DNA from: Methanolobus sediminis
GTDB taxonomy: Archaea; Halobacteriota; Methanosarcinia; Methanosarcinales; Methanosarcinaceae
NCBI RefSeq assembly: GCF_031312595.1
Contig: NZ_CP133592.1
Span: forward strand, 992,001 to 1,056,000
DNA: 64,000 bases
Direction: 5' to 3'
The notes beneath the pieces are model-generated. The model worked only from the letters and a program-made list of their open reading frames with translations, had not been told where the DNA came from and ran no database searches. How positions within the stretch are numbered: position 1 is the stretch's first letter; every line of letters begins with the position of its first letter. Both the position numbers and the translations under genes were made by a program. Below are positions 1 to 64,000 of this stretch, piece by piece.

Positions 1-139
1 ATATAGAGAAGATGCCAGGGCTTTTTCCATTATTTTAATTTGATATACACCACCTTATACTCAACAAAATCACAAAATCTTGAAGATTGCCGCATCTCAG
101 ATTCAGCAGATTTGATATTATAGCATCAACCTTTCCAAT

Positions 140-817
140 TCAGACTTTCTTCCCCACAATCACAAATCCATTAACCTGATTCCCTGTCCTTGTCACAAAA
201 GTATCCCTCTTGAAAAACTCCACCTCAAACCCATTCTCAACTAACAAAAACACCAATTCCTTTTCAGTAAAGTGATGAGCAGTATAAGCAATCTCACCAG
301 TCTGTTCATCATAGGCTAAGAATGAACCCTCTTCCTTTGTCACAGGCAAATCCCTTAGGTAACGTTCACGATAGATATCAGAATGCCAGGTCTGTCCAAA
401 ATCTGCAATATAGAGGTAGGTACCTGGCTTAAGAACACGGCAGGCTTCACGTACAATTCTGGAGCGGTCTTCCTTTGAGACAACAACCGTGAGGAAAGCC
501 TGCATAATAACAACATCAAAACTCTCATCTGCAAACGGAAGAGCAATGGCTGTGGCTCTTGCAAATGCAGGAACCATCTGGATTTCATATTCTATGGCTG
601 CTTTTGCGGTCATCTCCAGAGCATCGTGGTTGATGTCGATGCTTGTTACTGGAAATCCATGTGAAGCTAGTTCTATGCTCACTTTTCCAGTGGCACATGC
701 AACATCAAGAATATGGGCATTAGCAGATATATACTTGAAGATGACAGGATCAAGTTTTATTGTTGCAGGGAGTCCTTTTCCCTCAACATCAATCCACGGG
801 TTTTCATGTTTACTCAT
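140..817 (-). CDS. Class I SAM-dependent methyltransferase
   Basis: The 225-residue protein has the Rossmann methyltransferase core. Motif I is LDVACATGKVS near residues 37-47, with Cys-Ala-Thr-Gly where most relatives have a glycine-rich GxGxG. An acidic ribose-binding position follows in SIDINHDAL, then FDVVIMQAF and the post-core EACRVLKPGTYLYIADF. It resembles UbiE/Methyltransf_11 enzymes acting on small molecules, but nothing here fixes the substrate. It stands alone on the minus strand, divergent from gatCAB, so context gives no pathway. Bases 1-139, downstream of its stop, show no gene. The family call is firm and the specific function is unknown. Confidence 0.8.
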   Translation of the reverse strand: MSKHENPWIDVEGKGLPATIKLDPVIFKYISANAHILDVACATGKVSIELASHGFPVTSIDINHDALEMTAKAAIEYEIQMVPAFARATAIALPFADESFDVVIMQAFLTVVVSKEDRSRIVREACRVLKPGTYLYIADFGQTWHSDIYRERYLRDLPVTKEEGSFLAYDEQTGEIAYTAHHFTEKELVFLLVENGFEVEFFKRDTFVTRTGNQVNGFVIVGKKV

Positions 818-963
818 GATTTAAAAATCCCTCATTGAAATTTCTGAAGAAGAATATAATTCAGTAGAAGAAATAGATTCTCACAAAAAACAGTTAATTA
901 TCTGCCAGACATAAGCAAACTGCTTAACCAACATTTTTAATATAATCGCCTGCTTTTCTAAGA

Positions 964-1002
964 CTTAAATATACTACATATTACCCTATTTCAATTAGAG
1001 GA
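964..1002 (+). promoter_or_regulatory. Promoter and ribosome binding site of gatCAB
   Basis: The TATA-like stretch CTTAAATATA lies at 964-973, about 37 bases before the gatC ATG, in an AT-rich divergent intergenic region. AGAGGA at 997-1002 is the ribosome binding site. The spacing implies a leader of only 10-15 nt. Confidence 0.5.
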
Positions 1003-1009
1003 ACTTACG

Positions 1010-1291
1010 ATGATCACTAAAGAAGAGGTAGAACACGTAGGCTGGCTCGCACGTATCGAGATCGATGCAAAAGAATCTGATGCGTATGCAGAGAAGCTCA
1101 ACTCCGTACTGGACTATTTCGGGCAGCTCGATGAGGTTGACACCGAAGGCGTAAAGCCAACATACCACGTAGCGGACATTGTAAACGTGTTCAGGAAAGA
1201 CGAAGTCACAGAATCGATGTCACAGGAAGAAGTGCTTGCAAACACCGAACACAAGCAGGAAGGAAACTTCAAAGCTCCTAAGATCATGTGA
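1010..1291 (+). CDS. gatC: Asp-tRNA(Asn)/Glu-tRNA(Gln) amidotransferase subunit C
   Basis: At 93 residues this is the usual GatC length. The N-terminal pattern EEVEHVGWLARIEI and the central region with DYFGQLDEVDTEGVKPTYH match the family, including the Pro-Thr turn. GatC is a belt that holds GatA and GatB together and has no catalytic residues. It is the first gene of gatCAB. Its stop codon overlaps the GAGGTG ribosome binding site of gatA at 1290-1295, so the two are probably translationally coupled. Archaea generally use GatDE for Gln-tRNA, so this complex most likely makes Asn-tRNA(Asn); that is family knowledge, not visible here. Confidence 0.95.
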   Translation: MITKEEVEHVGWLARIEIDAKESDAYAEKLNSVLDYFGQLDEVDTEGVKPTYHVADIVNVFRKDEVTESMSQEEVLANTEHKQEGNFKAPKIM

Positions 1292-1300
1292 GGTGGACAA

Positions 1301-2728
1301 ATGGCAGCATGGACAAACATTTCAGGCATCAGACAGAAGATTGCAGACTCTTCAGCTGAAGAGGTCACTGCCTCTTACATAGAGACTATTGGCAAGAGCA
1401 AGATCAACGGATTCACCACTCTCTCAGACGAGGCGATCAACACAGCCCGTGAGATAGACGCAAACGGTCACGAAGGACCTCTTGCAGGTGTACCGATCGC
1501 GATCAAGGAGAACATTTCCACAAAGGGACTCTCCACAACCTGCTCATCAAAGATACTTCAGGGATATGTGCCACCATACGATGCACATGTCATTGAGAAG
1601 CTGAAGGAAGCAGGAGCAGTAATTCTTGGAAAGACCAACATGGACGAATTTGCCATGGGAACTTCCACCGAATCAAGCTACTATGGACCAACATTTAACC
1701 CATGGGATATGAACAGGGTCCCAGGAGGTTCTTCCGGTGGCAGTGCAGCAGTCGTTGCAGCAGGTGAAGCACCTGTATCACTTGGTTCTGACACCGGAGG
1801 TTCAGTCAGGTGTCCGGCAGCATACTGTGGTGTGGTTGGAATAAAACCAACCTATGGATGCATCTCAAGATACGGACTTATCTCCTACGCGAACTCACTG
1901 GAACAGATCGGTCCACTTGCAACAAACGTTGCAGACATTGCAACCATTATGGATGTAGTAGCAGGATATGACAACAGGGACAGCACATCCATTAACAGGG
2001 AAAACACTTACAGCGATGCCCTGAAGGACGATGTCAAAGGCATGAAGATCGGTGTTCCTGACGAGTACTTCGGAGAGGGTATCGATGAGAATGTCGAAAA
2101 GGCAGTGTGGGACTCAATTACAAAGTTCGAGGACATGGGAGCCACCTACGAGAAGGTATCCATGCCACACACAAAATACGCCCTTGCATCATATTATGTT
2201 ATAGCCATGAGCGAGGCTTCATCGAACCTTGCACGTTTTGACGGAACAAGATACGGATTACGTGTAGATGGGGATAACTGGCACGTCATGGCATCAAAGA
2301 CCCGTGCAGAAGGCTTTGGTCCGGAAGTAAAACGCAGGATACTTCTCGGAACCTACGCACTTTCAGCAGGTTACCATGACAAGTATTACCTTAAGGCACT
2401 ACAGGTAAGAACCCTTGTAAAGCAGGACTTTGACAAGGCTCTTGCAAATGTTGATGTGCTCATGGCACCAACCATGCCTGCACCAGCATTCAAGATCGGA
2501 GAGAAGATTGATGATCCACTTTCACTTTACCTTGCTGATGTCAACACAGTACCAATCAACCTTGCAGGTGTGCCATCCATCTCAGTCCCATGTGGATTAT
2601 CAGATGGAATGCCAGTAGGACTTCAGATAATTGGTAAGCACTTCGATGAGAACACCATCATCAGGGCTGCATACAGTTTTGAACAGAATACCGATCATCA
2701 CACCAGAAGACCTCCGGAGGTGGCATAA
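1301..2728 (+). CDS. gatA: Asp-tRNA(Asn)/Glu-tRNA(Gln) amidotransferase subunit A
   Basis: This 475-residue amidase-signature enzyme releases ammonia from glutamine or asparagine and passes it to GatB. The Ser-cisSer-Lys triad is complete: K69 in [10 protein letters not shown]144 in [10 protein letters not shown] and S168 in GSDTGGSVR, with the same mutual spacing as the structurally known bacterial GatA. The ATG at 1301 sits five bases after a GAGGTG ribosome binding site. The last base of its TAA stop is the first base of the gatB ATG (TAATG), indicating tight coupling. Length and motifs are normal. Confidence 0.97.
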
Positions 2729-4149
2729 TGGTGTACGAGAACCCTGACGGAGTAAGAATAGGACTTGAGGTCCACGTCCAGCTGAACAAGCTCAAGACAA
2801 AGCTCTTCTGTGGATGTTCCACAGATTACCACGACTCAGAACCAAATACACACGTATGTCCGGTCTGTCTCGGACTTCCAGGTTCATTGCCAGTACTCAA
2901 CGAGAAGGCAGTGGAGTTTGCCATAAAGGTTGGTCTTGCTCTTAACTGTAATATCGTGGAGCAGACCCAGTTCCACAGGAAGAATTACTACTATCCGGAC
3001 CTTCCAAAGAACTTCCAGACAACACAGTACGATTTCCCGATCGCAGCCAATGGAAAGATTATCATTGAAGGCGAGGACGGGGAACATGTAGTTGGTATTA
3101 CCCGTGCCCATATTGAAGAAGACCCCGCAAGGTTGCAGCACATGGGTACAATTGACAGGTCCAAGGGTACACTCATCAACTACAACCGTTCGGGCATGAC
3201 ACTTATTGAGATTGTCAGTGAGCCTGATATGAGAAGCCCCAAGGAAGCAAGACGCTATCTTGAAAAACTCAAGAGCATTCTTGACTATCTTGGCGTGTTC
3301 GATGGTGATCTCGAAGGTGCAATGAAAGCAGACGCAAACGTTTCCGTATTCTGGGGAGACCGTGTTGAAGTTAAGAACATCTCCTCATTCAAGGGTCTTG
3401 AGAGAGCTCTACTCTACGAGATTATGAGGCAGAAGAACCACGTCAGACGTGGTGGAGAGATCGTCATGGAGACAAGACACTTCGACGAAGCAAGAGGTGT
3501 GACAATTTCCATGCGTACCAAGGAAGAGGAACACGATTACCGTTACTTCCCCGAGCCTGACCTCGTACCTCTCAGAGTTGCTGACTGGGTGCCAGGGATA
3601 CGCGAGACACTGCCGGAACTTCCTGACGCAAAGAGAGAACGCTTCATGGAGCAGTACGGCCTTGGTGAAACTCATGCAAGAGCACTTACCACCGAGATAA
3701 AGGTGGCCAACTTCTTCGAGGAAGTAGCATCAAAGGTTGACCCGAAGGACGCAGCCGTCTGGGTTTCTGACATCCTGAAGGGCGAGCTGAACTACCGTGA
3801 ACTTAGCATTGATGCTTTCACAGTTGAGGATATTGTTGCTGTTGTCGAGCTTGTAACAGGTAACAAGATCACTGAACAGAGTGGTGTTGAAATCATACGC
3901 ACAGTCCTTGATGACGGTGGCAAGCCACAGGAAATCGTCGAGAAGAAAGGACTTCTCAAGGTGGAAGACGACATCGTTTCAACGGCTGTTGAAGAAGCAA
4001 TTGCTGAGAACCCTGAAGCAGTGGCAGACTACCTTGGAGGAAAGGAAAAATCCCTTAACTTCATCGTTGGTAAGGTCATGCAGAAGACAAAGGGACGTGC
4101 TGATGCCCGTGAAGCAAGAGAGAAAGTGCTTGCAAAATTGAACGATTAA
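2728..4149 (+). CDS. gatB: Asp-tRNA(Asn)/Glu-tRNA(Gln) amidotransferase subunit B
   Basis: GatB phosphorylates the mischarged aminoacyl-tRNA and transfers ammonia to it. The 473-residue protein has the GatB cradle with GLEVHVQL near residue 12 and a zinc site of C28, C30, C44 and C47. HRKNYYYPDLPKNFQ and RTKEEEHDYRYFPEPDL are family signatures. The helical tail and YqeY-like tRNA-binding domain run from about residue 300 to the end. It closes gatCAB and is followed by a strong hairpin terminator at 4161-4194. There are no anomalies. Confidence 0.97.
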   Translation: MVYENPDGVRIGLEVHVQLNKLKTKLFCGCSTDYHDSEPNTHVCPVCLGLPGSLPVLNEKAVEFAIKVGLALNCNIVEQTQFHRKNYYYPDLPKNFQTTQYDFPIAANGKIIIEGEDGEHVVGITRAHIEEDPARLQHMGTIDRSKGTLINYNRSGMTLIEIVSEPDMRSPKEARRYLEKLKSILDYLGVFDGDLEGAMKADANVSVFWGDRVEVKNISSFKGLERALLYEIMRQKNHVRRGGEIVMETRHFDEARGVTISMRTKEEEHDYRYFPEPDLVPLRVADWVPGIRETLPELPDAKRERFMEQYGLGETHARALTTEIKVANFFEEVASKVDPKDAAVWVSDILKGELNYRELSIDAFTVEDIVAVVELVTGNKITEQSGVEIIRTVLDDGGKPQEIVEKKGLLKVEDDIVSTAVEEAIAENPEAVADYLGGKEKSLNFIVGKVMQKTKGRADAREAREKVLAKLND

Positions 4150-4160
4150 TTTAAAACTAA

Positions 4161-4194
4161 AAATGGGGTAAAAACCCCATTTGAAATCTTTTTT
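4161..4194 (+). terminator. Hairpin terminator of gatCAB
   Basis: AAATGGGGT (4161-4169) pairs perfectly with ACCCCATTT (4174-4182) around an AAAA loop, followed by a T-run at 4189-4194. Confidence 0.75.
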
Positions 4195-4268
4195 ATAGAT
4201 CTTTGACTAAAATCCACTTATTAATGGTTCATTATTGACTTTTAGACTCGCTACACCTATTATTAGAG

Positions 4269-4934
4269 TTAAAGGTGCTTTGGATCAACATTCTCAAGGA
4301 ATGCCTCACCGCGTGGTGTGAGAACGTAAGTTGAATCATCCTCTTTTTCAATGTATAGAGTATCCACGAGCATATCGAGGTTCAGCCTAGCCTGCATATC
4401 ATTAAGGTCAAACTTTTCCTTGACATCATCAAAGGTCATTTTTCCTTCGCCCAAGCTTTCAACAATGTGCCTGCGAGTAGGATTCTGCATAGCTTTCAAA
4501 CCAGCTTTGTGATCCTCTGTCGGATTCTCCTTAAGTTTGCCTTCACTCTGTGCTTTGTCATGCCATTCCTGCCATCTTTTCTTCAGGTCATCTTTAGGTT
4601 CGGTATTGGTGTCAGCAGCATCAAGGTAGTCCTCACCGCGTGGTGTGATGACATAGCTGCTCTCACCATCTTTCTCAATGAACAGAATGTCTTCGAGCAT
4701 TCCAAGGTGAAGTTTCAGCGGCATGCTTTCAAGATTGAGCTCAGCCGTTAGTTCGTCAAATGTCATCTTCTTTTGATAAAGGCTTTTGATGATGTTTCTT
4801 CTGACAGGATTTTGCAGGGTCTTCAGTTTTGCATCATGCTCCTCTTTGGGATCCCTTTTGAGCTTACCCTCTTTTTTAACTCTTTCATACCATTCCTGTC
4901 TTCTTTGTTCCTTATCCTCATATGACATAGCCAT
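4269..4934 (-). CDS. Tandemly duplicated winged-helix (ArsR-like) protein
   Basis: The 221-residue protein consists of two copies of one roughly 100-residue unit. Each has a Trp-rich basic start (EWYERVKKEGKLK, then EWHDKAQSEGKLK), a winged helix (LQNPVRRNIIKSLYQKKMTF and MQNPTRRHIVESLGEGKMTF), and a wing ending in SYVITPRGEDYLD or TYVLTPRGEAFLE. The repeats are clearly homologous, so an internal duplication made a single-chain pseudo-dimer of an ArsR-type fold. DNA binding is likely but the regulon is unknown. It has its own AT-rich promoter near 4950-5000 and is convergent with gatCAB. The start is the ATG at 4934; a second in-frame ATG two codons later is possible, and neither has a good ribosome binding site. 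Confidence 0.65.
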   Translation of the reverse strand: MAMSYEDKEQRRQEWYERVKKEGKLKRDPKEEHDAKLKTLQNPVRRNIIKSLYQKKMTFDELTAELNLESMPLKLHLGMLEDILFIEKDGESSYVITPRGEDYLDAADTNTEPKDDLKKRWQEWHDKAQSEGKLKENPTEDHKAGLKAMQNPTRRHIVESLGEGKMTFDDVKEKFDLNDMQARLNLDMLVDTLYIEKEDDSTYVLTPRGEAFLENVDPKHL

Positions 4935-5143
4935 CAGTCATTATTAATAATGATATTAATAAATAGTTTGTCCTAAAAATGAGAAAATTTAGCAGCAATA
5001 TTTATACCATAGAAAGTAGTCACAGGACTATTCAATAGGACATGAAATGAGGTTGAAATTTGCCAAAACAATTATATGTTTTGAGCATCATGTAAGCAGC
5101 CTATTATCCTAATTACATATTATAATCATTCAGGTGAAAAATA

Positions 5144-5293
5144 ATGGCAAGATTTCCAGAAGCTGAAAACAGAATACTGATTAAGAAGATTTGTATGGAC
5201 TGCAATGCCCGCAATGCAGTACGTGCAACAAGATGCAGAAAATGCGGCGGCAAAAGCCTGCGCATGAAATCCAAGGAATCAAAGGGTGGCTGA
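5144..5293 (+). CDS. rpl40e: Large-subunit ribosomal protein eL40
   Basis: This 49-residue gene begins [20 protein letters not shown]. The zinc ribbon is C17-x2-C20 and C31-x2-C34 (CRKCGG), with a basic C terminus. Length and pattern are those of archaeal L40e. GGTG at 5133-5136 precedes the ATG, and a TATA-like box lies upstream in the AATTATATGTTTTG stretch near 5070. GGGP synthase starts eight bases after the stop, so the two are cotranscribed. The gene is easily missed because a longer out-of-frame ORF covers it. Confidence 0.92.
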
Positions 5294-5301
5294 TCGTTCT
5301 C

Positions 5302-6045
5302 ATGCAAGTGGAAGAGTACCTTAATAAGATCGCTGAAAGCGAAGGTACAGTTCACTTGACACTTATCGACCCGGCATCACAGACCCCGGATCAGGCTGCA
5401 GAGATAGCTCATGCAGCTGCACTCGGAGGAACAGATGCTATCATGGTCGGTGGTTCCACTGGAGCCGGAGGAGTGCTCCTTGACCAGACGCTCCTTAAAA
5501 TTAAAGAGAGAACAGATAAGCCTACAATATTATTCCCGGGAAATGCATCTGGTGTCAGCAAGCATGCTGACGCTATATTTTTCATGAGCTTACTCAATTC
5601 CCGAGATATAAATTATATTACCACCAATCAGGCAATGGGTGCTCCGGTCGTTTACAAGAGCGGAATTGAACCCATCTCCATGGCATACATAATAATAGAG
5701 CCAGGAGGAACCGTTGGATGGGTAGGTGATGCAAAGCTCATACCAAAACACAAACCAGAGCTTGCAGTAGCATACGCACTGGCAGGAAAATATCTTGGCA
5801 TGCATTATACCTATCTTGAAGCAGGGTCAGGTGCAGATTCACCAGTCACCCCGGAAATGATAGGTGCGGTCAAACACGTCCTTGGAGACAACAAGCTAAT
5901 CGTTGGCGGAGGAATACGTGACGGAGAGACTGCAAAGATGTGCGCCCTCGCAGGAGCGGACATGATTGTTACAGGAACTATTCTGGAAGAGAGTTCCAAC
6001 GTTACTGCGAAGATAGAAGAGCTGGTTTCAGCAATAAAGAAGTAA
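5302..6045 (+). CDS. Geranylgeranylglyceryl phosphate synthase
   Basis: This enzyme forms the first ether bond of archaeal membrane lipids, joining geranylgeranyl diphosphate to sn-glycerol-1-phosphate. The 247-residue TIM barrel (PcrB/GGGPS family) shows HLTLIDPASQ, GGSTGAGG, FPGNASGVSKHADAIFF, YIIIEPGGTVGWVGDA, YLEAGSGA and IVGGGIRDG, the standard phosphate and diphosphate loops. I start it at the ATG at 5302. The reading frame stays open to 5191, but that extension lies inside rpl40e and is not family-like. The ribosome binding site is weak, consistent with coupling to rpl40e eight bases upstream. Confidence 0.95.
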   Translation: MQVEEYLNKIAESEGTVHLTLIDPASQTPDQAAEIAHAAALGGTDAIMVGGSTGAGGVLLDQTLLKIKERTDKPTILFPGNASGVSKHADAIFFMSLLNSRDINYITTNQAMGAPVVYKSGIEPISMAYIIIEPGGTVGWVGDAKLIPKHKPELAVAYALAGKYLGMHYTYLEAGSGADSPVTPEMIGAVKHVLGDNKLIVGGGIRDGETAKMCALAGADMIVTGTILEESSNVTAKIEELVSAIKK

Positions 6046-6136
6046 TTGAAGGATTTTCCTTTTCTATAGGTTATTAATTAGCTATTAATAATCTGTTATT
6101 TACCTTCAGACCGAAATAACCCATGGAGGTTTGACA

Positions 6137-7858
6137 ATGCTTGAAGTACAGAATATCGTTAAAGAATACGAATTCAATGGTGTTAAAAAAAGAGTTCTTG
6201 ACAATGTAAGTTTTAATGTTGCAGACGGAGAGATACTTGGAATTACCGGAAAGAGCGGCAGTGGAAAGACTACTATTTTGAAGATACTTCGTGGTATTGA
6301 GGACTTTGATTCAGGTTACTTCGAGCTTAATGAGGAAAGGATAGAGCCAAATGCAGAAAGAGAAAAACTCAAATTCCTGACCCATAACAGTGCTATACAC
6401 CTTCAGCGTAATTTCGGACTATGGAATGGACCTGCTATTGAAAACATAGTACGCAGGCTGAACTTCCTGGCAGTAGGTCACGAAGGAGTACCAGACCCGG
6501 AGGCACTTCATTATGATGGTATTTATGAAGAGGCAATGTACTACATGCGCCTTGTCAGGCTTGAACATAAAGCACAGCACTCTTCAAACCTGTTAAGTGG
6601 TGGCGAGAAACAGAGACTTATACTTGCCCGCCAGCTTGCAGCAAAACCTAAACTTCTACTCCTTGACGAACCGGTAACAATGACCGACCCCGGTACAAAG
6701 CAGGAGATGCTTGATGTAATAAAAGACATCAAAAAAGAACTTAACATTCCTATTATAGTTGTTTCACACCTCCCGGAGATTCACCTTTACCTTGCAGACA
6801 AGGTTGTTTACCTTGAAGATGGAAAGGTGGTTGAAACCGGAGAAGCTAAAAATGTGCTGAAACATTTCCTCAAGGACATCAAAGAACAGACACCTCTGGC
6901 AGAAATTACCAGCAAGGAGCCTATCATTAAAGTAAGAGGACTTTCAAACCGCTTTGCACTCCTGCGTGTAGGAGAAGTCCTGAAATTCGAAGACCTTTCC
7001 CTTGACATAAACAAAGGAGAGATAACTGCGCTTATCGGACCATCGGGTTCAGGAAAGACAACACTGCTTAAAATGATAGAAGGTCTCAGAGTCCCTAAAG
7101 AAGGAGAGATCACTTACCTGCATGAAGGAAACTGGCTCAACATCATCGATTTTACTATCCAGCGCCTGGATCTTCGCAGGAAGATGAGCATCATGCACCA
7201 GGAATTCACGCTATCACCTCATTCCACCATCAGAGACCAGCTTGCTTTCAAACTTCGCCTGAAGGGAGAAGGTTCCCTGGATTATGCAAGACAGAAAGCT
7301 GCTGAAATTGGAATCTCTGATGAAAAGCTCGATACACTTTACAGGCTGACCGAAGTTACAGAGGAAGAAAAGGACAAGACACTACGCGAAATCGGTTTGT
7401 CCATAGATATTTATGCAAAACTTTTCCCTGCAATCACCAAAGGTACAGTTGACACACAGGCAGCCGAGATCTTTGAAACCCTTGACCTCCCAATGTCGAT
7501 TCTGGACAAAACACCATACCAGATCAGCGGCGGAGAGCACGTCCGGGCATATATAGCACTGGCACTTGTCACAAGTCCTGAAATACTGATGCTTGATGAA
7601 CCATTCGGTGACCTTGACCCTGTAACACTCAGGGACGTGACCAATTCCCTGAAGAACATTAACAGGAAATTCGGCACTACAATTGTGTTTGTAAGCCACC
7701 ATACTGATTTTGTAAGGGAAGCTGCACACAGGGCAATTCTTATAGACGATGCAGAGATCACAATGGATGGAAATCCGGAAGATGTTTGCCAGAAGCTCAT
7801 AGAGATGAGCCATGCAAAGTATCTCGAACATGACCTGCAAGAACTTGTAGATAATTAA
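6137..7858 (+). CDS. atwA: Methyl-coenzyme M reductase activation component A2
   Basis: This 573-residue protein is two fused ABC ATPase domains and is the ATP-binding component used to reductively activate methyl-CoM reductase. Walker A1 is GKSGSGKT (38-45), with signature LLSGGEKQR and Walker B KLLLLDEPVTMTDP. Walker A2 is GPSGSGKTT, with QISGGEHVR and ILMLDEPFGDLDP. There are no membrane segments, so it is soluble. GGAGGT at 6125-6130 is six bases from the ATG at 6137, whereas an in-frame TTG at 6131 abuts the binding site and is unlikely. It is a single-gene unit. AtwA is specific to methanogens and relatives, so it supports the taxonomic call. Confidence 0.9.
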   Translation: MLEVQNIVKEYEFNGVKKRVLDNVSFNVADGEILGITGKSGSGKTTILKILRGIEDFDSGYFELNEERIEPNAEREKLKFLTHNSAIHLQRNFGLWNGPAIENIVRRLNFLAVGHEGVPDPEALHYDGIYEEAMYYMRLVRLEHKAQHSSNLLSGGEKQRLILARQLAAKPKLLLLDEPVTMTDPGTKQEMLDVIKDIKKELNIPIIVVSHLPEIHLYLADKVVYLEDGKVVETGEAKNVLKHFLKDIKEQTPLAEITSKEPIIKVRGLSNRFALLRVGEVLKFEDLSLDINKGEITALIGPSGSGKTTLLKMIEGLRVPKEGEITYLHEGNWLNIIDFTIQRLDLRRKMSIMHQEFTLSPHSTIRDQLAFKLRLKGEGSLDYARQKAAEIGISDEKLDTLYRLTEVTEEEKDKTLREIGLSIDIYAKLFPAITKGTVDTQAAEIFETLDLPMSILDKTPYQISGGEHVRAYIALALVTSPEILMLDEPFGDLDPVTLRDVTNSLKNINRKFGTTIVFVSHHTDFVREAAHRAILIDDAEITMDGNPEDVCQKLIEMSHAKYLEHDLQELVDN

Positions 7859-7860
7859 TC

Positions 7861-7891
7861 ACAATGGCTTCGGCCTGTTAGTCTTTTTTCT
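7861..7891 (+). terminator. Possible terminator of atwA
   Basis: A short GGC-TTCG-GCC hairpin follows the atwA stop and is trailed by CTTTTTTCTTATT. The stem is short and the call rests mainly on the T-run. Confidence 0.4.
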
Positions 7892-7969
7892 TATTGTTCC
7901 AGACGCAGTCTTATTTTCAGAACAAGATTTTTATTCTAACACCTGCTAATTAATCATTGGAGGTTTAAT

Positions 7970-8317
7970 ATGAAAGATATTATTACAGACTATACCGAAA
8001 TCGCGAAAAAGGTCGGTCTTTTTGGAATAGGCTTATGGGCGCTGACAGAAGAAAAGATACAGGACATCACTGATGACCTTATCGAGAACGGGGAGATCAA
8101 AAAGGAAGAAGGCAAGAAGTTTGTCCGCGAAGTAATGGATGAGCAGAAGAAGCAGAAGGAAGAACTTGAGAAGAAGATCTCATCAAAAGTCCAGGATACC
8201 ATTAACAAGGCAGATATTGCAACAAAGGATGAGGTCAAAGAGCTTAAAGATATAATTTCAAGTCTTGAAGCAAAAATAGACAAACTAATAGACTCTGACA
8301 ACAAGGAAGACCTTTAA
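7970..8317 (+). CDS. Phasin-like coiled-coil protein
   Basis: This 115-residue, lysine- and glutamate-rich helical protein starts with a short hydrophobic segment (KKVGLFGIGLWAL). A long amphipathic coiled coil follows (FVREVMDEQKKQKEELEKK and KDEVKELKDIISSLEAKI). The layout matches small archaeal and bacterial phasin-superfamily proteins, which coat granules or act as oligomeric scaffolds. GGAGGT at 7959-7964 is five bases upstream of the ATG. The following gene at 8333 lies in the same frame just after the TAA stop, suggesting an operon. No polyhydroxyalkanoate genes are near, so a granule role is not supported. Confidence 0.6.
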   Translation: MKDIITDYTEIAKKVGLFGIGLWALTEEKIQDITDDLIENGEIKKEEGKKFVREVMDEQKKQKEELEKKISSKVQDTINKADIATKDEVKELKDIISSLEAKIDKLIDSDNKEDL

Positions 8318-8332
8318 ACCCGAAAAGGAGGA

Positions 8333-8944
8333 GTGTTCTTCAGTAAAGATAACAACCTCTTCTTAAATGTTTCAAAGGCACTTTATTCTTTAACCAGTGA
8401 ACACAGGGAAGGAAATCCAAAAGCAATTGTGGATGAGTGGAGCTTTTTTCCACTTAGTCCCTGTACAGGTGACGTTCTGGACATTACCGGCAGAACAGAA
8501 CCTGGTGAAACAATAACAATGGCAGTTTCATTTTCAATAATATCCCCGGTCATCGATAACAGATATGAACACCTGTTTAAGAAAGTAGGAATTCCGGGAG
8601 GAAGCAACAGTTTTCAGGTTATGGCACAGAAAGTCCATGATCTTAATTTCATTGTGAGGATGTTCGTTGACTTTAAACGCAGCTTTGATGCTGAAAATGG
8701 TATTGCGCATTTCCATGAGAAAAACGTTCCTCCCGGCAATTATGAAATTGCCATTAATGGAAATGCGATTGAAGGAGAAAACGAAGTCATACTTGATTTT
8801 CTGGCAACCCAGACAATAAAGGCTGACAATGAAGGCAGATTTCATCAGAAATATGATACCTGCACATTACCGGAAGGCGATTTCTCAGTAAAGATAGGCA
8901 ATCACGAAAAAGTAATAAGTCTGACAGACGGAACTAAAGAATAG
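8333..8944 (+). CDS. Hypothetical beta-rich protein, start uncertain
   Basis: I do not recognise the 203-residue product. It has no membrane segment. Beta-strand-like repeats such as GRTEPGETITMAVSF and VPPGNYEIAINGNAI suggest immunoglobulin-like domains of the kind found in surface or cargo proteins. The start is awkward. AGGAGGA (8326-8332) abuts the first possible start, GTG at 8333, leaving no normal spacing, and no other ATG, GTG or TTG follows nearby. It is in the same frame as the phasin-like gene, separated by a TAA and five codons. It ends in TAG. Confidence 0.55.
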   Translation: MFFSKDNNLFLNVSKALYSLTSEHREGNPKAIVDEWSFFPLSPCTGDVLDITGRTEPGETITMAVSFSIISPVIDNRYEHLFKKVGIPGGSNSFQVMAQKVHDLNFIVRMFVDFKRSFDAENGIAHFHEKNVPPGNYEIAINGNAIEGENEVILDFLATQTIKADNEGRFHQKYDTCTLPEGDFSVKIGNHEKVISLTDGTKE

Positions 8945-8978
8945 AGAAAACTACCACGAAAAGTACCGCTGACAAAAT

Positions 8979-9003
8979 AAAAAGGGATTACAACCCCTTT
9001 GAG
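8979..9003. terminator. Shared hairpin between converging genes
   Basis: AAAGGG (8981-8986) pairs with CCCTTT (8995-9000), flanked by A-rich and T-rich sequence. It lies between the plus-strand gene ending at 8944 and the minus-strand gene ending at 8988, overlapping the latter's last codons, so it could act in both directions. Confidence 0.45.
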
Positions 9004-9257
9004 ATCATCAATTTGATAAAATCGGTAGATTCCATTACCGGAACACTGTCAATAAGACAGACGTCTGACCATGGAATATTGAATTCTGCATATGCTTCGT
9101 TGCTTTCAGCCTCGTAAAGTATGAAATAGCGCCCTCCATTGAGGTCTACCCACTGGTTGATGACAGTTATTCCTGCAGGTGGCCTGAGATTCTTGAAATG
9201 TTCAACAACCTTATCATTATCCTGCGGATCCCATGTGCTTATATCGAAAAATAACAT
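8988..9257 (-). CDS. DUF3303-type small protein
   Basis: The 89-residue protein begins MLFFDISTWDPQDNDKVVEHF and contains GITVINQWVDLNGGRYFILYEAESNEA split across two strands of a ferredoxin-like (dimeric alpha-beta barrel) fold, as in DUF3303 proteins. The WVDLNGGRYFILYE core is the recognisable part. The function is unknown; this fold often binds small ligands or acts as a dimerising module. AAAAGGAG at 9267-9274 is a strong ribosome binding site. It stands alone on the minus strand between two plus-strand genes. Confidence 0.65.
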   Translation of the reverse strand: MLFFDISTWDPQDNDKVVEHFKNLRPPAGITVINQWVDLNGGRYFILYEAESNEAYAEFNIPWSDVCLIDSVPVMESTDFIKLMISKGL

Positions 9258-9476
9258 CTACTCACACTCCTTTTGTATTATTGAACGAAGCCATTTTATT
9301 CTGGCATTTATATTCGGATTTCAGCAATTATATAACTGTCCCTTTAATTTGAGAAAAGGACAGGCTGGAATAAAACTAAAAAAACTTGCAAGATATTATT
9401 TTGTGCGATAATTTAATAATAAAGCCAGTACAATTAAATAGTACATCTAAATAAAAAAATCAAAGTCCAGGGCATC

Positions 9477-11156
9477 ATGAAACCGAGAAAGATTCACAGA
9501 TACTCAATGATCAGAAGATATGGCAAGATCGTTGATGCACTTGTAAAATATGAATTCGGTTATATTGTTGACAGAATGGGACTTCAAAATCTAAGACCAT
9601 TAAGGTCAAGGATAAGAAGACAGGAAAAAGTTCTCAAAGATACTGATACAGGACCAATGAAAGCCAGGATGATGCTTGAGGAACTTGGTCCTACATACAT
9701 TAAGCTCGGACAGATCCTCAGTATGCGTCAGGACCTCATACCTCCTGAATACGCAAATGAATTTTCAAAACTTCAGGACAATGTACAGCCATTTGAAATG
9801 GATGAAGTGGAAAAACTTATCAGATCTGAACTTGGTTCTGAAATAAAAGACATTTTTGAATGTTTTGAACCGGTACCCATTGCAGCTGCCTCCATTGGCC
9901 AGGTCCATCGTGCAAAACTAAAAAGCGGCGAAGATGTTGTTGTCAAAGTACAAAGACCGGGCATCAAGAAGATAATAAATTCTGACCTGGACATCATGTA
10001 CAGTATCGCATCTTTTGCAGAAGAGCACCTGCCTGAAGCTAAACTCTATCAGCCAATCGGAATCGTAGAGGAATTTGAACGTACCATTAAAGCTGAAATG
10101 GATTATACCCAGGAGGGCAGGAATGCCGACCATTTTGCACGCAACTTCAGGGATGATCCACGTATATACATACCCAGAGTATATTGGGACTGCACCAGTG
10201 CAAAAGTACTCACACTTGAATTCATAGATGGCGTAAAAAGCAGTTCTTTTGAAGAACTTGAACGTATGGAAATTGACAGACAGGGAATTGGCATCGATGT
10301 CCTGAAAGCATTTATGAAACAGATATACGATGACGGCTTTTTCCATGCTGACCTTCATCCGGGAAATGTATTCATCATGAAGGATGGAAGAATAGCACTT
10401 CTTGACTTTGGCATGGCAGGATATCTCTCCCAGGACATGCGCACCCTGCTTATCGATGACCTGATAGCCATTAGCAGAGGAGACACGGTCCTTTACATTG
10501 AACTTCTCAGGGAACTTGGCTCTGTTGATGAGAACACTGACATTTCAGCACTTAAGATAGATATTGACCAGTTGATCTACAAGTACTATGGCAGGCCTCT
10601 GAGACAACTGAACACCGCATTGATACTTGAGGAAATGATTAACCTGCTGAGAAAATACCAGGTAAGAGTGCCTTCAAATGTTGCACTGCTTTCAAAGGGA
10701 GCAATGACCGCTGAAAGCTTTGGCAACCTCATGGACCCGGATATCAACCTGGCAGTCATAGCAGAGCCTTTTGCGAAGAAAGCAATAAAGGACAGGTTAA
10801 GGCTTACCAATATTGCGGAAAGTACTTTTAAGGATGCAAGCAATTGGGCAAGAGTTCTCCATAAAGCACCGATACAACTAGGACACATACTTGATGTTGC
10901 GGAAAGAGGATACCTGAAGCTGCGTTTTGATCCTCACGGATTTGACAGGGTCGTGTCTGAGATTGATGCTGCGAGTAACCGTCTTTCGTTCAGCCTTATA
11001 ATTTCAGCCATAATAGTCGGTTCATCATTTATTATACAAACCGGAATGGAGCCACACATATGGGGAGTACCTTTGCTTGGAGTGATCGGTTTTCTCATGG
11101 CAGGATTCCTGGGAATGTGGCTTGTGATATATATCTTAAGGACCGGAAGAATATAA
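9477..11156 (+). CDS. ABC1/UbiB-family atypical kinase, membrane-anchored
   Basis: The 559-residue protein has every landmark of the ABC1/ADCK/UbiB kinase-like family. KLGQ at 76-79 is the KxGQ gating motif, AAASIGQVH starting at 136 is the Ala-rich nucleotide loop, HADLHPGN (290-297) is the catalytic loop and DFG (310-312) binds metal. Two hydrophobic segments near 495-517 and 530-552 anchor the C terminus. Bacterial and mitochondrial relatives support quinone synthesis. In methanogens the partner could be methanophenazine or isoprenoid lipid metabolism, but that is inference. It appears monocistronic, with AT-rich promoter sequence upstream at 9400-9450. Confidence 0.9.
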   Translation: MKPRKIHRYSMIRRYGKIVDALVKYEFGYIVDRMGLQNLRPLRSRIRRQEKVLKDTDTGPMKARMMLEELGPTYIKLGQILSMRQDLIPPEYANEFSKLQDNVQPFEMDEVEKLIRSELGSEIKDIFECFEPVPIAAASIGQVHRAKLKSGEDVVVKVQRPGIKKIINSDLDIMYSIASFAEEHLPEAKLYQPIGIVEEFERTIKAEMDYTQEGRNADHFARNFRDDPRIYIPRVYWDCTSAKVLTLEFIDGVKSSSFEELERMEIDRQGIGIDVLKAFMKQIYDDGFFHADLHPGNVFIMKDGRIALLDFGMAGYLSQDMRTLLIDDLIAISRGDTVLYIELLRELGSVDENTDISALKIDIDQLIYKYYGRPLRQLNTALILEEMINLLRKYQVRVPSNVALLSKGAMTAESFGNLMDPDINLAVIAEPFAKKAIKDRLRLTNIAESTFKDASNWARVLHKAPIQLGHILDVAERGYLKLRFDPHGFDRVVSEIDAASNRLSFSLIISAIIVGSSFIIQTGMEPHIWGVPLLGVIGFLMAGFLGMWLVIYILRTGRI

Positions 11157-11251
11157 GAAAAAGAACATATATTTATCGCACATCTTAAATAGACAAAAAT
11201 ATAACTATACGCCGTTGAAGTGTCCTTCGATGAACATCTTCGGGTGAAAAA

Positions 11252-12226
11252 ATGACAGATCCAAACGTTGAAAGAAAGCTTGTTGAAATAATGCGTATCA
11301 TTAATGAAAGCGACAAGCCTTTAGGTGCACGCCTTATCGCTGATGAGCTCCATAACCGTGGTTATGCAATAGGAGAAAGGGCAGTCAGGTATCATTTGAG
11401 AATACTGGATGAGCGTGGCTTTACCAAGAAGCACGGATACATCGGGCGTACCATTACAGAACGTGGAAAGAAGGAACTCAATGATGCACTTATAAGTGAC
11501 AGGTTCGGTTTTGTCATCACCAAAATTGAAGAGCTGATATATAAGGCAGACTATGACCTTGAAACCGGCAAGGGAAACGTGATCGTCAATATTACCAATA
11601 TCGACAAGGACGACTTTGATAATGCCACAGATATAATAAAATATGCCATGGACCATGGTGCTACTATCAGCCCGAGAGTTGGAATCCTTGAAGAAGATAC
11701 TGACCTTGATATTTATGTACCGGATGGAAAAGTGGCCATTGCAACTGTGTGCAGTATCACTTTTGACGGGTTGCTCCTTAACAATGGAATCCCGGTTGTC
11801 CCGGTTTTTGGAGGGGTTATGCAGATGGAGGATTACTCACCTGCAGGCTTTTTGGACCTTATCTCATACAGCGGAACATCCATCGACCCTATAAAGATTT
11901 TCCTGAGACGAAAAGCAACATCCATACTTGAAGCTATTGATACAGGTAATGGGAAGATGCTTGCTAATGTCCGCCAGATCCCTGTATCAGCCGCCACAAG
12001 AGCTGAAGAGTTGCTCAATATTGCCAGCAAACATGATATTACAGGCCACCTCACTATAGGTGAACCTGGGGAAGACGTGCTCTATGCCCCTATTGAGAGA
12101 GGAAAGATCGGTATTCCTGTGATGGTTGGAATTAACTCAGTTGCTGCTGTTGAGGAAGCTGGTATAAAAGTAGATACACACCCTGTATCTGCAGTTATGG
12201 AATACAGCAAAATGAAAAAACTCTGA
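11252..12226 (+). CDS. nrpR: Nitrogen regulatory repressor NrpR, single-domain type
   Basis: NrpR represses nif and gln operons under nitrogen sufficiency and is released by 2-oxoglutarate. The 324-residue protein has an N-terminal winged helix (residues 5-75; LGARLIADELHNRGYAIGER then VRYHLRILDERGF) and one NrpR domain (about 80-320; PRVGILEEDTDLD, GIPVVPVFGGVMQ, GEDVLYAPIERGKIGIPVMVG). Family knowledge: Methanococcus NrpR carries two such domains in one chain, whereas Methanosarcina splits them into NrpRI (helix plus one domain) and NrpRII. This gene is therefore the NrpRI type, and a partner should lie outside the window. It sits directly upstream of amtB1-glnK1, its expected target. Confidence 0.92.
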   Translation: MTDPNVERKLVEIMRIINESDKPLGARLIADELHNRGYAIGERAVRYHLRILDERGFTKKHGYIGRTITERGKKELNDALISDRFGFVITKIEELIYKADYDLETGKGNVIVNITNIDKDDFDNATDIIKYAMDHGATISPRVGILEEDTDLDIYVPDGKVAIATVCSITFDGLLLNNGIPVVPVFGGVMQMEDYSPAGFLDLISYSGTSIDPIKIFLRRKATSILEAIDTGNGKMLANVRQIPVSAATRAEELLNIASKHDITGHLTIGEPGEDVLYAPIERGKIGIPVMVGINSVAAVEEAGIKVDTHPVSAVMEYSKMKKL

Positions 12227-12256
12227 GCAAGATCTGCTTGCACAGAACCTTTTTTT
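12227..12256 (+). terminator. Terminator of nrpR
   Basis: GCAAG (12227-12231) pairs with CTTGC (12237-12241), starting immediately after the TGA stop, and a seven-base T-run follows at 12250-12256. Confidence 0.5.
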
Positions 12257-12551
12257 ACTCATTTATCCTTTGCAGGAATCTTTTTACTATTAATATGCAG
12301 TAATAGAGAAACAGACATGTCTAAACTTTTTTATAAATGACGTTATATTAATATCTTGCCCCATACAAAGCGCAAATAAGGATATATTGCACGAAAAAAC
12401 AGAACTCTTTTTATATTAATGCGTACTAAAAATATATAATGTGTGGGATTTGCAATTTTTAGCTTAATTTAGTTGCTAAATACGACTAACTGTAGATATT
12501 AATTGCAAGTATATTAATTTAAATGGTGAATGTTTTGCGATTAAACCGAAC

Positions 12552-12592
12552 TATTTAAATAGTATGAAGTCTACACATAGCATCCGTCTTCC
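12552..12592 (+). promoter_or_regulatory. amtB1 promoter with nif-like operator candidate
   Basis: The TATA box TATTTAAATA lies at 12552-12561. About 28 bases downstream of its start is ACATAGCATCCGT (12575-12587), an imperfect match to the ACATAGGATTCCGT core found at the same distance from the TATA box of nifH. This places a likely nitrogen-responsive operator over the transcription start. The rest of the 12257-12551 region is AT-rich with no ORF. Confidence 0.5.
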
Positions 12593-12619
12593 TGAGAAGA
12601 CAAAACAAAGGTGTTACTC

Positions 12620-14032
12620 ATGTATGGAATATCACAGAAACTCAATTCAAAGATGATCTGGCAGGTTTTACTGCTAATGAGCGTCATATTTATGGTATTT
12701 ATAGGTCCAGCATCCGCTGAAACAATAGAAGAGAACGCTGCATCAATAGCAAATCTTCAGACAGCACTTACTGCAGTCTGGCTGATTATTTGTGGTGGTA
12801 TAGTGTTCCTCATGCACGCAGGTTTCTCACTTGTTGAAATCGGCCTGACAAGAACAAAGAACACAGCCAACATTCTCATGAAGAACTTCATGACAGTTTG
12901 CCTGGGCATCATTGTATACTGGATCGTAGGCTGGGGAATAATGTACGGTGCTGACTATGCAGGTCTTATAGGCATTGACCAATTCTTCCTCATGGGAGCT
13001 GACAATGCAGTATGGAATGGATGGTGGTTCCAGATGGTCTTCGCAGCAACCGGCGCAACAATCGTATCCGGTGCAATGGCTGAGAGGACTGACTTCAAGG
13101 CATATCTCATTTACACAGTATTTATGGTTGCACTCATCTACCCTGTATACGGTCACTGGGTATGGAGCGGTGCAGGAATTCTCACAGGCGGGTTCCTCGT
13201 AGACGCAATCGGACAGTCATTCCATGACTTTGCAGGATCCGGTGTAGTACACTCAATTGGTGGATATTCAGCTCTTGCAGGTGTAATGCTTGTAGGTCCA
13301 AGGATCGGCAAGTTCAAGAACGGCAAGGCAATACCAATTCCAGGTCACAGCCTCCCACTGGCATTCCTTGGTACACTCATCCTGGCATTCGGCTGGGTAG
13401 GATTCAACGGCGGTAGTACCCTTGACGGTAACGACCCATATATGAGCCTAGTAATCGTAAACACATTCCTTGCAGCAGGTGCAGGTGCAATCATGGTCAT
13501 GATCATCACATGGATGAAGACAGGAAAGCCTGACCCATCACTCACAGCAAACGGTTTGCTTGCAGGTCTTGTAGCAATAACAGCACCATGTGGATCAGTA
13601 GCAAACTGGGCAGCAGTTGTCATTGGTCTCATTGCAGGAATTGTAGTATACGTAGGTGTAATGTTCAATGAAAACACACTCAAGCTGGATGACCCGGTAG
13701 GCGCAATTGCAGTACACGGATACAGCGGTACCTGGGGACTTCTCGCAGTAGGTATCTTCGCACTTGGACAGGGTGACGGATCACCACTCGCAGATGCAGC
13801 ATACACAGCAGCAGGAGCAGGACTGATCTACGGTGGAGTATCACAGTTCATGATCCAGGTTGTAGGTGCAATACTCAGTATAGTATGGGCATTCGTAATC
13901 TCATTCATAATCTTCAAGATACTCGATGTAACAGTTGGACTCCGTGTATCCGAAGAACATGAGATCACAGGACTGGACGTTGTAGAACACGGCATCAGTG
14001 CATACCCAGAATTCATGATCCTTAAGGAGTGA
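12620..14032 (+). CDS. amtB: Ammonium transporter AmtB1
   Basis: This 470-residue Amt/Rh channel has a cleavable-looking signal (WQVLLLMSVIFMVFIGPASA) followed by eleven membrane helices. Family hallmarks are FSLVEIGLTRTKNTANILMK, the Phe/Trp gate region NGWWFQMVFAATGATIVSG, the first pore histidine in HDFAGSGVVHSIGG, and the second in HGYSGTWG. I use the ATG at 12620, seven bases after AAAGGTG, rather than the in-frame GTG at 12611. glnK1 starts six bases after its stop, the classic amtB-glnK pair in which GlnK plugs the channel when ammonium is plentiful. Confidence 0.95.
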   Translation: MYGISQKLNSKMIWQVLLLMSVIFMVFIGPASAETIEENAASIANLQTALTAVWLIICGGIVFLMHAGFSLVEIGLTRTKNTANILMKNFMTVCLGIIVYWIVGWGIMYGADYAGLIGIDQFFLMGADNAVWNGWWFQMVFAATGATIVSGAMAERTDFKAYLIYTVFMVALIYPVYGHWVWSGAGILTGGFLVDAIGQSFHDFAGSGVVHSIGGYSALAGVMLVGPRIGKFKNGKAIPIPGHSLPLAFLGTLILAFGWVGFNGGSTLDGNDPYMSLVIVNTFLAAGAGAIMVMIITWMKTGKPDPSLTANGLLAGLVAITAPCGSVANWAAVVIGLIAGIVVYVGVMFNENTLKLDDPVGAIAVHGYSGTWGLLAVGIFALGQGDGSPLADAAYTAAGAGLIYGGVSQFMIQVVGAILSIVWAFVISFIIFKILDVTVGLRVSEEHEITGLDVVEHGISAYPEFMILKE

Positions 14033-14038
14033 TGTTAA

Positions 14039-14377
14039 ATGATGAAGATAGAAGCAATCATAAGGCCAACAAAGATCCACGAGGTCAAGGATGCTCTTGA
14101 CGAAGCAGGATTTGAGAGTGTAACCGTGACCGATGTAAAAGGCCGTGGTAAGCAGAAGGGCGTAATGCAGCAATGGAGAGGACGCAAGTACTGCGTAGAT
14201 CTCCTTCCAAAGATCAAGATGGAAATGGTAGTTGCTGATGAGAGCGTTGACAAAGTTGTCGATGTCATCATGAAGGTCGCAGCAACCGGTTCCATTGGAG
14301 ACGGAAAAATCTTTATCTACCCTGTAAGCAAGATCGTCAGGATCCGTACAGGAGAAACAGACGGAGACGCACTTTAA
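14039..14377 (+). CDS. glnK: PII signal protein GlnK1
   Basis: This 112-residue PII trimer protein senses ATP/ADP and 2-oxoglutarate and regulates AmtB1 and, in methanogens, glutamine synthetase. It shows IEAIIRPTKIHEVKDAL, TVTDVKGRGKQKG (T-loop base), DLLPKIKMEMVVAD, and the C-terminal signature GDGKIFIYPVSKIVRIRTGE. The T-loop reads QQWRGRKY. The tyrosine matching Y51 of enteric PII is kept, but the Y46 position is Trp. No uridylyltransferase is seen nearby. Start codons at 14039 and 14042 are both possible, with GGAG at 14026-14029 upstream. Confidence 0.95.
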   Translation: MMKIEAIIRPTKIHEVKDALDEAGFESVTVTDVKGRGKQKGVMQQWRGRKYCVDLLPKIKMEMVVADESVDKVVDVIMKVAATGSIGDGKIFIYPVSKIVRIRTGETDGDAL

Positions 14378-14624
14378 GTGCTCTCTATTCTCTTTTATTT
14401 TTGATATTACAACACTTCTACGACAAAACCTAAACAATCACTGTGAGCCCCGGAAATTCAACATATACCTATTGTAAAAGGATTCTGCAGTCCAGTTGTC
14501 ACAATATAGCACTTCCATAGTTTCGGGGCTCTTCCCTAAAATTACTGTTTTTTTAATAATTCATTTTCCCGGATAAAATCCATAATATAATATATTTTAA
14601 TTATATACTATTGCCCGTGATACT

Positions 14625-16097
14625 TTGACGGGGAAGGATAAAATACTGATAGTAGACGATGAGAAGATCAACATCGCTGTTCTTACATCGTACCTGACGG
14701 ACAATTATGATGTGATTACAGCGTATAGTGGCGAAGAAGCACTAAAGATAGTGAAGAATGATGTGCCTGATCTCATCTTACTCGATGTTGTCATGCCAGG
14801 AATGGATGGGTTTGATGTATGCCGCATCATCAAACATGATTATAAACTCGATTTTATACCTATAATAATGCTTACAGCACTTACTTCGAGGGATGATCAC
14901 CAGAAAGGCATAGAAGTTGGTGCAGATGATTTTCTTAAGAAACCTGCTGACAGGTTCGAGCTTGACAAGAAGATCACAGCACTTTTACGTATCAAAGAAC
15001 AACACGACTCACTTCTGCGTGACCGCAATAAAGCATATGAATACCTGGACTATGTGGGTGTTTTAATAGCAGTTCTTGACAGGGACTACAAACTTATCCA
15101 CATTAACCAGAAAGGTGCGGACATCCTTGGATATAACAGGAATAATATCATAAACCGGGACTGGATAGATCTTATTGTATCAGAGAGCTATGCAAACTTT
15201 GTTAAGAGAAAATATGACATGCTTCTGGATGGGATCATGGACGAAAACGAATGTTCCGAATATCCCATAATGACAATAACCCGCAAAGAAAGACTTTTTA
15301 AATGGCACTATTCAGTCCTGAAAGATGCAAAAGGAAACATCACAAACATCCTGATGTCAGGAGAGGACATAACCGAGAAGAGAAAGGATGAGATAAAGCT
15401 CATGGAATATGCCAGAGAGCTTCAGAAATCCAATGATATAAAAGATCTTTTTACCGATGTCCTCCGCCATGACCTGCTAAACCCTGCAGGACTTATCAAA
15501 TCATTCACAGAACTTCTTGAAGAGACAGCGACCAGTGAGAGACAGGAAAATCTCATAGCGAACATTAAAAGGTCAAATATCAAGCTCATAGAGCTTATTG
15601 AGAATGCTGCAAAACTGGCAAAGCTTGAATCCATTGATGAAATGGTATTTGTAAAGACAAATATTTCTCAGATCATAAATGATGTACAGGACAATTTTGG
15701 GCAGGAACTGAAAAGTAAGAATATGACCCTGAAAATTGAGACTTTCGGCCAACATCAGGCACTTGCCAACCCAATGATCGAAGGAGTAATTTCTAATTTC
15801 ATATCAAACGCTATCAAATACAGCCCGCAAAACACCAATATCACAGTAAAAGTAGAGAATTTTACAGACAAATGGAAGATCTCTGTGGCAGACCAGGGGG
15901 ATGGTGTTCCTGACAAGGACAAAGAAGCTGTATTCACGCGTTTTAACCGTTTACACAAGGAAAGTATCAAGGGTAGCGGAATAGGGCTTGCTATTGCAAA
16001 AAGGATCATGGATCTTCACGGAGAAAGCGTTGGTGTTGTTGATAATCCGGAAGGGCATGGAAGTATATTCTGGTTTACCCTGAAAAAAATGTTGTAA
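14625..16097 (+). CDS. Receiver-PAS-histidine kinase hybrid
   Basis: The 490-residue soluble protein has three parts. A receiver domain (1-120) carries the acidic pair DDE and phosphoacceptor D54 in LLDVVMPGMDGFD. A PAS domain spans about 137-252. A kinase core has H282 in VLRHDLLNPAGL, the N-box NFISNAIKYSP, the G1 box VADQGDGVPD and the G2 box GSGIGLAIAKRI. With no membrane segment it must sense an internal signal. It starts at a TTG at 14625; no nearby ATG exists. Its place between amtB1-glnK1 and a second amtB hints at nitrogen signalling, but no cognate response regulator is adjacent, so this is inference. Confidence 0.85.
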   Translation: MTGKDKILIVDDEKINIAVLTSYLTDNYDVITAYSGEEALKIVKNDVPDLILLDVVMPGMDGFDVCRIIKHDYKLDFIPIIMLTALTSRDDHQKGIEVGADDFLKKPADRFELDKKITALLRIKEQHDSLLRDRNKAYEYLDYVGVLIAVLDRDYKLIHINQKGADILGYNRNNIINRDWIDLIVSESYANFVKRKYDMLLDGIMDENECSEYPIMTITRKERLFKWHYSVLKDAKGNITNILMSGEDITEKRKDEIKLMEYARELQKSNDIKDLFTDVLRHDLLNPAGLIKSFTELLEETATSERQENLIANIKRSNIKLIELIENAAKLAKLESIDEMVFVKTNISQIINDVQDNFGQELKSKNMTLKIETFGQHQALANPMIEGVISNFISNAIKYSPQNTNITVKVENFTDKWKISVADQGDGVPDKDKEAVFTRFNRLHKESIKGSGIGLAIAKRIMDLHGESVGVVDNPEGHGSIFWFTLKKML

Positions 16098-16167
16098 TTA
16101 CAAAGTCTGATTAACAAAATTTGAAAAAGGAATGGTGCACAGTGTTGTGCACCTGTCTATTTTACAA

Positions 16168-17420
16168 CTAAATAAGGTGGATGTCGTATGCAATCTCACC
16201 GTGAATGGACATATCAAGTCCCTGATGCTCCTCGTCATCTGACACCTTTACCGGCGTGATATAGTTGATAGCTATGAGCATTATGTAGGTGAATACAAAT
16301 GCATAGAGGGACGCGGCAGCCACTACAATAAGCTGTATCATGAAGAAGCTGCTGCCACCATAGAGGAGACCATCGGCACCATTTGGATTGATAGCTGTTG
16401 ATGCAAATACACCGAGAAGCACAGTACTAAGCACACCGCCCATGCCGTGAACTCCCCATACGTCCAGTGCATCATCCATCCTAGCTTGTTCTTGATGTGA
16501 ACACAGTGGTAGCATACAAATCCTGCTGCTATCCCAAAGAGAGCTGCTACAGGCATTGACACATAACCTGCTGCCGGTGTGATGGTTGCAAGTCCTGCTA
16601 CTGAACCTGTAAGGAGTTCCACAAACTTTGGTTTTCCCTGTTTAATCCATGCAATCGTGAGCCATGTGATGGCAGCAAAGGATGCTGAGATGTCTGTGTT
16701 GAGGAAAGCAAGAGGTGTGATAGTGTCAACATTAAGCTCACTTCCTGCGTTAAAGCCATACCATCCGAACCAGAGAAGTGCTGTGCCTATTGTAACCAGC
16801 GGGAGACTGTTTGGCTTGGATGCGCGGTCTTTTCTTGAGCCTACATAGAACACAGATTCAAGTGCTGCAAAACCTGCTGTGGCGTGAACGACAATCCCAC
16901 CTGCATAGTCAAGAACTCCGATGTTTGCGAGCAGACCACCGCCCCATACCATATGGACGAATGGATAGTACACAAGTACCTGCCAGAGAACAAGGAATAT
17001 GAGATATGCCTTGAAGGTCACACGGTTGACAAATGCTCCTGTGATAAGTGCCGGAGTGATGATAGCAAACATCATCTGATAGGATATGAAGACGATCTCA
17101 GGAATTGCATCGTTAGCTGAGAATGCTGAGGTTATGGTTACACCATTTAAGAACATCTTGTCGAGGTTACCGATGATGCCACCTGCACCACCGCTGAAGC
17201 AGAGAGAGTAAACCACAATGAACCAGAGAATTGTTGTGATTCCAAGGGATACGAAACTTTGCATCATTATCCCCAAAATATTGCGTTTGCATGCCAGTCC
17301 GCCATAGAAAAAGGCAAGGTCAGGGGTCATGACCATAACAAGGCTCGTGGCCACCAGCATAAATCCTGTAGTACCTGTATCAAACATAAACATATACCTG
17401 CCTAAATAGGGCTTGCCCAT
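16168..17420 (-). pseudogene. amtB: Second ammonium transporter, frameshifted near 16480
   Basis: Two overlapping minus-strand frames together encode one Amt protein of about 417 residues. The N-terminal part (17420-16338) has GFMLVATSLVMVM, AFFYGG, GGIVVHATAGFAALES and the middle helices. The C-terminal part (to 16168) continues with DDALDVWGVHGMGGVLSTVLLG, which carries the second pore histidine. The join lies at about 16480, where CTA-GG is followed by ATGGATGAT: one base is missing after GG. Restoring it gives a continuous family-like sequence. It could be a real inactivation or a sequence error. No glnK accompanies it, unlike amtB1. The start may be 17420, or the Met codons 9 or 11 residues inside, which follow an AGGCAGGT site. 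Confidence 0.75.
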
Positions 17421-17433
17421 GCAAATAGATAGG

Positions 17434-17469
17434 AATAAATAAGATGAAATAATACATAGGATTCCGTTG
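17434..17469 (+). promoter_or_regulatory. nif-type promoter/operator without a downstream ORF
   Basis: TACATAGGATTCCGTTG at 17453-17469 is identical over 17 bases to the element at nifH (18553-18569). A TATA-like AATAAATAA starts at 17434, 28 bases before the element centre, exactly as at nifH, so it points rightward. It lies upstream of the divergent amtB2 as well and could serve both strands. Confidence 0.6.
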
Positions 17470-17650
17470 GCATCCTAACAAGCATAGAACCTGCTTTTTA
17501 AAGCAAACAAAAACGAAACGAAACACACATCAAACCCTGTAATCATGGAAGACCAGCCATGAGAAAAACGTTCACAGGGAAACGGTGCTAACTACCTCTT
17601 AGGTGATAGGTCCGCCCGAATACAGCCCCAATCCTGGTGCGGACACTTCC
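17462..17650 (+). ncRNA. Candidate nitrogen-regulated small RNA
   Basis: No ORF longer than a few codons fits here, but the sequence folds. Outer stem CCCTGT (17535-17540) pairs with ACAGGG (17574-17579) and encloses TCATGG (17543-17548) pairing with CCATGA (17557-17562). A second hairpin pairs GTCCGC (17610-17615) with GCGGAC (17639-17644), followed by a pyrimidine-rich tract. It begins at a nif-type promoter with an A-rich unpaired lead (17503-17534) resembling the nifH leader, including ACACATCAAA in both. Family knowledge: Methanosarcina mazei has an NrpR-controlled small RNA, sRNA154, affecting nif mRNAs. Homology to it is plausible but untested. Both ends are estimates. Confidence 0.5.
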
Positions 17651-18530
17651 TACTTCTAACTAGATGTACTGCATGATCATGCAAACATGGCAGAAATGAT
17701 GCTAATCTGCTTAATAATGCAGATATACATTGCCTTGACGTGCAGGATCGTTTTCATTCAAAATATTAGAAGCACAATAAGAGTATGCCATATTTGGATG
17801 AAGAATTCTTTTTTTGCAGGATATAAAATGCAACGACCCTGCCAAAGTACACCATGTCGTATTGATAAAACAGATATTTCTACAAGAGTGATAGGCAGAA
17901 GTCACCACTAACGTATATGAATCGGTACAAAATAAAGCTCGTGTTTCCGGTGCTTACCTATTTTAAAGTATCGTAAATTAAAGGACATATAATGCAAAAA
18001 AGACAACGAGAGACAGAGTTGAAAAGACATGAAGAAACTCTGGCTATTCATTAATTGATAGTTGCAACCGTTGCTGTTTTTGTTTACAAGAGAAGATTCC
18101 ACGATCAAATATACAAAAGTATTAAATACTAGTAAGTAGTACAACAGCTGCCGATACCCGAGAGAGGATAGAGGCACACAAACATGGACTATCGACCCAT
18201 TGATAGATAGAGAACTATGAACTGTGAAAAAAATCAGAGAGAAGGGAATCATTTCAGGAAGATCTAACCAAAACCTGGTCCCTATTTCATCTAAGAATAT
18301 TGTATAAAAATCGAAAGTATTGCCTTAACCAAAAAGTGAAGTAGAACAATAAGAGTTCAGATTGTTTGAGTATATAAACGTTTACCTAAAAAGGAAAAAA
18401 AGTCCCAATTTTGGACTAAATGAGATGAACGTTATCTACAATACATCTTTTTTTAGGAACTCACACGATAATGCCTCATGCAATTGGTTACGCCTATTAT
18501 TCCGAAAAAATCCAATAGATCACAGTGAAT
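17651..18530. other. Gene-free AT-rich region upstream of nifH
   Basis: About 880 bases hold no convincing gene on either strand. Short ORFs (74 residues plus strand, 114 residues minus strand) have no recognisable motif, ribosome binding site or coding-like composition. A small hairpin AGTCC/GGACT lies in the 18400-18422 stretch. Decayed coding sequence cannot be excluded: one plus-strand frame at about 18060-18300 is open between scattered stops, but I could not assign it to a family. Confidence 0.5.
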
Positions 18531-18533
18531 AAC

Positions 18534-18572
18534 TTTATATATGGTAACATAGTACATAGGATTCCGTTGTAC
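18534..18572 (+). promoter_or_regulatory. nifH promoter and palindromic operator (probable NrpR site)
   Basis: The TATA box TTTATATAT lies at 18534-18542. An imperfect 21-base inverted repeat at 18552-18572 has arms GTACA/TGTAC and inner GGA/TCC around a central T at 18562, covering the expected transcription start. A repressor bound here would block initiation. NrpR is the likely protein, since nrpR is nearby and known NrpR operators are short GGA/TCC-type inverted repeats. The nifH leader to 18666 is A-rich and unstructured. Confidence 0.65.
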
Positions 18573-18648
18573 GATACAAAGCAACGCAGCTCCAAAAAAT
18601 AACACAGTCGTACAACAAAACAAACAAACAAAAAAACACATCAAATAA

Positions 18649-19488
<840 letters not shown>

Positions 19489-19512
19489 TTATAATATCTG
19501 AGGTGAAAAACT

Positions 19513-19830
19513 ATGCAGATGATTCGTGCAATTATCAGACCAGAAAAGGTAGTTGATGTAGTAGATGCACTCGAAAAGGAAGACTTTGTCTCCCTTACCA
19601 AGACCGATGTATTCGGAAGAGGTAAGCAGAGAGGTATCCACACAGCAGAATTACAGTTTAACGAACTTCCAAAGACAATGCTTATGCTGGTAGTTGAAGA
19701 TGCTGACAAGGACAAAGTTCTTGAGATCATCACTGCTTCAGCTCGCACAGGAAAGTACGGAGACGGTAAGATCTTCGTAAGCCCAGTAGAAAGCGCATAC
19801 ACAGTCCGTACAGGCGCAAGCGGACTTTAA
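19513..19830 (+). CDS. nifI1: PII-like nitrogenase regulator NifI1
   Basis: The 105-residue GlnB-family protein opens with MIRAIIRPEKVVDVVDALEKE. It has a T-loop base GRGKQRGIHTAELQFNELPK that lacks the canonical tyrosines, and the C-terminal GDGKIFVSPVESAYTVRTG. With NifI2 it forms a hetero-oligomer that binds NifDK and switches nitrogenase off when ammonium appears, with relief by 2-oxoglutarate (known in Methanococcus). It starts 24 bases after nifH with a GAGGTGA binding site. The position between nifH and nifD is diagnostic. Confidence 0.96.
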   Translation: MQMIRAIIRPEKVVDVVDALEKEDFVSLTKTDVFGRGKQRGIHTAELQFNELPKTMLMLVVEDADKDKVLEIITASARTGKYGDGKIFVSPVESAYTVRTGASGL

Positions 19831-19847
19831 ATCCGGAGGGATTTTAA

Positions 19848-20225
19848 ATGAAGGAAATAACGGCGATCATCCGCATGAACAAGGTGCAGAAGACACTTGA
19901 TGCCCTTGATGAATGTGGATACCCCTCATTCACCGTAGAAAAGGTGATGGGTCGCGGTAAGCAAAAGGGATTATGCTTCGAGTTCAACCCTCCACTTCCT
20001 GAACAGCCAGAGCCAGAGCTTACTCACGTGCCTTTTGTCCCAAAGAGAATGTTCACAATCGTTGTGGATGACCAGGCAGCTGATGAGATAATACAGAAAA
20101 TAATCACAATAAACCAGACAGGCCATGCAGGAGACGGAAAGATCTTCGTTACAGACATACCTGAAGCGGTCAGAGTAAGGACCGGAGAAACTGGAGAAGA
20201 GATCGTAGGGAGGAATGTCGAATGA
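19848..20225 (+). CDS. nifI2: PII-like nitrogenase regulator NifI2
   Basis: The 125-residue partner of NifI1 has [21 protein letters not shown] and [20 protein letters not shown] longer Pro- and Glu-rich T-loop insertion ([20 protein letters not shown]) is characteristic of NifI2, and it ends with [20 protein letters not shown]. The extended loop is thought to contact NifDK. The last four bases overlap the nifD start (ATGA at 20222-20225), so translation is coupled to nifD. Confidence 0.96.
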
Positions 20226-21805
20226 GTTCTGAAGTAGAAAGATCACAGCAAGTCATCGACGATATGATGAAGATCTATCCTAAGAAGACTGAAAAGGATA
20301 GAAGAAAGCACTTTACAGTAAAGGACTCCTGCGAAACAGAGCAGCACATCGAAGCCAACGCCAAGACAGTCCCTGGTATAATGACAAACCGTGGTTGTGC
20401 CTATGCCGGTGGAAAGGGTGTGGTAATGGGACCTATCAAGGACATGGTTCACATCACACACGGCCCAATTGGCTGTGGTTACTACACCTGGGGAACCAGG
20501 CGTAACATGGCCAAGGCAGAAGAGGGCGGTGACAACTATATGCAATACTGTTTCTCAACAGACATGAAAGAAACAGATATTGTATTTGGTGGTGAAAAGA
20601 AGCTCAAGGAAGCAATTGATGATGCAATGAGAATCTTCAAGCCTGGAGCTATCTCCATCAATGCAACATGCCCGGTAGGACTTATCGGTGACGATATTGA
20701 ATCCGTAGCACGTAATGCAGAAAAGGATTATCCTGGTTTAAAGGTACTGGCTCTTCGCTGTGAAGGATACAGAGGTGTAAGCCAGTCTGCAGGACACCAC
20801 GTTGCAAGTAACGTAATCATGGAACAGCTCATCGGTACTGAGGAACTTGAGAACCCAACACCATTTGACATAAACATCTTTGGTGAATACAACATTGGTG
20901 GTGACCTCTGGGAAGTCAAGCAGCTCTTTGAGAAGATAGGATACCGTATAGTTTCAAGCTTTACTGGAGACGGTTCATACCACAACATCTCAAAGGCACA
21001 CATGGCAAAGCTCAGTATCCTCCTCTGTCACAGGTCAGTTAACTACACTAACCGTATGATGGAAGAGAAGTACGGAGTTCCATGGCTCAAGGTCAATTAC
21101 GTTGGTGTTGAAGGAACAAAGAAGACACTCAGGAAGATGGCTGAATACTTCGATAACGAAGAACTCACAAAGAAGACTGAAGAAGTAATTGAAGAAGAAA
21201 TGGCAAAGATCCAGCCAGAACTTGAGAAGTACAAGAACAAGCTTCAGGGCAAGACAGCATTTATCTATGCTGGCGGTTCAAGGTCACACCACTACCAGAA
21301 CCTCTTTGAAGATCTTGGAATGAAGGTACTTGTTGCAGGATACCAGTTCGCTCACCGTGATGACTACGAAGGAAGACAGATTCTTGACGGTCTGAAGGAA
21401 AAGGCATCAAGTGGAATTCTTGAAGACCTCCACTATGAGAGAGATGAGAACTTCACACCAGCTATCAGTCCAGAACGTATGGCAGAACTCAAGGAAAAGC
21501 TTGGCCTTATGCAATATGAAGGAATGTTACCAGAAATGAAGGATGGTGCAATCATGGTGGACGACCTTAACCACCACGAGACAGAATTCCTCATAAAGGA
21601 ACTCAAGCCAGACCTGTTCTGTTCCGGTATCAAGGACAAGTACTGGGCACAGAAGATGGGTGTCCCATCCAGACAGATACACTCATATGACTACAGCGGT
21701 CGTTACACTGGATTTACTGGTGTACTGAACTTTGCAAGAGATGTAGACATGGCAGTAAACAACCCAAGCTGGAAGCTCCAGAAGACCCCATGGAAGGGAG
21801 AATAA
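20222..21805 (+). CDS. nifD: Nitrogenase molybdenum-iron protein alpha chain
   Basis: This is the 527-residue catalytic subunit. P-cluster ligands are C59 (NRGCAYAGG), C85 ([10 protein letters not shown]) and C150 ([12 protein letters not shown]). The FeMo-cofactor ligands are C269 ([10 protein letters not shown]) and H487 ([10 protein letters not shown]). An insertion of about 45-60 residues (roughly 385-445) relative to the Azotobacter protein is the one typical of clostridial and methanogen NifD. No vnfG or anfG lies between nifD and nifK, so this is the Mo enzyme. It overlaps nifI2 by four bases. Confidence 0.98.
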
Positions 21806-21819
21806 AGGAGGCCTGAAAA

Positions 21820-23190
21820 ATGTTAGATTATACACCAAAGGAAAAGGTGGAGAGAAATGCACTGGTTGTTAACCCTGCAAAGATCTGCCAGCCTATTGGC
21901 GCAACATATGCTGCGCTGGGTATACGCAACTGTATGCCCCACAGCCACGGTTCACAGGGATGTCTTTCATACCTGAGAATGGCTCTTACAAGACACTTCA
22001 GAGAACCAACCATCGGTACAACCAGCAGTTTCTATGAAGGTACTGCTGTATTCGGTGGTGCATCAAACCTTAAGAAGTCACTTGAGAACATTGAAGCTGT
22101 ATACACACCAGAAGTAGTTGCAATCCACACTACATGTCTCTCAGAGACAATTGGTGACGATGTAGGCTCTATTATTGAATCTGTAAGGGAAGAAGAACTC
22201 ATCGACCCATCCATCAAGCTCTGTTCAGCATCAACCCCAAGTTATGTGGGTTCCCACGTAACAGGTTACGACAACATGGTAAAGTCATTTGTCACAACCT
22301 TTGCACAGAAGACAAAGCCAAACGGCAAGCTGAACCTAATTCCTGGTTTTGTAGACCCAGGAGACATTCGTGAGATGAAGAGAATACTCTCCATCATGAA
22401 TATCCCTACAATAGTCTTCCCTGACCAGACAGATGTCCTGGATACCGGAATGGGAATGGAAAGAGAACTGTTCGCAAATGGCGGAACACCAATCGGTGAC
22501 GTAGAGGACAGTGCAAACTCCATGGGTACCATCGCACTCTGTGGAATGGCAGGCGGCGCAGCAGCAACCGTATTCAAGAACAAGTTCAAGATGCCAGTCC
22601 AGATCGGACCTGCACCAATAGGCATACGCTATACAGACAGGTTTGTCATGAAGGCAGCTGAGCTTGCAAATGTAGCAATCCCACCTGAACTTGAACAGGA
22701 AAGGGCAAGGGTTGTTGACATGATGACAGATGCTCACCCACACTTCTATGGTAAGAAGGTAGCCATATTCGGCGACTGTGACATAATAGAAGGTCTTACA
22801 AGCCTTGTGCTTGAAATGGGAATGGAGCCTGTTGTAGTTCTTTCGGGATCAATTAGCAAGGCTTACGTTGAAAGAGTCTCTGAAATGGTACACCCACTGT
22901 ACCCTAACGCACAGATTCTTGACGAAGCTGACCTTTTCACACTCCACCAGATCATAAAGAATGAGCCTGTAGACATGCTGATCGGTAACACCTATGGTAA
23001 GCACATTGCTCTTGCCGAGGATATCCCACTGATCAGGGTAGGGTTCCCAATCATGGACAGGGCAAACCTGCACCACTTCCCGGTCATGGGATACGCAGGA
23101 GCAGCTCGCATGATCGAGTGGATAGGAAACACATTCTTGGACATCAAGGACAAGACAATTCCTGAAGAAGAAATAGAGGTCGTACAGTAA
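21820..23190 (+). CDS. nifK: Nitrogenase molybdenum-iron protein beta chain
   Basis: The 456-residue partner of NifD shares the P-cluster through C23 (NPAKICQPIGA), C48 (GSQGCLSYLR) and C106 (TTCLSETIGDD). It lacks the N-terminal extension of proteobacterial NifK, as is usual in methanogens and clostridia. AGGAGG lies just before the ATG. The last codons (Glu-Val-Val-Gln-stop) form the first arm of a hairpin whose sequence is repeated 43 bases downstream. Confidence 0.98.
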   Translation: MLDYTPKEKVERNALVVNPAKICQPIGATYAALGIRNCMPHSHGSQGCLSYLRMALTRHFREPTIGTTSSFYEGTAVFGGASNLKKSLENIEAVYTPEVVAIHTTCLSETIGDDVGSIIESVREEELIDPSIKLCSASTPSYVGSHVTGYDNMVKSFVTTFAQKTKPNGKLNLIPGFVDPGDIREMKRILSIMNIPTIVFPDQTDVLDTGMGMERELFANGGTPIGDVEDSANSMGTIALCGMAGGAAATVFKNKFKMPVQIGPAPIGIRYTDRFVMKAAELANVAIPPELEQERARVVDMMTDAHPHFYGKKVAIFGDCDIIEGLTSLVLEMGMEPVVVLSGSISKAYVERVSEMVHPLYPNAQILDEADLFTLHQIIKNEPVDMLIGNTYGKHIALAEDIPLIRVGFPIMDRANLHHFPVMGYAGAARMIEWIGNTFLDIKDKTIPEEEIEVVQ

Positions 23191-23240
23191 CGACCTCTTC
23201 ATATTTGAAGAAGAGTTAGAGGTCGTACAGTAACGGCCTC
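23176..23240 (+). repeat. Duplicated hairpin spanning the nifK stop and the nifK-nifE gap
   Basis: Copy 1: GAGGTCGT (23176-23183) pairs with ACGACCTC (23190-23197), with the nifK stop in the loop. Copy 2: GAGGTCGT (23219-23226) pairs with ACGGCCTC (23233-23240), where a G-U pair preserves the stem despite a base change. The intervening TACAGTA is identical. The copies start 43 bases apart. Confidence 0.8.
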
Positions 23241-23266
23241 TGTACATTTTATTATGGAGTGAGTAT

Positions 23267-24763
23267 ATGCCAGACACTACAAGCGTGGTAGATACGCTGG
23301 ATGAAAGAAAGCCATACATAGAGCTGAAGCAGGCAAACAAGTCAGGAGAACTTGCATGTGACAATACATCTATTGCCGGTGCAATGAGCCAGAGAGCCTG
23401 CGTATATTCCGGAGCACGTGTGGCACTTAATCCCGTAACCGATGCAGTCCACCTCGTGCACGGTCCTATAGGTTGTGCAAGTTACACCTGGGACATCAGA
23501 GGAAGCCTGTCAAGTGATAAGGAGACCTTCCGTACCAGTTTTTCAACTGATATGAAGGAGCTAGATGTTGTATTCGGTGGCGAGAAAAAACTCTCAAAGA
23601 GCATTGACGAACTGGTCGAATTATATAACCCACCTGTCATCTTTGTCTATTCAACCTGTATTGTCGGTATTATCGGCGACGACCTCCAAGCCATATGTAA
23701 GGAAGCCACAGAAAGAACAGGAATACCTGTGATCCCTGTCCAGTCAGAAGGATTCAAGGGTACCAAGTCCGATGGATATAAGGCAGCATGTCATGCACTT
23801 ATGCAGCTTATCGGAACAAAGGAACCTGAAATTACATCTGAATACAGGATCAACATTCTTGGCGATTACAACGTAGCAGGAGACGTCTGGTTAGTAAAGC
23901 CCCTCTTTGAGAAGATGGGAATACAGGTCATTACTTCTATGACAGGAGATGCGACGGCAGATAGCATCTCAAAGGCACATGGAGCACAACTGAATCTGGT
24001 TCAGTGTTCAGGTTCCATGACATATCTCGCGAAGTGGATGAAGAAGGAATACGGGATTCCTTTCACAAAGGTCAGCTATTTTGGAATAGAAGACCTTTCA
24101 ATAGCACTTAGGTCAACTGCTGAATTCTTCGGTTCAGAAGAAATGATGAACATTGCAGAAGAAATAATCGAGCAGGAAACAAACAGAATAATGCCTGAAA
24201 TTCAGGAAATCAGAAGCAGACTTGAAGGGAAGACTGCAGCAATTTACATGGGCGGGGCGGCCAAGGCATTAACATTGATAAAGGGTTTCCGTGAACTCGG
24301 AATGGAAACCGTAATTATAGGAACACAAACCGGAAAGCGTGATGATTACAAGCAGATAAGTTACCAGGTAAAGGACGGAACCGTCATTGTAGATGATGCA
24401 AATGCTCTGGAACTTGCAGATCTTCTTGTAAGACAGAAGGCAGACCTCATGGTAGCAGGTGTCAAGGAAAGATTCCTAGCTTTCAAGCTTGGAGTAGCAT
24501 TCTGTGACTTTAACCATGACAGGGTAATTGAGTTTGAAGGCTACGACGGATTCCTTAACTTTGCAAGGGAACTTGACACTACAGTCAACAGTCCTGTGTG
24601 GAGGTACGTAGGTAGCAAGATCGGAGACTCATGTACCGGTAAGAACGGGGCAGAAGAAACAACTGATTCAACTGCAAAGGCAGGAACAATCAAGAAGATC
24701 GATGGGGATAATAATATGCAGAAGATTAATCCCATTACATTACAGCAGGAGCCAGTGGCATGA
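23267..24763 (+). CDS. nifE: FeMo-cofactor biosynthesis scaffold NifE
   Basis: The 498-residue NifD paralogue forms the NifEN scaffold on which NifB cofactor is matured with Mo and homocitrate. Cluster cysteines are seen in QRACVYSGARVAL, HGPIGCASYTW and YSTCIVGIIGDD, and a cofactor-site cysteine in LVQCSGSM. The C-terminal 50 residues are a low-complexity Thr/Gly/Asn-rich tail beyond the fold. GGAG lies before the ATG at 23267. It overlaps nifN by ATGA. nifB is not in this window. Confidence 0.96.
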   Translation: MPDTTSVVDTLDERKPYIELKQANKSGELACDNTSIAGAMSQRACVYSGARVALNPVTDAVHLVHGPIGCASYTWDIRGSLSSDKETFRTSFSTDMKELDVVFGGEKKLSKSIDELVELYNPPVIFVYSTCIVGIIGDDLQAICKEATERTGIPVIPVQSEGFKGTKSDGYKAACHALMQLIGTKEPEITSEYRINILGDYNVAGDVWLVKPLFEKMGIQVITSMTGDATADSISKAHGAQLNLVQCSGSMTYLAKWMKKEYGIPFTKVSYFGIEDLSIALRSTAEFFGSEEMMNIAEEIIEQETNRIMPEIQEIRSRLEGKTAAIYMGGAAKALTLIKGFRELGMETVIIGTQTGKRDDYKQISYQVKDGTVIVDDANALELADLLVRQKADLMVAGVKERFLAFKLGVAFCDFNHDRVIEFEGYDGFLNFARELDTTVNSPVWRYVGSKIGDSCTGKNGAEETTDSTAKAGTIKKIDGDNNMQKINPITLQQEPVA

Positions 24764-26175
24764 GTGAACGTAACTATACCACTGTAAATCCATGTATCAT
24801 GTGCCAGCCTATTGGCAGTGTAATGGCTTTTAAGGGAATCGAAGATTCAATGGTCCTCTTACATGGATCACAGGGTTGCAGTACCTACATGAGACTGCAC
24901 CTTGCACACCATTTCAGAGAACCTGTGGACATCGGTTCAAGTTCACTGAGTGAGAAGGGAGCCGTGTATGGCGGAAGCGAGAACCTGAAGAAGGGACTTA
25001 AGAACCTCATACTACGTTACAACCCGAAGGTCATCGGTGTCTCTACAACATGTCTTGCAGAGACAATTGGAGATGACATATCTCGCATAATCAGTGAATT
25101 CAGAGAAGAAGAAGGCATTGGTGCTGAAAGGATTATTATTCCAGTGCCAACACCAAGCTACGAAGAGAGCCATAACAGCGGATACATAAAGGCTGTTGAG
25201 GCAATTGTCAAGACGTTCACAATGGATGAGTCAAAGAAGGCAATATTCAACAACAAGTTAAATGTTGTACTTTCAGAGAATATCTCACCTGAAGACACAA
25301 GGGAACTTAAGCATGTGTTTGATAGTATTGTGGGTCACAACTCATACATACTCCTCCCTGATATCTCTGAGACTTTTGATGCTCCTATGACAGGAGAACT
25401 TCATAAAATCCAGCCAGGAGGAACAACTCATGCCGATATTGCAGACATGAAGAACAGTGCTGCAACCATCGGACTGGGAATTACCAATGATAACAAAGCG
25501 GTCAACTACCTTGAGCAGACTTTTGATATCCCTTCGCAGAATCTGCCCCTCCCGATAGGACTTGAATACACTGACAGGGTTTTGGCCGCATTGTCTAATA
25601 TATCAGGCGCAGAAATACCAGACGAGTTCCAGAAGGAACGCGGAAGGCTTATTGATGCTATGGTAGACTCTCACAAGTACGTTTATGGAACTAAGGTAGC
25701 CATCTATGGTGATCCTAATAACGTACTTGGAATGCTTTCACTTGCCCTTGAAAACGGAATGCACCCTATTCTTGTGGTTGCTTCCAGCAAGTCCCCAAGA
25801 TTTGCAGAACAGGCAATGGAAAGAGTGAAGCAGGTTAAGCCTGACTGCGATGTTACAATCCTTGAAGATGTTGACTTTGATACCTTCAATGACGCTGTCA
25901 AGAAGGCAAAGCCACAGATGCTTATTGGAAACTCCAATGGAAAGTACATTGCAAAGGAGATGAACATCCCATTAATTAGATTCGGGTTCCCCATCCACGA
26001 CAGAGTCGGTGCGCAGAGGATACTGACACTTGGATACAAGGGAGCAATGCGCATGCTTGACAGAATTACCAATACTATCCTCGAAGTCGAGGATACTGAA
26101 TTAGCTGCGAAATGGTCTGAACCGGAAAGCTACGTTCCGCTCGGCGAAAGTGGCTTTCACTCCGCAGAAGCGTGA
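24760..26175 (+). CDS. nifN: FeMo-cofactor biosynthesis scaffold NifN
   Basis: The 471-residue NifK paralogue has cluster cysteines in NPCIMCQPIGS, GSQGCSTYMR and STTCLAETIGDD. It pairs with NifE. It starts in a four-base overlap with nifE and ends the operon, followed by a long-stem terminator at 26204-26256. NifX, NifV and NifB are absent here, so cofactor synthesis needs genes elsewhere. Confidence 0.96.
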   Translation: MSERNYTTVNPCIMCQPIGSVMAFKGIEDSMVLLHGSQGCSTYMRLHLAHHFREPVDIGSSSLSEKGAVYGGSENLKKGLKNLILRYNPKVIGVSTTCLAETIGDDISRIISEFREEEGIGAERIIIPVPTPSYEESHNSGYIKAVEAIVKTFTMDESKKAIFNNKLNVVLSENISPEDTRELKHVFDSIVGHNSYILLPDISETFDAPMTGELHKIQPGGTTHADIADMKNSAATIGLGITNDNKAVNYLEQTFDIPSQNLPLPIGLEYTDRVLAALSNISGAEIPDEFQKERGRLIDAMVDSHKYVYGTKVAIYGDPNNVLGMLSLALENGMHPILVVASSKSPRFAEQAMERVKQVKPDCDVTILEDVDFDTFNDAVKKAKPQMLIGNSNGKYIAKEMNIPLIRFGFPIHDRVGAQRILTLGYKGAMRMLDRITNTILEVEDTELAAKWSEPESYVPLGESGFHSAEA

Positions 26176-26426
26176 GGACTAAACAAAAAATGTGTAAAAA
26201 ACGATGCAGGATAAAAAAACGTAAATCCTATCCTGCATTGACCCTTTTTTCTTTTTGAGATAATGTTATTAGTTCCAATTCCTGATTCACTAAAATCCAG
26301 AACCACTTTATCAGCACCCTCCCTCAATGTTGTCTGATCAGGAATTGCTGTAAGGATTGTACACACAGCAGTCCACTCATACTGATATTTGCTGATACTT
26401 TCAGACTTGTATGGATTATTAGTCAC
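26157..26426 (-). CDS. Possible small protein or gene remnant
   Basis: An 89-codon minus-strand frame starts MTNNPYKSESISKYQYEW. Its first 60 residues (26426-26245), with VCTILTAIPDQTTLREGADK and VVLDFSESGIGTNNIISK, look protein-like. The remainder runs through the nif terminator and the end of nifN and looks like non-coding translation. I do not recognise it. It may be the remnant of a longer gene that lost its end, or chance. Confidence 0.25.
   Translation of the reverse strand: MTNNPYKSESISKYQYEWTAVCTILTAIPDQTTLREGADKVVLDFSESGIGTNNIISKRKKGQCRIGFTFFYPASFFTHFLFSPHASAE
26204..26256 (+). terminator. Terminator of the nif operon
   Basis: ATGCAGGATA (26204-26213) pairs perfectly with TATCCTGCAT (26229-26238), followed by a T-rich run at 26245-26256. 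Confidence 0.8.
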
Positions 26427-26464
26427 TTATTACACAGATTTAATTAAAAAAATAAAAATGAGAA

Positions 26465-27046
26465 TTACCTTACCCACACAATCTGAGGTTCTTTTTTGGG
26501 TGGCTCTTCGGTTACCGTAACCTCATAGCCGAAAACAATAGGTGCAACCACCCTATAATCAGGAGTGATTCCAAGCTCATCCAGCAGCTCAGCGCTTTCC
26601 TGAACAAAACAGGCAGAACCTATCCAACAACTTCCGATTCCCATGGAATGAGCAGCAAGCATCATGTTCTCAGCACAAAGGGTACAATCATAGTCCGCAG
26701 TTATAGCTGCGTTATTTCCAAGGATTATAACCAGTACCGGAGCATCATAGAAAATGTTGAATTCTTCCATTGACAGGTATTTTTTCATTTCTTCTATACT
26801 TTCACCGGTAGCCTCTTCCAGTTTTTCCAGAAGACGTGGCTTACAATGATCTGAAATGCGCGTCATCATTTCACGGTTCTTAATCACAACAAAGAACCAG
26901 GGCTGACTGTTGAAAGCCGAAGGTGCATGGACACCTGCATCAATTATGGTTTTGATATCCTCATCACTTACATCCTCATCCACGTATTCACGAACGCTTC
27001 TTCTGGTCTTTATATTTTCAATTACAGAATTTTCTGTTACTCCCAT
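26465..27046 (-). CDS. Nitroreductase-family FMN protein
   Basis: The 193-residue protein has the nitroreductase fold signatures IKTRRSVREYVDEDV (FMN phosphate site), APSAFNSQPWFFVVI, and the C-terminal MGIGSCWIGSACF. Members reduce nitroaromatics, quinones or disulfide-like substrates with NAD(P)H, or act in other flavin chemistry; the substrate cannot be read here. GGGAGTG provides the binding site. It is the last gene of a six-gene minus-strand operon with FTR, glutaredoxin and three Rieske proteins, so a role in the same redox chain is likely by context. Confidence 0.85.
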   Translation of the reverse strand: MGVTENSVIENIKTRRSVREYVDEDVSDEDIKTIIDAGVHAPSAFNSQPWFFVVIKNREMMTRISDHCKPRLLEKLEEATGESIEEMKKYLSMEEFNIFYDAPVLVIILGNNAAITADYDCTLCAENMMLAAHSMGIGSCWIGSACFVQESAELLDELGITPDYRVVAPIVFGYEVTVTEEPPKKEPQIVWVR

Positions 27047-27070
27047 TAATTCACTCCCCCTATTCCCTTT

Positions 27071-27418
27071 TCAATTCTTATTTTTAGATTCCAGGAACTC
27101 TTTCAGCGAGATCTGCATCAGGCTGTCGGGATTATCAACATCCTTATGTACATACATACCACACCAACAACGCTTCATCGCATCATAGTGTTCCCGGTGG
27201 AATGGAATACATGGACACACAAGTTTCATGTCATGTTCCCTTTCACCCGTAAGTCCCTGACAGGGACAGAACGGACTCCCTTTTTCTTTTTCGATGTTGA
27301 CCTCCTGTTCAAGCAGGAATTCAACTAATTCCTCATCGGGACTGAACTTGTATCCCAGAGGGTCCACAACTTTTGAGAACCAGGTTCTCAGTTGCTCTTT
27401 ACGCTTCTCGTTATCCAT
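27071..27418 (-). CDS. Ferredoxin:thioredoxin reductase catalytic chain
   Basis: The 115-residue protein shows the FTR beta signature: CPC (C51, C53), CPC (C68, C70) and CWC (C84, C86). These cysteines bind a 4Fe-4S cluster and form the redox-active disulfide that passes electrons one at a time from ferredoxin to a thioredoxin or glutaredoxin. Spacings (14 and 13 residues between motifs) differ from the plant x16 and x8 pattern, as in archaeal homologues. A glutaredoxin gene ends six bases upstream and is the obvious partner. No variable chain is encoded nearby. Confidence 0.88.
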   Translation of the reverse strand: MDNEKRKEQLRTWFSKVVDPLGYKFSPDEELVEFLLEQEVNIEKEKGSPFCPCQGLTGEREHDMKLVCPCIPFHREHYDAMKRCWCGMYVHKDVDNPDSLMQISLKEFLESKNKN

Positions 27419-27424
27419 AGGAGA

Positions 27425-27673
27425 TCAAAGCTCCAGTAATATAGTGTATTTATCAGGATTGTACCCAACCACAACCTCATCATCGATCTTCACAAACGGA
27501 AATGACATTTCAGACCCATGTGCAAGGCAATCCTCCTTTATGGCTTCCTTGGTCTTATCATCCGCTTTGTCATAATCGGTATATTCAAAAGGAATATCAT
27601 GCTCCCTGAAGAATTTCTTTGCCCTCATACACCAAGGACAGGTGCTCAGGGTGTACATTACTACTTTCTTCAT
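27425..27673 (-). CDS. Glutaredoxin/NrdH-like thiol protein
   Basis: The 82-residue thioredoxin-fold protein has the active site CPWC at residues 12-15 (YTLSTCPWCMRAKKFF) and a cis-Pro in SFPFVKIDDEVVVGY. The size suits NrdH or glutaredoxin-like proteins reduced by FTR rather than by glutathione, which methanogens lack. It overlaps the preceding Rieske gene by four bases (27670-27673) and is followed by FTR six bases later, strongly suggesting an FTR-Grx electron path. Confidence 0.88.
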   Translation of the reverse strand: MKKVVMYTLSTCPWCMRAKKFFREHDIPFEYTDYDKADDKTKEAIKEDCLAHGSEMSFPFVKIDDEVVVGYNPDKYTILLEL

Positions 27674-28005
27674 TTACCTGCACCTTCCTTCCTTAAATTT
27701 ACAAAAACACCTTCTTCCATAATCCTGGTTTCATAGATAGGTACCCTGATCTCTTCTGCATCAAGGAATTTGCCTTCACGGACATCAAATCTCCAGTCAT
27801 GACATGGACATTTGATCACGTATTCTTCAAGAGTTCCTTTTGAAAGAGGACACTCCATATGCGGACATTTGTTGGACATTGCGAAAAAGTCGTCATCGAT
27901 CCTTAGAACAAGTAATTTGTTACCTTCAATAAGCAACGGCTTTTTTTCGCCGTTACCAAGATCGTCTTTCTTAATGGCGAATATCCAGTTATCTTCCTGT
28001 TTCAT
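27670..28005 (-). CDS. Soluble Rieske iron-sulfur protein (copy 1)
   Basis: The 111-residue Rieske protein starts MKQEDNWIFAIKKDDLGNGE. The cluster motifs are CPHMECPLSKG and CPCHDWRFD. The spare cysteines in both motifs (CPHMEC, CPCH) match the disulfide pair of respiratory-type Rieske proteins. I start it at 28005; the open frame to 28071 would overlap the upstream gene. There is no signal or membrane anchor, so it is cytosolic. It is one of three tandem paralogues and probably a small electron carrier. Confidence 0.88.
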   Translation of the reverse strand: MKQEDNWIFAIKKDDLGNGEKKPLLIEGNKLLVLRIDDDFFAMSNKCPHMECPLSKGTLEEYVIKCPCHDWRFDVREGKFLDAEEIRVPIYETRIMEEGVFVNLRKEGAGK

Positions 28006-28018
28006 AGATATATTCCCG

Positions 28019-28327
28019 CTATCGCACAAGAACAGATATATTCCCGTCCTTAAGCTGTGTTTCATATACATTTACCTTAATTTTGTCTGATGCTACATAT
28101 GCTCCTGTACGCAGATCAAAACTCCAGCTGTGACAGGGACATTTAATAGAATGATCCACAAGGATGCCTCCCTGAAGAGGACAATTCATGTGGGGACAAC
28201 GATTCTCAATGGCAAATATTTCCCCGTCAATACGAATCAGGAGAAGCTTTGTATCTCCTGCTTCCACAGGTTTCATTTTGCCTTCTTTCACGTCATTCTC
28301 AGTTGCAGCTATCATCCATGAAGCCAT
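28019..28327 (-). CDS. Soluble Rieske iron-sulfur protein (copy 2)
   Basis: The 102-residue paralogue begins MASWMIAATENDVKEGKMKP and carries CPHMNCPLQGG and CPCHSWSFDLRTG. The cluster Cys and His ligands and the extra cysteine pair are all present. The spacing between motifs is 16 residues, as in copy 1. It lies 13 bases from copy 1 and 23 from copy 3. No oxygenase or cytochrome subunit is nearby that would explain it as a standard ferredoxin component. Confidence 0.88.
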   Translation of the reverse strand: MASWMIAATENDVKEGKMKPVEAGDTKLLLIRIDGEIFAIENRCPHMNCPLQGGILVDHSIKCPCHSWSFDLRTGAYVASDKIKVNVYETQLKDGNISVLVR

Positions 28328-28350
28328 CTGTACTCACCGTCATCCGGCAT

Positions 28351-28665
28351 CTAAAGAAGGACAAGTATATTTCCGTCTTCGACTTTGTTCTCAAAGACTG
28401 AAAGTGATTCGTCCTCATCTCCGAGATACTTACCGGACCTTATGTCGTATTCCCAACCATGGCACGCACATTTGAGCACATATTCTTCACTGAAAGTACC
28501 TTTTGATAAACGACAGCCCATATGTTTACATTTCCCGAAAAGGGAATATACAGTATCATTCTTCCTGATAAGAAGTACAGGTGTCCCTTTTACCCTTGCA
28601 AACTCCATACTGCCTTCTTTAAGGTCATCGTCTTTCATAGCAAAGAACCATGATTTTTCCGGCAT
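28351..28665 (-). CDS. Soluble Rieske iron-sulfur protein (copy 3)
   Basis: The 104-residue first gene of the operon begins MPEKSWFFAMKDDDLKEGSM. Motifs are CKHMGCRLSKG and CACHGWEYDIRSG, with ligands and the spare cysteine pair intact. The Lys and Ala replacing Pro next to the cluster ligands set it apart from copies 1 and 2, which could change its potential. A promoter should lie in 28666-28737, where ATAAATAG-like AT-rich sequence is present. Confidence 0.88.
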   Translation of the reverse strand: MPEKSWFFAMKDDDLKEGSMEFARVKGTPVLLIRKNDTVYSLFGKCKHMGCRLSKGTFSEEYVLKCACHGWEYDIRSGKYLGDEDESLSVFENKVEDGNILVLL

Positions 28666-28737
28666 TTATATCTCCCATAAATAGTCAGGGATTCAAAAAT
28701 ATAAATAGTTGTCGTGAAATAGAAAATGTAGCAATAC

Positions 28738-30102
28738 TTATGCATTGCTACTACTTCTATCCTGGAAATAACGATATTCCCTCCAGACAAGGAACATACT
28801 TATCATGGCAGCCATAAAATCAGATATTGGAAATGCCATCCACACTCCTGAAAGATCGAAGTAATATGGAAGAAGTATCACCAGAGGTATGAGGAACAAT
28901 ATCTGACGACACATTGACAGGAAGAATGATGGTCTTGCTCTGCCAAGTGACTGGAAGAACGTTGTTCCTATCACATTCAGACCTATCAAAGGACTTGCCA
29001 GTACCATTATTCTCAGAGCTGATGCTCCGCTGCTGATAAGGTCAGCATCTGTGCTGAACATGCTGAAGAACGTTCCCGGAAACAGAGACAGCAAAATAAA
29101 ACCTGCCAGTCCGAAGAGGGTGGTGATCATCAATGATTTCTTAACAGATTCATTGACCCTGTCATAATTCTCTGCTCCGTAATTGTACCCGACAATTGGC
29201 TGCAAACCATGTGATATACCTATAATTGGCATTAGTATCAGCATTAACAATTTGATGGCTACACCAAATACAGCTATTGAAAGGTCTCCACCATAGACAG
29301 CAAGCACATTGTTCAGGACAAGCATCATGAAACTGTTTGATGCTCCCATGACAAATGAACCGAAACCAATAGTTGTTATATCTTTTATCAGGTCGAATTT
29401 CGGTGTGAAATTTGCCAGTTCAAGCTTAAGAGGGCTTTTGCCACTCATGTAGTAATATAACAGATAGATAGTACCTGCCAGTTGTGCAAGAACAGTTGCA
29501 AGAGCTGCACCCTTAACACCCATTCCAAATCCGAACATAAGTATTGCATCAAGGAAAATGTTCAGTACACCTGAAAAGACCATGTTGTTCATGGCAACTT
29601 TGGAATTGCCTTCTGCCCTTACAAGATTGTTAAGTACGAAACCAAATGTGAATGCCAGAGTTCCCTGCAATATGACAACAGCATATTCCTTTGCGTAGAC
29701 AAGGTTATCAGCAGTTGCACCGAAGAGGTTCAGTATCGTATCTACATTGAAGAAGAACAAAATCTGGAAAATTATACTGAGTATCAATGTGTAGGAAAAA
29801 ACATTTCCAAGAGTTCTTTCAGCTTTGTTGACATCTCTGGAGCCCAGCAGACGTGAAATTACCGAGGAACCACCAACACCTATGCCTATGGAGATAGCCA
29901 TCATTAGCATCTGAAGTGGAAAAGCAACAGCAACTCCTGCAATACCGAGTACGCTCTGCTCACCAAGTGCTCTTCCTACAAAGAAGGTATCTACAAGGTT
30001 GTAGAATGCCTGGACAAGAAGCCCGATTATTGCCGGTGTGGCCAGTTGCCACAGAAGTTTATTGATCTTCTCGGTACCTAAAAACTCACTTTTTTCATTC
30101 AT
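28738..30102 (-). CDS. MATE-family multidrug efflux transporter
   Basis: This 454-residue, twelve-helix transporter has MATE signatures: an N-terminal half starting KINKLLWQLATPAIIGLLVQAFYN with the VDTFFVG loop, and GIGVGGSSVISRLLGSRD. The second half repeats the fold with PIIGISHGLQPIVGYNYGA. Such proteins export cationic drugs or metabolites using Na+ or H+. It follows a marR gene by 33 bases and is probably repressed by it, with induction by its substrate. Confidence 0.92.
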   Translation of the reverse strand: MNEKSEFLGTEKINKLLWQLATPAIIGLLVQAFYNLVDTFFVGRALGEQSVLGIAGVAVAFPLQMLMMAISIGIGVGGSSVISRLLGSRDVNKAERTLGNVFSYTLILSIIFQILFFFNVDTILNLFGATADNLVYAKEYAVVILQGTLAFTFGFVLNNLVRAEGNSKVAMNNMVFSGVLNIFLDAILMFGFGMGVKGAALATVLAQLAGTIYLLYYYMSGKSPLKLELANFTPKFDLIKDITTIGFGSFVMGASNSFMMLVLNNVLAVYGGDLSIAVFGVAIKLLMLILMPIIGISHGLQPIVGYNYGAENYDRVNESVKKSLMITTLFGLAGFILLSLFPGTFFSMFSTDADLISSGASALRIMVLASPLIGLNVIGTTFFQSLGRARPSFFLSMCRQILFLIPLVILLPYYFDLSGVWMAFPISDFMAAMISMFLVWREYRYFQDRSSSNA

Positions 30103-30135
30103 GATGTTATCCTGATATCAATATTTGTTTTTCAT

Positions 30136-30579
30136 TCAATTAGAGGAATTTCTGTCAAATTCCTCAAGAGTATTTTTTGTTTTATCAAGGAGCTTTCTGA
30201 AAATACGCTCCTCTTCATCAGAGAAGTCTGAAAGCAAAATGCTATTCCATTCCTGAAGAGCAGCGTTTATCGCCGGAACGACTTCCCTGCCTTTCTCAGA
30301 TATGAAAACCCGATATATACGCCTGTCATTCTTGTCCTTTTCACGATAGACATAGCCTTCTTTTTCAAGTGCCGTAATGACTCTGGTTGCCGTGGCTTTG
30401 CTAAACATAAGATAGCGTGCCAGACTTTCCTGAGAACAACCGTCTTTATGAGAGAGCGTCAGCAGGAATGCAAACATCGGACCTTTCAGGTTATACGATT
30501 CAAGCGCATTCTCGATGTAATGGTGATTGTGCGAAAAGATGTATGCGATCTTTGCACCGATTCTTTCAGACTGCTTCAT
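30136..30579 (-). CDS. MarR-family transcriptional regulator
   Basis: The 147-residue winged-helix dimer has the MarR recognition helix in CSQESLARYLMFSKATATRVI and the wing in GYVYREKDKNDRRIYRVFI with the conserved Asp-Arg-Arg. The start at 30579 follows a GGGAATA site. Two adjoining palindromes at 30595-30636 lie between the TATA box and the gene, the expected autoregulatory sites. Divergent or ligand information is absent; the efflux pump downstream is the likely target. Confidence 0.9.
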   Translation of the reverse strand: MKQSERIGAKIAYIFSHNHHYIENALESYNLKGPMFAFLLTLSHKDGCSQESLARYLMFSKATATRVITALEKEGYVYREKDKNDRRIYRVFISEKGREVVPAINAALQEWNSILLSDFSDEEERIFRKLLDKTKNTLEEFDRNSSN

Positions 30580-30594
30580 ATTATTCCCGTCTTA

Positions 30595-30643
30595 ATTAGT
30601 TTCATGTGAAACTAATTAGTTTAACGTGAAACTAATATATAAG
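30595..30643 (-). promoter_or_regulatory. Double MarR operator and promoter
   Basis: Palindrome 1: ATTAGTTTCA (30595-30604) and TGAAACTAAT (30607-30616). Palindrome 2: ATTAGTTTAA (30615-30624) and TGAAACTAAT (30627-30636), one arm slightly degenerate. They are 20 bases apart, about two helical turns, and share two bases. A TATA box on the minus strand (CTTATATAT, 30634-30643) adjoins, so binding would block transcription. Confidence 0.75.
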
Positions 30644-30680
30644 GCTAATCTATATGAAAAATAAAAAAAGGAGGAAATGC

Positions 30681-31748
30681 TCAGTTATAACTGGACGGTG
30701 CATCGTCCCAGTTATCAGGAGCATCCCCGGTACCTGAAGTTACGTCTATGAAATATTCATTGTTGTAATAGTACCATATTTCTATGACAGAGTATTCTTC
30801 ATCCTGGAAGTAATCGAAGTCTATATCCTCATAGTCATCAGGGTAGATCACTTCTTTCTCATCGTCGTCATAGTATGGGCCTACTGTAGCATCCACAGGG
30901 AACCATTCTCCGTCCTCGTAGACCTCTATCCATGCGTGTCCGCCGGTACTGCCATCAAAGTTCACAAGACCTATGGCAACCCTTACTTCGCTCTCGTCAT
31001 ACTCGCCGGAGCCTATAAGCAATGATGCCAGAGTGTTAGCCTGATCTTCACAGTCACTAACAATCTCACCGGGAACAGGGTTTGAATCATAATCAGGAGT
31101 ATCTTCAAGGAACTCTGTTGGAGTCAACCATTCTTCCTGCTGACCATTCAGGGTCATGTCAGATACCCATATCCACTCAACTGCAGCCTCATATATCTCA
31201 TCCTCATCATCGAGGTCTTCATCATCAAGATAATCCTGAACCGCATCTGCATAAGGAGTCACATATTCCTGGAATTCAGAGACATCTGTCACCGAGAACG
31301 TATTCTCCTGCAGGAAATCCCTGAGTTGTTCCCTGTCAGTCATTTCCTGCTGTATTCTTGGAACAGGCTGCTGCATAGGAACATTCTGAGCAGGCATGTT
31401 AGAAGGAGCAGAATTCATTTCTCCCTGCTGACCCTGTTGTCTCATGTTCTGCATATTCTGCAAGTCCTGATTCTGCATGTTTTTCTGTGGGGCTTGTGGT
31501 GTTTGCACGTTTTGAGAACTCTGCATCTGACCCTGACTAAAGCCTAATCTCTGAGCCATATTGGAATTAAAGAACTGCTGGCTGGTCACATATATCTGCT
31601 GGGCTTTTGCCTGCATGCGACCTGAAACACCATCCTCTATGGAAACAGAAGAAAGAGACAGAGTCGCATCGTCATTTTCAGCAGCCACAGAATAGGCAGA
31701 GAACATAAGTATAAGTGCCACAAATGTAGACAATATCAGTTTCTTCAT
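30681..31748 (-). CDS. Secreted transglutaminase-like protein
   Basis: The 355-residue protein has a signal peptide (KKLILSTFVALILMFSAYSVAA), a Gln/Met/Asn-rich low-complexity stretch (about 65-135), and a transglutaminase/protease core. The likely triad is Cys in SDCEDQANTL, His in GGHAWIEVYED and Asp in WFPVDATVG. Such enzymes cut or crosslink proteins at the cell surface. It is the distal gene after an ABC exporter operon; a 160-base gap before it suggests partial independence. The acidic tail (YYDDDEKE, DDYEDIDFDYF) is typical of extracellular methanogen proteins. The substrate is unknown. Confidence 0.75.
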   Translation of the reverse strand: MKKLILSTFVALILMFSAYSVAAENDDATLSLSSVSIEDGVSGRMQAKAQQIYVTSQQFFNSNMAQRLGFSQGQMQSSQNVQTPQAPQKNMQNQDLQNMQNMRQQGQQGEMNSAPSNMPAQNVPMQQPVPRIQQEMTDREQLRDFLQENTFSVTDVSEFQEYVTPYADAVQDYLDDEDLDDEDEIYEAAVEWIWVSDMTLNGQQEEWLTPTEFLEDTPDYDSNPVPGEIVSDCEDQANTLASLLIGSGEYDESEVRVAIGLVNFDGSTGGHAWIEVYEDGEWFPVDATVGPYYDDDEKEVIYPDDYEDIDFDYFQDEEYSVIEIWYYYNNEYFIDVTSGTGDAPDNWDDAPSSYN

Positions 31749-31908
31749 AGCATTTCACCTTACTTTTCCATACGATCCTCTATTCAATCATGTTCATTTG
31801 TTCTTACTTACCCCACTTATTCCTGAATATAGTAAAGGCATCATATGAAGCAAGAAGCCTCATATGAAGCCTGTCAATTCCCTTCAGGAGAGGAATCTTA
31901 AGTTTTGT

Positions 31909-33168
31909 TCATTCGTATCTCAGTGCATCGACCGGCTTCATCTTTGAAGCATTGTATGCCGGGATGATACCGGATACCACTCCAATGAGCACCGCAATGG
32001 AGATACCCAGTACCATCAGATATGGAGCAACGGTCATACCCATGGATGAACGCATCATGGATATTCCAAGGTACGGCATCAGCATTGTCAGCACAAGACT
32101 TAGCAATATGCCCAGCACACCTCCTACAAAGCCTACAAGTGCGGAGTTGAACAGGAATATCATAAGAATATCTCTGTTCTTAGCACCTATAGCCTTCATA
32201 GTTCCTATTTCCTTGGTCTTTTCCATTACGGACGTTAGCATCGTGTTCGCAATACCCACGGAACCCACAAGAAGTGAAACACCTGCTATGGCTCCCAGGA
32301 ATATTGTCATGGATGACATCATCTCACTGGCAGATTCTGCCTGTGAAAGTGAATCTGAAACAGAGAAGTCCCTGTCATCTTCGTCCATGATACCCCTTGA
32401 TAACATTAGACGTTCTTCGATATCTGCAACAACAGTTTCAACGTAATCAGTATCTGAAGCCTTTACGACAATAGTATCGTAAACATCATCTTCTGCGTCT
32501 TCTATGATCTCAACTGCTGCATCTATCGGCATGATGATCGCATTGTCACTTTCGTCTTCTGCCAGTATGCCTACAACCCTGTAAGATTTGCCTTCGATTG
32601 TTAACACACGGTTCAGGCCTACTTCATCGTCGAACATATCATGAGCTATACCATAACCTATGACCACGACATTATTGTCAGAGGCATCCAGCAATCTGCC
32701 GGATTCCAGCTCATAGGTCACTGTGTACTGCCAGACCTGTGGATCGACTCCTGTCACCGAAAGATCGGCGGTCTGACCCATGAAGTAAACTTCCAGACCA
32801 CTGCCGGATATCTGCCCATAGGCGTAATCTATGTTCTCAACCGCTTTGAGGGCCTGTATATCCTTTTTGGTCAACTCCGGGTCATCGTCAGTAGAGGAAG
32901 AAGAACTTGACGATCCACCTGAACCCGGTGGACCTCCTCCTCCTGGCCCTCCCATTGATGCATGAGAATAACCAGGAGTGATCTGGATCAATGTCAGATC
33001 CATATCAGCAAACCTGTCTTCCATATCTGCAGCCATACTATCGCTCAGTGCCATAATGGTGACAACTGATCCTACACCGATGACGATACCTATTATAGTG
33101 AGCCAGCTTCTTATCTTGCTGTGAACCAGGATGTTAGTAGCAAGCTTGATATAGGTGCTTCGCCTCAT
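31909..33168 (-). CDS. MacB/FtsX-type ABC transporter permease
   Basis: The 419-residue permease has one N-terminal helix (WLTIIGIVIGVGSVVTIMAL), a large extracytoplasmic MacB-like domain, and three C-terminal helices (TIFLGAIAGVSLLVGSVGIA, ALVGFVGGVLGILLSLVL, VLGISIAVLIGVVSGIIPAY). The ending NASKMKPVDALRYE is the family signature. The outer domain contains a Gly-Pro-Ser-rich linker (around residues 73-95) absent from most relatives. MacB-type systems move lipoproteins, peptides or antibiotics or work as mechanotransmitters. It follows the COG1361 gene by two bases. Confidence 0.88.
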   Translation of the reverse strand: MRRSTYIKLATNILVHSKIRSWLTIIGIVIGVGSVVTIMALSDSMAADMEDRFADMDLTLIQITPGYSHASMGGPGGGGPPGSGGSSSSSSSTDDDPELTKKDIQALKAVENIDYAYGQISGSGLEVYFMGQTADLSVTGVDPQVWQYTVTYELESGRLLDASDNNVVVIGYGIAHDMFDDEVGLNRVLTIEGKSYRVVGILAEDESDNAIIMPIDAAVEIIEDAEDDVYDTIVVKASDTDYVETVVADIEERLMLSRGIMDEDDRDFSVSDSLSQAESASEMMSSMTIFLGAIAGVSLLVGSVGIANTMLTSVMEKTKEIGTMKAIGAKNRDILMIFLFNSALVGFVGGVLGILLSLVLTMLMPYLGISMMRSSMGMTVAPYLMVLGISIAVLIGVVSGIIPAYNASKMKPVDALRYE

Positions 33169-33170
33169 TT

Positions 33171-34538
33171 TTATTCCTTCTTCAGTATCTTAGCCTTGAG
33201 ATTTCTTAGCTCTACGTTGAGTGGAACATAGTTGCCTTCTTTCATCATCTTCTTCTTTCTGTAATTAAGTCCTACAACTACTACTACCAGTGCAACAGCA
33301 CCATACAACAGGTAACTGTTAGAAGATGAGCTCTGGGATCCTGGTCCGCTGCCCATACCAGTTGCCGTTGTGCCACCGGTCAATTCCTCGATCTGAACTG
33401 CCTTTTCCACAATCTGTCTCTGACCTGCAGAGTCTGTGTATTCGATGTTGACAAGAAGCTGATTCTTTGCTGTAATTTCCTCCTCCATAGATGCCATGTC
33501 TTCCTGGGACATCTCACCAGGTGCAGCCATTGCTGTGCTATTTCCTGATGAAGATGGCATTGAGCTTGTCTGGGTTATTGAGAATGATGTGATGGTATAG
33601 TCACCTTTCTCAAGGTTACCAACAATTGTTGATGTACTGCCTGTAGCCTGGAAATTATCCTGTTCCGGTATTGATACCTTTACAGAGTAAGCTTCATTGT
33701 TGCCCACATTTGCAAGGGATAGGGAAACTTCTCCTGCGTCACTTTCAGAATAACTCAGATCAAAGTCAGTGGTTCCTCCTACGAAAAGGCCTGCCTTAGT
33801 TTCTATCACAGTCGCATCGGATTCATAATCCTCAAACTCAAGTGTGATATCAAGCTGGTACAATCCGGGATCTGCATCTACATCGGCCATCACAGAGTAT
33901 ACCACTGTAGCAGATTCACCGACATCCAGGGAATTTATGTACTTGGTATTAGAGGAATATACAGGCAAGATTGTGCCGGTTGATTCTTCCCATGAAACCG
34001 CCATATTCTGTAATGGTGATGAACCTGTATTGGTTATGACAAACTCAAGAGGTTCTACTGTTGCAACATCGATGCTTGAGTCACTTATAGTAACGATCTG
34101 AGCGTATTCCTTTCCCTGTACCTCTATCTCAAGAGTTGTTACTGAGCTGGAATCAGATTCACTGTCTTTCACTACCACATCTATATCATAGGTCCCGTCT
34201 GAGACATCGGAATCAACCTTAAGCTTGAATTTTAGATAAGTTGCATCATCTTCGTCCTGACGAGCTTCCATGTAGGATACTGTCTTGGACAATGATTCAC
34301 CGGATACCTGACTGAACGGGTACTCGGCATCTAAAGATACAACGACATCAGAAAGATCATTGTTTCCCTCATTTTGTAAACTAAGTGTTATCTCTACGGT
34401 CTCGCCTGGCCTGGCAGGATAAGGACTCTGGGTTAAAAGATCCACGTTCACCCCTGATGCGCCTGCATCCAGGCTAGCTGCTGCTGCATTAGTTATTGGC
34501 AACAACAATACTAACATTAATAATAGAATTTTTCTCAT
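33171..34538 (-). CDS. COG1361/NEW3-type extracellular adaptor protein
   Basis: The product of about 455 residues has a signal peptide (MRKILLLMLVLLLPITNAAA). Three or more beta-sandwich domains follow, of the CARDB/NEW3 kind (GETVEITLSLQNEGNNDLSD, EPLEFVITNTGSSPLQNMAV, GEVSLSLANVGNNEAYSV). It ends with a membrane helix (SYLLYGAVALVVVVVGL) and a basic tail. COG1361 proteins commonly accompany archaeal MacB-like transporters as outer adaptors. I use the ATG at 34538; a GTG at 34547 overlaps the ATPase stop. It sits between the ATPase and permease genes. Confidence 0.8.
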   Translation of the reverse strand: MRKILLLMLVLLLPITNAAAASLDAGASGVNVDLLTQSPYPARPGETVEITLSLQNEGNNDLSDVVVSLDAEYPFSQVSGESLSKTVSYMEARQDEDDATYLKFKLKVDSDVSDGTYDIDVVVKDSESDSSSVTTLEIEVQGKEYAQIVTISDSSIDVATVEPLEFVITNTGSSPLQNMAVSWEESTGTILPVYSSNTKYINSLDVGESATVVYSVMADVDADPGLYQLDITLEFEDYESDATVIETKAGLFVGGTTDFDLSYSESDAGEVSLSLANVGNNEAYSVKVSIPEQDNFQATGSTSTIVGNLEKGDYTITSFSITQTSSMPSSSGNSTAMAAPGEMSQEDMASMEEEITAKNQLLVNIEYTDSAGQRQIVEKAVQIEELTGGTTATGMGSGPGSQSSSSNSYLLYGAVALVVVVVGLNYRKKKMMKEGNYVPLNVELRNLKAKILKKE

Positions 34539-34543
34539 TTTTA

Positions 34544-35299
34544 TCACATTGCTTCACGCTTTATTATCTCTATATTATCAACCATTCCGTCTTTGATATG
34601 AACAACACGATCTGCATACTTTGTCAGCTCAGGATCGTGGGTAATCATTATGATAGTCTTGCCTTCTCTCTTGTGAAGGTCACTGAGGAATTCAAGAATG
34701 TAATTTCCAGTTTCACTATCGAGGTTACCAGTTGGCTCATCTGCAAGGATTACTTTAGGGTCTACTGCAAGGGATCTTGCTATGGCAACCCTCTGCCTCT
34801 GGCCTCCTGATAATTGTGAAGGGAGGTTGTATTTTTTATTTCCAAGACTTACCACATCAAGAAGCTCTTCTGCTCTTTTCCATGATTCATCAGGATCTAT
34901 TTCCTGGAATTCTAAAGGCAGCATGACATTTTCGATAGTGTTTAAAGTAGGTAGTAAATTGAAGGTCTGGAAAATGAACCCAATTAACTGTCCCCTGATC
35001 TGGGCAAGTTCGGATTCTTTCATCTTGGCAATATCTTTGTTGTTGAGTTCAACAACTCCTTTGCTTGGAAGATCAAGGCAGCCCAGTAGGTTCATCATTG
35101 TACTCTTACCACTTCCACTTGGACCGAGGATTACTACAAATTCGCCATGCATGATCTCCAGATCAACTCCTTTTAGTGCCGCAAACTCGACCTCTCCCAT
35201 TTTGTAGATCTTCCACACGTCAGTCAGACGCATGAGAGTATCAGGGGTGCTGTTTTTAGGCTGTTTTTCTTGTTCTGTATTATTGAGATTCTCGTCCAT
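34544..35299 (-). CDS. ABC transporter ATPase, LolD/MacB type
   Basis: The 251-residue ATPase has Walker [10 protein letters not shown], a Q-loop in [14 protein letters not shown], signature [16 protein letters not shown], Walker [14 protein letters not shown] and the H-loop ITHDPE. The [10 protein letters not shown] pattern is that of the LolD/MacB/FtsE branch. The ATG at 35299 follows GAGGT with good spacing; an upstream TTG at 35311 is less likely. A TATA-like TTTATTATATATA on the minus strand near 35325-35345 is its promoter. Confidence 0.92.
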
Positions 35300-35386
35300 G
35301 ATATACCTCAAATCATTCCCGTTTTTGATTATATATAATAAATTTAATAACTGCTATAGGATATAATGTTGCTTGCTAAATTATCA

Positions 35387-35569
35387 TTATAAGTTGCCAT
35401 TTTCCCCACAAGCTGCCGGAGAAATCCTGATCAAACGGCCTACTTGTTCGGAACTCAGTTTTTTACACAGAGAAGTTACTGCGTTTTCATGTCCGTTTGC
35501 TCCTTTCTGTTCAGCAGAATCGCCAGCATCTTTCTCTTCAAACATTACCTGAATATTATTAGTGTTCAT
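35387..35569 (-). CDS. Small protein behind structured leader (copy A)
   Basis: The 60-residue ORF begins MNTNNIQVMFEEKDAGDSAE. It has a GAGG ribosome binding site eight bases before its ATG and lies directly downstream of a structured leader (35582-35738). It resembles the broken frame at 38228-38494 in position, in the start region (NNIQVMFEEKDA against NGDILSDIKDT) and in a central GRLIR/GRIRQ patch. I recognise no family and see no signal or membrane segment. The shared leader and shared position are the main evidence that it is real. Confidence 0.5.
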   Translation of the reverse strand: MNTNNIQVMFEEKDAGDSAEQKGANGHENAVTSLCKKLSSEQVGRLIRISPAACGENGNL

Positions 35570-35581
35570 AATTCATGCCTC

Positions 35582-35738
35582 TGTATCGGATAAGAGACAC
35601 CTGGCGGATAGGTGACAGGTGTCTCTTATACGAGTGGGGGGGTTGTTGGTTGTTGGTACATTGGTGACATCAGGCTGGATGTGGTTGGGGTTGATGCCAC
35701 CTTAGCTTGGGTGGTATGCCTGCCAGCTTAGTGCTGAC
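35582..35738 (-). ncRNA. Structured leader RNA, copy A
   Basis: Read on the minus strand, stem 1 pairs GGTGGCATCA (35701-35692) with TGATGTCACC (35672-35663), enclosing a loop with CCCCAACCACATCCAGCC. Stem 2 pairs ATAAGAGACACCT (35629-35617) with AGGTGTCTCTTAT (35602-35590), 13 perfect pairs around a loop containing CCTATCCG. A C-rich linker joins them. Copy B keeps both stems with compensatory changes and keeps both loops. A promoter lies just upstream and a small ORF just downstream. Confidence 0.65.
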
Positions 35739-35759
35739 AAGCAATCCCCAAATTCGTAG

Positions 35760-35780
35760 TTTTAAATAAAAGCATACTTA
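35760..35780 (-). promoter_or_regulatory. Promoter of leader RNA A
   Basis: On the minus strand the sequence is TAAGTATGCTTTTATTTAA plus two A, identical to the promoter of copy B (38653-38673). TATA-like TTTATTTAA follows a conserved AAGTATG. About 50 bases further upstream is CTATAAAGCTT (35819-35829), also present at copy B. The 35781-36006 remainder is AT-rich with no gene. Confidence 0.6.
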
Positions 35781-36006
35781 TTTCAAAAAGAGTCAAAAAT
35801 CGCCATAAATTACCAATGAAGCTTTATAGATGCCAAAATAGGAATTATATGGTTTACAGATATTGTAAAAACTTATCAAACAGAGAATACCACATTAATC
35901 TATATTTCAGACAAGATAAATGAATATTACACATAAAAGATAGTTTAAGAATAAACTGGAAAAATATGAGTATGATCTGAGATCATTGCATCAAAAAAGC
36001 ATAACA

Positions 36007-37005
36007 TTACTTCTCAGATTCCACAAGGAAAAGGACATTTCCACGTCCTTTCTTGAATTTCTGTATCTTACCCCTCTTCTCAAGGTCAAGAAGCATAAGG
36101 CTCACCTTGCCCTCAGAGTACTTCAGACGCTTTCGCATATCTTTCTGCGTCATCCTTCCACCCTGAGATGCCAGGATGTCCAGTATTTCCTGAAGGTCAG
36201 CAGGTACAGGCTCATCAGATAAATCCACTTCTTGAGATGTACCAGAAACAGACTCCTGCTCCTTAAGAACTGATTCTGATATCATGACAGAAGAAAAGAC
36301 TTCCTCTGCAGGTTCCTTGATCTCTGGCTCAGGTTCTGCCAGTTCTACCGACTCCTGCTCTGGTTCCTGCACAACATCTGACACATGTGCAGTCTCGGTC
36401 TCAGTTTCCAATGCTTCCTTATAATACTGAACTTGTTTCTCTTCGGCCTTTGCAGGAACTTCCAATACATCATGATGAACTTCTTCCTTCTTTAAAGCAG
36501 CATGTTTTGGAGATAGCGGCTTTTGTTTCATCTGTGTTAGAAGTAGAACGAGAAGAACAATGATAAGCAGTATGGAACCATAAAGAAGAGAGTTACTGTT
36601 AGCACCTGATGAGGTTTCGGTGTCAGAAACTTCTGAACCGGTATCATTGGAGCTGGAATAGGAAGGGACCAGTAACAAATCAAGAACATAGCTTCCTTCT
36701 TCTGATACTGTTATTACATCCTCTGCGTAATAGGTCAGTTGATCGTTCTCATAATAACTTGCAGTTATCTGGTATGTACCATTTGCCAGTTCAAATGAAT
36801 ATACACCATACTGAGCCACCATGGACTGTGCCGGTGTTGAGTTTACCTCAATGATAGCATTGTCAAGAGGTTCAAATGTATTCCATTCATAGGCTACGCC
36901 ATGAACTGTCGCAATATTAGCTGCTGATCCGATACCTGTCAGTGTCAGGATAATTGCAATACAACAGATGTAATATACTGATTTCATGTCACGCAACCCT
37001 GTCAT
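36007..37005 (-). CDS. Membrane-anchored winged-helix regulator (cassette 1)
   Basis: The 332-residue protein has a signal sequence or first helix (YYICCIAIILTLTGIGSA). An outside carboxypeptidase-regulatory-like beta domain follows (about 30-115; ATVHGVAYEWNTFEPLDNAI, NGTYQITASYY), then a membrane helix (SLLYGSILLIIVLLVLLL). A long acidic cytoplasmic linker leads to a C-terminal winged helix (about 270-332; LQEILDILASQGGRMTQKDM, YSEGKVSLMLLDLEKRGKI, KKGRGNVLFLV). The order implies a one-component system that senses outside and binds DNA inside. Its start overlaps the upstream gene by ATGA. A close paralogue lies at 38944-39738. Confidence 0.75.
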   Translation of the reverse strand: MTGLRDMKSVYYICCIAIILTLTGIGSAANIATVHGVAYEWNTFEPLDNAIIEVNSTPAQSMVAQYGVYSFELANGTYQITASYYENDQLTYYAEDVITVSEEGSYVLDLLLVPSYSSSNDTGSEVSDTETSSGANSNSLLYGSILLIIVLLVLLLTQMKQKPLSPKHAALKKEEVHHDVLEVPAKAEEKQVQYYKEALETETETAHVSDVVQEPEQESVELAEPEPEIKEPAEEVFSSVMISESVLKEQESVSGTSQEVDLSDEPVPADLQEILDILASQGGRMTQKDMRKRLKYSEGKVSLMLLDLEKRGKIQKFKKGRGNVLFLVESEK

Positions 37006-37934
37006 TCATTGAAACGTTTCCCAACATCTATTCTTTCAAATATTGGAATCATCCATACATTTTCTTGCTCTTCTGATATACCGTTATCGAGATAATAAGT
37101 ACCATTTCCTACAAGTTCAACATCACCCTGTCCGGTTGCAGTCAGGGTCATTATGTCTGCAACAATTGCGACAGTATAAGCCGAACCGGACATAGAAATA
37201 TTTCCTGTCACATCAAGATATGATATCATTGCATGAGGCATTATCATATCATAAGATCCATCTTTATCAGGAGCAAACTCCTGCTTATAATCAGCCTCTG
37301 TATCAATTACAAGGTCACCACTAAAATCAACTACTGAGAATTTACCATCGGATAGGAAGAAATCCAGGTCAATGTCTCCTGATAGAATAGCAACTCCACT
37401 TCCTTTGGCGGTTAGTGTTGTGTTTGTGATATTAACAGAACCCGGAAGATATTTCTTAATCTCATCCAGTATTGGCTTGAGCCCTGAATTTGCCTTGATG
37501 ATACTTTCCCGGGACTTATCCAGATACATCTGCTTTTCTGAATCAGAAGAGGCTGTCTTTGCCATTTCAAGATAAGACCTGGACTCTGATACAAGATATG
37601 AATAATCGGCTATCATGCCATTGAGCTCTGAAACATCTTCACCTTCATTCTCCAATTCATTACTTGCATTTTCAAGCCTTTGAACCATTGACTCGGATTT
37701 TTCAATATTATCTTCAAGAAAGCTTTCTTCATCCATTGCTGATAAAGAAAACATATGAGTTATCATGAAAAATTCTGTTGGAGGTGAATCCCTGTCCATA
37801 GAAGGAACGTAATTATTTCTGTGATCATCCAGTCGGTCATCTAAATACGAATGCACATCATCAGAATCAGCCAACCCTGAAATTACAACCATTAACATAA
37901 GGATAATCAATACTGTCAGGGGCATTTTATTCAT
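37002..37934 (-). CDS. Secreted coiled-coil/beta protein (cassette 1)
   Basis: The 310-residue protein has an N-terminal hydrophobic segment (PLTVLIILMLMVVISGLA). A coiled coil follows (about 70-150; SFLEDNIEKSESMVQRLENA). The C-terminal beta-rich domain shows GSGVAILSGDIDLDFFLSDG, KFSVVDFSGDLVIDTEAD and GNGTYYLDNG. I do not recognise a named family; the repeats suggest a beta-solenoid-like surface domain. It is coupled by a four-base overlap to the membrane-anchored regulator and could be the protein that regulator senses. The paralogue at 39772-40683 has the same layout. Confidence 0.65.
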   Translation of the reverse strand: MNKMPLTVLIILMLMVVISGLADSDDVHSYLDDRLDDHRNNYVPSMDRDSPPTEFFMITHMFSLSAMDEESFLEDNIEKSESMVQRLENASNELENEGEDVSELNGMIADYSYLVSESRSYLEMAKTASSDSEKQMYLDKSRESIIKANSGLKPILDEIKKYLPGSVNITNTTLTAKGSGVAILSGDIDLDFFLSDGKFSVVDFSGDLVIDTEADYKQEFAPDKDGSYDMIMPHAMISYLDVTGNISMSGSAYTVAIVADIMTLTATGQGDVELVGNGTYYLDNGISEEQENVWMIPIFERIDVGKRFNE

Positions 37935-37962
37935 TGATGATCACATCTTCAGGGGTTACTAA

Positions 37963-37982
37963 CTATAAATACGTATACCTAA
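37963..37982 (-). promoter_or_regulatory. Promoter of cassette 1
   Basis: On the minus strand TTAGGTATACGTATTTATAG resembles the motif TAAGTATGCTTWTATTTAA seen at four other units in this region, a weaker match. It lies 29 bases before the ATG at 37934. Confidence 0.4.
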
Positions 37983-38140
37983 TTTCACAAAGGTAACAGA
38001 TATCATCTGCCTTAAACGTTTTCTCTGTTTTAATTGAATGTATTTATATACATAAATAGTTGTGCGCCAATTTCAGGGGATGGAACATAAAAACGACAAA
38101 ATCAGGCCTGATTAAATATTAACAATATATAAAACATATA

Positions 38141-38184
38141 AAAAATGGTTCGGGCCGATAAAGCAGAAAACGGCCGGAATACCA
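38141..38184 (-). terminator. Terminator of leader RNA/small gene B
   Basis: On the minus strand TTC-C-GGCCG pairs with CGGCC-C-GAA around a 13-base loop, followed by ATTTTTTATA. It lies 44 bases after the stop of the broken small gene, so unit B is a separate transcript of about 490 nt. The adjoining 37983-38140 stretch is AT-rich without a gene. Confidence 0.55.
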
Positions 38185-38227
38185 TAAAACAAACAAGCAA
38201 AGATTAAGCAAGCAAAGAAGAAATAAA

Positions 38228-38494
38228 TCACCAAATGAAATCCTTCTTTACTGAAATGTTATTATGATGACATCTGAAATCATCAATATCCTTAAAGCCA
38301 TAATCACATGAGAATGACTCAGAGCTTTCGTGCAGCTTATCAGAGTTAAGCTGCCTTATACGACCGGATGCAACATATATCTCGTCGGGATAAATGACCT
38401 GGGAACGAGTTGCTTCCTGAAGCCTTGAGTCAATGAATTGCTTTAAGGTATCTTTTATATCAGACAGAATATCACCATTTTTACTCCGTATCGG
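38228..38494 (-). pseudogene. Small gene behind structured leader, frame broken at start (copy B)
   Basis: An open frame of 88 codons ends in TGA at 38228 and looks coding: it includes DILSDIKDTLKQFIDSRLQE, IYPDEIYVASGRIRQLNSDK and FSCDYGFKDIDDFRC. It contains no ATG, GTG or TTG near its beginning. A good ribosome binding site and start (GGAGTAAAAATG) lie exactly where copy A starts, but that ATG is in another frame and stops after seven codons. A single-base change after the ATG would join them. Pseudogene, sequence error or recoding are all possible. Confidence 0.5.
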
Positions 38495-38630
38495 TTAAGA
38501 GATGCCCCGGATAGGATGGACATCTCTTAAGCGGAGGGGGTTGTTGGTACAGTGGTGGCACCTTAGGCTGGATGTGGTTGGGGGTTAGGTGCCACCTAAG
38601 TGGGGTGGTACCCTCCAACGTATTAGTTGT
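38484..38630 (-). ncRNA. Structured leader RNA, copy B
   Basis: On the minus strand, stem 1 pairs AGGTGGCACC-like sequence GGTGGCACCT (38596-38587) with AGGTGCCACC (38563-38554) around a loop containing CCCCAACCACATCCAGCC. Stem 2 pairs TTAAGAGATG (38530-38521) with CATCTCTTAA (38504-38495) around a loop containing CCTATCCG. Compared with copy A, stem 1 changes ATCA/TGAT to ACCT/AGGT and stem 2 changes ACACCT/AGGTGT to a shorter ATG/CAT. Pairing is kept in both. Confidence 0.65.
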
Positions 38631-38652
38631 CGGGTAATTCATCAATTGGTAA

Positions 38653-38673
38653 TTTTAAATAAAAGCATACTTA
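38653..38673 (-). promoter_or_regulatory. Promoter of leader RNA B
   Basis: Identical over 21 bases to the promoter of copy A, with TAAGTATGCTTTTATTTAA on the minus strand, and CTATAAAGCTT again about 40 bases upstream (38711-38721). The remaining 38674-38943 stretch holds no gene. Confidence 0.6.
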
Positions 38674-38943
38674 CAAGAAAAAGGATTTATTCAGTACAAC
38701 CATGATTCTAAGCTTTATAGAGACATCAAATACAAAAATATACCATAATGCAGCTTTTAACACTTATTGGGATTTTTAAGAACCTTTAAAAATGTATAAT
38801 CACTCTATTGTCACTGATTATTTCCAAAGAGAATCTTTTCATTGCGGTGCAAAGGTAAGAAAGTAAGTGACAAAAGGATAAAAAGAAGAAAAAGAAACTA
38901 AGAAAATAGCTAACTAAATGCTTGCATCATTGCAGATCCCATA

Positions 38944-39738
38944 TCATCTTTCATGTCCGGTCAGAAACAGGATATTACCGCGCCCTTTTTTTACTTTCCT
39001 TATCAGGCCTCTTTTTTCAAGGTCCACCAGAATAGTACTCGCCTTACCCTCTGAGTAACTCAAATATCTGCGCAGCTCTTTCTGTGAAATTGTTCCACCG
39101 GCAGAACGAATAATATCCAGTATTTCCTGATGATCAGAACTCATATCCATCAATGACTGGTTTCTTGCAATTGGCTGAATCCTGTTACCATGAAAAGGAG
39201 TATGCGAATTTCCTTTAGCCGCCTTATTTGAAAAGCCATTAGGAACATTTTTTTTGTTTACACTCTCAGGATTACTGCTTCCCGGACCTCTTACTTTGAA
39301 GAATAACGAAACCAGCAATAACAGAACTATTAGCACAAATAATATTAAGAGATGAGATGAAGACATGGAATAAACATAGCTGGCAGGTTCCTCTGTACTA
39401 TTATTCAAATATGAAGGAACCAGAAGTAGATCCACAACATAATTTCCCTCATCTGTAATTGTGATATTTTCCTCATCATAGCAGGTAAGATCACCATTTA
39501 CGTAATAACTTGCAGTGATACAATAACTGCCTTCGGGTAGCTCAAAAGAATACATACCATATTTTGCAACAATGGATTGTATTGGAGTGGAATTAACCTC
39601 GATTATAACATTATCAAGGGGACTAAGGGTACTCCATTCATAAGCAACCCCATGCACGGTTGCAGTTTCTGATGCAGCCGCGATGGTTGACAAAAGAAGA
39701 AGGATGGTAATGCAACCTGTACAGGATGTAATTTTCAT
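38944..39738 (-). CDS. Membrane-anchored winged-helix regulator (cassette 2)
   Basis: This 264-residue paralogue of the protein at 36007-37005 has a signal segment (ITILLLLSTIAAASE) and the outside beta domain (ATVHGVAYEWSTLSPLDNVI). A membrane helix follows (LLILFVLIVLLLLVSLFF), then a shorter basic linker rich in Asn and Ser in place of the acidic one. It ends with the winged helix (HQEILDIIRSAGGTISQKEL, YSEGKASTILVDLEKRGLI, KKGRGNILFL). The outside and DNA-binding domains are conserved while the linker has diverged in length and charge. It lies 33 bases after its secreted partner. Confidence 0.75.
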   Translation of the reverse strand: MKITSCTGCITILLLLSTIAAASETATVHGVAYEWSTLSPLDNVIIEVNSTPIQSIVAKYGMYSFELPEGSYCITASYYVNGDLTCYDEENITITDEGNYVVDLLLVPSYLNNSTEEPASYVYSMSSSHLLILFVLIVLLLLVSLFFKVRGPGSSNPESVNKKNVPNGFSNKAAKGNSHTPFHGNRIQPIARNQSLMDMSSDHQEILDIIRSAGGTISQKELRRYLSYSEGKASTILVDLEKRGLIRKVKKGRGNILFLTGHER

Positions 39739-39771
39739 TTACACTACCATCCGAAGTGTTTTTGCTTTACA

Positions 39772-40683
39772 TCATAAGGCTTCAAATATTGGTGACAGCC
39801 AGACTCCTTCTTTTACTGCACTGGAATTATCCAGGTAATAACTTCCATCACCATAGAGCTGAATCTCTCCAACACCTGTTACATGGAGAGTTGTGTTATC
39901 ACCCATTACAGCAATTGTCATTCCCGAGCCTGACAGGCTCACATTGCCCTGAACATCTGAGTATGAGAGCATGTGATGCGGTTCCTCAGTCGCTGAAGCA
40001 GAAACCGCACCTTCAGTTATTATATTGGAACTTAGTAAGCCGTCTGTGTCTATTGACATGTCACCTTCAAAGTCCACGACGGAGAATTTTCCAGAAGACA
40101 GACTGAGGTCTACATCCAGATCACCGGAGAGAACTATTACTCCGCTTCCATTAGCATCAAGACTGTCATTTTCTGTAATTTTAACAGGTCCTGGCATGTA
40201 GTTGTGCATGGACATGAATATCTTTTTCAATAAGATATCTGACTGGACCATCTTGTCTTTGGACAATGCAACATATTTCTGCTCATCTGAAACTGAATCT
40301 GCACTATCTGCCTTTTCAAGATATGAACTTGCATCTGAAACTAGTGATGAATAATCCATGACCATTTTTTCAAGATCACTTACATCGTTTCCTTCACTGG
40401 CCAGACGATCTATAGAGTCTTCAAGACGAAGAATTGTCTCATCAGATTTCTGTATGTTATCTGCCAGGAAATCCTTTTCATTCTGCTGCTTCACTTTTTC
40501 TTCCGAAACAGACGAGGGAACATCCCCATATAATTCATTATTGATATATTCCGGCTGACTGGAAGTCATTTTAGAATGGTCTCCATTATCAGGATGCCTG
40601 TCACGACTTGACAGACCCGATATCAATACCATCAATATGAGAATCCCCAATACAATAAGTGGTAACTTCTTCACGGGTATCAC
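39772..40683 (-). CDS. Secreted coiled-coil/beta protein (cassette 2)
   Basis: This 303-residue paralogue of 37002-37934 has an N-terminal hydrophobic segment (LPLIVLGILILMVLISGL). A coiled coil follows (DFLADNIQKSDETILRLEDS). The beta domain has GSGVIVLSGDLDVDLSLSSG, KFSVVDFEGDMSIDTDG and GDGSYYLDN. GAGGTGATACCC precedes the ATG at 40683. The paired duplication of both genes argues that the two products act together. The function is unknown. Confidence 0.65.
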   Translation of the reverse strand: MIPVKKLPLIVLGILILMVLISGLSSRDRHPDNGDHSKMTSSQPEYINNELYGDVPSSVSEEKVKQQNEKDFLADNIQKSDETILRLEDSIDRLASEGNDVSDLEKMVMDYSSLVSDASSYLEKADSADSVSDEQKYVALSKDKMVQSDILLKKIFMSMHNYMPGPVKITENDSLDANGSGVIVLSGDLDVDLSLSSGKFSVVDFEGDMSIDTDGLLSSNIITEGAVSASATEEPHHMLSYSDVQGNVSLSGSGMTIAVMGDNTTLHVTGVGEIQLYGDGSYYLDNSSAVKEGVWLSPIFEAL

Positions 40684-40781
40684 CTCATCTGATTTTTCTC
40701 CAATTAGGGTATTCTGTATAGCATGTTATCATAGTGTAATGCACCTGACGTTTTTGAATTATACTCAGGATTGGGAGATTC

Positions 40782-40798
40782 AAATATAAACATACTTA
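40782..40798 (-). promoter_or_regulatory. Promoter of cassette 2
   Basis: On the minus strand TAAGTATGTTTATATTT matches the shared motif, and CATAAAGCTT occurs about 55 bases upstream. It predicts a leader of about 75 nt. The 40799-41336 stretch shows no gene on either strand. Confidence 0.5.
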
Positions 40799-41336
40799 AG
40801 AGGAAAGAGATTTTCAGAAAAATAATAAGCGATATAGTGACATTTTAAGCTTTATGAAGCTTTTTTCACAATAAAAATCGATTTTAAAACTATATAACTG
40901 GATTTAAGGCACAAATAACCAAAATTAGGCACCTATTTTAAATTTAAACATAGTTTTGTGATATTATGGAAAGGTACAATATAATGATTTTTAAGAACCT
41001 ATGAGAAAAATCCCACATCGAAACAATGGAAAAATAACTGCAACATGCGTGATACAAAGCTGAGAAACAGAACATTTCAAAAACTCAATGCAGCATATCC
41101 CATTCATTAAGAGGTGTTACATATTACAACAGGAAAATCAGATAAATACAAAAAATCTGTTCTTTTGGCGTAGAATTCTATCAAATAGAAACTTCCTTTT
41201 AGACACCTGACATACCTCCAATTGAAAAAATCAAACATACTCCCTAATTTTAAGTGTTCAAAGGTTCCCTTAAACAATAAACCTTTATAGAAGTTTTATT
41301 TTTCGATTTTAAGCTCTAATTCGACTTCTTTTTAAA

Positions 41337-41355
41337 AAGTATCCTTATATTTAAG
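41337..41355 (+). promoter_or_regulatory. Promoter of the acidic secreted protein genes
   Basis: AAGTATCCTTATATTTAAG on the plus strand matches the AAGTATGCTTTTATTTAA motif of the minus-strand units nearby. It predicts a leader of about 135 nt before the ATG at 41512. Confidence 0.5.
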
Positions 41356-41511
41356 CCTGCAAATCTTGGAAATGTCAGAAGCACGCCAATAATTGAGGCA
41401 GTCATCTGACAGGGCAGAGAAAAAAGAGACAGAAATTGTGAAACACAAAGTCGTGAAAGTTCTAACATGTCTTTCGATTGCGATGATATTGTTAGGAAAA
41501 AGGAGGAAACA

Positions 41512-42315
41512 ATGAAACACAAAATACTGAAAGTACTGGCCTGTATTTCATTGATAGCAATGGTTTTCGGTGCTGTGACACCAGGCGCCTTTGCTGATGA
41601 AACAGGAACATCAAACGATACAAAATTCGATGGTCATAATATGATGCATGCCCCGGATGGGAACTTCAGCATAAATAATTCAAGCATGGCAGAACCTGTG
41701 TTTGACAGCGAAGAAGAAGAGATGATTTTCCTAGTAGAAAGAACAAATGAATCGGTCAGCAGGAAGATAGAGATGCTTCAGGGAATGCTCGATAACATCG
41801 ATGAAATTGATGACGAGAACGTAACAGCAGATTCTATTCAAGAGCAGATCACAGAGCTTCAGGCATTGCTTGCAGACGTAGAGAGTACAACAACACTTGA
41901 CGAGCTCAAGGGGATTCTGGAAACAGCCAGAGGATCTATGATGACGGAGAATCCGGGAAAGGGTGAAAGACCGGAAATGGAAAAGATGGTATTCGATTCC
42001 GATGAGGAGGAAATGCAGTATCTTGTAGAGAGAGAAACAGAACACATCAACAAAAGAATCGAAATGCTCAACGAGAAGATAGATAACATCGACGAGATAA
42101 ACGACGAAAATGTCACAGAGGAATCTATCAACGAGGAAATCACCGGACTTGAAAATCTGCTTGCAGACATCCAGGGTGCAACAACACTTGATGAACTCAA
42201 AGAGATTCTGGAAGAGTACAGGGAAAGTAATCCCCATCCACGCGGACACGGAGGAGAACACGGACCAATGAGTCAGGCTCCTGAACTTGAGGAAGAGGTA
42301 ACCACAGAAGAGTAA
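41512..42315 (+). CDS. Secreted acidic protein with two coiled-coil repeats
   Basis: The 267-residue protein has a signal peptide (KILKVLACISLIAMVFGAVTPGAFA). Two copies of an 80-85-residue helical repeat follow. Each has FDSEEEEM or FDSDEEEM, LVER, NIDEI with DENVT, an Ile/Leu-rich helix and TTLDELK with ILE. It is strongly acidic, as is usual for exported proteins of methanogens living in salt. I use the ATG at 41512, directly after AGGAGGA (41501-41507), not the earlier 41467. It heads a unit with 42403-43020. The function is unknown. Confidence 0.7.
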   Translation: MKHKILKVLACISLIAMVFGAVTPGAFADETGTSNDTKFDGHNMMHAPDGNFSINNSSMAEPVFDSEEEEMIFLVERTNESVSRKIEMLQGMLDNIDEIDDENVTADSIQEQITELQALLADVESTTTLDELKGILETARGSMMTENPGKGERPEMEKMVFDSDEEEMQYLVERETEHINKRIEMLNEKIDNIDEINDENVTEESINEEITGLENLLADIQGATTLDELKEILEEYRESNPHPRGHGGEHGPMSQAPELEEEVTTEE

Positions 42316-42402
42316 ACGTATGGAATAATCTGTGAAATAATAACTACCACCTATGGGGCAGGATCATTCCTGTCCCTCAATTCGAATTAAAGGAGTTTTA
42401 AC

Positions 42403-43020
42403 ATGAGAAGAGAGTTAACGATATCATTTGCTTTACTGATGATAATGTTCAGCACCACAATACCGGGAGTCTATGCCCTGGAAGACAGTGACAGCACGGA
42501 AATGCCACAGATGGATGCTGCACAAATGAAAGAAATGACACTTGAAATGATAGAGAACAATATAGATGCACTTACCACCCTTCAGTCTGAAACAGATGAT
42601 GAGGACACATTGGAGTCCATAGACAGCCTTCTTGAACAGATGGAGTCACTGAAAACAGAACTTGAAGACACTGATGACGAAGATGTTGTTGAGGACATAA
42701 TGGAAGAGTTCAGGACATTGATGGAAGAGGCACCTGAAGAAGTCCGTGAATCCCTGATGCAGAATGGCCCCGGAGGAGAAGGAGGCAGGGGAGGAATGGA
42801 ATCTATGGACGGTGAAGGTATGATGGGTAACGGAACCATGCAGGCATCAGAAGGAGAATTCCCAGGAAATGGAAGTATGAGCGATGGAGCTCAGATGGGA
42901 AGACCGGACCAAGGAAAAAATGACACTGATTCAGTCAATGTAGATTCCACTACAAACTCAACTGAAGAAAGTACAGGACTTCTCAGCGGTCTTATCAACA
43001 TGATCAAGTCATTGTTCTGA
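42403..43020 (+). CDS. Secreted acidic Met/Gly-rich protein
   Basis: The 205-residue product has a signal peptide (LTISFALLMIMFSTTIPGVYA). A helical acidic part follows (ALTTLQSETDDEDTLESIDS, LEQMESLKTELEDTDDED), resembling one repeat of the upstream protein, then a Gly/Met/Asn/Ser-rich tail (about 120-190) and a short hydrophobic end (LLSGLINMIKSLF). AGGAG precedes the ATG. It lies 87 bases after its neighbour and is followed by a terminator, so the two form one unit. No family is recognised. Confidence 0.6.
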   Translation: MRRELTISFALLMIMFSTTIPGVYALEDSDSTEMPQMDAAQMKEMTLEMIENNIDALTTLQSETDDEDTLESIDSLLEQMESLKTELEDTDDEDVVEDIMEEFRTLMEEAPEEVRESLMQNGPGGEGGRGGMESMDGEGMMGNGTMQASEGEFPGNGSMSDGAQMGRPDQGKNDTDSVNVDSTTNSTEESTGLLSGLINMIKSLF

Positions 43021-43043
43021 TACAATGACTTTTCTATAATCCC

Positions 43044-43100
43044 AGGTTTGCCTGATATTGTACCGTATTCTCCTGACATCATTAATCAGGTAAACCTTTT
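43044..43100 (+). terminator. Terminator after the acidic protein genes
   Basis: AGGTTTGCCTGAT (43044-43056) pairs with ATCAGGTAAACCT (43085-43097) with one G-U pair, followed by T-rich sequence. The rest of the gap to 43564 holds no gene. Confidence 0.6.
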
Positions 43101-43564
43101 GGAGATACATTTACTTTTTAAAATATATGAGTATTTAAATATTATTTTTCAGCAGAATCTACACAAAATAAGTTTTATTGGATTTGCATAACACACTCAT
43201 GGCTTTGTTCACATCCCAAATTATACTGACAACAATGATAGTGCCTATAGACGTTGATTTTTGAAAATGTTCTCGCTTTGGTAAATTAAATGGTCCGTCC
43301 ACGAACAGTAATTCAACAGGATTCAAAGCATTATTTGAAAAGTTATAGAGATATCTGATTTTTTATCTGATAATCAGTAGTAAATAAATAATGTTTCGTG
43401 CTATATAATCAGGACTAAAGAAACTGAAGATTAGAGAATCATAGGAGTTACTATATATACCATGACACTGATTAACACAGTCAATTAGTCTCTATCGATA
43501 ATTACCAAAAACGTTAACATACAATAGATTATGGTAATATTCCTATTACAGCAGGAGAAATGTC

Positions 43565-44284
43565 ATGAAAATTGCAATACTTGGAGGCACAGGTAATATT
43601 GGCAAGGGTTTTACACTGCGATGGGGCCAAAAACATGAGATAATAATTGGTTCCAGAGAGCCGGATAAAGCCAAAGCGGTTGCATCAGAATACAATGAAA
43701 TACTTGAAAAATATGGTCATAAAACAAGTATAACAGGTACTGATAACAAAACTGCCGCCGAAAAAGCAGAGATAATTGTTGTTGCCATCAGGTATAACCA
43801 GCTTGCTCCTGTAATGGATCTTATAAAACCTGTCATCGAGAACAAGATAGTCGTCAGTGTCGTTGTTCCTATGGAGAGGAACATGTGTTACATAAGTCCG
43901 GGAAGCAATTATCCCAAAACTCCAATAGAGAGTCAGGATTTCAATACTGAATATTTCTGTTTTTCAATGCCTGAACTTGGAAGTGCCGCTCAGGAAATAT
44001 TCACAATGATACCTGACAGTACCGAGCTTGTTGCAGCTTTTCATACAGTACCTGCAAAAAAACTGGCGAACCTTGACATGGAACTTGACTATGACATCGG
44101 CGTCTGCGGCAACTCCATGCATGCAAAGGAAATTGTTTTTGGTCTTGTAAAGGATATTTCCAACATGAGACCTCTGGACATAGGACCTCTTGAAACCGCA
44201 GGAATGATCGAGTCCCTTACACCATTGCTTATCAATGTTGCAGCAAGAAACGAGATGAAGGACGTAAGTCTGAAATTCGTTTGA
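43565..44284 (+). CDS. npdG: F420H2:NADP oxidoreductase (NADPH-dependent F420 reductase)
   Basis: This 239-residue Rossmann protein begins MKIAILGGTGNIGKGFTLRW, with the dinucleotide loop GGTGNIG and GSREPDKA for the NADP phosphate. It also shows VVAIRYNQLAPVM, and the F420-binding C-terminal half has AAFHTVPAKKLANLD. The enzyme moves hydride between F420H2 and NADP+, supplying NADPH for biosynthesis. GGAG precedes the ATG. It is a single gene or is cotranscribed with the acetyltransferase 27 bases downstream. Confidence 0.85.
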   Translation: MKIAILGGTGNIGKGFTLRWGQKHEIIIGSREPDKAKAVASEYNEILEKYGHKTSITGTDNKTAAEKAEIIVVAIRYNQLAPVMDLIKPVIENKIVVSVVVPMERNMCYISPGSNYPKTPIESQDFNTEYFCFSMPELGSAAQEIFTMIPDSTELVAAFHTVPAKKLANLDMELDYDIGVCGNSMHAKEIVFGLVKDISNMRPLDIGPLETAGMIESLTPLLINVAARNEMKDVSLKFV

Positions 44285-44311
44285 TTTTCTTCTTTTTTTG
44301 AATACTCATAT

Positions 44312-44818
44312 ATGAACTCCAAATATTCCATCCGAATTGCAAGCAAAAATGATGAGAAGAAAGTTACGAGTTTCATAGAACTTGTGGATAAGGACTTTTA
44401 CCCTCCACTAAGTCAGAGGAGTGGAGGTATACCTGAAAGGGTGGAAAGATGTCTTGATACTGATGAGGCAAATTTCCTGGTTGTTGAACCAAATGTAAAT
44501 AGAGAGAATTCTCAATCAGAAGGATTCATCGGGATGCTTGGTTATACTAAAAACTGGAAAGGACAGGATACTGCATATATCAATTTTCTTGCAACGCACC
44601 CGGATTACAGGAACTTGGGCATCAGTAAGGCATTATATATGCAACTTGAAAAAAAGCTTGCAGAATCAGGAATAAAAAGAATATATCTCTGTACCTGGTC
44701 TGGCAATCCAGCCGCGATTAAGTTCTACGAATCAATCGGATACTACCGGTATGCAGTTGTCCTTAATGACAGAGGAAATGGAGTGAATACTATCTATTAC
44801 AAAAAGGTTTTGATATGA
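44312..44818 (+). CDS. GNAT-family N-acetyltransferase
   Basis: The 168-residue protein has the GNAT acetyl-CoA loop in ATHPDYRNLGISKALYMQLE and the C-terminal GNPAAIKFYESIGYYRY. The usual R/Q-x-x-G-x-G/A site reads RNLGIS, with Ser at the last position. The substrate is unknown. The start at 44312 lacks a clear ribosome binding site; it follows npdG closely. Confidence 0.8.
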   Translation: MNSKYSIRIASKNDEKKVTSFIELVDKDFYPPLSQRSGGIPERVERCLDTDEANFLVVEPNVNRENSQSEGFIGMLGYTKNWKGQDTAYINFLATHPDYRNLGISKALYMQLEKKLAESGIKRIYLCTWSGNPAAIKFYESIGYYRYAVVLNDRGNGVNTIYYKKVLI

Positions 44819-44920
44819 TTTCAAAATATGCAAAACAATAATATAGCATCAGAGTCTCGATAAGAGAGCTCTTTCTGAAATCCCTATCATTGCGGTAAAT
44901 TTAAAGTTGACCGCTTTGAT

Positions 44921-44992
44921 TGAAAAAAGACAGGACACGAATGCCTATTGCATGGTTAGGAAGAATAGAGGAAGTGGATAGGCACCGTGTCC
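44921..44992 (-). terminator. Long-stem terminator of the glutamate synthase operon
   Basis: GGACACGAATGCCTAT (44933-44948) pairs with ATAGGCACCGTGTCC (44978-44992), about 14 pairs with a small internal bulge. On the minus strand a T-run (CTTTTTTC) follows, so it ends the operon that stops at 45016. Confidence 0.7.
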
Positions 44993-45015
44993 ATAAACGT
45001 CATTTTTCGTTTTTG

Positions 45016-46038
45016 TTACTCCTCTGGCATTCGTTCAAGCTTCTTTTTGGAGAGCTTTTCAACCAATTCCAGATTTACATCATCTTCAAGTAACAGTTTA
45101 CCATTCTCGACAGCACTTTCCACAAACTGTTTACCAACAGGATTGCGTATTATCAGGGTCGTGTAACCCTTCTCGCTGCCGATGGAACCTGCTGATATGT
45201 CTGCATCCACAGCTGTGAGATCCGTACAGATGTGACATCCCGGGCGAACACAGTCTTCTACATCTTTCAGTGAAATGACTGTCATGCTACCGTCTTTGAG
45301 AGTGATCTCAAGCTTACCCTTCACATCAAAGTGCAGCATGTCAAGAGGATTTATCTTGCGTTCTGCAATGAGCTTGTCCTGTACGAGTTTCTCATAGTCG
45401 AATGTCTCTGTACAGAAGAGACCTACTACAAGACGGATGTCCTTCCTGAATGGGCGCAACAGGTCAAGATCGCTTGTACGCATCTGTTTGATTGCCTGAA
45501 CAACACATGGGACACCTACAACTGCAATGTTAGTGTACTTGCGCTTCATGACAGCTTCCTTGAGTGAAGCTACCAGAGGTACCCACCAGTTGTAGCGGCT
45601 TCCTGCCTGGTGTACGAGCACATCAGTGGAAGTAATTACAGCCGATGATGGTTTGAGCGTCCATGGATCTTCGACAACAGTGACAACCGCATCGATCATA
45701 CCCTCATCAAGGGCATTAGTAAGGATTGCTGTTACCGCACCACCACTCTGTTTTCTTGGAATATCCATTTCTGCTTTTGCAGTTACGATATCAAGGTACT
45801 CTCCAAGAACTTCTGTAGATGGTTTCTCAACTCTTGGGCATACTTCATAGCATGCTCCACATGGAACCCCGTCGTTGGCATCCTTACAGTATCCACTGTT
45901 GAGAGGATGGGTAGAGTCCCTTTTGATCTCAAAATAAATAGCATCTGCCGGGCACACAGCCACACATGCACCACATGCTGCACACTTTTCTGTGTCCCAT
46001 ATCTCTGCCTTAAGGTCCAAATAGTTCTTACCTGCCAT
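45016..46038 (-). CDS. FrhB-like F420-binding subunit of glutamate synthase
   Basis: The 340-residue protein has an N-terminal ferredoxin region (CAACGACVAVCP; then CGACYEVCP). An FrhB/FdhB-type F420 and FAD domain follows (KQSGGAVTAILTNALDEG, VVGVPCVVQAIKQM, VVGLFCTETFDYEKL, CHICTDLTAVDADIS). This family couples F420H2 to iron-sulfur partners. Its place at the end of a four-gene glutamate synthase operon suggests F420H2 is the electron donor for glutamate formation. The ATG at 46038 follows GGGAGTG; the open frame to 46053 is less likely. Confidence 0.82.
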   Translation of the reverse strand: MAGKNYLDLKAEIWDTEKCAACGACVAVCPADAIYFEIKRDSTHPLNSGYCKDANDGVPCGACYEVCPRVEKPSTEVLGEYLDIVTAKAEMDIPRKQSGGAVTAILTNALDEGMIDAVVTVVEDPWTLKPSSAVITSTDVLVHQAGSRYNWWVPLVASLKEAVMKRKYTNIAVVGVPCVVQAIKQMRTSDLDLLRPFRKDIRLVVGLFCTETFDYEKLVQDKLIAERKINPLDMLHFDVKGKLEITLKDGSMTVISLKDVEDCVRPGCHICTDLTAVDADISAGSIGSEKGYTTLIIRNPVGKQFVESAVENGKLLLEDDVNLELVEKLSKKKLERMPEE

Positions 46039-46043
46039 AATCA

Positions 46044-46787
46044 TCACTCCCATGTGTATTTACCTGCAAATGGTCTGGCGCTTGCAGGGATTATTCTTGA
46101 ATAGTTCGTGTCTAAGAAGGGAGTTGGATCTATATTGAACCTACCACAGAACTCTTCTATCACAGGAGTCAGCCTTATCAGATCATCATCAGTAAATTCA
46201 ACCTTCTTGGCTCCGACACCAAGCAGTTTCTCGTCTACATCGCCGCGGACAATAATTTCTCCACCGTGAATACCACTGCCGATCCCACGATCCTGTACTG
46301 CAGGTTCATGACCAATGCCAAGTACAAGAATGAGTCCCCCTGCCATATATTCTCCAAGGAACGCATGGGATGTGCCACCAATAGCAAGTATAGGACGTTT
46401 GCCCTCATACTCCTTCATGTGAATACCGCCACGGTAGCCGATATTGCCTTCTACAAAGACCTTTCCGCCACGCATACTGTGTGCAACGGCATCTCCGGCA
46501 CTTCCGTGGATGATCAGTGATCCCCTGTCCATTGTGTTTCCAGGAGCATGTTCTGCATTTCCGAATACTTCGCATTCCGGACCACTCATGAACATTCCGA
46601 GATCTCCGCCAGGAACACCATTGATGATGATCTTTGCATCGCCCCTTACACCGTTTCCAATGAAACGCTGTCCTAGAACATTATTAAGCACTATCTCCTT
46701 TACACCGGAAGCCACTGCTGCACGGATCTGTTTATTCAATGGAGAGTAGTGCATACCCTTTACATCTATAACCAAAGGTTCTGCCAT
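46044..46787 (-). CDS. Archaeal glutamate synthase GXGXG-domain subunit
   Basis: This 247-residue beta-helix protein corresponds to the C-terminal domain of bacterial GltB. Repeats such as GQRFIGNGVRGDAKIIING, GPECEVFGNAEHAPGNTM, GSLIIHGSAGDAVAHSMRGG and GGEIIVRGDVDEKLLG form the helix. It has no catalytic residue of its own and structurally supports ammonia channelling. It starts four bases after the FMN subunit gene and ends five bases before the FrhB-like gene. Confidence 0.92.
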   Translation of the reverse strand: MAEPLVIDVKGMHYSPLNKQIRAAVASGVKEIVLNNVLGQRFIGNGVRGDAKIIINGVPGGDLGMFMSGPECEVFGNAEHAPGNTMDRGSLIIHGSAGDAVAHSMRGGKVFVEGNIGYRGGIHMKEYEGKRPILAIGGTSHAFLGEYMAGGLILVLGIGHEPAVQDRGIGSGIHGGEIIVRGDVDEKLLGVGAKKVEFTDDDLIRLTPVIEEFCGRFNIDPTPFLDTNYSRIIPASARPFAGKYTWE

Positions 46788-46790
46788 CTT

Positions 46791-48299
46791 TCAGGCCCCC
46801 ATTGACTCAATTTGAAGTACATCAAGTAATCCCTGATCGAGCATATATCCTCTAAGACGTTCACGGTTGCCGCGCAGACTCTCTATACTATTAAGACCTG
46901 CTGCACCCATGAGCTCACTCAGTTCAAGGGTCCATGCATGGATAAGGTTTGCGACATTCTCTGCGCCAACATCTGAGTCAATACGACTGACAAGTTCAGG
47001 CTTCTGGGTTGCGATACCCCATGGACATAATCCACGGTAGCAGTTACCACAAACACGGCATCCAAGAGCAATTAGGGCGGCAGTTCCGATATAGACTGCA
47101 TCTGCACCAAGTGCAATGGATTTTGCAAGGTCGCCGCTGTTGCGTATACCACCACTGGCTATGACAGAGACCTCATTCCTGATACCCTGGTCGTTGAGCT
47201 TCTGGTCTACTGCAGCAATGGCCGCTTCTATTGGGATACCCACATTGTCTCTGAATACCTTTGGTGCTGCACCTGTACCACCCTTGAAACCGTCAATTAC
47301 AACAGCATCTGCAGATGATTTTGCAATGCCTGCTGCAATTGCAGCCACATTGTGTACTGCAGCGATCTTTACGAAGACAGGCTTTTCCCAGTTTGTAGCT
47401 TCCTTAAGACTGCGAACAAGCTGAGCAAGGTCTTCTATACTGTAAATATCATGATGAGGTGCAGGACTGATCGCATCTGAACCCACCGGAATCATACGTG
47501 TGCACGATACATCTGCACAGACTTTCTCTCCTGGAAGGTGACCGCCAATACCTGGTTTTGCTCCCTGTCCTACCTTGATCTCAATAGCTGCACCGCGCTC
47601 CAGATAGTCGATATCGACACCAAAACGTCCTGATGCTATCTGGACAATTGAGTGGTCCTGATATGGATAGATAGCCTGGTGCATTCCCCCTTCACCGGTT
47701 CCCATGAAGGTTCCGGTCTTTGCTACTGCCTTTGCAATACTGAGCTGTGCAGGAAGACTGATCGCACCATAACTCATGTGACCTACCATAATAGGAGTGT
47801 CAAGTTTGAGATTTGGGGTCAGTTTTGTCTTAAGATCAATGTCACCATTGTTCTTTGTAAATTCGAGCTTTGAAGGCTTCTTTCCAATGTAGGTCCTCAG
47901 TTCCATTGGTTCTCTTAGAGGATCGATACTTGGGTTTGTTACCTGACATGCATCAAGTAACAGCCTGTCAAATATAATAGGATAATCAACTGCATTGCCC
48001 ATTCCGGCAAGGATTATTTTTCCTGTGCGTGCCTGGTTAATAACATCTTCACGTGCCTCTGTTGTCCAGACGGGGTGACTGCGATAGTCAACCGGCCTTT
48101 CCTGCAGGCCGATAGCATCCCTTGGACACATTGAGATACAGCGGTGGCATGCAGTACATTTGCGTGAGTCGATGAGAATCTTGTCATCTTCTACACGATA
48201 AACACCATAGGAACAGTTATCGACACAGCGCATACACTTCATACACTGGTCACGATCGATACTGATCTTGTATTTGAGTGGTACACTACCAAGACTCAT
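46791..48299 (-). CDS. gltB: Archaeal glutamate synthase FMN/iron-sulfur subunit
   Basis: The 502-residue catalytic subunit makes glutamate from 2-oxoglutarate and ammonia. Two 4Fe-4S motifs lie near the N terminus (CMKCMRCVDNCS, CTACHRCISMCP). The FMN barrel shows MVGHMSYGAISLPAQLSIAK, GTGEGGMHQAIYP, KVGQGAKPGIGGHLPG, VVIDGFKGGTGAAPK and IASGGIRNSGDLAKSIALGA. A 3Fe-4S-type cluster motif is CRVCGNCYRGLCPWG. The fused ferredoxin domain marks the archaeal split enzyme. It overlaps the amidotransferase gene by ATGA. Confidence 0.94.
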   Translation of the reverse strand: MSLGSVPLKYKISIDRDQCMKCMRCVDNCSYGVYRVEDDKILIDSRKCTACHRCISMCPRDAIGLQERPVDYRSHPVWTTEAREDVINQARTGKIILAGMGNAVDYPIIFDRLLLDACQVTNPSIDPLREPMELRTYIGKKPSKLEFTKNNGDIDLKTKLTPNLKLDTPIMVGHMSYGAISLPAQLSIAKAVAKTGTFMGTGEGGMHQAIYPYQDHSIVQIASGRFGVDIDYLERGAAIEIKVGQGAKPGIGGHLPGEKVCADVSCTRMIPVGSDAISPAPHHDIYSIEDLAQLVRSLKEATNWEKPVFVKIAAVHNVAAIAAGIAKSSADAVVIDGFKGGTGAAPKVFRDNVGIPIEAAIAAVDQKLNDQGIRNEVSVIASGGIRNSGDLAKSIALGADAVYIGTAALIALGCRVCGNCYRGLCPWGIATQKPELVSRIDSDVGAENVANLIHAWTLELSELMGAAGLNSIESLRGNRERLRGYMLDQGLLDVLQIESMGA

Positions 48300-49348
48300 T
48301 CTATAACCCTCCCGATAACAGGTTCTCCTGCCCTTGGCATGTATATGGATTTTATATCGGGATCCATTGTACGAATAGCTGCCTCTTCACTTGAGACATA
48401 GAGCTTGGATCCATTCTCTCCTACAACGAGAGGACGCAACTTGATCCTGTCTGTGAAAGCCACAATTCCATCCTTTGTTGCGACAACTATAGCGAAAGGA
48501 CCGTTCATCAGAGCAGGGCCATATGTCAGACGCAGTGTGCGCATGAACTCTTCTTTCTTCTCAGGCATCTCATCGATCTCATCCCAGAAAGGTGGAGCCA
48601 ATGCTTTGACTACCATCTCTGATGGCAGGCCGTGCTCCCTTCCAAGAAGATCAAAGAGATAAGCTACAACTTCAGTATCAGTTAACATTGTACACTCGTA
48701 TCCGTGGCCTTCCACATAGCGACGGTTGGTTCCGTATGAGGTAATCTCACCATTGTGCACAACTGACCAGTCAAGTAGATTGAACGGATGAGCTCCTCCC
48801 CACCATCCTGCTGTATTGGTTGGATAACGGTTGTGTGCAAGCCATATGTAACCTTTGTAGTCCTCGATCCTGAAATAATTGGCTACATCCTCAGGCCAGC
48901 CTGCCGCCTTGAATACACCAAGGTTCTTACCGGATGAGAATACCAGTGCACCTTTCACATTTCCATTGATCTCCATCACAATGTCCTTGACGTTATCATC
49001 ATCTGGGTTTGTGGTGCCCACTGTCTGGCTGGCATGTGGTTTGAAGAAATATCTCCAGGATATGTGTTCCTTTTTAAGACCTGGCTGTTCATATGTAGGT
49101 ATCTCTTCTTCGTGGACTATCTTTCCCCACTGTTCGAGTATTGCATCAACCTTGGTCTTCGGTTCTAACAGATTATCATAAAATACGTGGATGGCATAGC
49201 AGTCTGCATAATCAGGATATATGCCATAGGCTACATATCCTGCGCCTTCTCCACTTCCTCTTTCATCCATCAGACTCAGGGCTTCCTTTATGCTGGAGCC
49301 GTCCATTCTGGACATGGTCCGATCGATTACGCCTATAATTCCGCACAT
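48296..49348 (-). CDS. Archaeal glutamate synthase glutaminase subunit
   Basis: This 350-residue class II glutamine amidotransferase is of the Ntn type. I place the start at the ATG at 49348 so that Cys2 becomes the N-terminal nucleophile (MCGIIGVIDRT); the open GTG at 49357 would bury it. WLAHNRYPTNTAGWWGGAHPF and SVVHNGEITSYGTN form the glutamine site. It supplies ammonia to the FMN subunit. It is first in the operon amidotransferase, synthase, GXGXG, FrhB-like, and follows glnA on the same strand. Confidence 0.92.
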   Translation of the reverse strand: MCGIIGVIDRTMSRMDGSSIKEALSLMDERGSGEGAGYVAYGIYPDYADCYAIHVFYDNLLEPKTKVDAILEQWGKIVHEEEIPTYEQPGLKKEHISWRYFFKPHASQTVGTTNPDDDNVKDIVMEINGNVKGALVFSSGKNLGVFKAAGWPEDVANYFRIEDYKGYIWLAHNRYPTNTAGWWGGAHPFNLLDWSVVHNGEITSYGTNRRYVEGHGYECTMLTDTEVVAYLFDLLGREHGLPSEMVVKALAPPFWDEIDEMPEKKEEFMRTLRLTYGPALMNGPFAIVVATKDGIVAFTDRIKLRPLVVGENGSKLYVSSEEAAIRTMDPDIKSIYMPRAGEPVIGRVIE

Positions 49349-49537
49349 GTTGATCACTATGAGTATTTAGTCTTGGGGCTATGAGATAGTATTTACCAGA
49401 TATGAACTTAACCATGCAAAAATTCGTCCAGTATAAAAAAAACCCCGGTTTTCGTGAACAACTTCTATTCACGTTTTACCAGCCTGAAAAATGGCTGATA
49501 GAAATATGTTGAAGTGTTATTGAAATATAAAGTGAAA

Positions 49538-49557
49538 GTAAGGGGTAATCCCCTTAC
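49538..49557 (-). terminator. Hairpin overlapping the glnA stop codon
   Basis: GTAAGGGG (49538-49545) and CCCCTTAC (49550-49557) pair perfectly around a four-base loop. The glnA stop codon lies within one arm. T-rich minus-strand sequence follows. It probably ends glnA or protects its 3' end, separating it from the glutamate synthase genes 200 bases downstream. Confidence 0.6.
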
Positions 49558-50894
49558 AGTATGCTAAGGTATGTGTCGATTTCCCACTGGTGGACCTGTG
49601 CCTTGTAGTCATCCCACTGAGCCTTCTTAGCCTCAATGTAGTTCTCAAAGACGTGGTCTCCAACTACACCCTTGACAAACTCACTTGCTTCCATAAGGTC
49701 GATTGCTTCCTTAAGGTTGCCTGGGAGGGACTCAATTCCTCTTGCTGCCCTGTCTTCTTCTGTGAGCTTGAAGATGTTTACATCGGTTGATGCTGGTGGT
49801 TCCATCTCGTTCTTGATACCGTCAAGACCTGCATTGAGCATTGCTGCGAATGCGAGGTATGGGTTACATGCTGGGTCTGGGCATCTCAGTTCGATCCTGG
49901 TACCAATGCCTCTTGATGCAGGAATCCTGATAAGGGAACTGCGGTTTGATGCAGACCATGTACAGTAGATAGGTGCCTCGTATCCTGGTACAAGTCTCTT
50001 GTATGAGTTTACAGTTGAGTTTGTGATTGCTGCAAACTCACGGATGTGTGCAAGGATACCAGCAATGTACTGCTTTGCAGTTGTTGAGAGCTGGTCAGGG
50101 GTGCTTGCATCGTAGAATGCGTTCTTACCGTCCATCATGAGGGACTGGTTGGAGTGCATACCTGAGCCGTTTACACCATAAAGTGGTTTTGGCATGAATG
50201 TTGCATAGTAGCCCATGTGTGCTGCGATGGACTTTACAACATATTTGAATGTTACAATGTTGTCACATGTTGAAAGCACGTCACCGAATCTGAAGTTGAT
50301 CTCGTGCTGTGATGGAGCTACCTCGTGGTGGGAAGCTTCCAGTTTGAAGCCCATGTCTTCAAGAGCGAAGTCGATAGCTCTTCTGACATCCTGTGCTTTG
50401 TCAAGAGGTGCAAAGTCAAAGTATCCACCCATATCAGTGAGTTCTGTTGTTGGCTGACCGTTCTCATCCAGTTTGAACAGGAAGAACTCAAGTTCTGGAC
50501 CAGTGTTCATTGTGTAGCCCATTTCTGCTGCCTTTGCGATTGCCTGTTTGAGGACGTATCTTGGGTCACCCTCGAATGGCTTGCCGTTTGGTCTGTATAC
50601 ATCACCAATGATACGTGCAACAGCGCCTTCCTTTGGTCTCCATGGGAGGATTCTGAATGTGGATGGGTCTGGCATAAGGATCATGTCGGACTCTTCGATC
50701 CTTGTGAATCCTTCAATTGATGAACCATCAAACATTACACCGTTCTCAAATGCACCTTCAAGATCTTCAGCAGGGATTGCCCAGCTTTTGATCATACCCA
50801 TGGTATCGGTGAACTGTGTCCTTATGAATTTAACATCGTTCTCGGCTACAGCCTGTAACACTTCTTCCTTTGTTGTTGGAAATACTTTTACCAT
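49554..50894 (-). CDS. glnA: Glutamine synthetase, type I
   Basis: The 446-residue type I enzyme has FDGSSIEGFTRIEESDM, the metal site in TGPELEFFLF, the ATP-binding signature APSQHEINFRFGDVL with KYVVKSIA, MHSNQSLM, and the glutamate loop NRSSLIRIPASR with IELRCPDPACNPYLAFAAML. The C-terminal adenylylation tyrosine region of enteric GlnA is absent, so control is likely by feedback and PII-type proteins. I use the ATG at 50894 after GAGGAG; the frame is open to 50936. Together with glutamate synthase it forms the GS-GOGAT pathway. Confidence 0.96.
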   Translation of the reverse strand: MVKVFPTTKEEVLQAVAENDVKFIRTQFTDTMGMIKSWAIPAEDLEGAFENGVMFDGSSIEGFTRIEESDMILMPDPSTFRILPWRPKEGAVARIIGDVYRPNGKPFEGDPRYVLKQAIAKAAEMGYTMNTGPELEFFLFKLDENGQPTTELTDMGGYFDFAPLDKAQDVRRAIDFALEDMGFKLEASHHEVAPSQHEINFRFGDVLSTCDNIVTFKYVVKSIAAHMGYYATFMPKPLYGVNGSGMHSNQSLMMDGKNAFYDASTPDQLSTTAKQYIAGILAHIREFAAITNSTVNSYKRLVPGYEAPIYCTWSASNRSSLIRIPASRGIGTRIELRCPDPACNPYLAFAAMLNAGLDGIKNEMEPPASTDVNIFKLTEEDRAARGIESLPGNLKEAIDLMEASEFVKGVVGDHVFENYIEAKKAQWDDYKAQVHQWEIDTYLSIL

Positions 50895-50919
50895 TTTGAT
50901 TACTCCTCTATTCGCTAAG

Positions 50920-50960
50920 GGGTGTGAGTATCCCATTACCCACTAGGGGCTATATATAAG
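50920..50960 (-). promoter_or_regulatory. glnA promoter with possible nitrogen operator
   Basis: On the minus strand CTTATATATA (50960-50951) is the TATA box. About 28 bases downstream is ATGGGATACTC (centre near 50931), a loose match to ATAGGATTCCG at nifH and at the same distance. It is weaker evidence than at nifH. The 50961-51239 gap otherwise shows only the hdrC promoter region. Confidence 0.35.
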
Positions 50961-51239
50961 TTCCCTTTTTTACGAGCTAAGCACACCACCCTCCAAAAAA
51001 TAAAAAAAGCGAATAATATTAAAAACTTATCCACTAGTAGATATAAAAATACGCATAACCATCTTTGTGAAAAACAATTAATCTCATAAATAGATAGTAT
51101 AATAATTAACGACAATACGACTGAAAAAGTTAAAAGAAAAGAAGAAGGATATCTGTGTCATAAGTTGCCGCAACTATTGCAAAGCTTTGGAAACTTATCG
51201 CTTTTGCAAAAATACTGACTCTAACAGACAGGAGAAAAC

Positions 51240-51773
51240 ATGGACAAAATACCAAGGGAGGACATCGATATAAAAAAGCAGTTGAAAGAAGTGTCAACTA
51301 ACGCTCTCCGTTGCATGCAATGTGGAGTTTGTAGCAGCAGTTGTCCCTCTGGAAGACATACAAACCTTAACATCCGTAAACTTGTAAAAAATGCAGGTAC
51401 AAATTCAGATATTCTCAAAAGTGAAGAATTATGGATGTGCACAACCTGTTACAACTGTCAGGAAAGATGTCCCCGCAGAATTAATATTGTAGATACAGTA
51501 CTAGAGATAAGATCGATCTCAGCTCATCAGGGAATAATTCTTCCCGAACACAGACTAGTCTGCCAGATGCTGCTCAAATACGGACATGCCGTCCCGATCA
51601 ATGATAAATACAAAATAAAAAGAGTGGAAATTGGCCTGGAAGAACTGCCGGAAACCGTACACAAATACACGGACTCTCTCAATGAAGTTAAAGAACTCCT
51701 GACATCCTGTGGCTTTGAAAGATTCGCAGAAAATAATACTAATGAGAAGCAAACAACGGAGATCACAGAATGA
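51240..51773 (+). CDS. hdrC: Heterodisulfide reductase subunit C
   Basis: The 177-residue iron-sulfur protein has two 4Fe-4S motifs, CMQCGVCSSSCPSG (about residues 25-38) and CTTCYNCQERCPRR (about 76-89). The arrangement and the helical C-terminal part are those of HdrC, which relays electrons to HdrB for reduction of the CoM-S-S-CoB heterodisulfide. AGGAG precedes the ATG and the stop overlaps hdrB by ATGA. No hdrA is in the window; in Methanosarcina the cytosolic HdrA may be encoded elsewhere. Confidence 0.9.
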   Translation: MDKIPREDIDIKKQLKEVSTNALRCMQCGVCSSSCPSGRHTNLNIRKLVKNAGTNSDILKSEELWMCTTCYNCQERCPRRINIVDTVLEIRSISAHQGIILPEHRLVCQMLLKYGHAVPINDKYKIKRVEIGLEELPETVHKYTDSLNEVKELLTSCGFERFAENNTNEKQTTEITE

Positions 51774-52666
51774 AGGGACTGTCACTTTTCCTCGGATGCC
51801 TGGTACCTAACAGATATCCGGGCATTGAACTCGCCACAAAACTGTGTCTTGCCACATTAGACATTGACTGTAGCGATCTTCCCGGTGCATCATGTTGTCC
51901 TGCCCCCGGAGTGTTCCGGTCTTTTGACAAAACTTCCTGGCTTGCCCTGGCAAGTCGAAACATAGTCCTGTCCGAAGAGATGGAAAGAGATGTACTCACA
52001 ATATGTAATGGATGTTTCAGCACTCTTGCCGATGCAAACCACATTATTCAGGATGATGAAAAAGCAAAAGAAGAAGTAAATATTCATCTCCAAAAAATAG
52101 GCAGGAAAATCAAAGGAAATATTGATGTCAGACATATTATAGAGTATCTTTATCAGGAGTTTGGACCTGAAAAGATCAGTTCATTTGTACAAAGACCACT
52201 TGACATCAGAATTGCAGTACACTACGGCTGCCACCTGATAAAACCTACAAAGGAAAGAGGACTTGGAAGTTCTGAAAGACCTGTGTTCTTTGATGAACTC
52301 ATCACCGCACTTGGTGCAACAAGTGTGGACTATCCGGATAAGATGGCATGCTGCGGAGCTGGTGGTGGAATGCGTTCTGCCATGAAAGAAAAATCGCTGA
52401 AAATGACAGAAGCAAAACTTGCGAAGATACAGGAAGCTGATGTGGACTGCATAGTAAACTCATGCCCATTCTGCCATATGCAACTTGACAGTGGGCAGGA
52501 TGAGATCAAAGAGCTATCAGGAACTGAGTTTGAAATACCCGTACTCCATTACACACAACTTCTGGGACTTGCGCTGGGATTTCCGGCAGAGATGCTTGGA
52601 ATTGATATTGGCATTGAAAAGAACAGAAAATTAATGGAGCTACTGGATTCCAGGGTTAAGCCCTAG
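51770..52666 (+). CDS. hdrB: Heterodisulfide reductase subunit B
   Basis: The 298-residue protein has two CCG domains that bind the non-cubane clusters reducing CoM-S-S-CoB. Domain 1 shows FLGCLVPNRYPG, PGASCCPAPGVF and CNGCFSTL. Domain 2 shows VHYGCHLIKP, MACCGAGGGM and CPFCHMQLD. It is coupled to hdrC by a four-base overlap. It ends in TAG, with a TGA four codons later in frame, so a pyrrolysine read-through is not needed. Confidence 0.92.
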   Translation: MKGLSLFLGCLVPNRYPGIELATKLCLATLDIDCSDLPGASCCPAPGVFRSFDKTSWLALASRNIVLSEEMERDVLTICNGCFSTLADANHIIQDDEKAKEEVNIHLQKIGRKIKGNIDVRHIIEYLYQEFGPEKISSFVQRPLDIRIAVHYGCHLIKPTKERGLGSSERPVFFDELITALGATSVDYPDKMACCGAGGGMRSAMKEKSLKMTEAKLAKIQEADVDCIVNSCPFCHMQLDSGQDEIKELSGTEFEIPVLHYTQLLGLALGFPAEMLGIDIGIEKNRKLMELLDSRVKP

Positions 52667-52795
52667 AATTCAGATTGATTCCTGTTTTATTTCATCATTT
52701 AAGTAAAGCTGAGAAAAAACCTATGTTTCCCGCAGGAAAGCTTTTTCACCAATAACTTTAAGATAATGAATGTTATTACGAGAGTAGCACAACAT

Positions 52796-52870
52796 GAGCG
52801 TGTGGCCTAGTCAGGATATGGCGGCAGCCTCCTAAGCTGCAAGCCGAGGGTTCAAATCCCTTCACGCTCG
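52796..52870 (+). tRNA. tRNA-Arg (anticodon CCU)
   Basis: The 75-nt cloverleaf has acceptor GAGCGTG (52796-52802) pairing with CACGCTC (52863-52869) and discriminator G. The anticodon stem is GCAGC/GCTGC with loop CTCCTAA, giving anticodon CCT. The T-arm is GAGGG-TTCAAAT-CCCTT with one G-U pair, and the D-arm stem is GCC/GGC. CCA is not encoded and no intron is present. Confidence 0.93.
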
Positions 52871-52906
52871 CTATTTCTCTTTTTAACAATTACCGGAGAT
52901 TGATAG

Positions 52907-53359
52907 TTGATAATAAGAAAGGCTACAGTTAATGATATCCCTGCAATAAAAGGCATCATAGATACCTATGCAAAACAGGAGATGATGCTTCCCCGTTCAT
53001 TGAGTGAGCTGTATGAGTTTACCCGCAGTTTCCATGTATGCGAAATTGACGGGGAAATAATTGGCTGCTGCGCCCTGCAGGTTAGCTGGGAGAATATGGC
53101 AGAGGTATTATCATTTGCAGTTAAGCAGGAATACAGAGACAAGGGTATAGGAACTAAGCTTATGGCAGCATGCTTGAGTGAAGCCCGGGAACTTGGAGTG
53201 GATAAAATATTCACACTAACCTATGCAGTTCCTTTCTTTGAGAAACAGGGCTTTGAAATAATAGACAAACAGATGCTTCCACATAAAGTGTGGACCGGAT
53301 GCATCAAGTGTCCTAAATTCCCGAACTGCGATGAAGTCGCAATGATGAAAAATTTATAA
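52907..53359 (+). CDS. GNAT acetyltransferase, probable N-acetylglutamate synthase type
   Basis: The 150-residue protein has the GNAT core: LSFAVKQEYRDKGIGTKLM is the acetyl-CoA loop, with YRDKGIG matching the Q/R-x-x-G-x-G site. The ending FFEKQGFEIIDKQMLPHKVW with the cysteine pair CIKCPKFPNC is typical of short ArgA-like enzymes that acetylate glutamate at the start of arginine synthesis. argB lies 5 kb away. It starts at a TTG at 52907, eight bases after GGAG; no suitable ATG exists. The substrate is inferred. Confidence 0.7.
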   Translation: MIIRKATVNDIPAIKGIIDTYAKQEMMLPRSLSELYEFTRSFHVCEIDGEIIGCCALQVSWENMAEVLSFAVKQEYRDKGIGTKLMAACLSEARELGVDKIFTLTYAVPFFEKQGFEIIDKQMLPHKVWTGCIKCPKFPNCDEVAMMKNL

Positions 53360-53365
53360 TATTCA

Positions 53366-53821
53366 TCATTCACTTTTACCAGATTGAAGGTACTTCTCAA
53401 AATAAACCGTCCCACTCTCTTCTTTCACTACTGAAAAACCATTTTTCACATAGATAGAAATAGCTGTTTTTAAGGTCGAATCGGTTTTCAGTTTTGCTCT
53501 TGTAAAATTGTCTTCCGCATATTCCAGTGCCTTTTGAAAAAGAGCAAAACCAATTCTTCTGCCGCGATAATCTTTTTTGACATACAGCCTTTTGATCTCA
53601 CAGACATCCGGGTTCAGATATTTGACCGCAGACGTACCCACAATATCACCATTCACAAGACATAGAAAAAATGCACCTCCTTTTACGGAATAGTTCCCGG
53701 GAATATCATCCAGATCAGAATCTTTCAAAGGATCATAGTCAAAACCTTCCCCGGAAAGAACATCTATTACAAATGACCTTGCCGCAGAAGAATATTCAGA
53801 TGAGAATGATACTATCTTCAT
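53366..53821 (-). CDS. GNAT-family N-acetyltransferase
   Basis: The 151-residue GNAT protein has VCEIKRLYVKKDYRGRRIGF as the acetyl-CoA site (YRGRRIG) and AISIYVKNGFSVVKE near the end. It overlaps the M20 peptidase gene by ATGA (53818-53821), so it is the second gene of a two-gene minus-strand operon. An acylase and an acetyltransferase together suggest acetylation and deacetylation of a small amine, but this is inference. Confidence 0.8.
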   Translation of the reverse strand: MKIVSFSSEYSSAARSFVIDVLSGEGFDYDPLKDSDLDDIPGNYSVKGGAFFLCLVNGDIVGTSAVKYLNPDVCEIKRLYVKKDYRGRRIGFALFQKALEYAEDNFTRAKLKTDSTLKTAISIYVKNGFSVVKEESGTVYFEKYLQSGKSE

Positions 53822-55008
53822 TTAAGGTATTCTCCGGAGTTTCTCAGGAAATCCGTTGCCAGAGAGTAAAGCAACTCCACACCAGTTATCAGTACATCCT
53901 CATCAATGTCAAAACTGGATGAGTGATTCACTTCAACTATTCCTTTTTCTACGTTTTTAGTTCCGATTATTGTGTACATCCCGGGAACTTCCCGCAGGTA
54001 ATAAGCAAAATCTTCCGCCCCAAAAATCGGGCCTGCATGAGTGTTCACATTTTCAAACATAGTTTTTAGCAAGCTGCTGGCTCTTTCTGTGAAAGAGGGA
54101 TCATTGAAAAGAACAGGATAACCACGATAAACATTCAGGTCATATGAAGGAACTCCTTCCTGGCCATCCTTTGAATATGAATGCATAAGTGAATCAAGCA
54201 GATCGGACATAATACATTCTATAGTATCAATATCATTGTCATCAAACGTCCTGAAACTACCAACAAGTTCGAGATCATCCGGGGATCTGTTGAATTGCTT
54301 ACCACTATTCACCGCACCAAATCCAAGAACATGATCAGAAGCATCCACTTTCTGTGAAACAGCAGGCTTTAAAGAAGAAATGAATTCAGCGGCAATTTGT
54401 ATGGGATCAATACATAGATCAGGTCTTGCATGATGACCACCCTTTCCGAATATCTTTACCGTGAAGCGATTAGAACTTGCCATTAAAGGACCGGCACGCA
54501 CATTGATCTGGCCAATGTCAACATCACTGAATATGTGCAGACCAATGATAGCATCCACATCATCCAGACCACCTTCTTCTATAACCCTTATCGCTCCGCC
54601 GGGAGGAACTTCTTCCGCAGGCTGGAAGATAAATCTGACAGTGCCACATATTTCCTTTCGTTTTTCCTTTACCAGACGGACAACACCCAGAACAATGGCC
54701 ATGTGCCCATCATGACCGCACGCATGCATTACACCGGGATTCTGAGAAATATAATCCTCATTTCCAGGGGAAAGTACCTCATGTGCCGCAAGTGCATCAG
54801 TATCAGAACGTATGGCAATGCATGGACCTGAAGACATACCCCGCACTTCTGCTATCACTCCAGTGTCAGCGATCTTCCTGCAATCTATCCCGATTTCTTC
54901 CAGTATGGACATTATTCTTGCCTGCGTACCATACTCATGAAAACTGAGCTCAGGATTTCTGTGGAACTCTCTGCGGATCTCACGTACCCATTTTTCAAAT
55001 GATTGCAA
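53818..55008 (-). CDS. M20-family amidohydrolase
   Basis: The 396-residue zinc amidohydrolase has REFHRNPELSFHEYGT, AIRSDTDALAAHE and the metal site HACGHDGHMAIVLG. It also shows FIFQPAEEVPPGG, the dimerisation-domain FGKGGHHARPDLCIDPI, and the final metal ligand region GAEDFAYYLREVPG. This is the aminoacylase/hippurate hydrolase (M20D) pattern. Typical substrates are N-acyl amino acids or indole conjugates. It has no signal peptide. It is followed by a coupled acetyltransferase. Confidence 0.9.
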   Translation of the reverse strand: MQSFEKWVREIRREFHRNPELSFHEYGTQARIMSILEEIGIDCRKIADTGVIAEVRGMSSGPCIAIRSDTDALAAHEVLSPGNEDYISQNPGVMHACGHDGHMAIVLGVVRLVKEKRKEICGTVRFIFQPAEEVPPGGAIRVIEEGGLDDVDAIIGLHIFSDVDIGQINVRAGPLMASSNRFTVKIFGKGGHHARPDLCIDPIQIAAEFISSLKPAVSQKVDASDHVLGFGAVNSGKQFNRSPDDLELVGSFRTFDDNDIDTIECIMSDLLDSLMHSYSKDGQEGVPSYDLNVYRGYPVLFNDPSFTERASSLLKTMFENVNTHAGPIFGAEDFAYYLREVPGMYTIIGTKNVEKGIVEVNHSSSFDIDEDVLITGVELLYSLATDFLRNSGEYLK

Positions 55009-55169
55009 ACTCTATCACCATTTATGAGGACTTGATTTTACAAATAGACATGTTGCAGAAGTATATATTAGATTTTACTAGATCTGAACCAAGACAATAA
55101 AAGTCGTACCATTTTTATGGGAAAAGGCAATTACCTGTACAGAGTTGAATACAAACAGGAAGGCTAAAT

Positions 55170-56111
55170 ATGATAAAAACACGACTCAGGGATTTCCTTG
55201 TAACAAAAGATGACTGGATCTTTGCAGTTTCCGATTATTTCCACCCACATGGTATTAGGTCAACGCTAAGGTATGTGCCGGACGAGAACGGAGAGCGCGA
55301 ACTTGACGGCAAACGCTACAAGAAATATGATTTTGACGTTGCTTTTGACTTTATGCGCCAGAACCGCCCTGAATGGGTAGAGGACGTACATGTGGTCCCT
55401 GAAGACCAGATCAAAAAAGTGCTTCCCCCGTCAAGTGCCATAGAAAAGTGGTATGGTATTGACAGCAGAGTAACAGTTGTTGTGGACACACTTGAAAAAG
55501 CGGGCATCAGCAGGGATATGATGGGAATCACAGGATCTTTACTGCCGGGACTTCAGAACGAAGGCTCAGACATTGATTTTGTAGTTTACGGTGATCAGTG
55601 GTTCATAGCAAGGGATGCCATCGCAAAAGCAAAGTCCGAAGACGGACCTATCGATGATATTGATTTGAACATGTGGAAACGCATATACAACAAACGCATC
55701 CCGGAGATCTCTTTTGAGGAATTCATGGTCCATGAGAAGAGAAAAGGAAATCGCGGAATGGTAGAAGGTACTTATTTTGATCTTCTTTTCGTCAGGGACT
55801 GGGAGCAGATCAAAAACCCAACCCAAAGAGGCGAGGACATTGGCACTATGAAAATAGAGGCAAAGGTCACAAATGCTGATCTTGCGTTTGATGCCCCCTC
55901 AGTTTACAAGGTAGATCATGACGAAATCGACCACGTACTCTCATACACACACACATATGCAGGACAGGCTCTTGCAGGAGAAATTATTGAAGCCCAAGGT
56001 GTTGTGGAGCAGGTAGGAGACATCAAAAGACTTGTAGTCGGCACTTCCAGAGAGCCAAAAGGCGAATGGATCCGCTCACTTACACTGCTTGAAAAGGAAA
56101 GATTTATCTGA
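55170..56111 (+). CDS. Archaeal nucleotidyltransferase-fold protein
   Basis: The 313-residue protein contains a polymerase-beta-type nucleotidyltransferase motif, GSLLPGLQNEGSDIDFVVYG (about 127-146), with the GS and the DID metal ligands. The flanking regions, FLVTKDDWIFAVSDYFHPHG and GRVEGTYFDLLFV-like GMVEGTYFDLLFVRDWEQIK, are conserved in an archaeal family of unknown role. A third acidic residue may be D in FDLLF. It is monocistronic with an AT-rich promoter at 55060-55110. The substrate is unknown. Confidence 0.75.
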   Translation: MIKTRLRDFLVTKDDWIFAVSDYFHPHGIRSTLRYVPDENGERELDGKRYKKYDFDVAFDFMRQNRPEWVEDVHVVPEDQIKKVLPPSSAIEKWYGIDSRVTVVVDTLEKAGISRDMMGITGSLLPGLQNEGSDIDFVVYGDQWFIARDAIAKAKSEDGPIDDIDLNMWKRIYNKRIPEISFEEFMVHEKRKGNRGMVEGTYFDLLFVRDWEQIKNPTQRGEDIGTMKIEAKVTNADLAFDAPSVYKVDHDEIDHVLSYTHTYAGQALAGEIIEAQGVVEQVGDIKRLVVGTSREPKGEWIRSLTLLEKERFI

Positions 56112-56162
56112 GATATAAAGTTGAAAATTAAAAATTGATTTTAAAAAAGACATAAAGGCGGT

Positions 56163-56480
56163 TTAACCACCGCCTGTTACCTGGCCGATATCATAACCAG
56201 CCTCATTTTCGGCCCTATAAGAACGCATGTAGGCCTCTGCAGCCTCTGCGGATGTGCGCTCTTTCATCTCACCTTTAAGCTCACTTTCATCTGCGATGAC
56301 AAGTACCTCTGGTTTATAGAACAAACCGGTACTGTCAAGCAATACCCAGATACCTTCTTCATCTTCTTTAAGATCGGTAACTCTTCCCACAGTGCCTGTG
56401 TTCAGGTATCTGACAACAGACCCAACTTCAATGGGACTGCCATCCATACTCAAAGCTTCGATCTTTGCTGAATCGTCCAC
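56163..56480 (-). CDS. DUF2098-family protein
   Basis: The 105-residue protein is built from a small beta-barrel, with IEVGSVVRYLNTGTVGRVTD and GIWVLLDSTGLFYKPEVLVI, as in DUF2098, which is restricted largely to methanogens. An acidic helix and a Gly-rich end follow. It lies 58 bases after mptA on the same strand, a common association that may indicate a role near pterin metabolism, but no function is known to me. Confidence 0.75.
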   Translation of the reverse strand: MDDSAKIEALSMDGSPIEVGSVVRYLNTGTVGRVTDLKEDEEGIWVLLDSTGLFYKPEVLVIADESELKGEMKERTSAEAAEAYMRSYRAENEAGYDIGQVTGGG

Positions 56481-56538
56481 AATATAACTCCTATTAATTC
56501 TTATTCTGGAAGATATAATGAGCTTACAGATTTAATAG

Positions 56539-57495
56539 TTAAGCATCCTGAGATATTTCAAGACGCAGGTCACCAATGGTTGCAACCCTTTCAGCAAAGG
56601 CATTGTGCCTGTGGATACTTTCTTCATTTATCTGTTTGATAGTGACAACTGCTTCATCAGGGAGGTGCTCGAAATCCTTGACAACATTCTTTGCCATGGT
56701 CCTTACACAATCCTCAACAAACTTTGGATTATTGTGAGCAGTCTGGACAACTGCTGCCTCATCAGCCCTCTTAAGAAGCTCAAATACACTGGAACTCATT
56801 GATTTTTCGATGATCTCAATGATCTTCTCGAGTGAAACATAAACGTTTCCAACAACCTCGATAGAGATTATGCCGCGTCCACGCTGATTGTGTGTTGCCA
56901 TTGGAACCCTGTGAAGGAACTCTGCAATATGCTTGTTATCAACACCAATCTTCTCAAGTTCCTGCCTTGCGTTGTCCCTCATAATCTCCTGAGCGCATGG
57001 ACAGGCAGTCATTCCCACCACTTCGGCACCGATTAGTTTCTTGACTTCCATATTTTCTACGTCATCACGCATTGCGATAGCTTCAGCGAAAATATCAACT
57101 ACTTCCTGGCATTCCATCTTTGTAGAAGGTGATTCTCTTTTGAGGACATACTCACTCTTGAGGAGAACCTCTGCGCGGGTTGCGTATTCGTGACGCTTCA
57201 AAAGACTCTGGGCAACATCACTGCAAAGCTGCTCGATCTCATAGACCGGCATGTTGACCGCCATCTCGAGAACTTCATCAACAGCCTCAAAGTTACGTGA
57301 GAGGTTGGCACCTTTCAGGTGTGATGGGAGATCTACAAAAATATCAAAGGTACAAATAAGGATAACTGGACGCTTGTCCCTCCTTTTAATCTGTACGAGC
57401 TTTTTAACGTTGGTAACACCGACACGTGTCAGGTTAATGGGTATCTGGGGCTTGTTAGCCTGTATATCTGGTAATTTAACAACCGGGACTTCCAT
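56539..57495 (-). CDS. mptA: GTP cyclohydrolase MptA (methanopterin biosynthesis)
   Basis: The 318-residue protein is of the FolE2/MptA family, which opens GTP to a dihydroneopterin cyclic phosphate in the first step of methanopterin synthesis, using Fe(II). Signatures are [38 protein letters not shown], the metal cysteine in [14 protein letters not shown], and [20 protein letters not shown] with its histidines. It starts at the ATG at 57495. DUF2098 follows. Methanopterin is the C1 carrier of this organism, so the gene is essential housekeeping. Confidence 0.93.
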
Positions 57496-57711
57496 AATTA
57501 TACCTCTAAAATCAAGTGAAGGATGAGGATCCGTTCTGCAAATGCAGATACCGGATAGTAATTATATCATGCTGAAAGGGATTCATTACATGTAAATGTT
57601 GTGTTAGGCTCAAGAATAATAAAAGAAAAGAAAATAGGAATACAGGAATGTAAAAAGTAACAATATGGCAACTGCGACCTAAAATAATATAAATCACTGC
57701 CGGTTTGCAAA

Positions 57712-57755
57712 TCAAGTTAACTTGACATGTTGCCACATCCTGCTATAGCAACATG
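57712..57755. promoter_or_regulatory. Two adjoining inverted repeats between mptA and MC1
   Basis: TCAAGTTAACTTGA (57712-57725) is a perfect 14-base palindrome. It is followed at once by CATGTTGC (57726-57733) and its exact complement GCAACATG (57748-57755). They lie 217 bases upstream of mptA and 178 upstream of the MC1 gene. No T-run follows, so operators or an RNA fold are more likely than a terminator. Confidence 0.45.
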
Positions 57756-57865
57756 CGCTATTTTTTCAAAATTATATAAAAATAAGCTCATAATCTGCCC
57801 AAATAATTGCTCCAAATTGCAGTAAATGCCATAAAACGAGAACAAAAGACTACATTAAAAGAAAA

Positions 57866-57928
57866 ATATATATACCTTATATACTAAATACGGTTAGCAG
57901 ATGTAATCGCATAATGATTACGAGGTGA
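57866..57928 (+). promoter_or_regulatory. MC1 promoter and hairpin beside the ribosome binding site
   Basis: TATA-rich sequence (ATATATATACCTTATATAC) spans about 57866-57890. In the leader GTAATC (57903-57908) pairs with GATTAC (57916-57921), ending one base before the GAGGTGA site (57922-57928). A strong promoter is expected for an abundant chromatin protein. The hairpin may tune translation. Confidence 0.5.
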
Positions 57929-57932
57929 CATC

Positions 57933-58223
57933 ATGTCTGAAGCAAGAAATTTTGTGTTAAGAGACAAGAAAGGAAATGAGCATGGGGTATTCACTGGAAA
58001 ACAGCCAAGACAGGCAGCTTTGAAGGTGGCAAACAGAGGTAAAGGAAGCAAATCAAAGCCAGAAGAGATCAGGCTTCGTGAACGTGGAACAAAGAAGGTA
58101 CACGTATTCAAAGGCTGGAAGGAAAAAGTCGAGGCTCCAAAGAACAAGCCAGACTGGATGCCTGACAAGATCAACAAGCCTTTCGTAAAGAAAGTAGGCA
58201 TTGAAAAGCTTGAAAAGGTCTGA
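57933..58223 (+). CDS. Non-histone chromosomal protein MC1
   Basis: The 96-residue basic monomeric DNA-bending protein belongs to Methanosarcinales and haloarchaea. It shows NFVLRDKKGNEHGVFTGKQP, RQAALKVANRG, EIRLRERGTKKVHVFKGW and a basic Pro-rich C terminus. MC1 is about 93 residues in Methanosarcina, so the length fits. It kinks DNA sharply and compacts the chromosome. A good terminator follows. This gene is a useful taxonomic marker for the window. Confidence 0.95.
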   Translation: MSEARNFVLRDKKGNEHGVFTGKQPRQAALKVANRGKGSKSKPEEIRLRERGTKKVHVFKGWKEKVEAPKNKPDWMPDKINKPFVKKVGIEKLEKV

Positions 58224-58234
58224 ATTTCATAAAG

Positions 58235-58260
58235 GACCCATATCATGGGTCTTTTGTTTT
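58235..58260 (+). terminator. Terminator of MC1
   Basis: GACCCAT (58235-58241) pairs perfectly with ATGGGTC (58245-58251), followed by TTTTGTTTT. Confidence 0.8.
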
Positions 58261-58402
58261 ACTTTTCCATACTAACAATATACCAAGACAGCTATTTTAT
58301 CGTAGCAGAAACTATTTTTAAATTAATTGAGCATATTAACAGGGAGCTCCGGCTATAATATGATGACTTGCCGGACCCAGAAAATATTCACAGGTAAACA
58401 TC

Positions 58403-59296
58403 ATGACACTTAATCGAGAGAATGTGCTTATTGAGGCATTACCATACATCAGGGAATTCCATGAATCAATAATGGTGATCAAAGTAGGTGGTCACGCAAT
58501 GGTCAATCCTGAAGTGATGAGTGATATCATACAGGATCTGGTCCTTCTGAGATTTGTAGGAATACACCCGATCATTGTACACGGCGGCGGCCCGGAAATT
58601 TCAGAAAAGATGAAACGCATGGGCAAGGAATCCCAGTTTGTCGGTGGTTTGAGGGTCACTGATGATGAAACCCTTGAGATAGCCCGCATGGTCCTTGTGG
58701 GAAATATCAACACGGAAATTGTTGCCCTCATTGGCAAGCATGGTGGAAAAGGAGTTGGCCTTTCAGGCAAGGATGGTAAAACCATTATCGCCAAAAAGAA
58801 ACCATCCCAGAAAGTGATGATCGAGAACGTAGAACATGAAGTAGACCTTGGATGGGTCGGCGATACAGAGATCATCAATACGGAACTGCTCAATATACTC
58901 ATCAGGGAAGGTTACATTCCGGTAATTTCACCAATTGCCATGGATATCAATGGAAAAGCCCTGAACATTAATGCAGACACAGTCGCAGGAGATATCGCTG
59001 CTGCGCTGAAAGCTAAAAAACTCATCCTGATGACAGACGTCCCTGGTCTTCTAAGAGATATCAACGACAGAAGCTCACGCATATCAAGAGTGGCTATTGA
59101 AGATATAGACGATATGGTAGATAGCGGCCTCATATCAGGCGGTATGATCCCTAAAATGAGAAGTGCCGCAACATCCGTTACAAGCGGTGTCGAAAAGATA
59201 CACATCATCGACGGAAGTGTTTCACACTCAATATTACTTGAGTTGTTCACTGACACCGGAATCGGAACAATGGTGTTTAAAAAAGGAGATGAGTGA
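58403..59296 (+). CDS. argB: Acetylglutamate kinase
   Basis: The 297-residue amino-acid kinase phosphorylates N-acetylglutamate in arginine synthesis. It shows MVIKVGGHAMVNPE (phosphate Lys), IIVHGGGPEISEKMKRMG, SQFVGGLRVTDDETLEIARM, NADTVAGDIAAALKAKKLIL, LMTDVPGLL and GGMIPKMRSAATSV. It starts at the ATG at 58403, with TTTTTAAATTAA as promoter near 58313-58324. It is monocistronic. The ArgA-like acetyltransferase 5 kb upstream may supply its substrate. Confidence 0.96.
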   Translation: MTLNRENVLIEALPYIREFHESIMVIKVGGHAMVNPEVMSDIIQDLVLLRFVGIHPIIVHGGGPEISEKMKRMGKESQFVGGLRVTDDETLEIARMVLVGNINTEIVALIGKHGGKGVGLSGKDGKTIIAKKKPSQKVMIENVEHEVDLGWVGDTEIINTELLNILIREGYIPVISPIAMDINGKALNINADTVAGDIAAALKAKKLILMTDVPGLLRDINDRSSRISRVAIEDIDDMVDSGLISGGMIPKMRSAATSVTSGVEKIHIIDGSVSHSILLELFTDTGIGTMVFKKGDE

Positions 59297-59334
59297 TTAC
59301 TCATCTTTATATTTCATTTTCAAATTAAACAAAT

Positions 59335-60375
59335 TCAATCAAGGATAGGACTACCAAAAGTGTGGTCTTCCAGTTCCAGAACCTGCCCCCAGAGATCCTT
59401 ACAATCACAGGACAAATGCTCAAAGCATGATAGATCCTGCGTCAATGAGAACAATCTTATTGCATCGGCAACTGTGTGACTGCATTCCCTGCAATTGTGT
59501 GGTCCTCTTTTTGAACCGGCACCAACCGGGTCGGATGTGATTATCATATCAGGGAACTCTTTCTTTGTTCTCTGAAGAATATCTACAATGCTCCAGAGCC
59601 AGGGCGGACGATATTGCTTCCTGTCCCACAGGAATTCCACATAAGTACCGCGCTGGACATTGCATAGATTGATTGAAAAAGTGTCAGTGTACTCTGCGGC
59701 GTCACGGACTGTCTGGACAATATCCTCCAGAGCCTCTTTTTCTGAAAGGAACAGAGGTTTGAGCATGAGATATGACTTTACGGTTGCGCCGTTTTCCCTT
59801 GCCACAATCGCAGCATCAACAAAGTTCTGGAAAGTGAAGCCTTTATTGATAGATTGCTTGCGTATGACATCCGAACTTGTCTCAAGTCCCATTGCAACTT
59901 CAAAGTCCGTATTTTTAAGAACAGAAACACAATCCTTCACATTCTCTGCAGTCACAAACTCCGGGCGGGTCTCTGCCAGCACTTTAACGATCCGTTCATC
60001 GTTGTCCAGTTCTTCAAGTATCCTGTGCCTTACTTCAAGCGGGATTTCCTTTGTGTCAAGGAAACTGCCTGATGTGAATATCTTGACCATGAAACGGTCA
60101 AAATCTGAAGCCTTCCTCATTGCTTTTCCAAGCTGGGCCATCAGGTCATCATCTGAAGGACTGTCCTGTGCGCTGTCATAAACATAACCGCACATAGTAC
60201 ATCCTCCGGCTTTGCCCCACCAGCATCCGGATGTCTTGAAGATAATAGTAATTGTGTCAATCTCACCGGATTCAATGATATCCCTTCCAGTCCATGAGGC
60301 TGCAGGAACATCTAAAGGAGAGGGTTTTACCCTCTGACGATTACGGATATCAAGAACTGCTTTGTTAAGTGACAT
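59335..60375 (-). CDS. Radical SAM protein, probable archaeosine synthase subunit RaSEA
   Basis: The 346-residue radical SAM enzyme has the cluster motif CWWGKAGGCTMCGY (about residues 51-64), with cysteines spaced unlike the classic CxxxCxxC of most families. IFTSGSFLDTKEIP, ETRPEFVT and VAMGLETSSDVIRKQSINKG belong to the Elp3-like barrel, and a C-terminal cysteine cluster (NCRECSH, CDCKDLW) is present. This is the pattern of RaSEA, which with ArcS converts a tRNA G15 precursor to archaeosine. ArcS is not in the window. The function is inferred from family resemblance. Confidence 0.75.
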   Translation of the reverse strand: MSLNKAVLDIRNRQRVKPSPLDVPAASWTGRDIIESGEIDTITIIFKTSGCWWGKAGGCTMCGYVYDSAQDSPSDDDLMAQLGKAMRKASDFDRFMVKIFTSGSFLDTKEIPLEVRHRILEELDNDERIVKVLAETRPEFVTAENVKDCVSVLKNTDFEVAMGLETSSDVIRKQSINKGFTFQNFVDAAIVARENGATVKSYLMLKPLFLSEKEALEDIVQTVRDAAEYTDTFSINLCNVQRGTYVEFLWDRKQYRPPWLWSIVDILQRTKKEFPDMIITSDPVGAGSKRGPHNCRECSHTVADAIRLFSLTQDLSCFEHLSCDCKDLWGQVLELEDHTFGSPILD

Positions 60376-60411
60376 TTGTCTTGCTCTGGTTAATTGATAT
60401 TAATTGTATAA

Positions 60412-61326
60412 TTACTCGAATTCAATTGTTGCAGGTGGTTTTGGCGTGAGGTCATAAAGCACTCTTGCAACGGAAGGAATCTCAGCAGTTATCCTTGACT
60501 CGATCTTCCTGAGGACACTCCATGGAAGTTCCATTGCCTCTGCAGTCATTCCATCCCTTGAACCAACTGCCCTTACAGCAACGATCCAGCCGTGAACCCT
60601 TACGTCACCTTTCACACCGGTTCCCTTTCCGACAATTGCGGCAAAGGTCTGCCATGGCTGGAACTGCTCTACAAGTTCTTCCTCAACGATTGCATTGGCT
60701 TCCCTTACAGCCTCTACAAGCTCTTCGGTTACCTTACCAACGATCCTTACAGAAAGTCCGGGACCCGGGAATGGCATCCTTTCTGATATCTCGTGTGGAA
60801 GCTCAAGTGCGCGGGCAACTTCACGAACCTCATCTTTGTAAAGATCATCTATAGGTTCTACAATTGCCTTGAAGTCCATAACAGATGGAAGACCGCCTAC
60901 ATTGTGGTGGGACTTGATACCGCCCTCGGATTCGATCCTGTCAGGATAGATTGTTCCCTGAATGAGGTACTCGGCCTGGAGTAATTTCGCCTCTTCCTCA
61001 AAAACACGAATAAAAGTCTCACCAACTGCCTTACGCTTTTCTTCAGGATCCTCGATACCTGCAAGTGCTGAAAGGAAGCGGTCTTTTGCATCTACGACCT
61101 CAAGGTTCATATCAGCAAATATTTCCTTTATTCTCTCGGTCTCGCCTTTGCGCATGAGACCTGTGTCAATGTAAATAGGTGTAAGTTTGTCACCGATTGC
61201 ACGGTGTGCAAGTATTGCGCAGACTGAACTGTCAACACCACCGGAAAGTGCTATGATGGCAGGACCATCGATCTGCGTCTGGATTTTTTCTATTGCCTTA
61301 GGAATGAATTTGTCTACTTTTACCAT
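60412..61326 (-). CDS. guaAb: GMP synthase subunit B (PP-loop ATPase)
   Basis: The 304-residue archaeal split GMP synthase subunit adenylates XMP for amination. The PP-loop is ALSGGVDSS near residue 25. Further motifs are [35 protein letters not shown], the dimerisation domain [12 protein letters not shown], and the ending [15 protein letters not shown] place the start at the ATG at 61326 ([11 protein letters not shown]), nine bases after GGAG. The frame is open to 61503 but the extension is not family-like. The glutaminase subunit must be elsewhere. Confidence 0.94.
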
Positions 61327-61568
61327 GAATGAGAACTCCGAATATAAGATTACTATGGGTTTTACCCTGAAATAGTGTTCCGTACATATTAATGCTCGCC
61401 CATAGATAAGAGCCTTGCCGGAGATATGAAGAAAGGATACTATGTGCATTAACAAGATTTGGAAGTCGCATAATCCTTTACTGAAAGACCTAAATACTTT
61501 CACCCTGCATAGCTGAAGATTAAATACATCAGTAACATATATTCAGGAAAAGTAAGTATGGTCTAAAG

Positions 61569-63644
61569 ATGCACGAGACTCTCAGCAAGTACTTTGGATA
61601 TTCTGATTTTCGTCCTTTACAAGAGGAAATAATCAATGATGTGCTAAATGACCGCGATACTTTTGTGCTGATGCCCACTGGAGGAGGCAAATCTCTTTGC
61701 TACCAGCTTCCGGCTCTTCTCAAAGATGGCATCACTGTGGTGGTATCCCCACTTATTTCCCTTATGAAAGATCAGGTAGACAGCCTGAAAGAGAATGGTG
61801 TTGATGCCGCATACCTTAACAGCACACTCAAACCTGCAGAATCGAGACGCATCTATGAGGAACTGAAAAGAGGCGAGATCAAGATTCTCTACGTGGCCCC
61901 TGAAAGACTCACAATGTCAGGCACCATTACACTTCTGAAAAGTCTCAATGTAAGTCTTTTTGCAATAGATGAAAGCCACTGTATTTCCGAATGGGGACAT
62001 GATTTCAGACCGGAGTACAGAAAACTCGGCATGTTAAAAAAGAAGTTCACGAAAATACCCATTATTGCACTCACAGCCACAGCTACTCCGAAAGTAAGAG
62101 AAGACACCATAAAGCAACTTGGAATTGAAAATTGCGGGATATATGTTGCAAGCTTTAACCGGCAGAATCTGTTTTACCGCGTGCGTGCCAAGAAAGACAC
62201 ATACAATAACCTTCTGCAGTACCTCCGAAAAAAGAAAGGTGAAAGCGGGATTATTTACTGCCAGAGCCGCAGGACTGTGGATAGCCTGACTACCAAGCTC
62301 AGGAAAGACGGATTCAATGCACTTTCATACCACGCCGGGCTTACCGATCTTCAGAGAGCAAAGAACCAGGAGATGTTCATCAAGGACAGAGCAGACATTG
62401 TAGTTGCCACCATTGCATTTGGAATGGGAATCGATAAACCCAATGTCCGTTTTGTTGTACACTATGACCTTCCCAAAAACCTCGAGGGATATTACCAGGA
62501 AACAGGACGAGGGGGAAGAGATGGACTTGAGTGTGAGTGTGTACTCTTTTTCAGTCGTGGTGATAAATTCAAAATTGAATATTTCATCAAACAAAAGGAC
62601 AAAAAAGAAGAAAGAGACATTGCAATCAAGCAGCTCAACGACATTGTAGATTACTGTGAAAGTAACATATGTCGCCGAAAAGTATTGCTCAGGTATTTCG
62701 GGGAAGAAATACCGGAAGACAACTGCGGAAAATGCGATGTCTGCCTCCAGCCCCGCATAGAAGTAGACGGGACTGCAGAAGCCAGACTGATAATCAAATG
62801 CATCCAGGACCTCGATCAGAGATTTGGAATGAACCATGTTATAGACGTCCTAACTGGTAGCCGGGCAAAGAAGATCACAGACAAAAAACACCACCTGCTC
62901 AAAAGTTTCGGACAGGGAGACTCATATTCCAAGAATGAATGGCTGGATATGGCGCGGGAGATGGTCAGGCAGGATGCCATCAAAGTTGAAGGAGCACGTT
63001 ATCCGCTTCTTAAGCTTAACCGGAAGAGCCTGGAAGTGCTGGACGGAAAAAGAACCGTGAATTTTACCCGAAAAGTTGAGGATGCACAAACTGACTACGA
63101 ACCGGTTACGCCAGATATTGATGAAGAAGAATTTGAGGAAGAATACAGGCCAGTGGTTCACCGAAGGATCAGCGATGACCCTGAGAAAATCCTTTTTGAT
63201 AAATTAAAAGAGCTACGCATATCCCTGGCACAGATGCAGGATGTGCCGCCTTACATCATATTTGCGGATACGAGCCTTCGCCAGATGGCTGCCAGAAGAC
63301 CAGCTACAAAAGAGGAAATGCTGAAGATCACCGGTGTTGGCGAGTACAAACTCAAGAAATATGGCGACATGTTCCTCAAAACTATTGCAGAACATCTGGA
63401 GACTGTGGAATCCCCAAATAAGAGTGATGAAAAAAGCAAGGCCAGAGCTCCCGTAAAAAAGGAAGTTAAAAATAAGGTTTCAGGAAATGGATTCCCAAAA
63501 CCAGCCCTTAAAAAAGAAATTGTTCTAAAAGCCCTGGATGAACTGGAAGTTGACCTCATCAGAAGTATAAAAGATAAACTGGGTGGAAACTATTCTGATG
63601 ATGAGATAAGGAATGTTTACCAGTCAATTATCAAAAGGAAATGA
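61569..63644 (+). CDS. recQ: RecQ-family DNA helicase
   Basis: This is a 691-residue 3'-5' helicase. Walker A is MPTGGGKSLCYQLP, the DEAH-type box is AIDESHCISEWGHDFRP with the aromatic loop, motif III is ALTATATPKV, and motif VI is QETGRGGRDG. A zinc site follows (CRRKVLLRYFGE, CGKCDVC), then the winged RQC domain, an HRDC domain (about 550-620; LFDKLKELRISLAQMQDVPP to GEYKLKKYGDMFL) and a basic extension of about 70 residues. It functions in recombination and repair. The full domain set is unusual for archaea, which often lack RecQ, so a bacterial origin by transfer is possible. Confidence 0.92.
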   Translation: MHETLSKYFGYSDFRPLQEEIINDVLNDRDTFVLMPTGGGKSLCYQLPALLKDGITVVVSPLISLMKDQVDSLKENGVDAAYLNSTLKPAESRRIYEELKRGEIKILYVAPERLTMSGTITLLKSLNVSLFAIDESHCISEWGHDFRPEYRKLGMLKKKFTKIPIIALTATATPKVREDTIKQLGIENCGIYVASFNRQNLFYRVRAKKDTYNNLLQYLRKKKGESGIIYCQSRRTVDSLTTKLRKDGFNALSYHAGLTDLQRAKNQEMFIKDRADIVVATIAFGMGIDKPNVRFVVHYDLPKNLEGYYQETGRGGRDGLECECVLFFSRGDKFKIEYFIKQKDKKEERDIAIKQLNDIVDYCESNICRRKVLLRYFGEEIPEDNCGKCDVCLQPRIEVDGTAEARLIIKCIQDLDQRFGMNHVIDVLTGSRAKKITDKKHHLLKSFGQGDSYSKNEWLDMAREMVRQDAIKVEGARYPLLKLNRKSLEVLDGKRTVNFTRKVEDAQTDYEPVTPDIDEEEFEEEYRPVVHRRISDDPEKILFDKLKELRISLAQMQDVPPYIIFADTSLRQMAARRPATKEEMLKITGVGEYKLKKYGDMFLKTIAEHLETVESPNKSDEKSKARAPVKKEVKNKVSGNGFPKPALKKEIVLKALDELEVDLIRSIKDKLGGNYSDDEIRNVYQSIIKRK

Positions 63645-63666
63645 TGGAACATCTTTCTGACATATG

Positions 63667-63792
63667 TTATTCACAGGTGTCAAGAAGGTGTCTTTTGGGT
63701 CGAACCCTCTGATCACCGGGATGAATAGGGTTTATCTTTGTCTTCTGCTCATCTTCGTTCTGCTTTTTGTTTTCAGGTTTCTTTTCTTCCAT
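63667..63792 (-). CDS. Small charged protein, 41 residues
   Basis: A short minus-strand ORF starts MEEKKPENKKQNEDEQKTKI and ends in a Pro-Arg-rich segment with HPGDQRVRPKRHLLDTCE. GGAG lies eight bases upstream of the ATG at 63792 in good position. Composition is highly charged with no hydrophobic segment. It lies between recQ (convergent) and an A24 peptidase (same strand, upstream). I do not recognise the family; the binding site and clean sequence are the evidence. Confidence 0.5.
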   Translation of the reverse strand: MEEKKPENKKQNEDEQKTKINPIHPGDQRVRPKRHLLDTCE

Positions 63793-63876
63793 TGATCCAT
63801 CTCCAGTTAATAATTTGGAAGAAACGATATTAAAACCTGATGCAAAACAGAAGTTAAAAAAAGATTTGAATGCAAT

Positions 63877-64000
63877 TCACATCATCATGAACTGCATTGT
63901 CAGATAGAATATCAGATCACCGAAAACCACGGCAGTAATGAATCCGGCGGTTATCGGAATCATAAACGGCAGACCGGGCGTTATCCATACACCATTTTTT
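63877..64000 (-). CDS. A24-family prepilin/preflagellin peptidase, C-terminal part
   Basis: A minus-strand frame enters from the right edge and stops at 63877. Its 41 residues include GLPFMIPITAGFITAVVFGD and a final hydrophobic helix (LIFYLTMQFMMM). The Pro-Phe-x-x-Pro-Ile-Thr-x-Gly-Phe pattern ending in Gly-Asp is characteristic of the last helices of archaeal prepilin-type aspartic peptidases (FlaK/PibD/EppA type). The catalytic Asp and GxHyD motifs would lie outside the window, so the assignment is partial. Confidence 0.55.
   Translation of the reverse strand, partial: KNGVWITPGLPFMIPITAGFITAVVFGDLIFYLTMQFMMM

Follow-up and report, generated by a model that had tools for sequence, protein, structure and literature searches.

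A conserved Rieske-glutaredoxin-disulfide reductase gene module in archaea and bacteria: a candidate ferredoxin-driven thiol relay

Introduction

The disulfides of Rieske proteins are usually regarded as part of a fixed structure. In the respiratory (bc1/b6f) Rieske proteins, the CxHxxC and CxCH motifs contain two cysteines beyond the cluster ligands which form a disulfide, and this extra pair is absent from the Rieske ferredoxins of dioxygenases (PMC2946596). Reduction of protein disulfides at the expense of ferredoxin is catalysed in plants and cyanobacteria by ferredoxin:thioredoxin reductase (FTR; PDB 1dj7, 2pu9), which combines its catalytic fold with CPC/CPC/CxC cysteines, and a ferredoxin-dependent disulfide reductase with an FTR-type catalytic fold is also known from Methanosarcina acetivorans (PDB 4tpu). 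In Desulfotalea psychrophila, a glutaredoxin (Grx) and a ferredoxin disulfide reductase of FTR type form a fusion (PDB 7pwe). The archaeal glutaredoxin-like protein methanoredoxin from M. acetivorans has been described with coenzyme M as its reductant and not with an FTR partner, and both kinds of protein, archaeal glutaredoxin-like and FTR-type disulfide reductase, are treated as components of thiol relays (PMC7278568).

Here, we describe an operon in a 64,000-nucleotide stretch of DNA from Methanolobus sediminis (hereafter the window) in which Rieske proteins are encoded directly beside a Grx and an FTR-type reductase, and we trace this arrangement through archaeal and bacterial genomes. We found no description of the Rieske, Grx and FTR set in the open-access papers searched, which is weak evidence of absence given that subscription journals lie mostly outside it.

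Results

Reading of the open reading frames together with Pfam identified six co-directional genes on the minus strand (26465-28665). Three of these encode soluble Rieske proteins, R1 (28351-28665; motifs CKHMGC and CACH), R2 (28019-28327; CPHMNC and CPCH) and R3 (27670-28005; CPHMEC and CPCH), the last of which adjoins a Grx with a CPWC active site (27425-27673). They are followed by an FTR-type ferredoxin-dependent disulfide reductase with the cysteine pattern CPC-x14-CPC-x13-CWC (27071-27418) and by an accessory, lineage-specific nitroreductase-family protein with a CxxC motif (26465-27046). The listed start of R3 at 28071 would overlap R2 and the ATG at 28005 is the likely start, so that the gaps are 23 bases (R1-R2), 13 (R2-R3), -4 (R3-Grx), 6 (Grx-FTR) and 24 (FTR-nitroreductase). 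Pfam scores were 64.7-78.8 bits for R1-R3 (Rieske), 44.6 for Grx (Glutaredoxin), 92.3 for FTR (FeThRed_B) and 123.6 for the nitroreductase (Nitroreductase), the last three all above the curated cut-offs of 22.9, 22 and 23.5 bits, respectively. The original prediction of six minus-strand genes separated by no more than 24 bases is thus borne out, with Pfam backing every name, and our reading of the sequences agrees with it that R1, R2 and R3 all possess the extra cysteine pair (CxHxxC and CxCH).

Upstream of the operon, and outside the module, lie minus-strand genes for a MATE exporter (28738-30102) and a MarR-family regulator (30136-30579), identified by Pfam and locus reading, both of which are kept neighbours in many Methanolobus. 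A terminator-like hairpin on the minus strand (28728-28751), with a 10-pair stem and a T-rich tail, overlaps the MATE stop codon; this stretch has a folding z of -5.6, and in an alignment read by eye the stem varies in sequence among several Methanolobus loci with its complementarity kept. Behind it lies a promoter-like block recognised by cross-locus identity, CACGACAACTATTTATATTTTTG (28694-28716, minus strand), which contains an archaeal TATA-like box, is identical in 9/9 aligned Methanolobus loci and recurs exactly in further loci of the three-Rieske type. Given this promoter-like block of their own behind the hairpin, the six genes probably form a transcription unit separate from MATE and MarR. 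A regulon search returned no second CACGACAACTATTTATATTTTTG site in the same genome at up to three mismatches, and a scan for sigma-70 promoters gave nothing above chance, as expected in an archaeon.

Comparison across genomes shows that the conserved unit is one Rieske gene together with Grx and FTR, and that R1, R2, the nitroreductase and MATE/MarR are lineage additions. Within Methanosarcinales, a Rieske gene lies within about 2 kb of an FTR gene in at least 43 of 150 genomes, counted by eye: in all 24 sampled from the same genus, all eight from three further genera of the family, one of seven from another genus and ten from a second family (Methanoperedens by their titles). No such co-location was seen among these 150 genomes in the genera taken as Methanosarcina, where FTR of the module type is also absent. 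The Methanosarcinales loci that we read have the order Rieske-Grx-FTR with one to three Rieske genes, and the identical order was found in four genomes from another family of the phylum. When genomes were scanned with the FTR alignment, 80 named loci emerged from archaea (Methanolobus, Methanomethylovorans, Methanohalobium, Methanoperedens, Bathyarchaeota, Methanomassiliicoccales) and bacteria (Bacillota, Actinomycetota, Chloroflexota, Myxococcota, Acidobacteriota, Omnitrophota, Bacteroidota and others), about 16 phyla as titled by submitters, with most entries being metagenome-assembled genomes (MAGs). The Rieske gene with its cysteine pair precedes FTR on the same strand in 75/75 named loci with a readable full Rieske motif (outside this count are two loci at contig ends, L127 and L137, and L093, L108 and L150), and the median distance from Rieske stop to FTR start is 259 bases, which leaves room for Grx alone. 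Carriers include MAGs of Rhodocyclaceae, Gallionellaceae and Myxococcales, and the module is therefore confined neither to methanogens nor, judged by taxonomy alone, to strict anaerobes. It is patchy in bacteria, since the phylum of locus L117 has this FTR in only two of 247 genomes. The original prediction had made linkage in relatives its touchstone, and that linkage proves to be conserved across Methanosarcinales and in both domains; as a description of the unit it holds for Rieske-Grx-FTR but not for the three tandem Rieske genes and the nitroreductase, which belong to particular lineages.

The arrangement is not due to chance, because dozens of genomes from about 16 phyla have it and it is lacking around 26 other FTRs. 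The latter come from a control set of 31 FTR loci, comprising the 30 best Pfam FTR matches of the order (30 loci had flanks of about 1.5 kb) and one from the window genome itself: all five module-type FTRs had Rieske and Grx beside them, and none of the 26 CHC-type FTRs had either. The module FTRs form a subfamily sharply apart from the rest, scoring at least 177 bits against no more than 71 for all other FTRs in the scan, and in nearly all loci found, the CPC-x14-CPC-x13-CWC signature comes with a pair-bearing Rieske and Grx directly upstream. Six cysteines are invariant in 36/36 FTR sequences and, by analogy with plant FTR, would be the four cluster ligands and the redox disulfide. The window FTR is 95% identical to that of M. 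vulcani B1d, and its predicted fold (pLDDT 93.0) is nearest to 7pwe (Z 11.8) and then to 4tpu (Z 10.4). It falls below the cut-off of the NCBIfam FtrB double selenoprotein family (40.5 bits against 160), and no variable subunit (FTR-A, FeThRed_A) was found in the window genome or in M. acetivorans.

Both active-site cysteines of the CPWC motif in Grx are invariant in 30 relatives, and the nearest solved relatives are 3ic4, 5cax and 3nzn. No true fusion of Rieske with Grx or FTR was found in the loci examined. Two loci have tandem Grx genes (L058 5574-6222 and L062 1000-1665), the second Grx of L058 carrying an FTR-like fragment in the same frame, as if from partial duplication of the module. 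A locus of the Methanoperedens family (L078 5377-5763) has Grx and an FTR fragment in one frame, possibly a deletion or a natural fusion.

Conservation in the Rieske proteins is concentrated in the cluster-binding loops. Across 40 divergent Rieske proteins that adjoin Grx, the only invariant columns are W7, C47, H49, C52, C66, C68, H69, W71 and G78. Six of these nine are the four cysteines and two histidines of the loops, C52 and C68 being the extra pair, which is accordingly as invariant as the cluster ligands. The serine of respiratory Rieske clusters raises the potential and belongs to the hydrogen-bond network of the CPCHGSxY motif. In the pair-bearing Rieske proteins, this bc-type serine is replaced by tryptophan in 180/182 sequences and the tyrosine position holds Phe in 126 and Tyr in 56 (counts that include some genomes fetched twice); in the light of established knowledge of Rieske tuning, these substitutions suggest a low-potential cluster. 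The predicted fold of R3 (pLDDT 92.5) is nearest to the dioxygenase Rieske ferredoxins (2qpz, 3dqy, 1fqt; Z 17-18), which are of similar size and also provide the best sequence match (72.8 bits). With a dioxygenase-type fold and the respiratory cysteine pair, R3 thus joins features that are usually separate. All three window proteins fall below the NCBIfam cut-off for NirD of 74.65 bits (R2 66.3, R3 57.6, R1 35.4). Against the profile, respiratory Rieske proteins mostly reach about 25-36 bits, with one Chlorobaculum Rieske domain at 52.

In the Rieske tree, R3 branches inside the pair-bearing clade and holds the Grx-side position that the module Rieske occupies in other phyla, and R1 and R2 each form a Methanosarcinaceae branch of their own within the same clade. 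A second Rieske gene lies downstream of FTR in 45 of 58 loci outside Methanosarcinaceae. Its product is without the cysteine pair and forms a clade of its own (support 97), the only one from which the pair is missing as a group. Solitary Rieske proteins encoded away from the module (L079, L081) also keep the pair, among them the fourth Rieske of the window genome (G000:C1:2650125-2650352; L079 5036-5374), which groups with R2. Individual sequences deviate in various ways. The R1 protein at L042 4515-4829 (the same gene is found in L102) has CAGH in place of CxCH and has lost one cysteine of the pair with its ligands kept, and a module Rieske in a Methanolobus MAG (L093 5135-5443) reads SPHMDC, the first cluster-ligand cysteine having become serine. 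In Methanohalobium (L067 6066-6400, L108 5400-5696) there is an open Rieske frame with all motifs but no ATG, GTG or TTG before the cluster motif, and translation may begin at an ATA that lies behind an AGGGGG stretch.

Tree distances of Rieske, Grx and FTR are correlated (rho 0.60-0.65 overall and 0.59-0.68 outside Methanosarcinaceae), as expected for a unit that is inherited or transferred together, and in part this reflects the shared descent of neighbours. Transfer of the module between domains is likely; the FTR tree is weakly resolved. The locus L077 (2142-5982) is rearranged, with Grx about 2.5 kb from Rieske-FTR, and L150 (6001-6739) has lost the pair-bearing Rieske and Grx and kept FTR and the downstream Rieske. 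When neighbours were clustered over 57 loci outside Methanosarcinaceae, steady positions were held only by Rieske, FTR, Grx and, in nine loci, a nitroreductase, and beyond these there was no recurrent neighbour that names a pathway. In Methanolobus and Methanomethylovorans the nitroreductase gene comes after FTR, and some Actinomycetota have a different nitroreductase upstream. Five cysteines of the nitroreductase that follows FTR, including those of the CxxC motif, are invariant in 24/24 relatives, and Grx might have this protein, too, as a thiol client.

Discussion

The observations that any account of this module must accommodate are the conserved set of genes, the predicted folds and the fact that every cysteine concerned is invariant. 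We propose, with a confidence that falls just short of even, that the Rieske-Grx-FTR core works as a thiol relay which is driven by ferredoxin and dedicated to one client, the Rieske protein; what we infer is the electron path, the cellular state of the disulfide and the consequence for the cluster. In such a relay, reduced ferredoxin would donate electrons to the FTR-type [4Fe-4S] disulfide reductase, FTR would reduce the CPWC disulfide of Grx, and Grx would in turn reduce the disulfide of the Rieske protein (C52 and C68 in R3) by which the two loops that bind the cluster are stapled together. As this staple opens and closes, the [2Fe-2S] cluster may change in potential, stability or docking, and the Rieske carrier would then work, or be spared, according to the ferredoxin and thiol state of the cell. 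The additional Rieske proteins (R1 and R2 in the window, the downstream pair-less protein in other phyla) could act as alternative or partner carriers. Both the gene order and 7pwe, where Grx and an FTR-type reductase are joined in one solved chain, suggest that Grx accepts electrons from the adjoining FTR. The step from Grx to Rieske is suggested by gene order, by the invariance of the pair and by its absence from Rieske proteins that are not beside Grx. Reduction of the Rieske disulfide by an FTR-Grx pair was already the idea behind the original prediction, and the invariance of the pair beside Grx fits thiol control, while reduction by Grx itself is the part that we infer. That the relay switches a low-potential Rieske carrier through its loop disulfide, and so constitutes an undescribed regulatory system of archaea and bacteria, is possible but in our view doubtful.

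Several observations count against a relay. The disulfide in respiratory Rieske proteins is regarded as structural, and the invariance of the pair could therefore reflect stability alone. The solitary Rieske proteins at L079 and L081 keep the pair without a module, the R1 protein of L042 and L102 shows that not every copy needs it, and some loci are broken or rearranged (L150, L077). The strongest rival to the relay reading is repair or maturation, in which FTR and Grx would keep the Rieske cysteines reduced for insertion of the [2Fe-2S] cluster or for its restoration following oxidation, with the disulfide then serving as a structural lock and no regulation involved. It is in keeping with this that the Rieske gene always adjoins Grx, that two of the invariant cysteines are cluster ligands and that a dithiol Grx beside an iron-sulfur protein would suit thiol repair after oxidation. 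However, the pair-less Rieske of the same operons would need maturation too, yet is encoded apart and is without the pair, and in the bacterial ISC system clusters are inserted by a monothiol Grx, GrxD (PMC10492824), whereas the module Grx has CPWC. We consider this explanation unlikely.

Alternatively, the contact point might be the Rieske cluster and not the disulfide, which would again be structural. Single electrons would then be carried by the Rieske proteins, with thiol proteins (or ferredoxin) on one side and, on the other, an acceptor for which the nitroreductase and the downstream Rieske are examples. The substitutions at the serine and tyrosine positions suggest a low-potential cluster able to trade electrons with thiol or flavin systems, and candidate acceptors are at hand in the second Rieske which follows FTR in so many loci outside Methanosarcinaceae and in the nitroreductase which adjoins the module in Methanolobus, Methanomethylovorans and some Actinomycetota. 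We judge such an outlet to be rather unlikely, as the nitroreductase is absent from most loci, we know of no precedent for direct one-electron transfer from a dithiol to a Rieske cluster, and it leaves unexplained why only the Rieske that adjoins Grx has the cysteine pair. A general antioxidant operon, in which co-expressed redox proteins have separate targets, Grx-FTR reduces protein disulfides in general and does not have the Rieske as a specific client, seems quite improbable. The Grx is indeed akin to archaeal glutaredoxin-like proteins and the FTR to the M. acetivorans reductase (4tpu), both of them kinds that are treated as thiol relay components (PMC7278568), but exactly three genes in fixed order over about 16 phyla with no other recurrent neighbours is not what this would lead one to expect. 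Finally, the link to nitrogenase that the original prediction drew from the position of the operon near nif did not survive comparison. In nine Methanolobus genomes checked, nif is within about 0-17 kb of the module, but no homologue of the nif protein in question occurs in genomes from three other genera with the module, and bacterial loci have no recurrent nif neighbour. With nif near only in Methanolobus, a nitrogenase link is rejected as the general function, and protection of nitrogenase, already largely refuted, is very improbable.

Returning to the thiol relay, the recurrence of the set in about 16 phyla suggests a so far undescribed system, one in which an iron-sulfur protein is controlled by a thiol relay or repaired by it. 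Through a widespread module in which such a Rieske protein has a disulfide reductase of its own, the idea of thiol switching in an iron-sulfur carrier would become open to direct test, and an FTR subfamily that occurs in many uncultured lineages would gain a function. Were the client something else, the module would still be a new ferredoxin-dependent thiol system with CPC-x14-CPC-x13-CWC as its diagnostic signature.

The module can be placed with respect to known systems as follows. The D. psychrophila protein (7pwe) unites the same two functions, is the nearest fold to the window FTR and is a sequence relative of the window Grx; however, it is one fused chain, whereas Grx and FTR are separate in the window, and it belongs to another FTR subfamily (42 bits against the module profile and 23% identity over the FTR part). 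The M. acetivorans reductase (4tpu) has the FTR-type catalytic fold and cysteines in common with the window FTR, and neither genome yielded an FTR-A, but it is a protein of 173 residues deposited as 'Rubredoxin', in comparison with the 115 residues, CWC motif and linkage to Rieske and Grx of the window FTR. Plant and cyanobacterial FTR is similar in catalytic fold and cysteines; the window FTR differs from it in having no variable subunit in its genome, CWC in place of CHC, a longer last spacing and a Grx as its neighbour. Methanoredoxin is of the same archaeal glutaredoxin-like kind as the proteins among the closest solved relatives of the window Grx. The respiratory Rieske proteins share CxHxxC and CxCH with their disulfide cysteines with R1-R3, which are instead soluble, of 102-111 residues, with no anchor, a Rieske domain from the first residues onwards and the hydrogen-bonding serine replaced. 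Each of the protein families is known, and the gene set would be of the ferredoxin-dependent thiol relay type, with a thiol-switched Rieske protein as the possible novel case.
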